Shown in pieces: positions 1-64,000 of a stretch of 64,000 nucleotides of DNA. The notes under the pieces are model-generated. The model was not told the origin of the DNA and did no database searches. It worked only from the letters and a program-made list of their open reading frames with translations. Origin of the DNA: Loxodes magnus (taxonomy: Eukaryota; Ciliophora; Karyorelictea; Loxodida; Loxodidae); the NCBI GenBank assembly GCA_946699065.1, contig CAMPDV010000321.1:124001-188000 (forward strand). Reading direction: 5' to 3'. Every line of letters starts with the position of its first letter. Position 1 is the stretch's first letter. The translations under genes and the position numbers were made by a program.

Positions 1-2018
1 AAAATTTCTTATTAGTATCTAATTAAATCTATCTTTAACTAGTTAAAATACTTAGAATATTTGCAAGTACAGTTAAAGTAAAAAGGAGTTTTCTTTTAAG
101 TTTTTATGGATTAATATCACTAAATGAGTAAAGGAGGCTATAATATATTAAGCAATTGGTTTTAAGATAAATAGAGAATTTTAGATATATGAATAATTGA
201 CTCTATTGAAGATTTAAATTAGGTTTTCTTGATTTAAATTAGGTTTTCTTTATTTAATTATATAAAAGAATAATGTTTTCTCTTTACTATTTATTTTAGT
301 ACATATAATTACCTAAATGCTTAGAACTAGTATCATTTATACTTTAAATTTAATATATTCTTATACTCACTAAAATAAACTTAGATAAATTAAGACTAAA
401 TATTTTACAAAATGTATCTTTTGTTCAGTTTTCCGAACGAAAGTTAATTACAAAAGAAAATTAAAAAAAGGAATATATAAATATAATTTAAATTTAGGAA
501 AATTATAAATAATCTAAAAGTCTAGCTCACTTTAATACCTAAGTTTCAAATAATTCTATAACTATATATATCATCTTGTTATGTTTAACTCTTTTGTAAT
601 AAGATTAATAAATGATGATGTTCTATAAAGTAAAACATGTAGAATTGTTGATTAGGAACAATAAGATATAGAATAATAGTAGACTAATAAAATGTATTAA
701 GAGTAAATAATAATCTGTTAGATTAGTTCTAAATAACTTATATTAGCTAATATAATACTTATATTATCTCATACTTATTATAAAGAAGCATATTATGTTA
801 AGTTTACTCTTTCTATTAATTCAGAAAATAATAATAGAAGATATTAAAAATATGCTTTCTTAAAAGCTTATAATTTTCTTAATAGCAAACAAGTTATTTT
901 AATAAAGAGAGTATTAATAGTGGTAACAATATAATATAAATTTGTATATAATAATAGATTTAAGTTTTTATCTTTAAATAATATAGAATAATTTAGGTAT
1001 TATTAATTTGAAATGATAATTACAAAAATAACATAAATAATAAATATTAGTTTTCTATAAAAAGAGAAAGTTATCTAAATGTATTTATTATAATTAATCT
1101 AATATCTTTATTAATTAAAGAGAAATTAAATTAATAACTAATAAAACTAAAAGGATAAAATATTAAGTATTTAATATACATAATTAAACATATTTAAGCT
1201 TATTTTAATAATAAAATTAAATATTACTATTTAATAATTGTAAGATAAAATTAGTGATACACCATTTATAGTTAGTTTTAAATATTTACTTTCTACTACT
1301 TATATTTATTACATTTATATATTTTGCTTATAATCAATATTAAAATAAATTATATTAGTTTATTATTATAAGAGAGACCTTTATAAATAAAAAGTTTTAA
1401 TGAAATAGCAGTAAGAAAGTGGACGACTAAAAGAGTTTATCTTATAAATTCTAAAAATACTTTTTTAAATAATTAGATATTTTTTAATATTTATTCAAAC
1501 TAATTAATAAGAAACTCAATTTTATTTCATTTTTTAATTAGTAAATAGCTTAAATAAATAATTTTTTTGATTAAATGTAAGTGAAAAACAATAATTAATA
1601 GCAATAGTCTTAAAAAAATGGTAATATTTTATTTATAATTTAAAAGGGTCTACAACGAAATAAGGTTTTTTATTAAGAGTCTTTGATTTAAAGCACAAAT
1701 AAGTAGTAACTAATAAATGCATATTAAAGTTATTATAATAAGGATATAATTCTTCGTTATAAACTTTTGATATAATAATTTATCTTTTTATTTAAAAGTA
1801 AAAGGATATAAATAATTAAAATTATAAAAGCATGCACTATTAGTTTAATATCTTGTCTTGTTTTAAGACAAAAATAGAAAAATAAATATTTAAGAAATAA
1901 GATATTTATAAGTATGCTTAGTAAATAATTTTATTGTTTAATTTTATTGAAATTAAGTAAGCAAAATTTATTGAGTTATTTTAATTAAAAAGTTATTGAA
2001 GTAAATTATAAAATTAAA
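1..2018. other. Intergenic AT-rich DNA, no gene supported
   Basis: This stretch is very AT-rich, with short scrambled words and no reading frame showing a domain, a sustained run of G-rich codons or a recognisable RNA. The only local structure noted is a 20-bp tandem duplication at 211-250. I see no promoter signature for the WD40 gene that follows. Confidence 0.5.
211..250. repeat. Perfect tandem duplication of a 20-mer
   Basis: The 20-mer gatttaaattaggttttctt occurs twice head to tail (211-230 and 231-250). It is a simple local duplication of no evident function. Confidence 0.9.
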
Positions 2019-3096
2019 ATGGAGAGAAAATAAATGGAGAAAAAAGAAAAGCAATTTACTAAAAGTATTTTTTTAAGAAAACTCTTAAGAGCGAGAAACC
2101 ACATCCTAGGGAAAATATCTATACTTCATTTTAAGTATGAAATTCTGCTTATGCTACTAAAAGCTTATAAGCAAGATCAGTTATGACCAAAGTAAAGGTA
2201 TTTCTTTAATATTTTTTAGACTAAATTATTAATATCACTTCACCTGTTTTCTCTGTCGCCATATCAAGTGACCTGAATTGAATTGTATCAGGTTCAGGAT
2301 ATCCTGAAAATTCGATAAAGATCTGGAATTTCCAGACAGGTACTCTCTTAAGAACTATAACAGGGCATATTTCTGAAGTTTTATAGGTAGTAATCACCCC
2401 AGACTCTAGCTATATAGTATCAGGATCTGATGACGAAACCATAAAGATCTGAAACTTATAGACTGGTGCCCTCATAAGAACCATAAAAGGACATACTTCT
2501 ACAGTTAACTCGGTAGTAATCTCCCCGGACTCAAGCTATATCATATCGGGATCTGGTGATAACACTATAAAGATTTGAAATTTCCACTACGGTGATTTCC
2601 AAAGAAATATAACGGAACATACTTCTATAACTTGATCGGTAGTAATCTCCTATGACTCTAAATATATTATATCTGGATCTTAAGATAGCACTATAAAGAT
2701 TTGGGATTTCTAGACAGGTTAGCTTGTGAGAAATCTTACTGGGCATTCAGGCTGAGTTTTCTCGGTAAAAGTGTCTAAGGATAATAGGTATATAATATCT
2801 GGTTCTCGTGACAATACTATTAAGATATGGGACTTCTCTTCTGGTTAGTGTATTCGTACTATTTAAGGTCACGTAGATGGTATATCAAGTATTCAGTTAA
2901 GTGTTGATTCAAGTGTAATATTTTCTGGATCATTGGATAGAACAATCAAGATCTGGAACTTTGATAGGGGTGAGTGTATAGAGACTTTGTAAGGGCATAC
3001 ATCGTATATATATTCTATAGCATTGAGTGTTGACAATAAATGGTTGGTATCGGGAGGACATGACAATACGATAAGAAAGTGGAAAGTTTCTAGTTG
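2019..3096 (+). CDS. WD40-repeat (seven-bladed beta-propeller) protein
   Basis: With TAA/TAG read as Gln and TGA as Trp, one frame from about 2222 to the TGA at 3094-3096 encodes seven WD40 repeats. Each ends in a form of SGSxDxTIKIW[ND]F, and GH dipeptides lie between repeats (for example TGHSGWVFSVKVSKDNRYI). Two of the repeat-final tryptophans are TGA codons and several turn glutamines are TAG. Such a protein should form a beta-propeller used as a scaffold for complexes; the partner is unknown. The 5' end is uncertain. A 22-nt GT-AG intron (2198-2219) fits in phase after a short exon with an ATG at 2137. A coding-like frame beginning at the ATG at 2019 can be joined by a further 37-nt intron (2135-2171). 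Almost nothing is present besides the propeller. It could be a detached piece of a larger NACHT- or kinase-WD40 protein of the kind ciliates carry. Confidence 0.85.
2198..2219 (+). other. Probable 22-nt intron in the WD40 gene
   Basis: The segment begins GTATTTC, ends TTTTTTAG and restores the propeller reading frame when removed. Its length and T-rich 3' half match the other tiny introns inferred in this window (20, 22, 29, 32 and 46 nt). Confidence 0.55.
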
Positions 3097-3609
3097 AGTA
3101 ACTTGCTATTTGACTTAATTTAATTTTACGATTAAATATAAGATATTGGTTATTCATTTAAATGAATATTGAATGGTAATAATGTTCTTTTTTATATGTA
3201 GTGTTTGCTTTATATTTATTAAAGGTTGTATATTGCTAAATATTCGAGGTTTAAAAAATGGTTGAGTAATATAGGTTATAGAAATTAGTGAGGTAAGTGA
3301 TTTAAAATGTTTATGCTTAAAAATATTTTAAATATAATTTTGTTAAATGAAGACGTATAATAAATTTAAGTTTAATTTTATTCTATAAAATTTTATAGAT
3401 TTATTTTTAGATTTTGTAAAAATTTCAAGTTGAGTATAAATTTTTTTTTGTGAAGTAATTAAAATATTATTTATAAGGTTAAAGTTAGTTTGTAATCTTG
3501 ATTATTAATTAAAAAATTTAATTAAGTATTTTATTTTAAATTAAATTAAATTTTGTTTTTTATTATTTATTTTTTATGATTGATATTTAATATTAATTAT
3601 TATATTATT
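3097..3609. other. Intergenic spacer after the WD40 gene
   Basis: The spacer is T- and A-rich without recognisable genes, RNAs or ordered repeats. It separates the TGA of the WD40 gene from the GC-richer leader of element E7. Confidence 0.5.
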
Positions 3610-3649
3610 TTTTAAAACCGCCATAGTTGTTCGAAGGTGAACAACAAGG

Positions 3650-3905
3650 TCATCTTCATCAGAGGTTGGGGAAGTTAAGAACAAATAATCGACTTTATGT
3701 CTTCCTCTGCTTTGGTTTGGTCTCGAGACATAAGATTCTTAGACCTTCGACACTGGCTTAATTTGGACTTAATTCTGGAACGAAAAAGAAATAATATTGC
3801 GAGCTTCATCAGAGGTGGGGAATTTAAGTACCCATAATTGACACATGTTGTCCTCTGCTTTGGTGATGCAATGAGACACAATCCTGCCATGTCCTTGGAC
3901 CTCCA
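3650..3905 (+). repeat. Two tandem leader modules of about 155 bp
   Basis: Two related segments begin with cttcatcagagg at about 3652 and 3809. Both carry the pattern ttcatcagagg-t-ggggaa, then cctctgctttgg, then agaca and ccttgga/cct. They look like duplicated promoter monomers of the type known at the 5' ends of some LINE families. Confidence 0.6.
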
Positions 3906-3937
3906 GCAAGTATTAAAGATTACGAGTATTCTAAAAT

Positions 3938-4055
3938 TATATCAGTATTGAACATTTTTATCAGTACTGAATAATTATACCAGTATTGAACAAAGTTTAT
4001 CAGTATTTGATAATTTTATCAGTAAGAAACATTCTTGTCAGTATAAAACATTTTT
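3938..4055 (+). repeat. Degenerate 20-22-bp repeats (tcagtattgaaca)
   Basis: About six imperfect copies of a unit close to atcagtattgaacattttt follow one another, with two variants using cagtaagaaac and cagtataaaac. They lie between the leader modules and the conserved box of E7. Confidence 0.75.
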
Positions 4056-4071
4056 TTTTAAGAACTCCGTA

Positions 4072-4109
4072 CCAATGAGAGTACTACGCGCTCTATAATA
4101 AAATTTATT
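4072..4109 (+). promoter_or_regulatory. Conserved element box shared with E6
   Basis: The sequence ccaatgaga-gtactacgcg-ctctataat, followed by an attta-rich run, is nearly repeated at 47004-47030 (ccaatgagg, tgctacgtg, ctctataat). In both places it closes the GC-richer leader and precedes the coding part. It may be a promoter or 5'-UTR element of this retroelement group. The role is inferred. Confidence 0.5.
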
Positions 4110-4461
4110 TATTATTATTATTTATTTATTATAATTGATTATAATTAATTATTAGTATTTATTATAATTATTAATCTTTAATATTTAAGTTTAATATTTT
4201 GCGTTTCCGATTGGAAAATTAATTTTTCTGATGGTAAGTTTTTATTTTTCTATTTTAGAGTATGGATTTCATGAAAATGAAAAATTTGTGTTTTTGCTCA
4301 GCGTTTTACACTACCAAAGATTATCTGCACGGAATAAATTTTTTGATTTCGGGATAAAAAATACTAAATAGGAATAAAATTTCAAGAAAAAATTCCAAAT
4401 ATAAAAGATTTTTGAGAAAAAAATAGGAATTAAAAAAATTTTATATTAAAATATATATAAA

Positions 4462-5340
4462 ATGGCTTCTAAGAAATAGCAGAACTTTGAACAAAACATT
4501 TAAACAGGAAAATTCTCTAAGAAATAAAAAAGCGAAATAATTACAATAAGTGAAAGTGAGAAATATGATTGATATGACGAACATTAGCCACTTGGAAATC
4601 CAGAACTAAAAAAACTTCCTACACAAACTCAAATAGAAATATTATCTAAGTCATTAAAAGAGTTTATGTTTAAAAATAGATACCTCACTGATAAAGTAGA
4701 AAAATTAGAAAAACTAATAACGTCTTTACTTGAGAAACAATATTAATAATCATAAGAAATAGAAAACAAACTGGAACAAAGAATTATTTAAATTTAATAA
4801 TAAATTCAGGTAACGCCATTTTTGTTTTAACAGAATTAATCAGATCCTATGGAAATAGAAAATGAAGCCTCAAATTAAAATAAACAGTAAACGTTTATTT
4901 AAAATAAGTAGTAAATTTAAATTAATAAGTGTTACAGGAATAATAGTTTAAAAGAAGAATAAAATGCTACGTGTGCAATAAATAACACCAATGAAAATAC
5001 TGCTACTAACTAAGCGAAATTTAAAGAAAGAATAAATAAGATATTTTTAGAAAACTATTTAGGATATAAAACATAAAGCGGAAAAATTTATAAAAAAAAA
5101 TCTTTAATTCAAATCTTAATCCTTGGAGAAATAATTAGGAACGCTACATGCAAGATGAAAACTATTCCGAATATTAAAGGATGGTGCACTAATGAAGTGC
5201 TACACCGCCTAATTAAGCCTAGTAGAAATTCAAGACAAACTAATGGAGACAAGCTGATAGAATAGGTCAGATGGCTGACTACTAAGGCTTTAACAAAGCT
5301 TTTTAACTTTTTTTTTAATATCAAAAATCTAAAATAATTC
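4462..5340 (+). CDS. E7-encoded coiled-coil protein, function unknown
   Basis: The ATG at 4462 opens a frame beginning MASKKQQNFEQNIQTGKF. A charged heptad-like stretch follows (DKVEKLEKLITSLLEKQ, then many Gln), then a basic C-terminal part containing KTIPNIKGWCTNEVLHRL. TAA and TAG fill most glutamine positions. A possible 25-nt intron (about 4234-4258, GTAAGTTTTT to TTTTAG) lies in the leader. No zinc knuckle, endonuclease or polymerase motif was found. The layout, with an N-terminal coil and a basic C-terminal half, resembles an ORF1-type RNA-binding protein, but homology to the ORF1s elsewhere in the window is not visible. No TGA stop was identified near 5340, where the sequence becomes repeat-like, so the true end is unclear. 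Confidence 0.5.
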
Positions 5341-6064
5341 AATAATTATATGCATAGCTACAATTAATTATCTTTGTATCAATTTAAAACTAATAAAGAG
5401 GATGCTTTTCATAATTTTGATATGAGTTTTAAATAATTGGTTAAAAATAAGCATTTGATTACTAGATTATAAAAATATAAAAGTTCACATTTGATAATTA
5501 ATGTCTACAATAATTTAGTGAATTATAAAGTAAATATAGTTAAACATATCTTTAGAGATAACTGTATAAAATAAAATTAATAAAGAATTATAAATAATTA
5601 TAAATTTAATGAATGTATAATTTTTAGTTCTAAGTAATATAAGTAATTATAATAATAATCTTAACTAACTTTTATTATATTTTAAGTTAAGTATAAATTA
5701 TTAATTTATATATCAAATTTAATTAAACTTATTATAATTATGCAAAATTAATTATTTTATCATTGCCAGTTAAAGAAATTTAAATATAAGCCATTATTAT
5801 TAATTTGCTAATAATAAGAAAATAATACTTACATAAAATATTTAACTATAATTAAATTACTTTATTTCTTTTATTTAAAAACATATTTTAACTAAAATTA
5901 TCCTTTAATATTATAAATGCTAAAAGATTAACTTTTATTTATCCTATCATTTTTATTATTTATATAAATATCAACAATTATATTAGAAAATTTTAATATT
6001 TTAGCTTAAAAATAATAAAATAAATGATAATTATTAAAATAATTTATTTTAATTTTTAAATTAA
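5323..6064 (+). repeat. Dispersed repeat copy A (3' part of E7)
   Basis: About 740 bp, starting near aattatctttgtatcaatt, matches 23875-24630 in the same orientation with scattered substitutions and small indels. The indels break any shared frame, so it behaves as non-coding 3' sequence. Confidence 0.8.
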
Positions 6065-6381
6065 TGCAAGAACTGTAATTTTTTGGCCTATATGATTGGT
6101 ACTAAATATCAAGTTATCAAAATAATATAAATAAAATTCTATATAATTAATATAATGCTTTATAAAGCAAGCTATTAGCATTAGAGTTTAAGATATCTTA
6201 GGTAAAAATAATAATAATAAGAGAAACAAAAGTATTCTCATATAATAACTTAATAATCATAATAATAATCCCTAAAATTTAATTTTAAGATATTCAAGTA
6301 TAGACACATTAATAGACTGTCATTTAATTTAAAAGATTTACTCATTGCATAAAACCCTCAACTGTTTTTCTGGGCATTTTC

Positions 6382-7460
6382 TCAACTATAATAATTATTT
6401 TAAATTTTTATGGTTTCTTCATTCTAATAATCTAAATAAGGATCTTCGATGATACATTCACGTTTCTCTTCTTGCTTTTTAAATTCTAGAAATATCTTTT
6501 TTTCTTTCTGACTTGATTTCTAGTTAAAACTTAATTAATATCTTTAGATTTCAGTCGTTTATTACAGGAAATTTCAAATAAAATCAGAGAAAATCCTAAA
6601 ACAGTTTAAGTTTCTGCATTTTTTTATTATCTAAGCATCTTCTTGCAAATTTCTCTTCGATTTCTGCTTATTTTTCATTTAATTTAAAGAGATCTCTTTC
6701 ATTATGAGTTTTTATGCTATTTTTATTCAATTCGAATGTTGCGTTAAAATATTCCTAGCTATTTTATTTTTCTTTAAGAGAACTAAGTTGTTTCCTTAGT
6801 TCTTACAACTTCTTTTTTAATTATTATTTTTTACTATCTCTTAGCTTTAATCATAACTCCTGATTTTCCATTTATTTAAATAAAAATCCTTGCAATGTAA
6901 GCTTGTCTTGGTTAAAACGTTACGCTTTCTGCAGTCATATAATTTCTTTTTATTTCTCCAAACTACTTATATTTTTCCTCTTTTAAATTAGTTTCTAAAT
7001 TTAGACTTTAGCTTATGATGCTTTACTGAAACACTTATTTCATCTTGTATTTTTCTAACAATACAAGGGATTTTGTCTCCACTAAATCAGGTAGTAAGAT
7101 AATTTTGGTTTATGTATGATATCTTCTTAAAGTATTTACTTACTGATTATAATTTTTTGTCTTAAGCATAGTTACTTTCTACCTTTATATTTCAAATTTT
7201 AAATGATTCAAGCCTTTGTCATATTAAAGCAAATAAAGTTTCTTTATCTTTTGCTTGTTGTCTTAATGAATGTTTTTTATGACTTGACTCTATTTTATCT
7301 TAGAATCTAGTCCTAAAGCTTAATTACATTATTTTAATGCTTCATACTAATTTCAAGTCTCTCAATAGACTTCTACTTATCTATATATTTCAAGCATAAT
7401 TGATAGTTTTCTTAAAACTGAGTCATTGCTTTCTTTTATTCTTATAATTTCCCTAATAAT
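6382..7460 (-). CDS. Coiled-coil protein, function unknown
   Basis: On the minus strand a long open frame runs from about 7460, with a first possible Met at 7397. It reads VEVYWETWNQYEALKQCNQA, then LLPDLVETKSLVLLEKYKMK. A 22-nt intron (6902-6923, GTAACG to CAAG) joins it in frame to a strong coiled coil (KKQQLKKKLQELRKQLSSLK, then NEKQAEIEEKFARRCLDNKK). A further 46-nt candidate intron (6520-6565) leads to the last exon, which ends IKIQNNYYS and a TGA at 6382-6384. The protein would be about 340 residues with Gln/Lys/Glu-rich helices and no enzymatic motif. It could be cytoskeletal, or the fragment of a longer structural protein. The start is not fixed, because the frame stays open upstream without an ATG. 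Confidence 0.5.
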
Positions 7461-7469
7461 TTTAAAATA

Positions 7470-8610
7470 ATTTAATATTTTTAAAAGGTTTTATATTTTA
7501 AGTGCTAGCTTAAATAAATGTTAACAAAAGATGTGAATAAAAAAGAGAAGAAATGGTTAAAAGTAAATAATGAATAAATGATATGAATTGATAAAAGTTA
7601 GACTTCTAATAATAGCTAATAATAGAATATCATAAATAAACTAACTAAATATAAAAACAAATAACTATGTGTATAATAATAGTCTCTATAGTATATGGTA
7701 AGCTAATATTAGTTAATTATAGTATTACATTTATTAATCTTAGTTATATTATATTAGTTAGTATCTTATATTATATTTAAAATAAATAGCTTTATTGCTA
7801 TTTTATAATCTAACTAGCATTAATATACATTGATATAACTAACCTAGTTTTCAATTACTCTATTTTTAAGAATTAATTAAAGAGATATTTATAAAATAGG
7901 TTTTAATCTGAAGTATATCTATAGTTAATAATAATATAGTCATTAAATTTAAAAGATTCAATAACTAAATAAAACATAACAACGCTGATATTATAAGAGA
8001 GTAAGAGATAATTTAGTTAAATATACTAGCTGTAAATAATTTAATAACTATCTAAGATTCTTAAAAATAATTATAAGCTTCTAAACTATTTAGCTTTATT
8101 AAAGCAATTGTATAATTAATAAGCAACTCTATGATTATTAATAGATACTATAAGAATATTTATAAACTATCAAATTATAATTACAGATATCTAATATTAA
8201 AGTGTATATCCATATATGCTAGATATATTTAAAATTCTTAATTCAATCTATTTAATTATATGATATTTAGCTATCTTTTAGCTTATTAATTAAGGATCAT
8301 TATTTTAGGCGTCAAGAAGAACTCTACTAAAATTAAAGCTAATTTTTTACTAAACTGTAATTAAATAAATTTTAAATTATCAACTCAAACTAAGAAAATT
8401 TTTTATTAAGATATGCTAAATGCATGGTAATTATTAGAAGTTTAAAAGAATCCAAGTTATTCTTGCAAAACACTGCTTTATTTATTTTCGAGAAGAAAGT
8501 AGAACTTTCTCACATTTATTAATAAGGATTTAATAAACTAGTGACTGCCAGTTCTTCAAGGAACTTTGCAGGAAGAATAAAATATTTTAGAAGTGCTAAG
8601 AACTTTGATT
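7470..8610. other. Intergenic, nothing recognised
   Basis: The stretch is AT-rich with scrambled short words. No gene, tRNA or structured repeat was found before the rRNA fragment. Confidence 0.5.
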
Positions 8611-8615
8611 ATTCT

Positions 8616-8818
8616 AACTCAGACATATTAATAAGCAACCAACCAAGGGAATGGGCTTGGCATGATCGACGGGGAAAGAAAATCCTGTTGAGTTTGACTC
8701 TAGTCTGGCACGTAGAGCGACGAAGGAGGTATAAAATAAATGGAAGGTCACTTTCTTTAATGCTACTACTCTTAATGTCGCTTTACTTATTCGGCCATGA
8801 AGTAACTTTCCTTGCAAT
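8616..8818 (+). pseudogene. Fragment of large-subunit (28S) rRNA gene
   Basis: About 200 bp match the nuclear large-subunit rRNA at the start of domain V. The run AACCAAGGGAATGGGCTTGG is followed by GGGGAAAGAA, CCTGTTGAGTTTGACTC and TAGTCTGGCACG. GGTATAAAATAAATGGAAGG then corresponds to the usual AGGTGTAGAATAAGTGGGAG, and CTACTACTCTTAATGTCGC with TTTACTTATTCGG corresponds to the next helix. Flanking rRNA sequence is absent on both sides, so this is an isolated fragment rather than a working gene. Several universally conserved positions differ (CGACGGGG where AGCGGGG is usual), consistent with decay. The standard-code open frames across it on both strands are artefacts. It may be a captured rRNA piece from repair or retrocopying. 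Confidence 0.85.
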
Positions 8819-8829
8819 GTAAATTGGTA

Positions 8830-11800
8830 GAAGAAAAACTTTTGTAGAAGTAAATAATTCGGGAATTACCAAATAATAGAAAATTTTAAAGATTTATAAC
8901 ATAAAGGGAAGAATATTCCATTTAACAAAACTCGATGCATTTGAAGTAAACAAATTAAAATAAACTTGTTCATTCAGCACTACATTTTATAAAAAGATTT
9001 CTACCTGCTAATTTATTTAATTAGCTTATAAAATATTAAATTCTACTATTAGAAAATGATAAATCAGAAGGAATATTAAAAAATCTAGTATTTTATCAGA
9101 TAAATGTATCAATAAATATTTAGTAAAGCTTTTATGATTTTTCAAGCGTTTTGATTTCTATTTATTGTAGAACTAGTCTTTAAGTATAATTTAGAATCTC
9201 TTATTGATTAGCTCTCCAGTTATTTTCTTAGCTCAACTTGAAAAACTCTTATATAATAAATAATATTTTTGTTAATAATTTCCTTATAATTGTATTTTTT
9301 ACTTGATAGTTGTTTATAAATAAGAGTCTAATAAATGCTAAATCTTATTAATTAATTTTAGGTATTAGAATTAAAGCTAATAATAATGTAGAATCTTTAT
9401 ATATCTTTATTAATATTTACTTTTACTAACTAATATCAAATAACCTTATTTTTATACTTTAATTAAAACAGATAAAGAAATATAGTGATAAAAACTAAAC
9501 ATTTTAGTTAAAAAGAGGAAGAACTATTTTAGTGTTTTAAGAGAGAAAATAAAATTAGAAAAAGTTTGAAGTTTAGTATGTTTAACTAAGCTTAGTTATG
9601 CATAGATAAGTTATAATAATTGAAATAAACAATAAATTAATATTATTTATATAATAAATAGAGAATACTTTATTATAAACTATAAACTTCTTATTAAAAT
9701 AAAAATAATTTAAACTAGCATTATTAATGAACCTTATAGATTGTAGTTTTTAAGATTATTTAAATAGAATAATTTTAATTCTTAGCTTAATTAAAGGTAA
9801 AGCTATAAATTAACCAATCATGTTAGTCCAATAATTTTATTTGATATTAAATTAAATAGTTTTAAAAACTAGATGATTAAAGGTACCTTCATCTAATAAG
9901 CATAACTTTATTTAAAATTTAGCGCTCTTTATTTAATAGGTAGTTATATAAAAAGGCTTTTAAAAAGATATATATAATATGATTATTATTTGCTTAAGAT
10001 ATAAAAGATATAGTTATATTATATTGAATACACTATGTAATTAGTAAAATGATAATAAGATTTATCTAAAATGAATACTAAGCAAACTATAAAAGCATTT
10101 AAATTAATTATTAGCAATAACTTACATTAAATCTATTATTGCATAAAGAAAATATTTACTAAGCTTTTAAGAAAATATCAATATCACTAATATTATTAAA
10201 GAAAGATTAAAGTAAAAGTCTTAGTCAATTAGAGATATATCAAATTTACTAGTATTATTGTGAGAATACTAGAATCTTAAATAGAATGTAATAAAATGGA
10301 CTGCAATATTTAGGATTAAATTTATAGTTAAGTTTATGAGCCTCAAAGATAATCGCATCTTATCTATTATAAATTTTATATCCATTCTGCAATTTTATTA
10401 TTTCTGATGATATCTCTTGTTTATTCCTCACTATTAAACATGCTCTTTTTTTGGTCCTTGGAAAATATAAAATTTTACCTAGATTGGTTGGAAGTGAATT
10501 AAGATTGATTCATAAGAATTTATCGCTTATATTAATAGAATCTTAATCTAAAAATTGAGGAAAAGTTATGAAGTAATAAAGCTATGAAGAAGGATAAAAG
10601 TAACAAAAAAGTAGCTACTTATCTAATAGCTTGCTATTTAAGATAGTATGTATTTAAATAAAAAGATGAAGAGGAAATAGTTAAAAGCTAATATAATTAA
10701 GAAGTATCTAATTATTAATTATCTTTAATAAATAGAAAGACACTCTATTGTTTGAATGCTATCTTTAATTAAATCTCCCGCCTTTTTTAAATAAAAGAGT
10801 TGTAGACTTTAAGATTAATTTGACTATTTATTTGCAAGTTATAAATATATAAATATTAGATGAGTATAAAGAGGTTATAATTTTAAGAAGATATGATAAT
10901 ATTATGTAAATATTATAATTGATAGATATTGTAATTTATTAACATAAATATAGGCTAAGTAAATCAAACTTAAATATAAGCTTATCTTAATAGACTTGCT
11001 TATTCCTTAATTTTATGTTTAGTTTTAATAAATTTTTATTTATTACAAAAGAATAACCCTCTCATTATATCTACTCTTCATATATTTCAAATAATTTTGC
11101 TTCAAAGAATTATTTTTTATTTCTAAATTTCTTGTACCTTTATAGCTTATATTTTAAGCATAAAGAAGATTGCATTCAAGGTTAATAATTTATAATAATT
11201 ATTTGTAAGTCAGTCTTGCTTTTTCATTATAGCTAATTAATTTTAGTTCCAAGATTAGAATTTTTTGGTTAAAGTGTTAAAACAATTTGGTAATAGGTAG
11301 ATAATAGATTTGATTTTAAAGGATGACTAGAGTATTAGAGTAGTTAGTAATATTGATTAGTAGGAATATTAATAAGTAGCTTTATAATATCTTAAGTTAA
11401 TTAATCTTACAATTATACTAATTATATGTTTAATATTAGACTGCTAGATTATTTAAAATACCTACTAATATCAAAGAAATCTAACAGTTATATAACTTTA
11501 GTTAAAACAGTAAGTAAAATGCTTGTAAAACTAATATATTCATAATTCAAATTAATCCTATTATTTAATAACCAATCTTAGTCATAGTTAGAAGTGCTTA
11601 AGTCAATATTATTACTATAACTTATTAAATCATTAATACAACTAACTTAAATCTATCATTTTACCAAATCATCCTTAATAGCCATAATATCAAGCAAAAC
11701 ATTATATAGCTAAGTTCTCAATACTCTTATTTAATTATACTTCAATAAATCTATTATTTTAAAACTATCTATTCATGTTTTAGCTTGCTTAGTAAGAATA
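8830..11800. other. Intergenic, no gene supported
   Basis: Nearly 3 kb of AT-rich sequence. A minus-strand frame around 10520-10330 (MFNSEEQTRDIIRNNKIAEW) is protein-like, but it is too short and too poorly bounded to call in a genome where stops give no guidance. Confidence 0.4.
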
Positions 11801-11811
11801 GATAGAGCTTT

Positions 11812-14030
11812 TCATTAATCATTAATAAATAGACAATAATTTATTATCATCATTTTATATTCTTGTTTTGCTATCTAAAGGAATTAGTCCTAAAGTTTTA
11901 AAGCTAAAAGATGTTTTCGAACAACTTTAAAAAATTATTTAAGAATTTATGCATGATTATTAAATCTTTTAAAGATTTTGCGTAATTCAATCAAAATGAT
12001 AAACTTACTTTTATAGTTTTCAGTCCTTTATTTAATTTAAGCTATGGCTTAAATTAAAGCAAGATATTTTTTCAGATCTATCTAATTAAGTGACTATCTC
12101 TCGTTAATTTATTTTTAAATTTTTTCAAAAGTATCCCTGAGTTATTCATATGTATTTAGACACTAGGAATAATATGCTCTTTTTATTCCATATGATTTAT
12201 TTTTTACTTTTTTTTGGCTGAATTTACCGAAGCTAATCTTCTCGAGGCCTCCAAGTATTTTATGGAGTTAGTGGCTAATTATCTTCAACTCCTAGTAGAT
12301 AAGTTTCTATTTTAGTCGTAGCCATTAAAAATCGCTGAAGCAGTTGTTTCTAAATTTTTTGTTTAGTCAATTTTTTCTTCAGTCTTTTCTAATTTTTTAC
12401 TAATTGACATGTTTCCACCTTGCCAGAATATTCTTATAGTAAACTGAGTACTTTTTTCTATTTTTCTAGTAATATAAAGCTGAAGCCATACACTTTTCTC
12501 TAAGTTAAATTTTTTAGTTATTTATGTCTTTTTTAAGTAAGCTTCCGATATCTTTTAATAGATAAACTCCCAAACCCGATTCAATTATTTAGAGTCTTGC
12601 TAGTTATTGTCAGCAATATTTATTTTATTTCTCAAGGATCAGCAATCAAACTTCTTAGAACTAACGTATATAATCTCAACGTAAGTTTAAGCTTGAATGT
12701 TAAAAATTCTAATTTAGTTTGCTTTAATCTTTTAGTGCTTATTTAAAGCTACTGACTATTCCATATTTATTCAAGGTAAATTTCTTTTTTATGCTAAATT
12801 AATAATCCAGATGTTTCTTAAGTTTATTAAAGAATCAATAGGGTTTTCTTCTTTATATTTAGTTAGTGACTATTTTCAGTCGGCAAAATTTTCTAAAGTA
12901 ATCATGCTAACTATTTCAACATATCAACTCTCTCCCCAACACTCAGACCCGAGAATCTGCTTTTCTTAATTCTCTAGAATTTACAAAGAAACTTGCAAGT
13001 TTCACTTACACTTATAATTTTTCCTGTCAAGCTTTAGTATCTCTATCTTTACTAAGTTTTCTCTACTTTATTAATTAGATCTGTACTTTATAAATTATCT
13101 TAAAAATTCCAAAATTACTTGAGAGGAATTAAGAGCACTTGAAGTCTAGCTTGTTAAAAAGAAAGAGTTGCTTTTCTAATGTCTCTTTAAATTTATTTAA
13201 ATTTTGCTGCTAAGCTATAAATTATCTCTTAGAATCCGTTTTAAACTCCTAATTGCTTTTTAGATTTTATAGCTGCTATTTTTTCAGCTTGTTATAGAAC
13301 TAAGCCTCTTGAACTTTTAAGATCAAAAAGCTTGGCAAGTTCTAGAATAAATAGATATTTTCCTAGCATCTAAATAAATAATACTTACAGTATTCTTTAT
13401 TTGCTATAAGATATGCATAAACTCTACTTTTTTATGAACTTAATGAGATTCAGTTTAATTTAGTATCAGCAGGAAGTCTTAGTGATTTTCAGAATTTTAA
13501 TTGCTGTGTAAAATTCAAACTCTTATAAAAAGTCATCAGATTTGATAAAATTTTAGGCATATTCCAATATTTGCTTAAATTAACTCATCTTAAAGTCATT
13601 AAACTAATTCTACTCTTATTAAAATTTTAGGCCTTATCACCTTTTGCCTTTAAGTATTTTTTGATCGAAAGATAGTTCCAATCTATTTCTTTCCTTCTCT
13701 TTAATACTATAAAATTATGCTTTTAAGGAGATTATTTTCCCGGAGATAAAATGTAATTCATCTTGATCAATCAGAAGAAAATAGACTAAAGTTTTTCCTC
13801 AATCTCCTAATTCTATTTTAGGTTTAGCTCATTTTACTTAGATTAAACTTTCATAGTATTTTTAATAGTAAAAGTATCAGATGGACTATAGAATAAGAAT
13901 CTTCTATCAATTTAGTTATTTTAAATAGAAAGATCAATCTTTCATCTCTTCTTTATTTGCTAAATATTGGCAAATCTTTACTTTTTGCTGAGGATTAGTG
14001 TTTCTATGTTTTAGTTTGAATATTATCCAT
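11812..14030 (-). CDS. Probable PX-BAR sorting nexin (SNX1/Vps5-like)
   Basis: Read from the ATG at 14030, the minus strand carries a multi-exon gene ending at the TGA at 11812-11814. The N-terminal third contains a PX-like segment (FIVLKRRKEIDWNYLSIKKY, then FKQILEYAQNFIKSDDFLQE). PX domains bind endosomal phosphoinositides through a basic RR motif of this kind. A long helical region follows (GFQEIIYSLAAKFKQIQRDI, then RLQVLLIPLKQFWNFQDNL, and at the C-terminus TYEQLRDTFEKIQKQINERQ), which fits a BAR domain. The segments lie in different frames and are joined by tiny introns: 22 nt after the first exon, 19 nt near 13345 (GTAAGTATT to TTTAG), 19 nt near 12415 and 29 nt near 12210. If correct, the product would coat endosomal tubules in a retromer-like role. 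The assignment rests on pattern resemblance, and exon borders are only partly settled. Confidence 0.4.
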
Positions 14031-14039
14031 TTTATTTGA

Positions 14040-15090
14040 TTTTGGAATTCTAAAATTAACTAGAATTAGTTATTAAGCTAGATTACATCTAAAGCAAATT
14101 AATAGAGTAATATTAAAGTTAAGAGATAATTAAAGTTATTTAAATATATCAATATATTTAAATAAAAAAGATTCTTAAAGCTAGAGGAAGATCTTAGCTC
14201 TATAGAAATAATAATAAGCATTCTAGTTTTAATATCCTAAGTTTTATTTTTGTGTTTTTATTCTAAATTTATAAGTATTTCTTATTTATATTTTAATTCT
14301 TTCTTATGAGTCAACCACATAAATAATTAAGGTTTAACTGTAGATTTTATTAATCAATCTTATATCCAAATTTAAGACAGTGCTTAAATACTATAGGTAA
14401 TAAATTTATAATAGTTAGTTATATTAGTGATTATATCTATAATTATTTTTATTTAATTATTCTAACTGTGTATCAAGCACAGTATTTCATATATTTTAAA
14501 ATCTTTAGTATCCTAATATTTTAAGATAACTATCAGCTAATGTAGTTCATTCAATTATTTTAATGGAATGTGCTTTAATAAGTAAAAATAAATAATATAC
14601 TATTAAAATAAATAGTAATTATAGTAATATAAGATATCTATTTATTAAGATTAACTTAAGAAAGGAATATTTAATTTATTACTTACTTTTTAAATACTAA
14701 GCTTCTTAGTATTAGTTATTTAGCCTTAGTTAATTTACATATATAAGCTTACTAATGCTATTATTTTTAACTTTCATTTTATTATTAATTTCCTTTATTT
14801 AGTTATAATACTTTATTATTTTAGCTAGAGACATTTCCAATTATTAAATGTATTTAGTAGTTATAGATTAGTTAGTGCTTCTTTTATCTATTATTTATAA
14901 AGTTTATATTTTAAAGATTGTAAAGAACAATAACTTAAATATAGCTAGTTAAATATTTATATTCTAGCTTTAATCTTTTTTACATTTCTTAAGCTTTTTG
15001 CAAATATTCAAAGGTAAGTTTTATAATCCTAATTTAAACTTAAGATATCTTAAATCATTTTGTGAAATCATTACTAAAAATCCCTCAGTC
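14040..15090. other. Spacer between the sorting nexin-like gene and the duplicated gene
   Basis: AT-rich DNA without supported genes or RNAs. The far end approaches the 3' side of the gene at 15099, whose TGA lies in sequence conserved in its paralogue. Confidence 0.4.
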
Positions 15091-15098
15091 ACTTTCTA

Positions 15099-15924
15099 TC
15101 AGTTCATGCTAACAAAATTTGACTAGAGAAAATTAAAATTGGCTTTCTAGATTGATTTTATTTTAGTTATCTTTATCTATGTCTTATTTCCTATTTTTTA
15201 TTACATTAAATATCTTTCTTTAAATTCCATTTTCCTCTTTCCATTTATAGAATTGAATGTTGTAGCTCATTTTTATGGTCTTAAATTATTTTTCTATATC
15301 TATTTTTAGTCAATTTTGTTATTTAATGAGGTATTCCTTTATTTTTTTGAAGATTTTTCTGAGTCTCTAAATGAAATTTAATCTGATTATAATACTTTCT
15401 TCTTTCTTCTTTTTTATTTTATATTTCTTGATTTTACTTTCAGCGAATATTTTAAAGTGCTTTATACTTATTCTGCCCAATTAAATGTTTTTCTCTTTCA
15501 AATAAAAATAGTTTCTAATAGCTTCAGTAAATCCTTAAAGTCTTAAGATTTTAATTTAGTAATATCAGTTAATTTCTTTTAGATTATGACTTAAACTTTC
15601 TTATTTGTAAATTATCATAATCATTCTTATTTAATAAGCTAAGTCTCCAATTCTAATTTTGGAATAGTTTCTCAGTTAGTTTAGACGCAGATAAAGTTTG
15701 AATTAAAATTTCTAAGGCATTGGAAGTTTGATTGGTCCCAGTTAAATGTTCTATTGTTGAATTAAAGTGAAGAAGTAAGTTTTGTTTAATTTAATTAAGA
15801 TGTATATTAAAGATATATTAATATATTAATTAATAGAAATACTTTTAGTTTAATAATCTACTAATTATTATTTTCCTTATTCTTTAAATAGTACTAACTC
15901 TCTTTATCTAAACTTTAGTCTCAT
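15099..15924 (-). CDS. Unknown protein, paralogue of the gene at the right edge
   Basis: On the minus strand a frame reads SSLQFNNRTFNWDQSNFQCL, then KKLTDITKLKSQDFKDLLKL and IWKRKTFNWAEQVQSTLKY, with a basic C-terminus and a TGA at 15099-15101. The gene at 63310 (plus strand) aligns along its length and shares the DFKDLLKL core and the NWAEQVQ motif. Differences keep the protein: aligned codons differ as TGG/TGA, CAA/TAA and AAG/AAA, so the frame has been under selection with the reassigned code. The ATG at 15924 has a counterpart in the paralogue, but linking it to the conserved frame needs an unplaced intron or another start. No family was recognised. The moderate size and Lys/Gln-rich tail give no function. 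Confidence 0.55.
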
Positions 15925-15929
15925 TATTA

Positions 15930-16842
15930 TTATTTTAATAACCCTCTTATTTATATAATATGATTCTATTATTTTGGTTTAATGCTTATAACTAGAAGAT
16001 TAAAATTTAAATAATGTTTGAAAGATAATCAAGCAAGCTAATGATCTTATTCTAAATAATTCAATAAGTTAAAAATTATTAGATAAATCAAATTTAACTT
16101 GTAAGCTTAAGACATTATTCCTATCTATATTATGATCTTAAACTATTCCTTTTTCCACCTCTACTGCCTCTTAGTTATTTTTAATTTTTTAGTTCTTGAT
16201 GTTCCGCCTTATTGAGGTTTCACTTCTAGAAAATCCTTGAATTTAATTTAAAACTTTCAAATTATCTATTCATTTAACTTCGATATTTTTAAGCATCTTT
16301 TCTGGAATCTTCATTGCTGTTTAAAAATTATTTCTTTAAATTAAGTCCAGTAAATTTTTTAAGGGTCGATGTCTCAGCAGATAGGATATAAAATTTTAAG
16401 TGAAGCTTGAATATCACACCTTTAAGTTGCATTTGAATTAGGTTATAAATGTATATATTAAGGATATTAAAGTGTTGTTATCTTAATCTTGACTTGTTAC
16501 TTTTAATGTTTATATTATTCTATTAAGAATTAAATCTCTTTTTTCAATCTTATATACTAACTGTCACAACTTGTGAATATAGTATCAAAAAAATAGAAGA
16601 CTTAACTGATTCTATAGCTCTCCTATAATAAGATTTAATCTCTACAACTATGGAATTGTTTAGTAAGTTTTATTAAGAAGATAATTATTTGCTTTAATAA
16701 GTTAATGTTCAGCTTTTCCTTTTTTAATTAATTTAATTTAAAAATTAAACAAATGTAAGTGTCTATTTATTAAAATAGAGCTTAGGAAAACAGTTCATAA
16801 GTAACCTTTATTACAGTGAAATCTTCATTTATTACAAATTTA
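15930..16842. other. Spacer; upstream part of the duplicated block
   Basis: The segment up to about 15990 is still recognisably similar to the sequence just upstream of 63310, so the duplication includes 5' flanking DNA. Beyond it, a short minus-strand frame from an ATG at 16314 is protein-like but was not accepted. Confidence 0.4.
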
Positions 16843-17672
16843 ATGGGGTGGTTTAAGCTTTTCAAGTAAGCAGAAAATAGATATTTGAAGACTTTATTTT
16901 CCAAAAAAATGTAGCCTGAATATTTACATATAAAACTAAACATTCCTATAGAAATATCCTATTAGAGCTAAAATGAAGAATCAAATTCATGAAAGATGGA
17001 ACAATATAAAAAGTGTAAACAAGACAAAAGACAATCTATATAGCACCAGGCATGCAATAATAAAAGAGTAAGTATTTATAAATTTAGAAAAATTAGAAGC
17101 ATAAACCTATAAGAATCTTAATTACTAAGGTAGTAAGATTTAAGAATCTTTCAATTTAGGAAAGTTTTAATAAAGAGATTAAAGTTTATAATAAATCAGA
17201 GAAAACTGAATTTTCAAAATTTTAAGTAAGTAAATAAATACCTATAGGTACTGGAAGATAATAGAAGATAATAACCTATTTATATAAGTTAGTCTTCATT
17301 GACCTACAAATATTAATATCTTAAGAGCTATTCTAAGATATTATATTTCTCAGCTGTTGGAATTTTTTAAGCAAACTTATAATTTTAAGAAATAGAAGAG
17401 CTATGAAAATGCACAAATTAGAATGGGAAACACTAAGAAATAAAGAAATGCGTAATCAGCTTTTTTGAATAAATAAAGGCAAAAATAAAATTAAAATTTA
17501 GGTTTGAAAAAACGTTAAAAGCTTAAATAAACCAAAGAACCGCATCCGAAATTATCATAACTTCTTTGGGAGACGCAAATAGAGCTAATTCCTGCGCTAA
17601 TACATTTCCTGCGAATTTCTACAGCAATATAATGAATGCTAAATCTACTCATTTTAAACTTGTATCATTTGA
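16843..17672 (+). CDS. Unknown protein with one 20-nt intron
   Basis: An ATG at 16843 starts a 75-codon exon (MGWFKLFKQAENRYLKTLFS...). It is interrupted by a clean 20-nt intron at 17068-17087 (GTAAGTATTT to ATTTAG). It resumes as a 195-codon exon ending at the TGA at 17670-17672, giving 269 residues. Both exon lengths are multiples of three, and the intron is of the same class as those elsewhere in the window. The protein is basic, with a middle hydrophobic segment (LYKLVFIDLQILISQ, IIFLSCWNFLSKLIIL) that could be one or two membrane or packed helices, followed by KMHKLEWETLRNKEMRNQL. No family was recognised. Its 3' end overlaps the convergent gene at 17649-18107 by 24 bp. Confidence 0.5.
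17068..17087 (+). other. Probable 20-nt intron
   Basis: The segment starts GTAAGT, ends TTTAG and is in phase 0 between two open exons. It is the clearest simple example here of the short-intron type that also builds the array at 31.6-32.45 kb. Confidence 0.6.
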
Positions 17673-18107
17673 TTTTGAGATTTTTCGGCCTTTTTATCTA
17701 GTTTTCTGATCATAGTCATGCTTAATATTAAGCATGTTTTAAATTTCTTTCTTCTTTTAGCACCGATATCTAGCAGAAAAATTACACAGAATAACTTTTT
17801 AAATAGATTTATGCATTCTTTTAATTTTGTAGCAACTTAATATCTCTAAATTATTATTTTCGTTATTGTTGTCCCTCTCATGTAATCTTTTAATTCTATG
17901 CTATTTATCTTTCCTAAAATTTAATTATTAATTAGTTTCTTCATATAACTTCTCAGCCCTTGAAGGAATCTTCTTCAGAATTGCATTCTGGAATTTCAGC
18001 TTTAACTTAAATATTTATAACTTTGCTTGAATTTTCTAGGTATAATTTATTTTGTTCTATTTAATGAATTCCTCATTTTATTAGATTTTAGGATTTAAGA
18101 TTATCAT
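17649..18107 (-). CDS. Unknown small basic protein
   Basis: A single open frame of 152 codons runs from the ATG at 18107 to the TGA at 17649-17651 on the minus strand. It begins MIILNPKIQQNEEFIKQNK and continues KKIPSRAEKLYEETNQQLN and RIKRLHERDNNNENNNLEI, with a short Cys-containing C-terminal part. It is Lys/Gln/Asn-rich and probably helical in the middle. No domain was recognised. It is tail-to-tail with the gene at 16843 and overlaps it by 24 bp, so the two mRNAs would share complementary 3' ends. Confidence 0.4.
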
Positions 18108-18114
18108 CTAGTTT

Positions 18115-19610
18115 TAATCATATTAGTCATGCTAGCTTATCTTTAATAATTTTAACTAGCTTCAATTTTATTTTCTAACAGCAACATCTAGCATTATTAA
18201 AAATTAGCCTTAATTTTATCTACTAAAATACCTTATAAATAAAGATAATTCTTAGTCTTAAAATCCTAAAGACATGTAACTAAGTAAAGCTAAAGGCTTA
18301 TAATTAATTAAGATAAATTATAACATTTTTGATTAATAAATGTTTAGCTTTATTTTATTCTTATTATATAAGCTAGCTTCTTTATAGTTATTAGAGCTTG
18401 TCTTAATTTTAGTTTCAAATAGATTTATTAAAATAATTAAAAACTTAATTTTTCTTTAGTTCATTAAGACATTTTATTATAATTGCTAAATTTAGTGAGT
18501 ATCTGAATAGTAGAAATTAGATAATACATCTAATATAATTTAAATAAAGTTAACTAGTTAAAATAAGTTTTTCTTTTATCTTATGCTTTACTTTTTATTA
18601 AATATAATATATATAATCTTAATTATTATTACCTTAATTATAGAAATTATTATATTTTATTATATTAGATATATGATTCTACTATTATTAAAACCTTTAA
18701 ACCTTATTTTATTACAATAATAACCTTCTTTTGCTTATTTATTTAATTTTTATTATTAAGATATTTTAGTGAAAATAATATATTAAATAGTAATAATTTT
18801 CCTTCTTTAACTAATAAAAAGCTTTTTTAGTTTAAATCTATTTTTTGAGCTTAATAAAAGACTTTCTTCTTTAGATTTTCTTTTTTAGGGAAGAATTTGT
18901 TATAAAACTAATAATTTATTTTTAATTATGTAGAATCTCTTCAATTAGTATTACAATTATTATCTTAATTATATTATTCAGTTAGGAACTTAAAATACTC
19001 TCAGTAAAATAGAAAATAAAAGCTTTTAGACTTAATTATTAGATTTATTTTAAGCAGTGTCAAAAATAAGTAAATTTCTGTTTATTTTATAAGTTTATTT
19101 GGATATCAAATAGGATGCTATCAGCAAAACCTATTAAAATTAATAAATTTAATGCTTACCATGTATAAATTAGCTGTTTTTCAATTTGATACTTTGTTAC
19201 TTATCTATTTATTAGCTTTTTAATTGTGATTCATTAGATTCTTTTTCTTTTTTCTATATTTAAGAATTAAATCTATTTAATAGACTTAATTTAAAACTAG
19301 CTGATTTTAATTAGTTTTAGGTTTATAGAGTTAGAATATAAAATGATTTAATTATTAATTATTTAGACAATTAGCTTTTACAGTTATAGATGATAAAGCT
19401 AATATTAATTGATTTTATTTAATGTTTTATATAATTTAAGGTATTTAAGAGAATTTAGTCTTTAAGATAATAAAATGTTTACTGGAATTTGCAATTCGAA
19501 TTGCTATCTTTTCAGTTAAGTTCTGAGAAACTATCAAGGCTTTCAGTAATAAAGCTAGACAAATGAATTCTTAAAGTCACATGTTCTTTTAATCCGATTT
19601 GGTTCTCCTT
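18115..19610. other. Intergenic, nothing recognised
   Basis: About 1.5 kb of AT-rich sequence with frequent TAGCTT/AAGCTA words typical of the intergenic DNA here. No supported gene or RNA. Confidence 0.45.
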
Positions 19611-19615
19611 TCTTT

Positions 19616-22250
19616 ATGAAAACTATTAATAACAATCAAAAGACACTAGAAAGGGATGAACGCTAAACTACAAATAATTAAATGAATGAATATGAATACA
19701 AGAATCATAAAGAGAGTTAAACTTTCCTAGATTCATAAGATGAACAAGTTTTTGGTAATAAGGAACAAAAGATTTATCAAGAAGGATTGTAGCTCTTAAA
19801 AGAAGGTTTGAATGAATAAAAGATGGATAAAGTTCTACAAGGAATTCAAACAATTCAAAAGAATAAGTTTGCCAACATCAATGATCCATTAGTTCTTATA
19901 AATCAATTCATTGAAATTATTTCCCATAAGTATGATGAATAATGGTCTTTGCTTTTGAAAGAGTAGCTTGTACGAAATCTTCCTGAGTTATTGGCTATGT
20001 TGCTTTAGAAGAACGAGTAAAACTCCTTTATAAATAAAAAACAAAAGAAGAGCTCATTTTAAAAATAAATGATAGCTTAAAGTTAGTAAATAAAAATAAA
20101 AATAGGATTGGAGGTCCAGAACTAGATTTTTACTTAAGATTTAGTTTGATGATTCTGGAGAATATTCCAGATAGCAAAGAAACCGAATATTTTGGAATTC
20201 TATGTAAGATTTTAAAAGTTGCTTAATGAATAATTGTCTTGACGTTTGGAGTTGGAGTTATAGGGTTAGAAGCGATCTCTATTATAAAGGAGTTTTTCTT
20301 ATGAGGAAAAGGTTGGGTAAATTAGAAGCTCAACTATAAAAAGATTATTAGATTACGAGTCTTAGATGCTCTTGCATGTGATTTAGTGAGACAATACTCA
20401 AAATAAAAATTTTATCAATTTTGAGATATTGTTTTGAAAAAAAAAATAGACTTAAGATTTAGAGCATGCTATCTTCTAAAACACATGATAAAAAACCCGT
20501 AAGCTAGTGCAGAATTGGTAGAAGACTCATGTAAGCTTTTAGAAAAACTATGTGACGACAAGGATTGGTAGATAAGGTACTATGCAATGAAGACATTTTT
20601 GGAATTGATTTTAGAAAAGAACCAAATAGCTTGCACTTATAAGGAAAGAATATTTAAGTAAAAAAAAGAGAACTTAAGCAAGAATGTAAAAGAGCGTTAG
20701 ATAATTCTAGAATTATTAATGGATCCAGAGCATTTTGCTTTATTTACTTAAACAATAGAAGAGAATTGGTTGGCACTTAAGGGCATTAGCAGTAGTATAT
20801 ATTAAAATATGATAAGGACTTTAAAAGAAGAGGTTTCGGAGAAGCAAGAATATTACGTAAGCTTACTTTGCGCTCCTAATCCTAATTCATAAGCTGAGGA
20901 TGATCTTGACCTTGAAATTTTGAAATTTTTAGAAAACGATACTAAGACAGGATTATTACTTCTGGGAGTTTCCGTTTCTGGAAAGTCCTTGTTCCTGAAG
21001 ATTTTAGCCTTAAAATATCTAGACTAGAAACATGAATACTTATCCATATATGTGTATCTCCCAACTATAAAAGCATTCGAAGACAAATTAATAGAATCTG
21101 GTTTAGATAATTATTAAATAGAAAGAAATGAGACATTGAAATTTAGAAAGATTCTGTTCTTATTTGACGCGTATGATGAGTTGGGAGAATGCAAGGCTAT
21201 TATCAGTAGTAATAAATTAAAGCAAAAGTATCCTCAGGCAAAATATATAATAACATGTAGAGTAAATTATGCATTAAAAGAAAAAATTACCAACATTATT
21301 TTGCACCATACAGTAGCGAAAGAGTCTAATTATAAGAGTTATAGGAACTGTATATAAAGCCATTCGATATCGTTTAGATAGAAAAATATATAGAAAAAGT
21401 CCTAGTTAAGAAGAACCAGTAATAATAAAGTGTAAGTCAAGTTTCAAGTCAAGTGGAAGCATCTTAAATATAAGAGATGATGGCATTAATATAGAGAATA
21501 CCTGGTCTGAAAGAAATTATCAGTAATCCCTTTCTGCTATATATTTGTTTGAGTGAGGAAGAGATATTAGATTATTTAAAAAGTGGTTAAGTAGTTTAAA
21601 AGTCTAGAATATATGAGATTTTCATAGTTTAGTGAAACAAAAGAACCTAAGAAAAATTGTAAAATCAGGGTTTAAAAAGTAAGGTGCTCAACTAGTAAAT
21701 AAAGTTGTTTGAAAGTATCTAAAAGAATGCGGCATGGAAGATGTTACAGGGTTCTGTGGAGATATCAAGCTTTGATGAAGTGAATCAAAAGTGGATAGAG
21801 TAGTTTACGGACGATTAAAACCATATAGGGTGTCTGATATAGACAAAGGAATAGAATAATAAAAAGAGGTTTGAGTTTATTCATGCGTCGGTAAGAGATT
21901 ATTATGTGGCAAAGAATATTATAGATTTAGTTTCATCCGCTAAGGCATAAGCAATAGAGGTTCACAATATAAATAAATTTTTGATAGTGGACAATCTGGA
22001 GATACTATAGTTTGTGAGAGAGATTTATAATTCAAATTCTGCAAATAATAATTCAAGTGTGTAATAAAATCTATTGGAGATAGTGAGAATGTCCAGTACT
22101 AATGTTTCTTTATAAATAGCGGCAACTAATAATGTAACGATATTGAATTGGATGGATTACTAATTTACGTCTTTGGATCTATCGGGTATATGTGTGTCCG
22201 AAATTAAAAATTCTAGCCAGATGAGCTTGGTGTGGCTGATTAAATAGTGA
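19616..22250 (+). CDS. NACHT-type NTPase (NLR-like), C-terminal pentapeptide-like start
   Basis: From the ATG at 19616 the frame gives a helical N-terminal region of about 430 residues (PELLAMLLQKN, DFYLRFSLMILENIPD), including HEAT-like helices (DKDWQIRYYAMKTFLELILE). A P-loop GVSVSGKS follows at about 20970, then the Walker B acidic block KILFLFDAYDEL at about 21160 and the sensor-like YIITCRVNYA. This order and spacing define the NACHT NTPase of NLR-type signalling proteins. A 32-nt intron (21312-21343) joins to the winged-helix-like remainder (FEFIHASVRDYYVAKNII). The C-terminus reads IAATNNVTILNWMDYQFTSL then DLSGICVSE, the usual lead into pentapeptide or WD40 repeats, but stops at a TGA (22248-22250). 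One more junction, not placed, is needed near 20020. NACHT proteins act as oligomerising switches; the effector here is unknown. Confidence 0.75.
21312..21343 (+). other. Probable 32-nt intron in the NACHT gene
   Basis: The segment runs from GTAGCGAAAG to GTTATAG. Its removal joins NIILHHT to ELYIKPFDIVQ in the correct frame. It is inferred from the frame change alone. Confidence 0.45.
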
Positions 22251-22339
22251 TAAACCACCAAGCAGAGGTTAGGAAACTGAGAAAGGATAATGAGAAGCGA
22301 ATGGTAAAGCTCAGCCTAGCGGAAGGAATAGAATCGATC

Positions 22340-23210
22340 TTATGACTTGAGAAAGAGAACTAAGATCATCATGAAAAAAAATTAAAAAACATAATAAAAA
22401 ATTCAGAAAAAAAAAATTAGTTAAAAAATAGATCAAAAAAATAGACTGGAAAAACTAAAAAGAATCTAGACAAGCGCAGAAAGTAACATTCTATAAAAAA
22501 AATAAGTAAAAAAAAAAGAAGATAAAACAAAAAAAAAGTGAAGAAATGATACTTTCGTGATTCGAAAGAAATCTGAGTGAAGAAACTGAAAAAAATTCTA
22601 TGATCAAATAAGTACAAAAGAAAAAGAAAAATAACATAAGAATAAGGAGGAAAAAAAGGCAACTGAGAAAATAAAGAGAAAAAAGTTTCTGCGATAAAGG
22701 ATTTAATAAAAAAGATAAACACTTAAATGAACAGAGAAAGATTAAAAAAAACGAAGAAGAAATAGAAGTAAAACCCTAAAATGTATTTAAATAAAAGTTA
22801 TTTCAGTAGTCACGAAGGAAGAGGGAAATCGATTTAAAATTAAAAAAAAAGTTAGTACTCAAATAAATAAATTAATTACATTAAAGAAAAGAATTACTTA
22901 CTCATTAGCGCTTAAAAACACAAAGAGAAAAAAATTTAAAATCAAAAAAGCTACATGTCTTAAAAGTTTTAAAATCGGAAAAATTTCTGAAAAAACTAAT
23001 CAGAAAACAAAGCCAATAAAAAAATAAAGGGCTAAAAAAATATGTTGAAAGTAAGCTGCAAGAGATATGAGACAATATTATAAGAAAAAAACTGATTAAA
23101 AAAATTTGAATATGTAATTGAAAAAATTCTAAAGTTAAAAAATTAAAAGGCGTGAAAAAAAGAAACATAATTCAATAAAAAAACCTTAATCTTGATGAAA
23201 TATTTTAAAC
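22340..23210. repeat. A-rich, purine-biased low-complexity tract
   Basis: About 870 bp consist mainly of poly-A runs broken by single G, T or C (aaaaaaattaaaaaacat, aaaaaagaagat). The opposite strand therefore shows long Phe-rich open frames (about 22417-22722 and 22905-23168). These have the composition of the tract, not of a protein. Confidence 0.7.
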
Positions 23211-23212
23211 TA

Positions 23213-23337
23213 AAAATTGTTTTCACTTGTCATTGCCTACTCCTCCCATTTCTGCCTTTTCCGATCGGAAATTCCAAATACAACTCCTACAAAAACTTAT
23301 AAACCTCCTTTTACTTTTAAAAATCGTTTTCACTTGT
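23213..23337. repeat. Pair of gttttcacttgtca direct repeats around a palindrome
   Basis: The 14-mer gttttcacttgtca occurs twice, near 23219 and 23324. Between the copies lies the perfect palindrome tttccgatcggaaa (23258-23271). A near relative, tttccgattggaaa, is at about 4204 in E7. The function is unknown. Confidence 0.6.
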
Positions 23338-23874
23338 CAAAAAGTTTAGATTTATATGAAATGGAAAAAGTAAAAAAGAAGAAATAAAAGAGAGACTTAA
23401 ACAAGAATAATTAAAAATTGATGAGATCAAGATTATTATTAAAAAACATTAAAAACATTTATTAGAGTCTCATTGAAGGAAGCAATTCTTGCAGTAATAG
23501 ATGTCAAAATTTTTTTATTTTAAATATAAATAAACAGTTTCTTACAATAACTCTTTTATTAAAGTGAAATATTATTAATAAATAGCTTTAATTTATACCA
23601 TTTATTTTTATAAATAAATATTAAAATTTAAATTCTAAAAACTAAAAACTAATTAAATTGCTAATGAAGCCATTTAAAGAACTCTTTATTTAACTATAAT
23701 TAATAAAAAATAGATAATATAAAAGAAGAAATACCTAAAAGGAATTGAAGTTCTAAGTAAACCAAACGAAACATTAGCTTTATGACTTTAATAATATAAA
23801 ATTCTAAATGATAGCAAAATATAGTTAAAATAATCATTTATAATAGTAAGATATTAATATTAAAAATACTATAT

Positions 23875-24630
23875 AAAAAATCTAAAATTATATAATAATT
23901 ATATGTTTAGCTAGAATCAATTATCTTTGTATCAATTGAAAATTAATAAAAAGGAAGCTTTTCATAATTTTCATATGAATTTTTAATAATTGGTTAACAA
24001 AAAGCATTTGATTACTAGATTATAAAATAAAAAGGTTCACATTTGATAATTAATGACTACCATAATTAAAACAATAATCTAGATAATTAAAAAGAGATAT
24101 AGTGAAACATATCTTTAGAGATAACTGTATAAAATAAAATTAATAAAGTATTATAAATAATTATAAAATTAATGAATGTATAAGTTTTAGATCTAAATAA
24201 TATAAGTAATTATAATAATAATCTTAACTAACTTTTATTATATTTTAAAGTTAAGTATAAATTATTAATTTATAAATAAAAATTTAATTAAACTTATTAT
24301 AATTATAATTATGCAAAATTAATTATTTTATCATTGTCAGTTAAAGAATTTAAATAAGCAATTATTATTAATTTGTTAATAATCGGAAAATTATACTTAA
24401 ATAAAATATTTAACGAAAATTAAATTACTTTATTTATTATATTTAAAAACATATTTTAACTTCAAAATCTCTCAATATTATAAATGCTAGAAGATTAAAT
24501 TTAATTCTTCAGTCATTTTAATAATTTATATATAGATAAACAATTATATTAAATATTCACAAATTTAATTTAAAAATTATAAAATAAATATTGATTATTA
24601 AATAAATTATTTTGATTTTTAAAAATTAAT
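23875..24630 (+). mobile_element. 5'-truncated copy of the E7 3' part (copy B)
   Basis: The segment matches 5323-6064 in the same orientation, including ttatctttgtatcaatt, gcttttcataatttt and gcatttgattactagatta. Scattered substitutions and indels separate the copies. The leader and coding part of E7 are missing. A 5' truncation of this kind is typical of retrotransposition. No target duplication was identified. Confidence 0.6.
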
Positions 24631-24639
24631 ATATTAAAA

Positions 24640-27600
24640 TTCATATTAACAATTTAAAAGTTTAAATAATAAGGAGAAATAAAAAACTATAAGATATTAA
24701 ATATTTAAATATTAAGACATAATTGTATAATTATTGGCATTAAACCAAGCAATATAAGACAACGTAAAAATTATTTTATGAAATATCTTTTGCTTATAAA
24801 TTTTATAAAAATAACTAAAGAATATTCAGGTTAAAATATTCATCCTTCAATATTTTCTTACATTTTTATCTATAAATTTTTATGTTTTTTTAATTTTTTT
24901 AAATGCTTTTTTGAATTTTCAGTATTTTTCTATCTTAGTGATAAATTATAATTTATTTTTTATAATTATTGCTTAATAAGATTTCTTTAATCATTAAAAA
25001 TAATTTAATAAAAATTAAAATGATGATTATTTTTCTTTAAATTTAAAAAATTTCACATTTTAAATATGTTTTTCAAATTTTATAAAAATTGGAAAAAGAT
25101 TTATAAATAATTAAACTAAGATAAACTTTTTTGTTATTCCATATTTAAGATTTTGTTAAACATTTGTAATAGTTTGTTTAAAAAATACTTTTCTTATTAT
25201 TTATAAATATTAATATGTTTTTTATTACATAAAAATATTGTGAAAATAATGTATTTATTTGTTTAAAAAAATAAAATTTTTATTCTTTGAATTTTTAAAA
25301 AAGTTATTTAAAATCTCTTTTAATTGGATTTAAATAAAAGTAATTCATTAATTTTATTTACTGTATTTTTTAATTTAAAAGTTCGATAATTAAAGAAATA
25401 ATTTATCAAAATACAAGAAATTTTATAAAAATAATTTTGCATTTATATCAAATAAAAATTAGGAAGCATTTATTTTTTAAAATAGTTTTTTTCTAAATTT
25501 GTAATTATTAATTTCTCAAGATGAAAAAAGAGATTAAGAATTACCTATTAGAATTTTTGTTACTATCAAAGATAAAAATGCTTTTTCTCATTTTAAGTTT
25601 AAATAAAGTGTAAATAAGAATCTTAAATGATATTAAAATAACTAAAATATTTATTATAAACAAATTTAATTTTTTAAATTTAACTAAATTTTCGATATAA
25701 TTTTAATTTTTTTTTTTCTTAATTTTAAATAAAAAAATAAAATGTAGAAATAAAATATAAAAAAATGTTTTTATTTAATTTTAAATGATTTATTTAATAA
25801 AATTACTTTATATAATTAAAGATGATTAAATTTAATTTTAAAGAAAACACCAATAGCAAATTAAATATCTAAATGTTTTTTATTTTAAAAGGACTATTTT
25901 TTTTAACTATCTTTCCTTAAATTAATTTAAGCTTTTTAAGGTGTATTAATTTTTTAAAATACACAGATCAAATATATTCTTTAAAAAAAAATTTTGGAAT
26001 TTTTAATAATTAGGAATTGATTCTTAATTTCGTTTATTCAAATAGAGTATAATCATTATAAATAATGAAATAAAGAACAAAGAGCTTATTCTTTAAAATG
26101 TTTTTTTCAAATATGAAAAGAAAATGCTATTTTCTTTTAAAAATTATTAAAAATAATTTTAATACATAGCTTTTTATGCTTACTTTAAAAATAGAACCTT
26201 TTAAGATAGAAATATATATAAGTTCACATAATATAATTCTAACTATATTTTTTTAAATTCTTTTTTAAGAAGTTTCATTTTCTTGAAATATAAGAATTAA
26301 TTTTATTATCTAACTTTATTTATTGCTAATATTTTCTTTTTTCTATTCGTTAAAGGTATCAATATAAATAGCAGATTACCATTTTAAAAATGATTATTTA
26401 TAATTTTTTAAAGGTTGAAATATAAACTTCCTTATTATTAAAAAGATACAAATTAAAAAGGATGTTATATAAATAAGATATTCCCAAAATTTTATTATTT
26501 AAACTTGATTTTACGAAATTTTTTTAAATCTTTTAAAAAATTTATATAAAAAGTTGCGTATGTAATCAAAATTAACTTTTATATAATTTTTTTATTTTAA
26601 TTAAGATTAAAAATTTAAAGAATAAAACTTTTTAAAATAATAATGAATAGAAATTAAAAGTTTATTATCTAAAAAAGATGAAAATATGAAAGAATAAATC
26701 TAATAAGAAATTTAAAGTCATTTTATCAAATTTCAATATACTCCATTAATAAAAAAATATTAAAAAAATTGCAGATTAAAATTAAAAATAAATCGAAAAA
26801 CATCTCCTTTTAAGTATAAACGTATCTCTTTAAAAATAAGAGATCAGAAGCATTAAAAAATATTATAAAAAAATTAAATCTAAAATAATATATGTCCTCA
26901 ACTTTTTATTTGATAAATAAACAATTTTCAAAAAAGTTAAATAATAAAAGAAATTATATAAATAAAAATAAATTTTTAAACGTATCCTTTCATCTAAATG
27001 ATTCATATAAAAAGAGAAATTTGACAAGCTTGCTCATTATAATTATAGAACTGATCACTTTTAAATTATCAGTTCTTCTTCTGCTTTTTTTTTCCTTAAA
27101 TAAATGCGAATTTCTTGTTATGATTAATTTTACGTTTATTTCAAATTTTTCAGCGCGCATTTTTTTAAAAACTTTAATCCACAATTTTTAAAATAGCTTA
27201 AACTAATTTTTTACTAGAGTTGCTATAAGCAAATATATTTTCGAAAAAAAGTTTTTTAATACACTTTCTTCAAAAACATTCGCACATATTTTTTAGTCTC
27301 TTTGAAGTGTACTTTAATATTTTCATGAACTAAAGATGTTATCTAACACAGAAAAATAAAATCAAACATTTTAAATGAGACATTCGAATTTCCGCATTCT
27401 CTTGCCTATACAAATAATTTTTCTTTTAAACTAATTTTAGATAATTTGCAATCAAAAATCAAAAATTTTCATCTTCTCTTTAAATATTTAATATTATTGT
27501 TTTCTTCGCAAGAAGAATTTGCTAGTTTGAATAAATAATATGAGCTAATAAGGCTCAAACAAAATATTTTATAAATCAATGTCCCTAAAATAGTATTCTG

Positions 27601-30200
27601 CTATCTTTAGGACTAAAACTTAAAAATAAACTTAAAAGCAAACTATTCTTACTTTCTCGAGAATTTGAAAATTTTTTAATTAAATTTTTTACAATAAAAA
27701 AGAAATATATATTTTATAATTTTGTATGCTTTTACAGTTTTTTTAACTCTTAATCTACTTTCTTTTCCTTTTCAGTAACAAATAATATACAAATAATTCC
27801 TATTGCTTCTTTTCGATATTATTTAAACAAATATACGTGATGTCGATATTTTCTTTATTAATTAAGAAGTTTGATAATTTATAGACTAATTTCAGAAGAA
27901 AAATTATGATGTAATAATTTTTTTAATTTCAAATTGATCTTTAGATAAACTGTATAAATAGAAAGCAGAACAAAAATGTTTATTTTAATCTGTAAACATT
28001 TTTACAAATATCTAAAAAGTGAAAGAGGTCAGAACGTCTAAAATTTACCTATTTAGAAAAAAATTAAAAATTATTAAAATGTTTAAATAATATTTATAAA
28101 ATTTAAAAGATATGAACATGTCAAAAATAAGTTATTTAGAAAAAAATAGCATTATTTTATTATAATTAAAAAAAAGTACATACACAAAGGAAAATTTTAT
28201 TAAATTTATGTAATTTTTTTGCTAATTTTTTTTTCGTTTACTTTTTTTTATCTTCTTCAACTAATTTTAGATACTAATTTTTTTTCGAAATTTATTTTTC
28301 TTATCTAAGATAAAGAAAATTATTTTCGATCATCAGTTTATTAAATAATTAGGATAATTTAATTCTTATTATTTGCAATAAAGATTTTTTGCTTTTTTTA
28401 TTAAATTAGTTTATTTATTAAAACGAAGTCTTAAATTAGATTAAGATTTTAAGTTATAGATTTAAATAAAAATTGATCTTAGTTTTACTTAAAATTAATT
28501 CTATAAATTCTGATCAAGATATAATTTATTTTTTAATAATTTATCAAAATTTTGTTAAATACTCTTTTTTATAATTTCATTTAATTTTGATGAATTTGGT
28601 TCGAAAATTATTTTTAATTTCTATTTATTTAGAGACTGCTTTTATATTATTTGTTATTACTATTATTAAATTTATTTAAATAGAGTTTAATAATATTTTA
28701 GATAGTATTAATTAAATGTTTTATTTATGATTTAATAATATTTATTTATAGCTTCTTTAAATAAATTTATAAAATTAATATGAGAAAATACTTTTCGAGG
28801 TTATGTTTTCATTATTACTATTTCTGTAATACTATTCGATAAAAAGAATACATAAATGATTATTATAAAAAACGTACTTCTGATTAATTAAATGTTAATA
28901 AAATTTCCTATGAATATTCATTGATTGCCTCTTTTTTAATTATAGTTTAAAGTTTTATATTGAATTTAAAGATTTTATTTGATAATTTTTTTAATTATAT
29001 GTCTCTATTAAGTTTTAAAACATTACAGTAGTAGAGTAAGACTTTTATGAATAAATTGGAATTTATATTTCAGTCAAATATTTAAATTGTAAAAATTTAT
29101 TACATAAGAATCTTGATTAAAAGATAAAAAGATTATTAAATATTTACCTTAGAGAATTTAACTGTGAACTAATTTTCTTCTATTAATCTACTTTTATCAA
29201 AAATAGATATATTATTTTTTATGAAAGATTAAATTAAAATAATTTTATGCTTAAACTATGATTAAATCAATAGTTTCTATTACATTTAGGATTTTTAATA
29301 TGTTACTCTCATCTAAGTCCATTATAAGAAATTTAGAACATTTTATTAAGTAATTTATTTGTTTTGAGAATTAAGTAAATTTAAATCTTTAACGATGTTT
29401 TATAATATATTAGATATAATAGATTTAATTAAGATACATTATATTTTAATGAAAAATTTCAATTAAATTCAGGGCGCTTAGATTTTTTACCTTTAACTTA
29501 GTGGTTTATAGTTAATGTTAATTTTTTTATGACCAATTTAAAAAACTATTTTTTTAAGGTAACTATATCTAAAATGTTCTAAGCGTTTTTAAAGATTAAC
29601 AAAATCTTATTTTTAAATAGCTATATATATAACAACTAATGTCTTTATTTTTACTTCAACTAAGATTCTAATTTTGTTTTATTTTTTATTTTCGATATAA
29701 AGTTCTTTTTGTATTTAGTTCTGAATATTTTCAATTTAAATTAAGTAAGAGCAATATTTTTATTTTAGATAGATTCAGATTTTTTATGCTTTAGTTTTTA
29801 ACTTCTTTTTCAGATACAGTTTTTTCTATTTACTTAATTATTAAATCTTTTAAAATTTATAAATTTTTTATTTTTTTTATTTTCAAAAACAGAATATGTA
29901 TTTTTTTTAAACTAGATCTTAATTTATTTAAAAAAAATAAATAAAAAATCTAAGAATATTATTATTTCTCATTCGAATTCTTTTTAAAATTAGGTAAGCA
30001 AAATATATTTTATGTAAATTTAAAACTCATTGAAAACCATTCTAGATATTTTTAAGATGATTATGCTAAAAATGCAATTTTAAAAAAAAAACAAGTAAGA
30101 AATTTAGAACGATAAAAAAAATCTTTATTTTTCATCTTTTCTAAAAAAAATTTAAATTTTAAATGATTTTCTTAGATAAAAATATTTGCAGACATAAAAA
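24640..30200. other. Extremely AT-rich gene desert
   Basis: About 5.6 kb consist almost entirely of A and T, with long homopolymer runs and almost no TAGCTT-type words seen in other spacers. Standard-code frames such as 26892-27191 on both strands are Lys/Asn/Phe/Ile-rich by composition and lack any motif. No genes, tRNAs or ordered repeats were recognised. Confidence 0.6.
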
Positions 30201-30209
30201 TTTTTGAAA

Positions 30210-30660
30210 AAGATTTATTCCGTCCCGAAAAATTTTTGCATTTATAACTTATATCCTTTTTGAATTTAAGTCCAAAAAATTAAGCTTTGCTTTTTATATA
30301 AATCCGAAAAAAATAGCTTTTTATTGAAAAAAAATAGACTGAATCCAAAAAAAAAATTAAATTAAAAAATTGGACCTTTCTTAAATTTTGAGCTGCTTAT
30401 AAAAACTTTTTTCTACAACTTTTGTCCTAAAATTACTTTATTCCGTTTTTCCTTTTGAAAAACTATCTAAATAAAAAAATCATTTACACATTATTCAGTT
30501 CTTATTAAAAAATATCAATAAAAATACCTTTTTACTTTTTACATTAACTTTATTCTCATTCCAAAAATTTTATCCCGATTCATGCAAGTTTGTTCCGTCC
30601 TGAAAATCTCTTGCAGTGTAAAACGCTGAGCAAAAAAACAAAAATAAAATTTTTGAAAAT
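30210..30660 (-). repeat. Inverted remnant of the E7 leader with acggaataaa repeats
   Basis: On the minus strand the segment around 30585-30650 reads tttttgctcagcgttttaca, then ggacggaacaaa and tcgggataaaa. This closely follows E7 at about 4287-4360. The short motif acggaataaa or a variant recurs at about 30440 and 30222, giving three or four copies at roughly 150-200-bp spacing. It looks like a decayed tandem leader of an E7 relative within the AT-rich tract. Confidence 0.5.
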
Positions 30661-31570
30661 TTGGATACTTAAAATACAAATTCAAAAAATAAAAATATTA
30701 AAAGAAACAAATGCAATAAAAAAAACTAACATAATACTAAAAAAAATATACTCGGACACTTTAAAAAATTTTCTTTTTACTTTTTAACGCGTTACTTGGA
30801 AAAAAAAACTTTCTAATAGAACAAAATCTAAAAAAATTTAAACCTAAAATTAAAAAATTTTCAAAAAAAAAATTCTTGAATAACTTAAAAAAAAATTCGG
30901 ACTTAATTCATAAAAAAAATTTTAAATAAATTTAAAATTCAAAATTTTTCTAAAAAAAAATTAAGTAACTTACAAAAAAATCAAATATAAATTTTTATAT
31001 ACCTAATACTCTCTAAAAAAAATTTTAATAAAATTCTGTGAAACTCTTTTAATATTAATTTTTCTTAAATATTCACATTCTTAAATATATAATATACTTC
31101 AAACTTAAATTATTCAAACAAAATAATTTACATACTGTATACTTACATAAAACCTTAAGAAATAAATTAAATTTTAAAACTAAAATATAACCTTTTTTAA
31201 TATTAAACACAAACTTTATAAACCTATACTCACCCACATCACAGTCATTTAACAATATTTATTTATTACTTTAACTTCCTAAACTACTCCTTAACAACCT
31301 CTTTAGATTAAACCTACTTCTAGATTGTAATCAAATATATAATAACATAATATCCAAATACTTAGAAAGTATCTTGTACTTGTAAACTTATATAAATTAT
31401 TATTATTATTTAAAAACATATACTTATTGAGTAAACTTATAAATACATACTCTAAAATATACTAAAGTATACTTGCTACCTAACCTTTATTAGAAAATAA
31501 TAATAAATATAGATATTTCTTAATTCTTAATTAAGTAAAGTTTAATTTGTTCGTAAAGTCCTTCACTCTC

Positions 31571-32451
31571 TCAACTCATCACTACATAACATAGCATTAT
31601 TCCTTACATCCTAAATATTACTTAAAAACCTCCTTACCCCCTTATAATGCTAAAATAACTTACATTCTATATTAACAATTATATTACACTTACAACCTAA
31701 ATCAATATTAAACACATTACAATCTGAAAAAATAAAATATAAAAAAAATACTTACATACTAAAATAGAACATTACGATCTATATGTAACCTTAAACTTTA
31801 ACTTACCATCTTCATTTTCACCTTAAACTTTAACTTACTTGCTTCATTTTCACCTTAAACTTTAACTTACATTCTTCATTTTCACCTTAAACTTTAACTT
31901 ACCAACTTCATTTTCACCTTAAACTTTAACTTACATGCTTCATTTTCACCTTAAACTTTAACTTACCAACTTCATTTTCACCTTAAACTTTAACTTACTC
32001 CCTTCATTTTCACCTTAAACTTTAACTTACCACCTTCATTTTCACCTTAAACTTTAACTTACTATCTTCATTTTCACCTTAAACTTTAACTTACGATCTT
32101 AAGTGTTAATTTTTAAAATGAAACATACCTAAATTAAGTGTTAATTATTAAAATGAAACTTACCATCTTAAGTGTTAATTATTAAAATTTAACTTACATG
32201 CTTAAGTAATAATTTTTAAAATGAAACTTACCTAAATTTAGTGATAATTATTAAAATGAAACTTACCCCCTTTAAACGTAATTTATTAACACCGATACTT
32301 ACAATCTTATCGCGAAACATTTGAAATGAAACTTACATTCTAAATAATTATTAAATACTAACTTATCATCTAAATATTATAACTTAATACTTACCCCCTA
32401 TTATTGTTTAAGACTTACATCCTTTTAAATAGATTAAATCTTAAACTCACC
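31571..32451 (-). repeat. Array of GTAAG...AG introns separated by single-triplet exons
   Basis: On the minus strand, AG-NNN-GTAAG (or a close variant) recurs 25 times. In transcript order the triplets sit at plus positions 32419, 32395, 32367, 32337, 32303, 32267, 32198, 32164, 32095, 32063, 32031, 31999, 31967, 31935, 31903, 31871, 31839, 31807, 31776, 31756, 31721, 31694, 31664, 31638 and 31608 (first base of each). Cassettes are 17 to 36 nt. One starts ATAAG instead of GTAAG. At two points two cassettes abut with no triplet (near 32231 and 32129). The first cassette is a 29-nt GTGAGT intron (32422-32450), and the last leads to a short exon containing the stop. Joined triplets in the upstream frame (phase 1) give an ordinary peptide. 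All introns would then split codons after base one. Confidence 0.75.
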
Positions 32452-33533
32452 TTGCTCTTTATTAAAGTTATAAAATCTATTTACTGTCTATATTATTGTA
32501 AGAAAATTAAATTTGAACTTACTAAATTCCATTTGCAATCTCTCACCATTCAGCAAATTTTAACTCGCTACTGATTAACCGTCATCCAAAATAACCTTAT
32601 TCCTAACGATACTCAAACCGTCAGGTAGTAAATAAGTTTATGATCAGATCTATTGCTTTATCTAACCTATAGTAGTCTCTTATTTTACTGATAACGATAC
32701 CGTTTTATTGTTTGGCGATACAATAGTTATCTAGATGTCCTATAGCTTAGTAGGGATATTTTGAGGTTTTTGAATCTATTAAGGCTACATCACCTAAGGC
32801 TTTACTTGTTACTATTCGATTTACTTAACTTGCATAGATGATAACTGCTATTATTGACTTTAGATTTAAGTACTCAAGTTTTAGATCTCATTCTTTAAGT
32901 AACTATTTTCCTATGTCACTTAAGCTAGATTAAACTTGCAAGAGTCTAGCTCCTCAAAAACTTTAACCGATACCTGATTGCTCTTCTAGATGGTCTTTTA
33001 AACATCAGCTATCAACTTGGAAACTTATTACTCATTCTAAGAGATTCTTAATAAATGATCTATTAGCTGCTCCCTTTTTTATCCATCATCTATTTCTACA
33101 TTTTATAAAACCTCAACTATTATTAGATTTACTTATCTTGCTAAACCAACTGTCTTTGTAAGCTGATATTCTCCTTAAACAAATAAGTACTCACGTGCTT
33201 TATCAACTACTAGATGAAAAGACTGTAGACCTCGGACAATTAAGATTAAGCTTGACGAACTCTTGACGATTGATTCTATAACATCGTTATATTTCCCATG
33301 AGGTTCTTTTGTTCAAGACGCTTAAGTAACTAAGTGTCTTATTGTAAATTTATAGGATGGATCTTATGAACTTTTTAGCAATTTTAGTCAAAGCATTTTA
33401 TCACCTAACTTTTCTAAAACTAATCGGTGACACAGGTATAACATATGTTGTGTTTGCAAGGTAATGAAATTGGGATTTTAATCTACCCATTAAAATCTCC
33501 TTGACACTAAAAACATTTAGTATTCTAGGACAT
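31571..33533 (-). CDS. RING finger / coiled-coil / ubiquitin-like protein, probable E3 ligase
   Basis: The ATG at 33533 (minus) begins MSQNTKCFQCQGDFNGQIKI. It continues as a RING finger: CFQC, then LPCKHNICYTC, then CFDQNC and KVHKIHPINLQQ. A frame change between about 33300 and 33200 (probably an unplaced short intron) leads to a long coiled coil (KREQLIDHLLRISQNEQQVS, NLAQVTQENSYLKNEIQNLS). A ubiquitin-like fold follows (IVSPNNKTVSLSVKQETTIG, then NKVILDDGQSVASQNLLNG). RING proteins recruit E2 enzymes, and the Ubl may bind proteasome or ubiquitin receptors. From 32451 downward the coding sequence enters the array of three-nucleotide exons described separately. Spliced in the Ubl frame, it continues KEQ-G-WDEYWAYDHSGIAF and ESNDLYCQWG, and the last exon ends LMS-TGA at 31571-31573. 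The RING and Ubl calls are strong; the splicing of the tail is inferred. Confidence 0.7.
31807..32098 (-). repeat. Core of the array: 29-nt identical cassettes plus variable triplets (32-bp period)
   Basis: Nine consecutive cassettes on the minus strand are identical: gtaagttaaagtttaag followed by gtgaaaatgaag. Between them the triplets are ATC, ATA, GTG, GGA, TTG, CAT, TTG, AAT, CAA and ATG. Only the triplet varies, while 29 of 32 positions are invariant. The 32-bp period is not a multiple of three, so the tract cannot be an unspliced peptide repeat. Confidence 0.95.
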
Positions 33534-33586
33534 TTCAGATTACATTATAAATTTTTTTTAAAAAATTTTCCTTTTAACCAAAATCC

Positions 33587-33600
33587 ACGTATATATACGT
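33587..33600. repeat. Palindrome acgtatatatacgt
   Basis: A perfect 14-bp palindrome lies 54 bp upstream of the RING-gene ATG and about 100 bp before the LINE. It is a possible binding site or cruciform, with no further support. Confidence 0.5.
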
Positions 33601-33778
33601 TAAATAATAATAATAATAAAATAAAATATGAATATAAAGAAAATATTATAATATAATTATTTTTATAGAATTATATTAAATTAATATATTTTTAAATGGA
33701 TCTTAGTAATTTGAAAACTATCCTCTGCCTTCGCATGTCGCTCAAATCGGCAGTAGATAATAAAGAACAGCCAAAGAC

Positions 33779-34790
33779 ATGAAGGAGCCTTCTCATCTCA
33801 CCCCAAAAATACGCTGGAAACTATAATGTACTAAAGCACTATAAAATAGTATTACTTCTGAAAGTAAGCAAAATACTATAAGGAGGAATGGAAAGACAAC
33901 AACAAATCTATAACCAAAAAAACAAGAGACAATATATGAAGAAACTAACGGCTCTAGCAACAGTACAAAAGAATGAATATAAAGAAATTGTCCAAATAGT
34001 AGGCACGAATAAGCAATAGGATCTGCAAACTGTGCATGAAATGCTCAGTAAAATTTCTCCAAATTAATAGGAGTCGCCTACTTTAACTCCTACCTTTAAC
34101 AGGCATACGGCAATCAAAACATAAATAATTAAATTATTGGATAAGATGAAGTAATCCAAGAAATTTTTAAATAATGAAAATAGAATTACGATTAAAACAT
34201 TGCAAGGGTTTAAGTCCTACAAACAGGAATAGTACTTATAGCATTTAAAAACTCAGAAGCATATGAACAGTTTGGACAAAAAACAAAATGGAAATATAAG
34301 ACGTTGGCTATACCAATTGAAAAAAGAAATATAGACTAATATTAAAACTACTCAAACTACCCAGTGCACTATAACCTAGATATTGACTTAACAACGGCCC
34401 AAATGGAAGTACAGCTAACAAAATTTGGTAAAATTATCTAAACGGTCATTAATACCTACGAAAATACAACCTGATTAAATGGCAAAATAACTGTATACTT
34501 GCAACTTGAAAGACAAGAAGACACTTAGAAAATCCCAAACTTAATAAAAATTCTGGACAAGACGGTTAGACTAAATCACTCAGCTATATGAAAATGCGAG
34601 AACTGCTAAGCAGTAGGACATAGCACATATCAGTGTAAAAGAAGGGAATCAATCTAAGCAATTATAAAGGATGCAGAAAATCTTCAGAACAATGTGATGT
34701 AGATTGAGCTAAGTAGCAATTCTTTGCAGGATGTGAAAGAAGAAGCAAAAATAGGAATTAAAAAAAGAAGAACAAGTTATGTAAGAGAAT
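33779..34790 (+). CDS. LINE ORF1: RNA-binding protein with CCHC zinc knuckle
   Basis: The ATG at 33779 opens MKEPSHLTPKIRWKL. The frame runs unbroken through an RRM-like region (VQVLQTGIVLIAFKNSEAYE, then KTLAIPIEKR) to a zinc knuckle at about 34595: CENCQAVGHSTYQC, which fits C-x2-C-x4-H-x4-C exactly. ORF1 proteins of this type package the element RNA and chaperone nucleic acids during target-primed reverse transcription. Gln is mostly TAA/TAG and at least two Trp are TGA. The C-terminal limit is unclear, because a different frame becomes coding-like after about 34790, where ORF2 probably begins. Confidence 0.8.
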
Positions 34791-34989
34791 CCTAAGTAAT
34801 TTCCTCAATAATCAATAAAATAATATTCCTAATTTTAAACAAAATGGAATTATTTCTTATCTCATGAGCTTCTAGTACAAGCTTTATAATGCAAGACAAA
34901 CTTCTAAAGCTGACGAAAAATGGTAAGAAGAGTGATATATAACTACAAGAATAAATAACATAAGTTGTAAGATAAAAGAAATATCTCAA

Positions 34990-37900
34990 TTAAAAAACAT
35001 ATAGAAAACCAAAGCTGAACTCCAAAACACTGATGAAACTAAAGAACTAATCAGTAATAATCTCGACAGAAAGCATATACTTGAATTTAAAAAAAGAATA
35101 AAACCCTTGAAGACTATGGATTTAAATCTTAACAAATAATTTCACAAAATGGCCTACGAAAAGTTGAACAAGTAATAGCACCAAAAATCAACATCACAGG
35201 CGACTAATCTAATATAGAGCAAGATTAAGATTAAATCAGCCATACCCAAATAAACTCAATAGATAACTCTTCTCAAATAGAATGAGAAAGAATAAATTTA
35301 GGCACCTCCAATATAAGAGGAATAAGATCAAACAAAGCTTAACTACTAAAGTTTATGGAAGAAAAAATGATAGATATTATGGCGTTATAAGAAATACATG
35401 TAGCGTAATTCGAAGATATGCCACAACTATTTGGATTCAGAGCGTGTATAAAGTTAGGCACAAATCATAGTAAAGGAGTAGCACTCTATATCAGAGAAAA
35501 ATGACTAGATAGAGTAAAAGAAATAGAAATAGAGGGTCTCAACTAAATAGAATTATACCAGGGCAGTCTTATAATAGGTATAAATCTGGATAGCAGATTA
35601 GCAATAATAAACATTTATGCTCCGACAACCTAAGAGTAAGCACAACTGGATATTTTCTATGACGGATTACGACAATTTGTACACACAGCAATCGGTCTAG
35701 GACTTCAAATAATAGTAGTGGGTGATTTCAATGCTCACATACCATAATTTCTACCAAATGAACTAAATATAGCAGGGTAACATTTACTAAATTTACTGCA
35801 AGAATTTGATCTGACATGCAAAGACCCAACACAAGATCCAACATACATCACAATTTAAGGTAGAAGCAAATTCAAAATTGACTATTTCTTAACAGATCCA
35901 TTTATATCACCCAATATCATTAACACTTAATTTTACCAACGCAGAACAATAGGAGATCATCAAACTGGAAGATTAATATTACAGATAGTTAAAAAAGTCG
36001 TGAATATATGTAGAAAAAGAGAATTTGATTTATAAAACTCCAACAAGAATTGGTCTAAGAAAAATTTCAGAAATAGTTTGAGGAAACAGACATAAATCGG
36101 TTCTCACATCTAAGCACTGAAGAATTTTATGTCAAATGATAAGAAAAATTCTATTAAAACGCAGTCTTAGTATGTGGTCACACTACCTAAACAGCAAGAA
36201 AACATTATTACTCAGATAAAACGAAGTAAGCAAGGAAAAGATTCAAAAGCAAAGCAAAAAAAGTAAAACAATTAATAAGACAAGGCGAGCTAGAAACAAT
36301 TCGTGAAATTAAACTAAGATAGGAACTTAGGCTCAAATATAGATTACATATGAAATAAAACTGCAAAAACTAATTCAATATTTTTCTCGACAAAATCAAT
36401 AAGGGGAACCTTAATGACACATGAAAAGGATTAAGCAGATGATTTAAAAGAGGGAAAATAGCACCATGAACATTAGTAAATGAAGAAGACATTCAACATT
36501 TCAAAATAAGCCGAGAAAATCTTTATAAGAATGGAAACAACAATCTACCAAACTAATTCAAAAATTAGCAATCAATTGAAATCAAGATTACTGATATAGA
36601 ATAATGCATCAGAAAACTAGCCCAATGAAAAGCAGCCGGGCCTGACCAAATATAAGCAGGTACAATTATCTCAGGAGGGAAGTAATTGATAATGGAAATT
36701 GCCTAACTAGTTAAAAAAATATTAGAGATAGGAACTATTCCTAAAAAAATTAAAGAATCATACATAGTACTTATACACAAAAAAGGAAGCTCAAATGATC
36801 CAATGAATTATCGACCCATTTCTCTTATTAACCATATCTTAAAAATTATAGATATATGAATATTTGAATAACTAAATTCATATTTAAAACGACAGGATGA
36901 TGAATTATAATATGGGTTTAAACCAAGTAAATCTTGCGACCAACAAATCTTCAATATAAGGAAAATATAAGAATGACTCTACTAAAGCAACACAGAAGTA
37001 GTAGTAATATTTATTGATATTAAGAAAGCATTCGACTCTGTAATAAGATCAGATATATGACATTCCCTAAATGAAATCGAGGTCCCAGAAAAACTAATAA
37101 AATTACTAGCAGAAATATATAGAGAAGAGAACATCAAATTGAAAATAAATGATCTTATATCAGATAAGTTTGAAACGGAGAAAGGAGTTAAATAAGGATG
37201 TACATGCTCTCCTAATCTTTTTAATATTATAATAAATATACTTTTAAAAGAATTAAGATAAAAATAGATCGGAATAACAATGAAACTCGAAACAGAATAC
37301 TGTATAAGGCAAAGATATTGTGGTACGTTGGCTTACGCGGATGATATAGCATGCATAGTTCAACCGGAACAAATACAAGAACTAAGTGATATTCTAACAG
37401 CATGATCTAAAAAATACAAAATGTAAATAGCAGATAAAACGAAATGAATACTATGAAATGGAAATAGTATAAAAAACTAAACAATAATAAATATAGATGG
37501 AATGCAAATAGAAAGGGTGAAAACTTTTAAATATCTTGGACATTGATTACAGGAAGAAATATCTTTTGAAAAGCACTTAGAATCTAGAATCTCTGAATGT
37601 CAAAAAACACAAGCATGAATCTTAAATAAGATCACAATATAAAAAGGTATCACCCCCTATAATGCATAGATGATACTAAAAGCTTTTGTAAACTAAATTT
37701 TTGGATATGGAAGTGAGGTCATTCCATTTATAGAAGAAATCATAGGACAAGGTATTCTAGAGAAACTAAAATAATTCAACGAAGATCTCTTAGAGCATTA
37801 ATAGATGCTCCATTCTGTATTCAAAGCGAGATACTTGAAAATGAATTACAATTTACTAAAATGTAATACTATTTATGATAACGTATGCTGATGTTCAGAC

Positions 37901-38985
37901 GAAAATTACTCCTAAACTCGGAAACAACTATGGATGGTTGAATGTGCTAAATCACAAAATAAAAAAATTTTTTATTTGAAATCTACTCATAAAAAGGGCA
38001 AGAAAAACTAAGATTAAACGATCAAATTTTAATGCAAGACGAGTGAAATGGTTAAAAAATAAAAATAATAATAAATGATGCTATAAAATTCCATAATAAA
38101 GTAGAGGCTTTACTCGCATGGAAAACATGACAACAACCTTTATTTATAGAAGCCAATGACTTGAATCCTTTATAAAAAGTCCTCCAAATTACCTAAGATA
38201 TAATAAGCATAGAAAATAAGAAATTTGTTATCTATTCAGATTAAGAGCCAAATATAGCGGTGCAGCACAGACAATGAAAGTAAGGCATTTAATAGAAAAT
38301 AACATATGTAATATGTGCAGAAATGGGATAGAGGATGAGGCCCATATAATTGAGATATGCGAATAATATTAATAAGAAAGAGAAGAATTGTAATAAAAAT
38401 TAAATACAATAGAACAAAATTAAACCTAAATAAATATTATGTAGACCAAACTAAATTTATTCAAAATAGTTTGAGGTAATTTTGAATTTGAAAATTGAAT
38501 TCGGTCTTTTCAAATAGATCAGAGAAGCTCAATAGATGCATGAATTAAAGATTTTATTAAAAGCATACTAGAAAAAAGAAGACGGGGATATATAAACAAA
38601 ATCCTTCCTTTTAATAAAATAATAGGTAAGGATTATAGAGCTGGCTCAAGTAAGCACACTTGAATATTCAAAAAGCTAGTCAATGAATAAAAATAAAAAG
38701 TAGAAAAAAGAAAATGAAATTTATTTGACAAATAGATAGAATAAAACTTAAAAAATACAAAAAAGAGACATACAGATGAAATGTAATTAAATAAACAAGC
38801 GAAAAAGATAAAAATTTAATAAATAATAATTGAACTCAATTACTCTAAAGAGATCTTTTAGAAGAAATTGATCCTGAACTCTCAAATTAGTAGGTATTAG
38901 ATATGCTAGAAGAGGAACTTGATGAAGCACAAGAAATTCAAAGAGACCAGATGAAGCTAGAATCATTTCTAGCCTATTATTAACA
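34990..38985 (+). CDS. LINE ORF2: AP-like endonuclease and reverse transcriptase
   Basis: The endonuclease runs from about 35290. Landmarks are INLGTSNIRG (Asn), IMALQEIH (Glu), LAIINIYAPTT (Tyr), IIVVGDFNAHIP (Asp/Asn), KIDYFL (Asp) and IGDHQTGRL (His). The reverse transcriptase follows from about 36600 in another frame: AAGPDQIQAG, VLIHKKGSSNDPMNYRPISL, VVVIFIDIKKAFDS, GVKQGCTCSPNLFN and the catalytic TLAYADDIAC. After a further frame change comes the usual LINE tail (QRRSLRALIDAPFCIQSEIL), and after another a C-terminal zinc motif, CNMCRNGIEDEAHIIEIC. The protein nicks the target and copies RNA at the nick. Frame changes lie between 36050 and 36600, near 37770 and near 38220. Confidence 0.85.
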
Positions 38986-39060
38986 TATAAATTTGGTTTC
39001 TTTAACTTCCGTGGTGATCCAAATAAAGGTGGTACCACGATAATTTAATTAATTAATTTA

Positions 39061-40831
39061 TAAGGAGATAAAATAAAACTATTAATAGATAACTATTATT
39101 AATACTAATAGTAGATGAATTTATACTCCATATTCTTAAGATATTCTGCTTAAATAGCTTCTACAATTATAGCAATAAGGAGTAGAAGCTTAAACATTTA
39201 TTAACTTTTATTTTCTTACAACTTTAAATTTATAAATGTGTTAACACATCAAAAATACGAAAACTTCATGTCTATTATATATTTACGTGTTAAAGGCTAG
39301 ACTAAAAATGAAATAGGTAGAAAAACAAGCCTAATTTATTTTGAATAAGTGTTTACTTGAATTATAAAATGTAAATTAAGCATAAATAATTAGTTGTATA
39401 TAATATAGATTGCTACATTAATATTTCTTAGCCAATTTAATTATTCATACATTTTAAATAGATTTATATTTATAAACGATTAAGATTATAAGTTAATAGA
39501 AAGAGTAATTGGATATTTTTTTAGTAAAGCTAGTGGTCTTCTACTATTTTAGAAATATATAAGGACAATATAAATAAAGAAAATAATAGTATATTTTATT
39601 AGTTTAAAGTTAGAAACGGAAAATATATATTTAATAAAGAAGCATTAGTTATAGAAGAATTATAATTTATTCTTAAATACTCTAGATATATTTATAAGAT
39701 GTAGTTATATAATAAATAATAATGATGATATATTTAAACTATTATTTATAAGAAGTGATGGAAAGAAATAAAAAGGTGATAATTGAGAATTAAATAGATG
39801 TATGAAGTAAAAGAAATAGGATAATTATATCTATCCCATTACTTGCTTCTCTGTTTATTGAAATGTCTTATAAAATATTATAAGATTAATTTTATTATAA
39901 TTTTATCATTATAAAAGACTGAAAATAAATTAATATAAATATAAAATTAGTATTAAAATGATAAATATTCTAAATATTATGTTATAAAAATAAGCTATAA
40001 ATAATCTGAAATCTATTCTATCTATATCTAAATAATATATTAATATATTTTAGCAAGCTTAAATGAAAAGAACTAACTATAAAAATTAGAGAACAACTTT
40101 ATCTTTATCATTTAACCTTATAATTTTATTTTAGAATGTAAATATAATTTAAATTTTAGGGAAATATTATTAAACTTTTGCTTTATTTTACTAAAATAAG
40201 CTTAGTATTATATGATATTGATATATCTTATAAAAGAGTATAGATTCACTTTCATTTAATCAATAATCTCTTATAAGATAGTATCAATATCTTATTTAAA
40301 AATTATTAATAGAAGGAACTTTGGAAAAGTTTTAACCAAAACTAAAAGTTGAATATTTAGAATGTTAATATAATTATATTTTAATACATAAAAGCTATCA
40401 GGTAAATGTAGTTATATAAATATCTAATAAATAGAGTATAAATTTAAAAAATTAATTAAAAACTGCATAAGTAAACTACTCTTTCTAATATAAAATTTTA
40501 TCTAAATATATGTATCATTAAGCTTATTTTAAGTATTAATAATTATAACTATATGACTCAATTTTTTTAATTAAGCAATTTGAATAATTAATAAACAATT
40601 TAATAACTTATATCATAATTAGAAACTAAAAAATTCATTCTTTTTGAAATAGCTTATAGAAAAAAACTTTTTTGTATACTATTTTTTAATATTTAGATAA
40701 ACTGAATTTCTTATTTATTAAAAAAGAACTATTAAAGTAAATAAAATTGCTTATATTTATCTTAGTAATAACTAAATTGGTACTTTTACTTTATTGATTC
40801 TTTCTATCAAATAAATTAAAAATTAAAAATA
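39061..40831. other. Intergenic, nothing recognised
   Basis: AT-rich spacer between the LINE tail and the tRNA gene, with no supported gene. Confidence 0.45.
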
Positions 40832-40904
40832 TTCCACATCCGGGACTCGAACCCGGGTCTTTCGGGTGAAAGCCGAATATCCTAACCTGCTAGACTAATG
40901 TGGA
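40832..40904 (-). tRNA. tRNA-Glu (anticodon TTC)
   Basis: The minus strand folds into a complete 73-nt cloverleaf. The acceptor is TCCACAT paired with ATGTGGA plus discriminator A. The D-arm lies in TAGTCTAGCAGGTTAGGA. The anticodon arm carries loop CTTTCAC and anticodon TTC. The T-arm is CCGGGTTCGAGTCCCGG. There is no intron and no encoded CCA. The body resembles eukaryotic tRNA-Glu, which decodes GAA and GAG. It is not a Gln or suppressor tRNA, so it does not explain the reassigned TAA/TAG codons. Confidence 0.95.
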
Positions 40905-40909
40905 TTTAA

Positions 40910-43900
40910 AATATTATATTTGATTAATATTTAAACTTGATTAATTGAATTTATAGTAAGATTCTAAATATGACTTACTAATACTTTTTCACAAATATTA
41001 ACCTTTATATCATAAAGTTTAAAAGAGTTATAATGTAAAATTTTTGTAATACATAAGTGAATGCCTCCTATATCTTAATCAATAAAATTCTGAACAATAA
41101 ATTTAAATATCCATTTGAGCAATCTCTGTTTTTTCCTTTAAATGAAAATTATAATAATAGGATACCTACAACAAGTATTCAATTGCATTTTCTTAAAAAA
41201 AGAATAAATTAGGATTTATTTTAAATAAAAAAGCAATGCTTTTTAGTAATAAGTTGATAGATAAATTTGGTATTTCATTGTTAATTTTTAGTTTTAATTT
41301 GATTTCATAATCTAATGTGAGAATTTTGGTATCTAAGTTATAATTCTCTTAGACTAAAATCTAGTACTATTAAGGATTTTTTTATTAGAATATTATAAAA
41401 TATTTTTTAATTTTATGGCTTGAAAAATATAAAATTAGGTAAAAGTTAGCTAGAAGTTAATAGCAAGTTGATTTAATTTTAAATAAACAATTTTATTTTA
41501 AGAACTTAAGAATTTAGTTGGTTAGGTTATATGTAATTTAATATATTCTAAATGTATTAAGACTGAATAATAATTAGTTAGATATTAAATATCATATCAT
41601 TATTTATAAAAATTAAGGTTACTTAAATAAATTTTTATTGTTAAGTTGCTTTATTTTCTAACCATATTAAACTTACTTCAGCTCTATCATAAAAATAACT
41701 TTGAATAAACTGAGTTAAGCGATCATTAATAAATAATAAGCTTATCTCTTTTTTATGCTATTAGAATAATAAATTTTAACCTCTTTAGCTATAAAATATA
41801 TTTTTAGTATTTTGCTTTAAGTTAAGAAGCATACAACTATTCATAATTAATTCTTTAAGTTATTATAATTTAAGATTTTAGGTTTAAGGGATTACCTTTT
41901 AATTTAGTTTTAATCAATTAAACAAAAAAATATAGGAATTTTAGAAAATTAACAAATAGTGTCTTTATCTTTAACTTTTCTTAGTTTAGAACTTTAATTT
42001 AAATAAATAACTAGCATTAAAAAATAATATCTATAACCTAAATACTCTTCATGACTGCACTTTAGAAATTTTAAGCTTTTTAGTTTGTTTTTAATTACAA
42101 GTTTGATGATGTTGTAAGTAGGATATAAATTAATTTACTGAGAAGTTTATGAAAGTATTTATAATTATCTTTTTAAAGTTAAATAAAATAATAGCTAAAT
42201 TCTATTTATCTAGCTAGGATTAATAAAAAATAATAAATATAAGAATAATTATCTGAGATAGTTTATAAATAGCAAATTAATAGCTATAATTAATTAAAGA
42301 AGAAGCATGATAATTCATATATCACTTTAAACTTAGAATTTACATTTTTTAATCTTCTTATGCTTTAATTATATAAATTATGTCTAGTTAATTCCATTTT
42401 TCTTTTAAGAATAACTATATAAAGTTACCAAATGTAAAATCAATTTATTTTAGTTTTATTTCATTTTGAAGGGTAAATACTCAATATCAATCTTTGTTTA
42501 TTATCTTGGATTACCTAGCAAAATAATCAGAATAAATAGGTAAGAAAATGTATATAAATCTATAATAACTTGCTAGATTTATTAACAACTACTTATCCTT
42601 TATATATAAATAAGATATAATATATTAAGAAATAAATCTGATTTAAGTGAAGTAATCAATGAAGTTTATTTTAAATTAGATATATTTATATCAACACTAT
42701 TATATTTATCAAGCTATATTTCTCTTTTTTATCTTTTATGCTTAAATTATTAAATTTTAAATCTTAGAAAATAAAAAATATTTTATTCACTAAGATAAAA
42801 GCATTGCTGCCCCTCTTTATCATTTCAAATCTTCACTATATCAAGTATTATTTTATTAATCTTATAGAATAAATACTTTGTAGCATACAATCAATTTATC
42901 TCAAGTTACTCTTTTTTTAAACATTTTTATCTAAATAAATATAGCCTCAATCTTGGAAAAATTAGATCACAAAATTTCCTTATGATTTAAGTAAATTCCA
43001 AGATAATTATTTCTATAAAAGCTTTTTTCAATACTTTATAAGCTGAAATTTAATTAAAGCTTTGAGTTTGCTTAGTAAGCTATTTTATCTTGCAGTTCAA
43101 ATTATATAAACTTTTAATAGTGAAACAAACTCTATTTTTTAAGTTACTTTAACTAAAAGACTCTAGATATCCTAGGCTTATGCTAGATATCTGAGATAAT
43201 TTAGCTTACTATAAAAAAATTGATGATAGTTTATTCTGGATAAAATTGTGAGGGTTAGGTATTCTGGTTTCTAGATACATCTACTTGAATTGTTTTCTTA
43301 AAAAAAGACTAAAAGGTTTATTAACTAAAGTTTTGCTAAATATGCAGATGGTAAATTAAACATCTGTTTATGAATGTGATAAATACGAATGAAAAGCTAG
43401 CTAGAAAAGAAATAAATGGTAGCGATTTATTAATAAGGATTATTTAGAGCTTTAATATACAAAATGATTAGGAAAGTATTTGAAAGAAAATGAATATTAT
43501 ACGATAAAGTTGAGTGGAGTTAACTTTATTATATAAATATATAAGCATAATTTTAGTTTTTTCACTCTATAAAATTTTAATCTAATATATCAATGTTTAA
43601 TCTAGTGAGCTATTTTAGTTAGAATCTAAATACTAAATATAATAGTTCTATAATATATATTAAGCTTTAAGTACTCGTATATAAGCTAGCATTTTAAAAT
43701 TTCTTTCATTTCTGGGTGAAGTGAAAGAAAAATATGAAAGAAATTTACTCTGATCTTTATTCTATTTCTGATATTAAGCGAAATTTAAGGTTTGAATGAA
43801 TAATTACTCTTTGAAATTAAATTTAAAAAACAGAACCAAAATATTTAAAACAGAAATAACTAAAAAAATTAAAAATGGACCAAATTCTTAAAAATAAAAG

Positions 43901-45940
43901 AATTAAAATCTAATTTCATAATAAAGTCATAATCATCTATTTAGATAGAATGTTTATTTAGCCAAATGGAGTTTTTCAATATTTTTAAGCAATCATATAA
44001 CTTAAAAACTTTAGATTTGTAGAAATATTATAATATAATTTTCTTTAGATTAAAGCAGGTAAATTAGAAGATTATTTAATAAAAATAGTTTAAATTTATA
44101 TTCTTAGATTTATAGAAGCTAAGAATATTCTATGAGCTAGAATTTATAAACATATAAGCATTAGAATTAGAGTTATAGTTATCATTATATTTATTAATTA
44201 AATCTATTAAGTATAATTAAAATAATTTAGATAAATTAAATTATTTTCATAAGTTTAAGCTTCTATTTTGAGTTAACTATATCAATAAACTTAATAGAGT
44301 AAAATCAAAAGCAACCAAAGTTTGAATAGAAATGTTAACAGAACCTGGAGTAAATAACTTAGGCTATCTTTATGTCTAAGTTAAAACATATAATAAATCT
44401 TGATAATTTCGTTATAGTTATAAAACTATTCTTTATAAATAGAAATTTTTTGAATTTTTGCTGATTTTTAAAATGAAGAACTAAAAATAATTTAAGAATA
44501 GAAATTTAAAAATGATAAAGAAAAATCCTAAAAAATCTAAATTAAATATTAAATTATTAAGCAATCAAAGCAAAAATATATAAGGAGATTAGGTGAAAAA
44601 CAAATTGTAATTACCAAGAAAGTTCTTTTGTTAAGTATAACGTAAGATTTAAACTCAAATTATTTAAAATGATTCTTAATTTACCAACTTTTGCTCCTAA
44701 TAACTTAAATTTATTTAAAACTACAAAATAAAATAAATTATGTATAGAAATGTTTAAAAGCATAAGCCATTATAAGCATAAATTATTAGGTAGAAAGTGT
44801 AGGATGTGATAAGTAATAATTGCAATTTTAAGTTTAAATATCATAATTTTCTGATATTTAAAACTTTAGATTATTAGTAGCTTAGTCATCTAAAACATTT
44901 GAGATACTAAATTAATTTAAGAAAATAATAAGCCTACAATTTAAAATTCTTAACTAGAAAATGTTAATATTAAGTTTAGAAAATCATGCATACATAATAG
45001 TATAGATTTTGGAGAAATCTCATTACGCTTAATGATGCATTTAGATAATTTTAGTTTAAGCTAAGACTGTATCAATGTTAGTTCAATCAACTGTTTCTTC
45101 TTTTATAATAAATCTACTTACACTTAATTTACCTCATGTTCATACTCTATAATTCCTGGTTTAAACAAAAGTAAATATCATTCTCTTATTTACTGAGAGA
45201 TTCTAATTCTAAGGAAATAACTTTATATCTTATAAGAGTATATATGGTGATTTAGTATAATTAATCGAAAGCAGAAGTCTTAAAGCGAAAAATCATAGCT
45301 ATTAAGTTCTTTTTAGTAAGAACTCATTTTATTTAGACTTTGCTTTTATTCAATTTCAGGAGTAGAAATATCAGTGCACTATATCTCGTGATCCTAGTTG
45401 TAGAAACATCTTAGTAGATAAAATAATCTTCTTCAGTATCCTTTTTTTGCTTTTAAACATAACTAAGCCTTAGATTCATAGTTAACAAGTATTTTTGGGT
45501 TGCTAGAATTTGATATTTTCCATTTTATTTAGCTTAATTTATTTCTAACAAAAACGAAAGCAAAAGGATTAATTAAGTCAAATATTAACTTACTTAATCA
45601 TAAAGTGGTAAATATATAAGGTAACTAGAATTTATAACAAGTAGTCTAAAGTTTATTTTATATCTTTAATAGTTGAGAAACATTAAATTTCTTGTCCATT
45701 TGCTCATACTAGCATTTATAGTTTATATTTTTATAATAAGATAAAAATTATTTCTCAATATAAGGTATAATCATAACTAGATCTATAACCTTCTATAGCT
45801 TAGACAAGCTATATAGTAATAAGTATTTTACTTAATTAAAGAGACTTTAGTTAATTATAAAATAAATAAATTTAAATTTTTTAATAAATATAATTAAAAT
45901 AATTATAAAGGAATATTGACATTAAAATAGGCTAAATGTA
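40910..45940. other. Five-kilobase intergenic region, no gene supported
   Basis: Long AT-rich DNA without recognisable domains, RNAs or ordered repeats. One inverted repeat was noted: arms aaatttctttcat (43697-43709) and atgaaagaaattt (43734-43746) around a 24-nt spacer that itself contains gtgaaag. Protein-like frames can be picked anywhere in such DNA under this code, and none here stands out. Confidence 0.45.
43697..43746. repeat. Perfect 13-bp inverted repeat (hairpin)
   Basis: The arms aaatttctttcat and atgaaagaaattt are perfectly complementary across a 24-nt loop. The role is unknown; it could be a structured RNA end or a cruciform. Confidence 0.7.
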
Positions 45941-45950
45941 AGAAGTTTAC

Positions 45951-46617
45951 TCATTTTCTGGGATTTACAACCCATTTCCAAGTAGTCAATTTTTATCAGT
46001 GATAGAACTACTCTACTCTCCAATCTACTCTTCTCTACTGTTCTAATTCCCGATTAAGTGTCAATTTCTTCTTATATATAATTCTCTAGGGATAGCAGAA
46101 CATCTTCCTAAAATATTATGATATTTTCTTTTCTAATCAGTATCTCTCTTCTCAATAAGCTCTACCTTTTATAGAAAAATTAGTACTGTTGATAAAGGTG
46201 TTTTTCGCTTATGCAAGAAATAGCATTTCTTCATAATTAACTAAGATAATTTCTTGTGGAGGAACACTATCTTGTTCTAGATCTATTTATCCTCTATTTC
46301 CTGCTATTATGCTTGTCATTTTTTGATTTTCAATTGCATTTTACCAATTTTCTTATACTTTTTCATGCCTATCTCCCAGTTCTATTAGCTTTTATTGCTA
46401 AATTTTAGATTGTTTGCTTTTTGTTTGTGATATGCTTTAAATAAGTATAGATCTCACTTTTAGATTGATATCTTAATTTATTCTACTGTTATATTTAGTC
46501 TCTTCATTAAATTATATGAATAAATTGCTTTTTACTGTTTTTATCTTTTTTGCTTCAACTTCTTCTTTATTAATTCAAATGTCAGTTTTAATATTTTTAC
46601 GTATTTATTATATATAT
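45951..46617 (-). CDS. Unknown protein, 5' end cut off at element E6
   Basis: A minus-strand frame ending at the TGA at 45951-45953 reads KTDIWINKEEVEAKKIKTVK, then KLIELGDRHEKVQENWQNAI, DLEQDSVPPQEIILVNYEEM and SIKGRAYWEERYWLEKKISQ. The mixture of Glu, Asp, Gly, Pro and Val is unlike that of surrounding spacer. No family was recognised. Upstream no in-frame ATG occurs before about 46620, where the GC-richer leader of E6 begins on the opposite strand. The gene may therefore have lost its start to the insertion, or its first exon may lie beyond E6 (after 48660). Confidence 0.4.
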
Positions 46618-46667
46618 AATATAAAATGGATGTCGGCCGCGTCAGACAAATTAGTAGGTAATCTGGT

Positions 46668-46725
46668 GCAGTGTATACTGCATTGCGAGTAATCTCGCAC
46701 TAGATGCCACCACGGGGAAGGGTGG
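46668..46725 (+). other. Three consecutive stem-loops in the E6 leader
   Basis: Stem GCAGT/ACTGC with a 4-nt loop lies at 46668-46681. Stem TGCGAG/CTCGCA with a 4-nt loop lies at 46684-46699. Stem CCACC/GGTGG lies at 46707-46725. Such packed structure at the very 5' end suggests a functional RNA fold. Self-cleaving ribozymes are known at the 5' ends of several LINE families, but I could not match the HDV-type core. Confidence 0.6.
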
Positions 46726-47003
46726 ATAAGCTCCGTTGAGACATATCTAACTTACCCCGAAAACTCTCTAGCAATATGAAAGTTTGACTGACGAGCCTTC
46801 TAATTACCGACTTAATAACTAATTCTTATTTGGACCTTATTCAAGAAGACTGAAGCATTTGACTCAAGATTTAAGAATAAATTTTGATAAGAAGATTCCC
46901 CATTTGGAGAAGCTGACATAACTCATCGGACCTCTAGAATTTTAACAAGAACAATGAGAACATTTTCCTTAATATTAAATATTAATATTGAAAGAGCTGC
47001 GCG

Positions 47004-47030
47004 CCAATGAGGTGCTACGTGCTCTATAAT
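47004..47030 (+). promoter_or_regulatory. Conserved element box shared with E7
   Basis: The sequence ccaatgagg-tgctacgtg-ctctataat matches the E7 box at 4072-4109 with three or four differences and is followed by the same attttattta-rich run. It lies at the leader/coding transition in both elements. Confidence 0.5.
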
Positions 47031-48660
47031 CAATTTTATTTATTTTATTTTTTATGAGTATAAATAATTAAATGCTTGAGCTTTGAAAAGTTAATTATAG
47101 GTATTAAGATAACAGGAGTTAATAACATCTTAGAAAAACTAGGACCAGGGAAAGGGTTCCTAAAAGGTTCCCCATAGATCAAAAGTCCCATCACTGAAGA
47201 GAACCTAGAAAATTGGCTAAAATTATTATACGCTTGGGAAACTCAAATTTCACCACAGAGTAGTAAGTAAGCTATGGCTAGCTGATAAAAATGGAACTGA
47301 ATCTCCAGAAAAAGTAAAAAAATAAAGAAAAAAAAAGAAATAAGAGATTTTTGAAAAACTTGAAATAGTAGAGGAGGAAGAATCGAGATTCATGACTTAA
47401 GTCTCCTGAAATATTTCACAAGAACAGAACAACCAAGTATAGAAATAGCAATAGAAGCAGAAAGAACTGAGTAAAAAGATAGAAAAAATAGAATAAATCA
47501 ACAAAAATTGCAGCGTTAAATGAAACTAAAGGAATAGTGAAATAAACCAATGATAATAGAAGGTTAAAAACTGCAGGTTTAAACCTAAACGAGAAATGAA
47601 AAGATATTATTACAGCATCTCTAAAACACGACTATAGAAAAAAGCTAGAAATATTACTTTAATTAAGAGTTCTGATTAATCTTAATGAGGATCGATAGCA
47701 TTGAATAACTTACAGAATTTGTAAAAATTTTGCTTAATGAGGTTAAAAAGCTTAAGGAGTAAAATCAAATATTTAGAGAATCGTGAAAACGTAGAAGATA
47801 GATTAATTAAATAAGAAAGAGAAATGGATGACTATTGAAATATTCAAACTGACTGCTCTTAGTAAATATAATAAATGGAATTAAACTCATAATCATAATT
47901 AATTAAATAAACAGAACGTGCATAATAGCCATGACCAATTGCGATATTGGGGCAAAATCAAATTTAAGAATAATTTTAAAACAATTAGCAAGGTTGTCAA
48001 ATGGAAATTGAAAAAAGACCAAAAATTTATCAGAATACAATGAAGAGTAGAAAGTGCTAATTACTACAAGAAAAAAGGACACTAATACAAATAGTGTAGA
48101 AATTTCTATGTATTCAAGAATGAATTTAATTAGAGAGTTAAGAGACTGACGGAAAGAATTCATATTACTGAGAGAGGATCTTTTTATCAAATTAAAGAGA
48201 CAAGCGCCAAAAGAATAGTAGCAAGGTAGGTAGATGAAAGATGGAGAAAGAAGAGAAATACAAGATTTAAGACAAGAAAAAAAGAAATGAAACAATAAAC
48301 TTTTCTTTTTATTCACCAGACTATTCTGGTTGGAAAGAGGGAATTGGTGAAAATCTAAGAAGACCTCTAAACAATTTTATCTATTATTATTAAAAGTTCT
48401 GAAACTACTAGAAGAAGCTGTAGAACAAAAAGAAAATAATTTATCAGATAAAAATAAAAAGAGAAATATATAATACAACAAATTCGGGAAATATAAAAGA
48501 AAATAGATACCAATCACTATCTAGGCAAAAGATACATCAAGGATAAAATAAATATCAAGGAGAAGAGTTGAGAAATTTTCAAACTTTAGAATTTAGCCTC
48601 TAGGACAATCCAGAGGATGTCGGAAAAGAGGTTAAATACCTCCAAAAAATCCAAGCCATA

Positions 48661-50120
48661 AATTTTGTATTTATATTTGTAAGATAATTAAAATTAAAAT
48701 TTGCTTTCATTAAATTTATGCTTAATGATTTTTATATTGTAATTTTCTTTTTAGAGTTAAAAATTCAAATAGTAAAGACAAAAATTCAGGAATTTAAAAA
48801 TGATTGAAAAAAAAGTATAAATACTATTAAAAATATATAGATGAAACAAATAAAAATGAAATAAAATATAAGATTAAAAAATTTCAATATAAAAAATATT
48901 AAAAATAAATTTTAAGTGAAAAACTTTTAATTTAAACTAAAAAAAGTTTACTTTCAATTATAAAATTTTAACAAAATAATTGAAAGAAAAACAAAATAAA
49001 ATTAAATCTAAAATAAAAAGAAGATAAAATATTTTAAATCATAAAAATATTAAAATTGCTTTCGATCAGATTTTTATTTAATAAGAACATTTTTGAAAAA
49101 TTAATTGGCCTATTCATAAAAGAATTCAAAATAATTAAAAGTATTAAATAATAGTAGAAAAATACGTTTACAATAAAGTGAATTTTCATATATTTCTTCT
49201 CTGAAATTTTCATTAAATTATAAAAAACAAGGGTATATAGTTTTGTTATTTTTTCAATAAAATACTTAAAACTAAAGTTTTGAGATATTAAAATGCAAAA
49301 TAAGAATATTAAATCATTTGGAAATTATTCTAAAGTTATTTAATTAGATTTATGTATATATGTAACCATTAATCACAGTAAATAAGATTAAAAACCTTAA
49401 GAAAAAAATGAATTATTTGCAAAAACAAAATAGAATGATATGAAAGAAATAGATGACGGGCAGATGTATTTTAAATATTAAACTTTTCTATTCTCTTAAA
49501 CTATAGTTATTAAACAAAAATTAATTAGCGGCTTATATCTAATATTCTTACTTTTCCATCAATTAATAGGAACATTATACTTTACTAAGTACTTGTTAAG
49601 GAAAATCTAATTGTAAGCATTTATTACTCTTTTATTAAGCATTATTATTAAAAGAGACATAAAATATTATAAAGCTAGCATATATCTATCACAGTAAATA
49701 CTTATATATTCAATATAAGCATTTTAAATAAAATATAGCAAAGCTTATAAATGAGACATAGAGAATTAACAACTAAATTAGTTTCTGTCTAAACAATAAA
49801 AGGATATTAACTTCTATTTTTAAATTTATTGTCTGATAAATAAAAGAAACTTTGATAATCTGCTATTAATATAAAAAATAAAAACAATACTTAATATTAA
49901 CTTAATAACTAATTTAGGAATTTAAATAATATATAAATTTAGTATTCTTAGTAAAAGAATATTACTAGAATATACAAGTACTTAATCATAAAATATTATT
50001 ACTATTACTTAAAGTCAATAAATTAAAAGTAGAATATGTTTATTTAAACCATTATAAGATTAATAAGCAAAATTAAAAAATAACAAAGTTTAAACTAAAG
50101 TTATTATAAAAGCTTACTAA
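48661..50120. other. Intergenic, nothing recognised
   Basis: AT-rich spacer with poly-A/T runs. No supported gene, RNA or repeat. Confidence 0.45.
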
Positions 50121-50852
50121 ATGAAACCCCTAACATTTAGTATTCAAAGAAGAAAAAGTTTTAAGTATGTAACTTAATTAAAATAAATTGAAGAAAGTAA
50201 CACAAGAACAATAAATTAGGAATCAAATTAAAAAATAATCTAATTATTTGAAGAATGGATTGAAAAGCTAACAAAATTAATAAAAGATAGAAAGAAAATA
50301 GAAATATAACAATTAAAAATTTATTAAACTAATTATATCTCTTCTGACTACTTAAAAGTAGATTTAGCAGCTGTTTATTGGATAATAAATCCCAATAAAA
50401 CTAAATAAATGAAGACTCTATGGATATTAAGAAAGAGCAAAAGTTAGTTTACATTTATAATTAGAGACTTATATTAAGATGTTGATTCTGTAAAAGGTTA
50501 GTATACGTGGCAAAGCAGTGCCGATAAATAAAAAATTTCGATAATAGAAGAAAAAAGACTAGGGAACAAACAGTGTTAAATATCGCTCACGAGAAAATTA
50601 AATTTAAAGAAGAAAATTTCACTATGAAATAGAATTACATGAATCAAAAAGGAAAGAAAATTAGATATCAATGAAGAAAACGATAAAAAGAGTTACAAGT
50701 AGAATATTCTTAAAAAGAGCTAGAAGAGAACTGAGCTAAAAAGAAATAATAAAAAAATTTATCAACAATTTAGGAATCAACAAGATACATTTCATAAAAA
50801 ACTGATTAATAAAACTTTTATACTTAATTAATTAATAAAATTTAACCTCTGA
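50121..50852 (+). CDS. Unknown basic protein
   Basis: A single frame of 243 codons goes from the ATG at 50121 (MKPLTFSIQRRKSFKYVTQ) to the TGA at 50850-50852. It includes LFEEWIEKLTKLIKDRKKIE, YLKVDLAAVYWIINPNKTKQ, FIIRDLYQDVDSVKGQYTWQ and a highly charged Lys/Asn/Gln-rich C-terminal helix region. The central block is less biased than spacer sequence. No family was recognised. The last dozen codons run into the tail of a retroelement on the other strand (E5), so the original 3' end may have been displaced by that insertion. Confidence 0.45.
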
Positions 50853-51660
50853 TTTTATGTTAAAAAGCTGAGAGGAATCTGTCTACATTATTGTTAAAGG
50901 CAAAGTTCCTCTTGGAGTTGCCAGTTTCTTGAATATCTTTTCCCTGTAGAATTATCTATTCGAGTAATATATCTTGGTTAGTCTCTTCCATAATTCTCTT
51001 GATTTTTTCTTTGCACTTTTTGAACTCTAAACATTGTCTTATTAGGTGATTCGTCTACATACAGTAATAACATCTTTTGAGCACTCTTTTTTATCTTGAC
51101 TGTTGTTCTTTAGGATTTTTTTTACAGCAAGGACGGAAAGTATTGCGATAGGTTCCATGTTCATCTTGTCTAGCTGAATCTAAGGTTGAAGTTGGAGTTG
51201 AGGTTGGAAATTATCTGTCACTCCAGGAAACTCCACTTAGGATCCTTTCATCTTGGTGATCTCTTCTTTAAGTTAATAAATAACAGTTTACATTTATTGG
51301 AACTCTAATGGTTCTTGCGAGATTTGTTCAAGTCTCTCCCGCATTTGTATATTCTCAAACCGGAGAGTTCCCACTAGCTTACGTAGTTTTTCGACGACGT
51401 AAGGGACATCTCATTCTTCGTAGTCAACTTTGTAATAATCTTCCTCTTATGCTTGAAAGGTCTGATTTTTTAAGGTTATTAGGTTTGGTTAAGTTTCTAT
51501 TTCCTCAGGACTTTGTTTTAGGTTAATCCTGCTTCATAGTCGTGTTTCTAAGGCTTGTGCGGAGGAGTTACTTAATGAGTCCCACCGACTCTTGGGTTCT
51601 TTAACTCCTGGCATCTAGAAAGTATTTTCTTATTGCTACCATTTTTAACTGTATACTATT
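50830..51660 (-). mobile_element. Retroelement E5: ORF1 fragment with taat-type tail
   Basis: The unit holds an ORF1-type frame with a zinc knuckle and ends in a ttttattaattaattaag tail (minus strand) like that of the LINE at 39 kb. No endonuclease or polymerase is present between the knuckle and the tail. A possible 10-bp target duplication attaataaaa flanks it but overlaps the tail, so it is not secure. Confidence 0.5.
50870..51614 (-). CDS. ORF1-type protein with coiled coil and CCHC zinc knuckle (E5)
   Basis: The ATG at 51614 begins MPGVKEPKSRWDSLSNSSAQ. An acidic/aromatic stretch follows (DYYKVDYEEWDVPYVVEKLR), then a coiled coil (FENIQMRERLEQISQEPLEF, VIYQLKEEITKMKG). After one frame change near 51140 comes the basic segment PCCKKNPKEQQSRQKRVLKR, leading into the zinc knuckle CYYCMQTNHLIRQC (C-x2-C-x4-H-x4-C), then KKCKEKIKRIMEETNQDILL. 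The order of coil then knuckle is that of LINE ORF1 nucleic-acid chaperones. It is probably a dead copy, since the rest of the element is missing. Confidence 0.65.
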
Positions 51661-52290
51661 ATTAATAAAAGTTAACTAAAACTTTGATGATCCTATTAAA
51701 GGGGAAATCCGATAATTTATTATTATTATAATTGATTAAATATTATATTAAGAATTACTTTACAATTAATAGCAACAAGTTTGCTTTTGTAGAAATAAAA
51801 ATTAAATAAATAACATTTCCAAATCTTAAATAATACCAAATTAAAAAACATAAGAAAATAAAAAAGGAAAATTCTTTTACAAATAGATCAATTATAATAT
51901 TTATTCTAGCTAAAATTTTAATACATTTAGAAATAAGATTAAATAAATTGAAAATGATGAATATTATTTATTTATAAATATAAATAAAATAACTGTTTAA
52001 CTATACTTTATTACCTCAACATACATACAAAATTTAAATTATTCAAATATAACAATTTCTTAATTCCTTAAGAATAATAATCTTCCTTAACTTTACACTT
52101 TAATGATTCTTGACCTTTAATTTTTTAATTATTTTAAACTATAATAAATATTGATTAATTATAGATAAATTTAATAGATAACTATTATAAATTTTTAAAT
52201 TAACGTATGTTGCCTGGTGAACAAAAAATTAGCAATTTAACATTTTTTTTTAAAGTCTTGTAAAATGTATTAATAATGAGATTTTCTACT
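51661..52290. other. Spacer between retroelement units
   Basis: AT-rich sequence separating E5 from E4. Nothing recognised. Confidence 0.45.
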
Positions 52291-52294
52291 TTCT

Positions 52295-53285
52295 AAAAAT
52301 AATAATAATAATAGATGAAGTAAAAGTTAAGAAATATTTTTTCCGGTATTTCACCTCTTATCGATTAACATCTTTTCCTGCTAAAAGACAAGAGGATTTT
52401 GCTGGTACTTCAACCAGGAGGTAGGTCATCAAAATCAAGAGGATTAGGATCTTCATAGAATAAATTTCTCATTCAAACTTATGGTTATTGATTCTGTCTG
52501 GACGGCTTTTTTATAGAATCTCCCCTAAGGCGTGAAATATGTCTTATTGCTTTAATATCTTTACTTTCTTTCCCGTTTCTCTTGCTAGTAGAATCTAGTC
52601 CAATATTATTTCTACCTTCTTAGAAATTCCGGATAATTGAGATAGAAATACCCAGTTAAGCAATATGTGTAGCATTTCATTTTCTTCTTAGTCTGAGTCT
52701 TTTTGAGCTGGGGAGTTGAGTTTCAAATTTTTGGAGCGATGAGAGTTTTCCAGCTCCATTAGGTCTATTTCAATTATGGAAGTTTAAGGAGGAGATTCCT
52801 ACTTTGGCTTTGTTGCCATTTCATGTATCATATCCAGTTTTTTTTTGTTCGGAAATAGTTTGCTTGGCTGTCGCCAACTTTATCTTCAGAGTTGCAAGCT
52901 CATCTCGAAGTAACTGGATCTCCCGTTCAAATCGAAGCTCTATTCTTGACAGAATTTTGCATTTTTTTACCTAATAATTGCTTTTTCATATTTTTTTCCA
53001 CCTTGAGATTCTGCATCATCTCGGTTAACTCTATCACTACTATTAGCTAGACTTTCTCTTGTGATTGCGGGATCTAGAATTGACTAAACGATTTTTATTA
53101 TATTAGATTTTGTTTTTTTTGACTTTTCAGCGATCGGGGGAGTATCTTGCTAGGTGTAAGGGTGCTTATTGAAAGGTCTAAAGGTTTTTTGCTACTAGGG
53201 TTGGTTATAGCATGCTAGTCTCCTTCAATTTTCTTCTCCTCCTTAGGAAAATTTTTGTGTGTCATTCTTTATCCTTCCATTTTTT
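52295..53285 (-). mobile_element. Retroelement-like unit E4 with att-repeat tail
   Basis: A minus-strand coding unit starts at the ATG at 53280 and ends in a (att)n tail at 52297-52312, the same kind of tail as in E3. The contents do not include a recognisable endonuclease, reverse transcriptase or zinc knuckle. No clear target duplication. Confidence 0.45.
52340..53280 (-). CDS. E4-encoded protein of unknown function
   Basis: The frame begins MEGQRMTHKNFPKEEKKIEG. It continues with a Ser/Pro-rich part (LSISTLTPSKILPRSLKS) and a coiled coil (VVIELTEMMQNLKVEKNMKK). After a frame change near 52840 it reads IIEIDLMELENSHRSKNLKL, QKDSDQEENEMLHILLNWVF and KKVEIILDQILLARETGKKV. The C-terminal half looks like a compact helical domain. 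The arrangement, coil first and helical domain second, resembles the E7 protein in outline, though no sequence identity is obvious. It is probably an element-encoded ORF1-like protein. Confidence 0.45.
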
Positions 53286-53919
53286 CTATTCAAATAATGA
53301 TAATAATATTAATTTTAATTATATTTGCTAGGCTTAGTTTTTATCTTAAAAATTTAGGAAAATCTTTGTCTTATATTATTTTTCACTTTAATATGAATCT
53401 TTCAATATAATATAAATGCTTCTAATTATCAATAAGTTTTTTTAGTTATTATTAATAAATATTATAGATTGACTATTTAAAAAATGGAATTAATTTCCAA
53501 ATATTTCTACTAGAAAACTTTAAAATGATAAAATTACTTTTCAAATTGTCTTTAAGGTGTGTATTTTCTTATTCGTTTTTTGTAAAAAAGAATATTATTT
53601 CTGTAAAGAGAAACTAAACTTTATGGGATTTTGAACTATATTTTAATTTTTGCAATTTGGTAAAAAAGAAAATCAAAATTATTAAAACATTAATTGGTAT
53701 AATCTTCACTTTGATGCATTTTATTCTTAATTTTAAGATTAAAATTTTTTTAATTATATTAAGTGTGAAGATCTTTTTTTAAGTTAATTTACACAAAAAT
53801 GAGAAATTAACATTCTTATTAGTCAAAATTTTAGAGATTAAAAAATTTATTGAAATGCTATTTATCTTCAACTGCTAATAAAAAGATATATTTAAAATAC
53901 CGTTCTAACTAAAATTTTT
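53286..53919. other. Spacer, nothing recognised
   Basis: AT-rich sequence between E4 and the target duplication of E3, with no supported feature. Confidence 0.45.
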
Positions 53920-54785
53920 ACTCAATGGTGAACTAATAATAATAATAATAATATACTTAAAGTTAGTAGAGTTTTGCATTCTCTGGAATTGCAACCAGTT
54001 TTTGCGGACAGTTTTTTTAACGTGGGTGTGATCCACGACCTTTTTATTAAGTGGAAGGTTACCACTGTAACCGTTCAAGTGGTCTTGCAAAAAGCTTTTA
54101 TTTGTAGATCCTGTTGGAGTTATTCATAGTTTATTGAGTTGTCTCCATGTTCTTTTCTGCTCTTATTCATTTATTTTCTTTCATTATCAACAGTTTTTTA
54201 AAATATGTTGATTTGATTTGCAACATCAACAAAGTTTGTATTATTGTCTTTATTTCGTTCTTTTTTATGATAATTTATTTTCTATATTTTCTAATCTTTT
54301 AATGAAACTTGTAGCAATCATTTCTTTTCTGGATTCAATTCTGTTTTTAATTCTATTGGTATTTTTTCTATTTCCATTTTTGTGTCGTATTTAAAATTTT
54401 ATTATGATTAAGTTCAGAGTTATTCTTCCGTTATTAATTTGCTACAAATAAGTTATCTTCTAAGTATTAGTAATTCGTTGTTCTAATCTTCTATGTTACT
54501 CATTAGTTCCCGTATTTTTTCGCCTAAGTTGTAAGTTGTTTCTTCATAATTTGAGATTACTTTTTACATTTGGTCTAATTAAATTTAAAGTTTTTGATTA
54601 GTTTCATTTTTAGGTTAACTTATCTCTATTTATCCTACCATAACTTTACCTTCTGAAGAAGAGCTTGACTCCTCCTATTGTTATTATTTTTTAAATTTCT
54701 TTTGCCGCTTTTCTCTTTAGGTTTCTAAGTTAATTTTTTGAGAGTCGAAGAGATTAATCCATTTTTTTTCACTCAATGGTGAACT
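53920..54785 (-). mobile_element. Retroelement E3: ORF1-only copy with 15-bp target-site duplication
   Basis: The 15-mer actcaatggtgaact occurs exactly at 53920-53934 and 54771-54785. Between the copies, on the minus strand, lies an ORF starting 9 bp inside the duplication, a short 3' region with inverted-repeat potential (GGTTACAGTGGTAACC) and an (att)n tail at 53935-53955 that abuts the duplication. The structure of duplication, ORF1, tail and duplication is diagnostic of target-primed retrotransposition of a short, polymerase-less element. The intact 15-bp duplication indicates a recent insertion. Confidence 0.85.
54100..54762 (-). CDS. ORF1-type protein with CCHC zinc knuckle (E3)
   Basis: The ATG at 54762 begins MDQSLRLSKNQLRNLKRKAA. 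A basic, Gln/Asn-rich region follows, with a helical part (FIKRLENIENKLSQKRTKQ), then the exact zinc knuckle CWCCKSNQHILKNC (C-x2-C-x4-H-x4-C) near 54220 and a short tail. It is an RNA-binding ORF1 protein without an accompanying ORF2. Since the element carries its own 3' end and tail, it is a natural half-LINE, comparable in plan to mammalian HAL1, that depends on reverse transcriptase from elsewhere. Confidence 0.65.
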
Positions 54786-54789
54786 TTAA

Positions 54790-55670
54790 AAAGTTTCTTC
54801 ATTCTTATACTTCATAGAAAATTCCTTAATAATGAAGCTATATAAGAAATAAGTCATAAAGCTAAGAATTTGAAATATCTTTCTTCCAATTGCTGAATTA
54901 TTACTTACTCTAAGTTCGTTATTTAACTCCTTTATATTTGATTGAAAACTTTAAAAAGACATTTAGAAAATTATTTTTATTTTTAAACCTTTAATAAATT
55001 TAATATTTATTTAATAGTAACTAATATAATAAAGTTTCTATTAATTTGAAGCTGTAAAAATAAAAATGATCAACTATAAGTTTTCAATTTATATTTTTGT
55101 ATAATTTTAAAATAATTAAAAAATGCTTTTTATTATAAATATCAAAAAAACTTTTGATTATTTTGACATTTTTTAACCCTGCGTCCATAAATCTTTATTG
55201 CTTGAATTTTATTAAAAAAAATTTATCTTTTTTTCCAAAATTAAAGGGTTTGCCTAGTTATTTTTATAATTAATTTTCATTTGTATATATTCCTTTTTTT
55301 CTATTTTCTTTTTAGGCCATTACATTAAAGCTTTTTTCCTTATACTTTTTTCAAATTGCATTATTATTTTGATCACTTTTTTAATTATAATTTTTTAAGG
55401 ATAAAAACATACAGAGTTTTATGTATAGATTTTTCATCGAAAGCTCTAAATGAATTTTTTTAAAATTATTATAATTAATATTTTCTATTTGCTTTCATCC
55501 ATATATTTAACTTTGACTGTAAAATAATAAGTTATTCCTTTTACAGATTAACTATTTTGTCTATTTGTGCATTTCGATATTCGCTTTCCTTAAACTAGAT
55601 TTTAGATTGGTTAGTTTAATTTTATTGCTAGTTTAATTATTTATTTAAGTATCTTTTTAAGTTATAAATC
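54790..55670. other. AT-rich spacer or 3' end of LINE-2
   Basis: T-rich DNA between E3 and the last recognisable ORF2 codons of the minus-strand LINE. It may include that element's 3' UTR, but no tail or duplication was located. Confidence 0.4.
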
Positions 55671-55699
55671 TTGAGTCTGTTTCTTGTTGTTATATAAGT

Positions 55700-58600
55700 A
55701 ATTTTTTAAAATTTATTCTCATTTTTATATTGTCTATAAATTATTTCGGCTGTTTTCATAACTTATATTCTCTATATTGTTTCCTTGAAAAATTTTATTT
55801 TTATTTTTTTTTAGATTTCTTTAGTATAATTGTTTATGTTAAGATCTTTTATTTATTCATTGTCTATTTCATAGTATTTTTCAATTTTTTTAATGCTTTT
55901 TTTATATTTTGAGTTCTATTTTTAACTCTGTTTGAAAAGTTATTAGAATTTTGTGTCTTATCTACTTTTTTCTTTTTCTTGATCATTTCTGAATTAATCT
56001 TATAACTTTTTGTAGAATTTTAAAAATCTTTATGCTGTTGAATCTTCAAATTTACATCAATTGAAATCTATATACTATATTTCTTTAAATGATGCTTGTG
56101 GAATTTTCAAGTATTTTCTTAGGATTTATCTTTGTGCTATTTAGATTTTATTTTTTCATTTTGTTATTCCTAATTGAATACTATATGGGATTAATTCCGA
56201 GCATTATTCTAATTTTGGCATTGTAAATAATCTGAATAAGTTCTTAAAGTTAATTGGCTATGTTTTGTTATAGTTTTTAAAGAATTAAGATTAGAATATA
56301 AATATCGATTATTAAAATTTCTTGAAGAGGTACTCAACCTGAACCTTTTCTTCATTAAGTTAATTTATTTGATATCCTAGGTATTAAATTTTCTATTTCT
56401 ATTAAATTTTTTTTCCTAATAGAAAAAGTTCAATCTCTTTGTTCGTTGTGTTTCTATTCTTAAGTATTTATATAAATTCGCATTTCTCCGTGTTAATATT
56501 AAGTCTTATTAATTTAAAAATGTTTTCAGTTTCGTTTAGTAAGATTTACATATTTTTTTGATTATTTGATATTAGTATTAAATCATCTGCTCAAGCAAGT
56601 TTAGCATGATAAATTTTTTGAATTTTATGCCCTAGTTTTTCATATTTTTCTAAATACCTTAATACTATATCATAGTATATTATTGCTAATATTGGTCCAC
56701 TTGAGCTGCCTTGTAAGACTCCATTTACTTACCGAATTTTTCTAGTTATTTCTTCATCAAGATAGAAGTTAATTTATACTTTTTAATATGTATCTTTTAT
56801 TATATTAATTATATTTTACGAAATGTTTAATCTTTTCATCTGGTCAAATAAAAATCTGCGATTTATTGTGTCAAACATTTTTTCTACATCAATTAACGTG
56901 ATTAATAAGTCTTCATTATAATTTTCTTTTTTCTTTTTATTTTTATAGTTTTCTATGATTTATTTTAATTATCATATATTATTAGCAGTTTGCATCTTTT
57001 TTATAAATCCTTTTTAATCTTTGTTTAATATATCTTAATCTGATATTTCTTAGTATAATTGGTTAGTTACTAATTTAACAAATATTTTTTAAATTACGTT
57101 TATGAGTGCTATCGGTCTGTAATTTTTTCAATTTTATTTGTTTCCTTTTTTGTGAAGCATTATTATTTTAACTTTGTTCATATTTTTAGGGATTTTTTAT
57201 TGCTTCTAGCAATTTAGAAAAATTTGCATAGTATTTATCATAGTTCGTGTGATGCGTTTTTTATTAGTTCATTTGATATTGAATCAAATCCTTGAGCCTT
57301 ATTGTTAGGTAAAATCTTATTACATCTCATACTTACTAGTATAGAATATTTTCTCATTTTTTATTTTTTTTTAATCTTTCTTTAATATTTGTTCCATAGA
57401 TTTTGTCAATTTCTTTATTAATTTTGTTATTTTAGTTTAGAGAAAGATTTTATTATTTATTAAATACATTTTTCTCCCAATTTTGAATGAAGTCTTCTTA
57501 TTACATTTTCGTCAGGTTCATTTTTGTTCCTTTTTTTGGGTTTAAAATCTTTTTGGTTTAATTGGCCATTTCTTGATTATTACCATTTAGGAATATTTAT
57601 TAGTTATTTTTATTTTGCTGTTGTTATTCTTTTTACATTTTGCTGTACTTGTTTTTTTCTTTTAAATTTTTCTTTTTGAGTTTTAATATGAATCGTTATT
57701 TCTATTATATTAATTTATTTCTTACATATACATATTTCTAGCTATATTTTTCTCAGCATCTATTAATATTATTTTAAAGATTTTTTAGCCTCTTGTTGTC
57801 TTTTAATTCCTATACTATTGAATGCTGATATATGAATTAGATTTATAATAAAGTCGTATTATTCTTCTAGATTTTTTTCATCTATTAATTAATTAAAAAT
57901 TCATATGTCCCTCTATATTCTTCTTTATAGGAATACTTTCAGATAACTTATTTTAATTTTTTCAATTTATAACTTATTTTAAATTATGTGAACTTGTCAT
58001 TTTTTTAGATTATTGCTTATCTAATTTAAGTTTATATTATGAGTAGAAAATGATCTGTTGTTAACTCCACTTCTTCTTAAACGTTAAATCTGAAGTTTTC
58101 TTATTGACTGTTTTTTTAATTAGTGAATATATAATCAATTATTTATCTTTGCTTTGCTTATTTAATTATATGAGTATTTTATCTTTCTTAGTTTATATCT
58201 ATCAAATCGAAAGTTCGCACAAATTGCTATAGAAGTTCATCTACGTATTTTATGCTTTTTATTTATTTAAGTGAGCATTAAAATCTCCACATATGATTAT
58301 TTTGTGATTTTTAAATTAGTCTAATAACTATCCTAGTTCTTAATAACAATTATATATTAGTTCCACTGATTGATTATAATTGGCTTATAGATATTTATAA
58401 CTATTAATTCATTTAGTTTGAAGGCTTGTATCCTGTTATAATTATGCTAGATTTGAATTTCTTCAACTTGACCTTCAATTAAAAAAAAAGCAAATAGTCC
58501 TTCTGTTTTTCCAGTTCCTTACAGGAAATATTATTTGAAATTTTTGTTTAATATTCCATATTCTTTAGTAGTTTATGTTTCTTGGAGCATTAGAATATGC

Positions 58601-58760
58601 AGGTTATTTTCTTAAATAAGATTATTTATTTCTAATTTTTTTTAAAGTATCCTCCATTTATATTTATGGATCCGATTCTGTATATTTTTTCGTATTCTTC
58701 TATATATTAGGAGTTAATTCCATTTCCTTCTCAATTTTCCAGTTGTTGTAAAAATAGGTG
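55700..58760 (-). CDS. LINE-2 ORF2: AP-like endonuclease and reverse transcriptase
   Basis: Endonuclease landmarks in order are RIGSININGGYF (Asn), ILMLQETQTTKEYG (Glu), ELIVINIYKPII (Tyr), KIIICGDFNAHLNK (Asp/Asn), IIDYIFTN (Asp) and LTTDHFLL (His). Reverse transcriptase landmarks are NNKAQGFDSISNELI, IIMLHKKGNKQNWKNYRPIA, LLITLIDVEKMFDTI, VNGVLQGSSSGPILAI and the catalytic KLAWADDLILIS. The catalytic box is thus W-A-D-D, with TGA coding the Trp, where Y/F-A-D-D is usual. The tail RKYLKIPQASFKEIQYIDFN is typical of LINE C-termini. The reverse transcriptase half reads as one frame; the endonuclease half needs several changes. Confidence 0.8.
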
Positions 58761-59689
58761 AAAATCTTTTAGTTAGTTAAAGTCTTGATATATTTAGCTA
58801 TATTATTTATCTTTAATTAAATTACATTTATTCAAACTTTATAGTTTTTTCTAATTCTCATAGTTTTATTATAAATATTACTAGTGGTGATGTGATTAAT
58901 TTGCTTGATTTCAGAGATTATTTTGTGGTTATCTTGCTCCACCTTTTAAACCTCTTGGTTTAATTCAGATTCAGTTTTTCTTTGGATATAATTTTACTTT
59001 TAATAGATTTTCTTCTTGTTTAAAACTTTTTTTAATTCATTTATATTATTCTAATTTTCTAGGTATTCTTTTTAGTATTTTTTAGTCTATGTTTAAGTCG
59101 AGAAATTTTTTATTTTTTTGTTTGTTAGATTAAATCAGCGCTTTTAACTATTTATTAATAATTAGTTTTTATCATCATTATTAATCTAAATTTTCTTTTT
59201 ATGTGTTTTTCTAGGCTTTGTTTTATAAACGCGTTAGATTTATTTAAATAGTGTGGCTAGAATTTTATTTAGTTTTAGTTTATATTTTTTATTATTTTAT
59301 ATCTTAAGTTAAAGTACTTTTAATAACCTTTTAGTCTTTCTTTTTTACGTTTATATCAGAATTATTCACATTTTGTTTCTAAATTTTCCAAATTTTCTGT
59401 TGCTTCTCTTTTCTTTTAATTATTTTCTTATGAAGATATTTAAAATGTTTTGTATTTGAGAAGAAATACAATGTCCCTAATATTATATTCATCAATTTAA
59501 GTAATTATATTTGCTTTTTTCTTAGTTATTAAATTATTTCTTATTGTTGTATATTTTAAGTTAAGTTGTTTTTATTCTTAGTAATTTTGTTTCTCTTCTA
59601 ATGATTTGCTCAAATTTCTCTGTAGTTAAATAATTTAGCTTTACTTATCTTCTATTATTTAAATTTTTTTATTTATTTATAGATTCCTA

Positions 59690-60134
59690 TTTGCGTATTC
59701 TTTAGTTATAAATTTGATGTCTACCTCTTTTTCTTCCAATTATTTTAAATATTGTTATCGGCTAGGTTAATGTGAAAAAATTGTTTATTAGTGCATTTCT
59801 TCATTAATTCTTTACTTTTGAAGAAAAGTACGTAAGTCCCTTTAAAATTAAACTTCGAATTGCATAGAACCTCCATTCTTTTGATATTTCCAAAGATTTT
59901 ATTGAATATTTCGTTTTCGATTAGTTTTTTAATTTGATATTAGTTTACCGGGTCATTTTCGAATTAAGTCAAAAGTTGATTTGTATAAATAATTGATTAA
60001 TAGTTAGTGGTTTATTCGTCTATAAATGTGATTAGTTAGGAGAGAGTTGTCCCTTCTTTCAGTTGACAATCAACTTTAATGGCTTAGCCAGGTAGGTTGT
60101 TGTCAACTGAATTCTAGGAAATTTAATAATCCAT
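59690..60134 (-). CDS. LINE-2 ORF1 (RRM-like)
   Basis: The ATG at 60134 begins MDYQISQNSVDNNLPGQAIK. It continues KEGTTLSQLITFIDEQTTN and ENEIFNKIFGNIKRMEVL, then CNSKFNFKGTYVLFFKSKEL, a strand-helix pattern resembling the RRM of LINE ORF1 proteins. The last part is basic (NNWKKKRQTS). No zinc knuckle was found downstream within the next few hundred bases. The end of the ORF is uncertain. Confidence 0.5.
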
Positions 60135-60140
60135 TTTTTT

Positions 60141-61510
60141 TTTATATTAATCTACAGAATAAAAATAAAATTTTTAAAGAAATAGAGAGTTACAAGTATG
60201 AGATATACTCAAAAATATGTCTATTGTTCTTATATTAAATAAGATTATAAAAGTATCAACATTCTTAAATATATTTAGGAAAATCAAATCATAGAATAAT
60301 ATTATTAGTTTTTACTATCTAATACATTAATAAGCCATTACTAACCCGTATTTACATCAAGTAATAAGGCTTATCAATCAAAACATTTACCATTCAGTTC
60401 AAACATTTATTAATTTTATTATTCATAGCATCTCGTAAATTAAACTATCACAAGTTATTACTAATTCACACTTTTTACACACAAATCTATAGAAGTGTTT
60501 TACATCATAATAAAACAAGTAATCACAAAAAGATTTAGCTGTGAGTAAAAAATATTATGTTAAAATCTTCCAACTAAAATAAAATAACCTTATGATAAAG
60601 TAAATCAGCAATTAATTTATGTGATAGAAATAAGAGTAAAAGCAAGTAAGTATTAATTTAAAAAATATTAAAATCCTATCCTATTGGATTTTTTTCTTTT
60701 AGTTTCTATTAAAAAAGAAATTAAGATTGTTAACTGAAGATAGTTTGAACAATATCTTTTTAAAATGGATTAAAGAATTATTTTTAGTGTTCCTCTTTAA
60801 TTGCTTTACTTTTGTATTACTATAGTTTACTTTAATCTCTTACTGATATTTTTTAGTTTCGTTATTTGTTCGATATGATAACCCTTAAGTAAGCTTAGAA
60901 TAGACTTTTTATTTCTCATATAAGGTTCTCTAGCTTTATAAATAAAGCCTGTGGAAATTTAAGTTTTCTTGTAAGGATTTATAAAGTTCAGTGAATATTA
61001 TTTAATGCTACACTTTCTAATCTTATTATATAGAAAAATAGTTTAATCAGATCTTTAAATATTAATTAGATTAGGTAGGATATCTTACACCATTTATAGA
61101 GTTATATAGTATATTGTACAAATATAGGTAATAATCTATCACTATTATTTTAAATTTTGAATTTATCTCCTTATTAATTAAAACTATTATTAAATTCAAT
61201 GTTCAGTCTAGTTTTAGTTATACTATATTATTAATAAGATATATTCTAACTGTTTTCTCGCTTAAAATGTTTAAGTTGCAACATAAATAAGCAATGTTTT
61301 ATTTTCGATATTTCATATCGAGTAATATTAATAAAGCTGATGTTATCTAGTAAATTTGTGAAACAATTTTGTGAGCATATAGTTTAAAAATTTAGTTTTA
61401 GCATTTAAATCCTTTTTTTCATTATTAGTGAAAAATAACCTATTTTAAATAAAAATAATTACGCTGCTTTATTTTTTTATTTATTTGAAGAGTTTACAGA
61501 AACTAAAACC
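60141..61510. other. Intergenic, no gene accepted
   Basis: AT-rich DNA. A minus-strand frame at about 60990-60650 (LFIKLENLIWEIKSLFQAYL) is protein-like but has neither a start nor a domain, so it was not accepted. Confidence 0.4.
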
Positions 61511-61516
61511 CATAAT

Positions 61517-62849
61517 ATGTTTGAAGAAAAAAGTTAATTTTAAATAGCATTAATAGTTAAAAGTACCAATAGTGTCTTTGTCTACTATTAGAAACTACTT
61601 AACCATCTTTCCTATTAATTTCCTAAAAAAGCTTGAAAACATTAATGACTTATTACTAAATACTAGAGCTAATAATTTATCCTTAATATTAATCAGAATA
61701 TATCTACAAATCTAAAGTTTAACAGGATTTTACTAAGAAAAAGGCGGTAAATATTTGGAAAAAGCAGATAGGGATATCAAGAGGTAGAGGAAAACAAAAA
61801 ATCAATTTGTAAAAATATATGTGAAGAGAAGAAGGAGGGAAGAAGTAAGATGAGAAAAGAGACATAGCATTAGTAAACTTAATAAGATGAAATATCGATT
61901 AAAATTAGAAGCTTTTTATTTTAACATTTTTATTAAAGAGAGATATTATATTACTAATTTCTAAAAAATCATTCTAGAAATTATTTCCTTATTACTTAAA
62001 TTTTAATCTAAACTCTAAAACTTTCTTTTAAATATTTCAAAAGATTAGATTACTTTCATTTTTTCTTTTAAGACTATCAAAATTTCAGCTCTGAAGTTGA
62101 AAATAAATAATGAGCAACTATTTTTATCTCTGCAATAAAAGCAGCTTGTTCGTAGTAGCCATTTAATTGAATGCAAGATATTAACAAAGTAATCTCAAAT
62201 TAATCTATTGATACAGAAGTAATTTGAGATCAAATTTTTAAAGTTAAAACGACAATAAAAGTTTGAATAGTGTATAAAGCAAGGTTGAAGTTATTTTTAT
62301 AAAAGGATTACTAAATAAACAATGAGTAGACATTTATCTAAAATGTAGATTATATGATAACAATATTGAAAATACTACGTATAATATATAAAGGGAATAA
62401 GTGCTATCATAGAAGTTTAAAATTAATTATTTATTTTTAAAAGTAAAAGAAAGAAGTTAAACTAGCCAAAAGTATATGAATTACCCACAAATGAAGAATA
62501 AGAAATAATATTATAAATAAATGATATTAATAAAAATTTGTTATTATTATCTATACGAATCTAAAACTTTAACAATGTGCAAGTTAATTGTTCTGAAAAT
62601 TAAACCTCATATTTTAGAAAAGACTTATTTAAAAAAAGATTTATAAACCTTTGTGAAGAATCTATACCTTAACAACAAATTGATATTTAAAAGTTGTCTT
62701 TCATAGTTTATGTTTATATAGGGATTTTTTTACAATTCAAGATCTTTTTCAAACTAAAGTGCTATAGAAGATTACTAAAAATACAGGGATTAAAAATATG
62801 TTTAACACATTTCTAAAGCATTAAAAATTTATTATTAGTCGCAGATTGA
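61517..62849 (+). CDS. Unknown protein
   Basis: A long plus-strand frame ends at the TGA at 62847-62849. Upstream it reads TIFPINFLKKLENINDLLLN and TGFYQEKGGKYLEKADRDIK, and at the C-terminus KVYELPTNEEQEIILQINDI, INLCEESIPQQQIDIQKLS and a hydrophobic segment (FIVYVYIGIFLQFKIFF) that could be a membrane anchor near the end. The ATG at 61517 (MFEEKSQFQIALIVKS) is the best start but lies in a different frame, so at least one short intron is required in the first 250 bp. The middle (61930-62150) is the least convincing part and may hold another intron. No family was recognised. Confidence 0.4.
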
Positions 62850-62859
62850 CTAAACAAAT

Positions 62860-63300
62860 ACTATATGATCTTCAAATATTTTAAAGATCTTAAAATTTAG
62901 TAACTTTATCCATAATTACTAAAATTACTAAGAATTTAAAGTATAGAAAATTTAAAATATTAATTTTGAAGTATTGCTTGTTTATCATTTTTATTAGCTT
63001 CCGTCTAATACTTGCTCATTCTTTCATTATAATTGTAATGTTCTAATTTTCGATATTGTTCTGTATCTTTGTTGAAGTAATCTAAATAAAGATATATTTC
63101 CTTTAACATTTAATGTTTTATTATGAATATAAATTAGTTAGTGATTTATCTACTAATTTTTGGAATAATTTGTTTTATTTAAATGATTATTAATTTGCTT
63201 GATTGTTTCTTAAATATTATTTAAATTTTATTCTTTTATTTATAAATTATTTAATCAAAATAATATTATCATCTTATTTAAAAATAAGGAGTTTATTAAA
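62860..63300. other. Spacer before the duplicated gene
   Basis: AT-rich DNA. From about 63235 it begins to resemble the sequence upstream of the gene at 15924 (minus), marking the edge of the duplication. Confidence 0.45.
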
Positions 63301-63309
63301 ATAATAATA

Positions 63310-64000
63310 ATGAGACTTAAGTTTAGATAAAGAGAGTTTTGTATAATTTAAAGAATAAGGAAGATAATAATTAGTAGACTATTAAGCTAAAAGTATTTCT
63401 ATTATTAATATATTAATATATCTTTAATTTTATATATATCTTAATTAAATTAAAGAAAACTTCCTTCTTCACTTTAATTAAAATATATAATCATTAACTG
63501 AGAGCAATCAAAGTTTTAATACCTTAGAAATTTTAATTAAAATCTTATTTTTATCTAAACTAACTGAGACACTATTCGGAAAAAGAAAGTTTAACTCATA
63601 AATCTAAAAATATTAATAGATATTAGAAAGTTAAAATCTTAAGACTTTAAGGATTTACTGAAACTATTCGAAGCTATTATAATTTGAAAGAGAAAAATAA
63701 TTAATTGAGCAGAATAAGTATAAAACACTAAAAATATTCGATAAAAGCAAAATCTAAGATGTTTAAATAAACAAATAGAAAGTGTTATAATCATTTTGTT
63801 TTTTAATTAGAGATCCAGAGGAATCATCATAAAAAGAAAAGAAATAATTCATTAAATAATTGAAAAATTAGCAAAAATAAATAAATTAAGCTAACTTAAG
63901 ATCATAAAATGAGCTACAGCCTTCAATTCTATAAATAGAAAGATAAAAATAGAATTTAAAGAAAGATATTTAATGTAAGAAAAAATAAAGGAAATAAGAC
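63310..64000 (+). CDS. Unknown protein, paralogue of the gene at 15.1-15.9 kb (cut by window end)
   Basis: The ATG at 63310 and the following sequence align with the minus-strand gene at 15924-15099. The protein-level match includes SSLQLKYIIINWEQSKFQYL, FIQTNWDTIRK, KLKSQDFKDLLKLFEAIIIW and NWAEQVQN. At aligned sites the two copies exchange TGG/TGA and CAA/TAA. A single-base length difference near 63715 disturbs the shared frame (after NWAEQVQN); the frame is recovered further on (RDPEESSQKEKK against RDSEKSSKK). This copy may therefore be decaying or differ in an intron. The gene continues past the window. The function is unknown. Confidence 0.5.

Follow-up and report, generated by a model that had tools for sequence, protein, structure and literature searches.

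Directly 3' of the ubiquitin-like domain of a RING-coil-Ubl gene, the minus strand of the 64,000-nt stretch of DNA analysed here (the window) carries an array of intron-like units (32451-31582) in which exactly 3 nt separate each AG from the next donor-like pentamer. Parsing of this array yields 25 triplets with first bases from 32421 to 31610 (minus strand), 14 of which are distinct. The reading that we favour, with moderate confidence and on the strength of the sequence arrangement, is that tandem spliceosomal introns of 17-35 nt cut the 3' end of the RING-Ubl gene into approximately 25 exons of 3 nt each. Should RNA confirm this reading, the gene would possess the most finely split tail known to us and would mark a new extreme of gene fragmentation.

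Anatomy and spacing of the array

Along the minus strand, the first intron of the array as drawn in the preliminary description (GTGAG...AAAAG, 29 nt, 32422-32450) is followed by a 5' block (32267-32421) with, in order, the triplets GAT GGG ATG AAT ATT GGG and introns of 21, 25, 27, 31 and 33 nt. By eye, these introns are mostly unlike one another: the third starts with ATAAG and the fourth partly resembles the middle block. The middle block (32098-32266) consists of related 31-35-nt units of the GTAAGTTTCATTTTAATAATTAACACTTAAG type with the triplets CAT and ATG, and contains both zero-length junctions of the array (TTTAG/GTAAG at 32231 and TTTAG/GTATG at 32128), each of them within a 66-nt stretch. 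Next comes a homogeneous block (31807-32097) of nine identical 29-nt bodies, GTAAGTTAAAGTTTAAGGTGAAAATGAAG, and the ten triplets ATC ATA GTG GGA TTG CAT TTG AAT CAA ATG. The 3' block (31582-31806) holds the triplets ATC TAT ATT GTT AAT GGG GAT and introns of 28, 17, 32, 24, 27, 23, 27 and 26 nt, the first of which has its 5' part in common with the 29-mer and the others of which are mostly dissimilar (by eye). Splitting of both 66-nt stretches at their internal AG/GT gives 28 bodies, 20 of them distinct, with lengths of 17-35 nt (23-35 nt in 26 of the 28). Upstream of the array, the junction scan revealed a possible 26th triplet, ACA (AG-ACA-GTAAA, 32485-32487, minus strand), which could represent an extra single-codon exon. 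The preliminary description had reported AG-NNN-GTAAG 25 times, without mention of the two zero-length junctions, the two 66-nt stretches or the possible ACA triplet: the 25 triplets are indeed found at this place and on this strand, but the donor 3' of the triplet is strictly GTAAG in only 22 of the 25 cases, with GTAAT in two and ATAAG in one (32366, without GT).

Past the 3' end of the array (31574-30500) there is no clear continuation, with AG-N3-GT occurring 11 times versus 10 times each for AG-N0 and AG-N5. Measured in 2-kb steps, GC skew across the window is strongest in the region 30500-32500 (-0.52 at 30-32 kb, plus strand), the minus strand being C-poor; as this C-poor strand runs approximately 1 kb past the array, the transcribed non-coding region may exceed the array itself. 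Within the array, TTTCATTTT and AAAATGAAG are complementary stretches in two intron families (32098-32266 and 31807-32097, minus strand), and one intron (32197, minus strand) resembles a hybrid of both families. Folding of the tract as RNA revealed nothing special (-143.3 versus a shuffle mean of -136.0, z = -1.4, with 3 of 20 shuffles equally good).

Since the AG ends and the donor list are partly built into the parse, the independent figure for the spacing is that of the GTAAG pentamers: within 31570-32530, 22 of the 24 lie at AG+3, the remaining two being the AG+0 junction (32231) and the donor of a candidate 35-nt intron (32522). Counting the nine identical units only once leaves 16 GTAAG, 14 of them at AG+3. 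Across 2000 dinucleotide shuffles the mean number of GTAAG at AG+3 was 0.38 (full) and 0.17 (collapsed), with a maximum of 3 in both. Distances of 1, 2 and 4 to 11 between GTAAG and AG do not occur in 31570-32530; the others are 0, 12 and 13 (one case each) and 15 (nine cases, one GTAAG being countable repeatedly). With the AG+3 spacing far above chance, the earlier claim of a triplet series continuing from the RING/Ubl gene on the minus strand was borne out. At sequence level, the 22/24 figure corresponds to the putative successive symmetrical exons in multiples of three by which micro-exons are recognised.

A chain test, using intron-sized steps of 14-45 nt and a constant exon length k, was applied to both strands of the window. 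For k = 0..39, the longest chain was 17, at k = 3, and chains of 9, 5, 5 and 5 at k = 15, 21, 27 and 35 all terminate at 31806, within the array; the minus strand with the array masked gave zero chains of at least 3 over the same range of k, and the plus strand gave a single chain of 3 at k = 3 (22014-22083), inside a coding frame by eye. When ATAAG was admitted as a donor as well (k = 0..15), the minus strand yielded two chains at k = 3, of lengths 17 and 6, besides one of length 9 at k = 15 and one of length 3 at k = 5; the plus strand again yielded a single chain, of length 3 at k = 3. When any GTA/GTG was accepted as donor and chains shorter than 4 were disregarded (k = 0..15), the minus strand gave chains of 18 and 6 at k = 3 together with chains of 9 at k = 0, 6, 12 and 15, and the plus strand gave no chains. 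We take these chains of nine to lie in the nine identical units, nine being the number of units.

Scans of IMG/VR and of prokaryote genomes served as a control covering viruses and prokaryotes, not as a survey of eukaryotes. A three-junction AG-N3-GTAAG pattern returned at least 120 IMG/VR stretches with no run of more than 4 distinct triplets, versus 14 in the array; those inspected were short-period satellites and scattered matches. A stricter junction pattern was found in one IMG/VR stretch (contig L027) and in 109 stretches in prokaryote genomes; none of the 117 prokaryote runs of at least 3 junctions exceeded 4 distinct triplets, and among the 30 of these runs that were inspected most have spacings in multiples of 8 nt. 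One viral contig (L120:7100-7320) has spaced GTAAGAC motifs, with AG-N3-GTAAG present four times at spacings of 57, 30 and 37, and looks unrelated.

Identical bodies, differing triplets and splice sites

Across the nine consecutive bodies of GTAAGTTAAAGTTTAAGGTGAAAATGAAG, 0 of 29 columns vary, whereas the ten triplets that flank them differ from one another at a mean of 2.18 of 3 positions. The minimum number of changes is 8 across the three triplet columns (3, 2 and 3) and none across the other 29. Given that all changes fall between AG and GT, the conserved unit starts precisely at GT and stops precisely at AG, and the divide between invariant and variable columns coincides with the splice sites that the spacing had independently predicted: this confinement of variation to three columns is the strongest internal evidence for splice-site boundaries. 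Had the block arisen by tandem duplication and ordinary mutation, changes would be expected throughout the 32-column unit. An unspliced, plain tandem repeat in which one triplet is a mutational hot spot would agree with the periods of 32 and 34/35 nt that Tandem Repeats Finder identifies in the array, but it leaves unexplained both the agreement with the GT/AG boundaries and the triplets, 13 in all, that the 5' and 3' blocks hold. The flanking bodies are dissimilar (by eye) and still keep the 3-nt spacing, so that tandem repetition alone fails to explain why the triplets are so spaced, and the series seems to predate the sequences of most of its introns; a plain repeat is thus highly improbable.

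We give just as little credence to an unspliced coding minisatellite, in which three 32-nt units would make up a 96-nt period and hence a 32-residue repeat (VSQSLRWKW.. QVKVQGENE.. KLKFKVKMK). The frame of such a repeat is fully open with TGA read as W; however, the nine bodies are identical at every position, silent ones included, and the flanking blocks outside the repeat still keep AG-N3-donor. Furthermore, 32 is not a multiple of three, and hence one and the same DNA triplet would have to vary in all three frames.

No sign of target site duplication of the transposon introner type was obtained for the identical bodies: a triplet ends in the base with which the next one begins in 3 of 9 cases (shuffle mean 2.4), and the other one-base comparisons were likewise at chance, so that a DNA-transposon introner is not indicated. 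The 23-nt core of the bodies is present in nine copies, all in one run, and was found nowhere else in the 64 kb at up to 3 mismatches.

The ends of the 28 bodies are those of U2-type introns, with GTAAGT at 21 and GT at 27 of the 5' ends and AG at all 28 of the 3' ends, the latter being partly built into the parse. GTAAGT donors match U1 well through U1 pairing. The acceptors are GAAG (9), TTAG (7), TAAG (5), ATAG (3), AAAG (2), TCAG (1) and GTAG (1). Stretches resembling TTAAC/TTAC are visible by eye in several of the other bodies; the nine identical ones lack C altogether, and consequently no classical branch-point match is seen in them. There is no depletion of 3n body lengths (6 of the 20 distinct bodies), and the triplets (6.7% C) are C-poor like the introns (3.4%) when compared to the upstream exon (13.1%). 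Besides the missing branch-point match, the undepleted 3n lengths and the C-poor triplets, the one ATAAG donor and the two junctions without an exon stand against a reading by splicing.

From their sequence, the GT...AG ends would nonetheless favour the spliceosome over removal at the DNA level. Short IESs or other DNA elements with 3-base couplers, removed or concatenated during nuclear development, would suit a ciliate-like host, and by analogy the identical 29-mers with their variable 3-base couplers may resemble concatenated excised elements. Known ciliate IESs are bounded by TA, and the ends found here are not TA boundaries but GTAAG...AG, the intron consensus; the dissimilar bodies, moreover, have only splice-site-like ends in common. 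Loxodes, which uses the same code, is described as lacking extensive DNA elimination (PMC11441545). Taken together, these points make an origin of the array in DNA elements quite unlikely.

Host gene, genetic code and reading phase

The coding region for RING, coiled coil and Ubl (32523-33545, minus strand, ATG at 33545) starts in the RING frame and, following a -1 change, continues in the frame of the coil and Ubl. Its Pfam matches are weak, with zf-RING_UBOX (E = 0.005) and ubiquitin (E = 0.0007) both under the gathering score. In a PDB search, query residues 126-189 (32548-32739, minus strand) matched ubiquitin chains: the very low E-values belong to polyubiquitin chains, and single ubiquitins and variants gave 0.005 to 0.08. 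This Ubl match ends just upstream of the triplet series. The point at which the RING and coil/Ubl frames part by -1 fits best at an A6 run (33080-33075, minus strand, by hand), and we take this change to be either an assembly indel or a real frameshift; in general, the frame changes seen in the genes of the window suggest assembly indels, a point that counts against the array as read from a single sequence. A 16-nt intron, GTAAATCTAATAATAG (33132-33117), was tried as a link from the RING to the coil frame and rejected, as its length gives the wrong frame shift. With this candidate rejected, the window offers no verified intron with which the array could independently be compared: none was confirmed outside the array, and the WD40, RING-Ubl and LINE coding stretches are intron-free by eye.

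The proteins of the window were read with TAA/TAG as Q and TGA as W, in agreement with coding according to NCBI table 27 (karyorelict-type). Five chosen coding stretches (1270 codons) contain 82 TAA/TAG, 18 TGA and 6 TGG codons. The tryptophan of the WD40 KIW motif is encoded by TGA in 2 of 6 cases, and in the reverse transcriptase sequence Q-TGA-KAAGPD a TGA occupies the tryptophan position before KAAGPD. This tryptophan is conserved in LINE enzymes. NCBI table 27 is described for karyorelict ciliates such as Loxodes (PMC11441545), although one Amoebophrya likewise reads all three codons as sense (PMC6394959, PMC12005148).

Several further features were identified in the window. A WD40 propeller gene at 2201-3100 (plus strand) has seven Pfam stretches, is intron-free by eye and uses both TGA and TGG for its repeat tryptophans. 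At 35001-38700 (plus strand) lies a LINE-like element with an AP endonuclease (Exo_endo_phos, E = 1.7e-12) and a reverse transcriptase (RVT_1, E = 2.9e-34) in different frames and with TGA at tryptophans; a second endonuclease/reverse-transcriptase-like element was recognised by eye at 56000-58800 (minus strand), and further open reading frames, near 46-48 kb and 50-55 kb, may be remnants of LINEs. An NACHT-like ATPase with frame changes was noted by eye at 19600-22400 (plus strand; GVSVSGKS and ILFLFDAYDELGE), for which a search of three frames gave no Pfam match at E 0.01.

The phase in which the triplets would be read depends on the upstream junction, where the candidate 35-nt intron (GTAAG...ATATAG, 32488-32522, minus strand) follows MEF after the Ubl domain; use of this intron helps to set the phase of the array. 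Worked out by hand, the junction of the preliminary description (35-nt intron retained, exon running to CAAG) gives phase 1 and GWDEYWAYDHSGIAFESNDLYCQWGLMS-TGA, as does the alternative in which the intron is spliced and ACA and AGCAAG act as exons. Retention of the intron with the exon ending at ACA gives phase 0, in which DGMNIGHMIIVGLHLNQMIYIVNGD is followed immediately by TGA TGA, and splicing of the intron with the exon running to CAAG gives phase 2. Depending on the phase, the final exon (31571-31581, minus strand) thus reads (T)TG ATG AGT TGA (phase 1) or opens with the immediate TGA TGA (phase 0). Splicing of the 35-nt intron alone leads to MEFNSKQILQLQQRAR and then a TGA (32449-32447), before the array is reached (by hand). 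The triplets had been described as continuing the Ubl frame: a peptide does follow in phase 1, but the phase is ambiguous, with 1, 0, 2 or a prior TGA according to the upstream junction.

The composition of this peptide had also been put forward as an indication of coding. The phase-1 codon score is no better than that of shuffled triplets, with upper-tail fractions of 0.30 (order), 0.70 (column) and 0.42 (full), and hence the argument from composition carries no weight. Phase 0 scored marginally better than phase 1 (0.03 for the column and 0.07 for the full shuffle, the order shuffle being inapplicable); phase 2 gave 0.34 (order), 0.01 (column) and 0.11 (full), but in this phase four of 24 codons close to the end would be TGA. 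The codon statistics favour none of the phases, and with TAA, TAG and TGA all possible sense codons an open frame is weak evidence.

An array that is transcribed yet lies outside the protein, either because the gene stops at the TGA at 32449-32447 or because the tract is removed as one composite intron, would be in accord with the unremarkable phase-1 peptide, with the low-C composition that the triplets share with the introns and with the stop that is reached when the 35-nt intron alone is spliced. In the composite-intron version, the AG-NNN-GT sites would be stepping stones of recursive splicing or their relics. The two zero-length AG/GT junctions do look like recursive splice sites. Were the triplets never to enter an mRNA, there would be no evident reason why 3 nt should be maintained in 25 places across dissimilar introns, nor why differing triplets should stand beside nine identical bodies, and we consider both versions together to be rather unlikely.

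Proposed splicing of single-codon exons and comparison with known systems

What the sequence shows is the anatomy of the array, its spacing and the boundary between identical and variable columns. Under the favoured reading of tandem introns around single-codon exons, we infer that the array would be transcribed and spliced and that its triplets would enter the protein in one phase. Splicing could proceed by intron definition, in which short introns would be recognised as units and no minimum exon length would be needed, the introns being removed one by one and the upstream exon growing with each splice. Similar donors and acceptors approximately 30 nt apart would often mispair. With every exon 3 nt in length, any number could be skipped and the frame would be kept: this tolerance would provide a natural reason for the strict exon length and may be the selection that holds it at 3. 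The series would then be older than the sequences of most of its introns, and in its middle one intron body would recently have been copied over nine neighbouring positions with the codons preserved. Such copying, confined to the intron, might be lariat or cDNA based or might occur by short-tract conversion; alternatively, the codons may have been preserved by selection against codon changes. The full proposal, that nearly every codon of a tail of at least 25 residues is set apart from the next by its own same-phase intron, with bodies copied from codon to codon within boundaries set at the splice sites and without target duplication, is put forward tentatively, as a possibility that we hold to be more doubtful than the tandem introns themselves.

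If correct, the consequences would be considerable. An intron-definition spliceosome would be able to join dozens of 3-nt exons in order and, since every subset of exons would keep the frame, a single gene could produce a great number of different tails. The nine identical introns between different codons would be a natural record of intron multiplication, in which RNA-templated or splice-site-delimited copying of introns would have left direct traces, resolved to the single codon. The origin of new spliceosomal introns is a long-standing question, and the locus would allow a direct test of copying models. As common read aligners need exon anchors of more than 3 nt, standard annotation is predicted to fail here.

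In the literature searched, long arrays of single-codon exons are not described, which is not proof of absence. Intron-flanked exons consisting of one base or a few are known from the 1-nt microexons of plant APC11 and VPS55, the 3-bp exon of Drosophila homothorax and the microexons of RPS24 (PMC8831610, PMC7392893 and PMC11162997); these occur singly or as a few per gene (three in RPS24), whereas approximately 25 would follow in succession here, between introns of less than 36 nt. The GTAAGT of 21 of the 28 bodies also recalls the strong GTRAGT donors that accompany the conserved 1-nt microexon of plant VPS55 (PMC8831610).

Many successive very short exons in multiples of three are likewise a property of the Schistosoma MEGs, the exons of which are mostly 15 bp (6-81 in the text of PMC10526429, 3-81 in its abstract) and mostly multiples of three, with introns of 100 to almost 5000 bp; in contrast, the spacers of the array are 3 nt and its bodies 17-35 nt. 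The MEG proteins are secreted. Near-identical introns at many positions are found with introners, which in fungi are without TSD and TIR and are attributed by some to reverse splicing (PMC9860276). Introners insert into many genes, whereas the nine copies seen here form one run, 3 nt apart, with none elsewhere in the 64 kb.

The array bodies also approach the size of the tiny spliceosomal introns of ciliates such as Loxodes and the heterotrichs; those of Loxodes have a mean of 19.3 nt, with 93% of no more than 25 nt and 3n lengths depleted (PMC11441545), whilst the bodies of the array are mostly longer and are not depleted in 3n lengths. Finally, the two AG/GT junctions, with zero bases between adjacent introns, are reminiscent of stwintrons and recursive sites, but stwintrons are nested, one inside a splice site of the other, and the introns of the array lie end to end. 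Microexons, MEGs, introners, tiny ciliate introns and stwintrons each share one feature with the array and differ from it in another.
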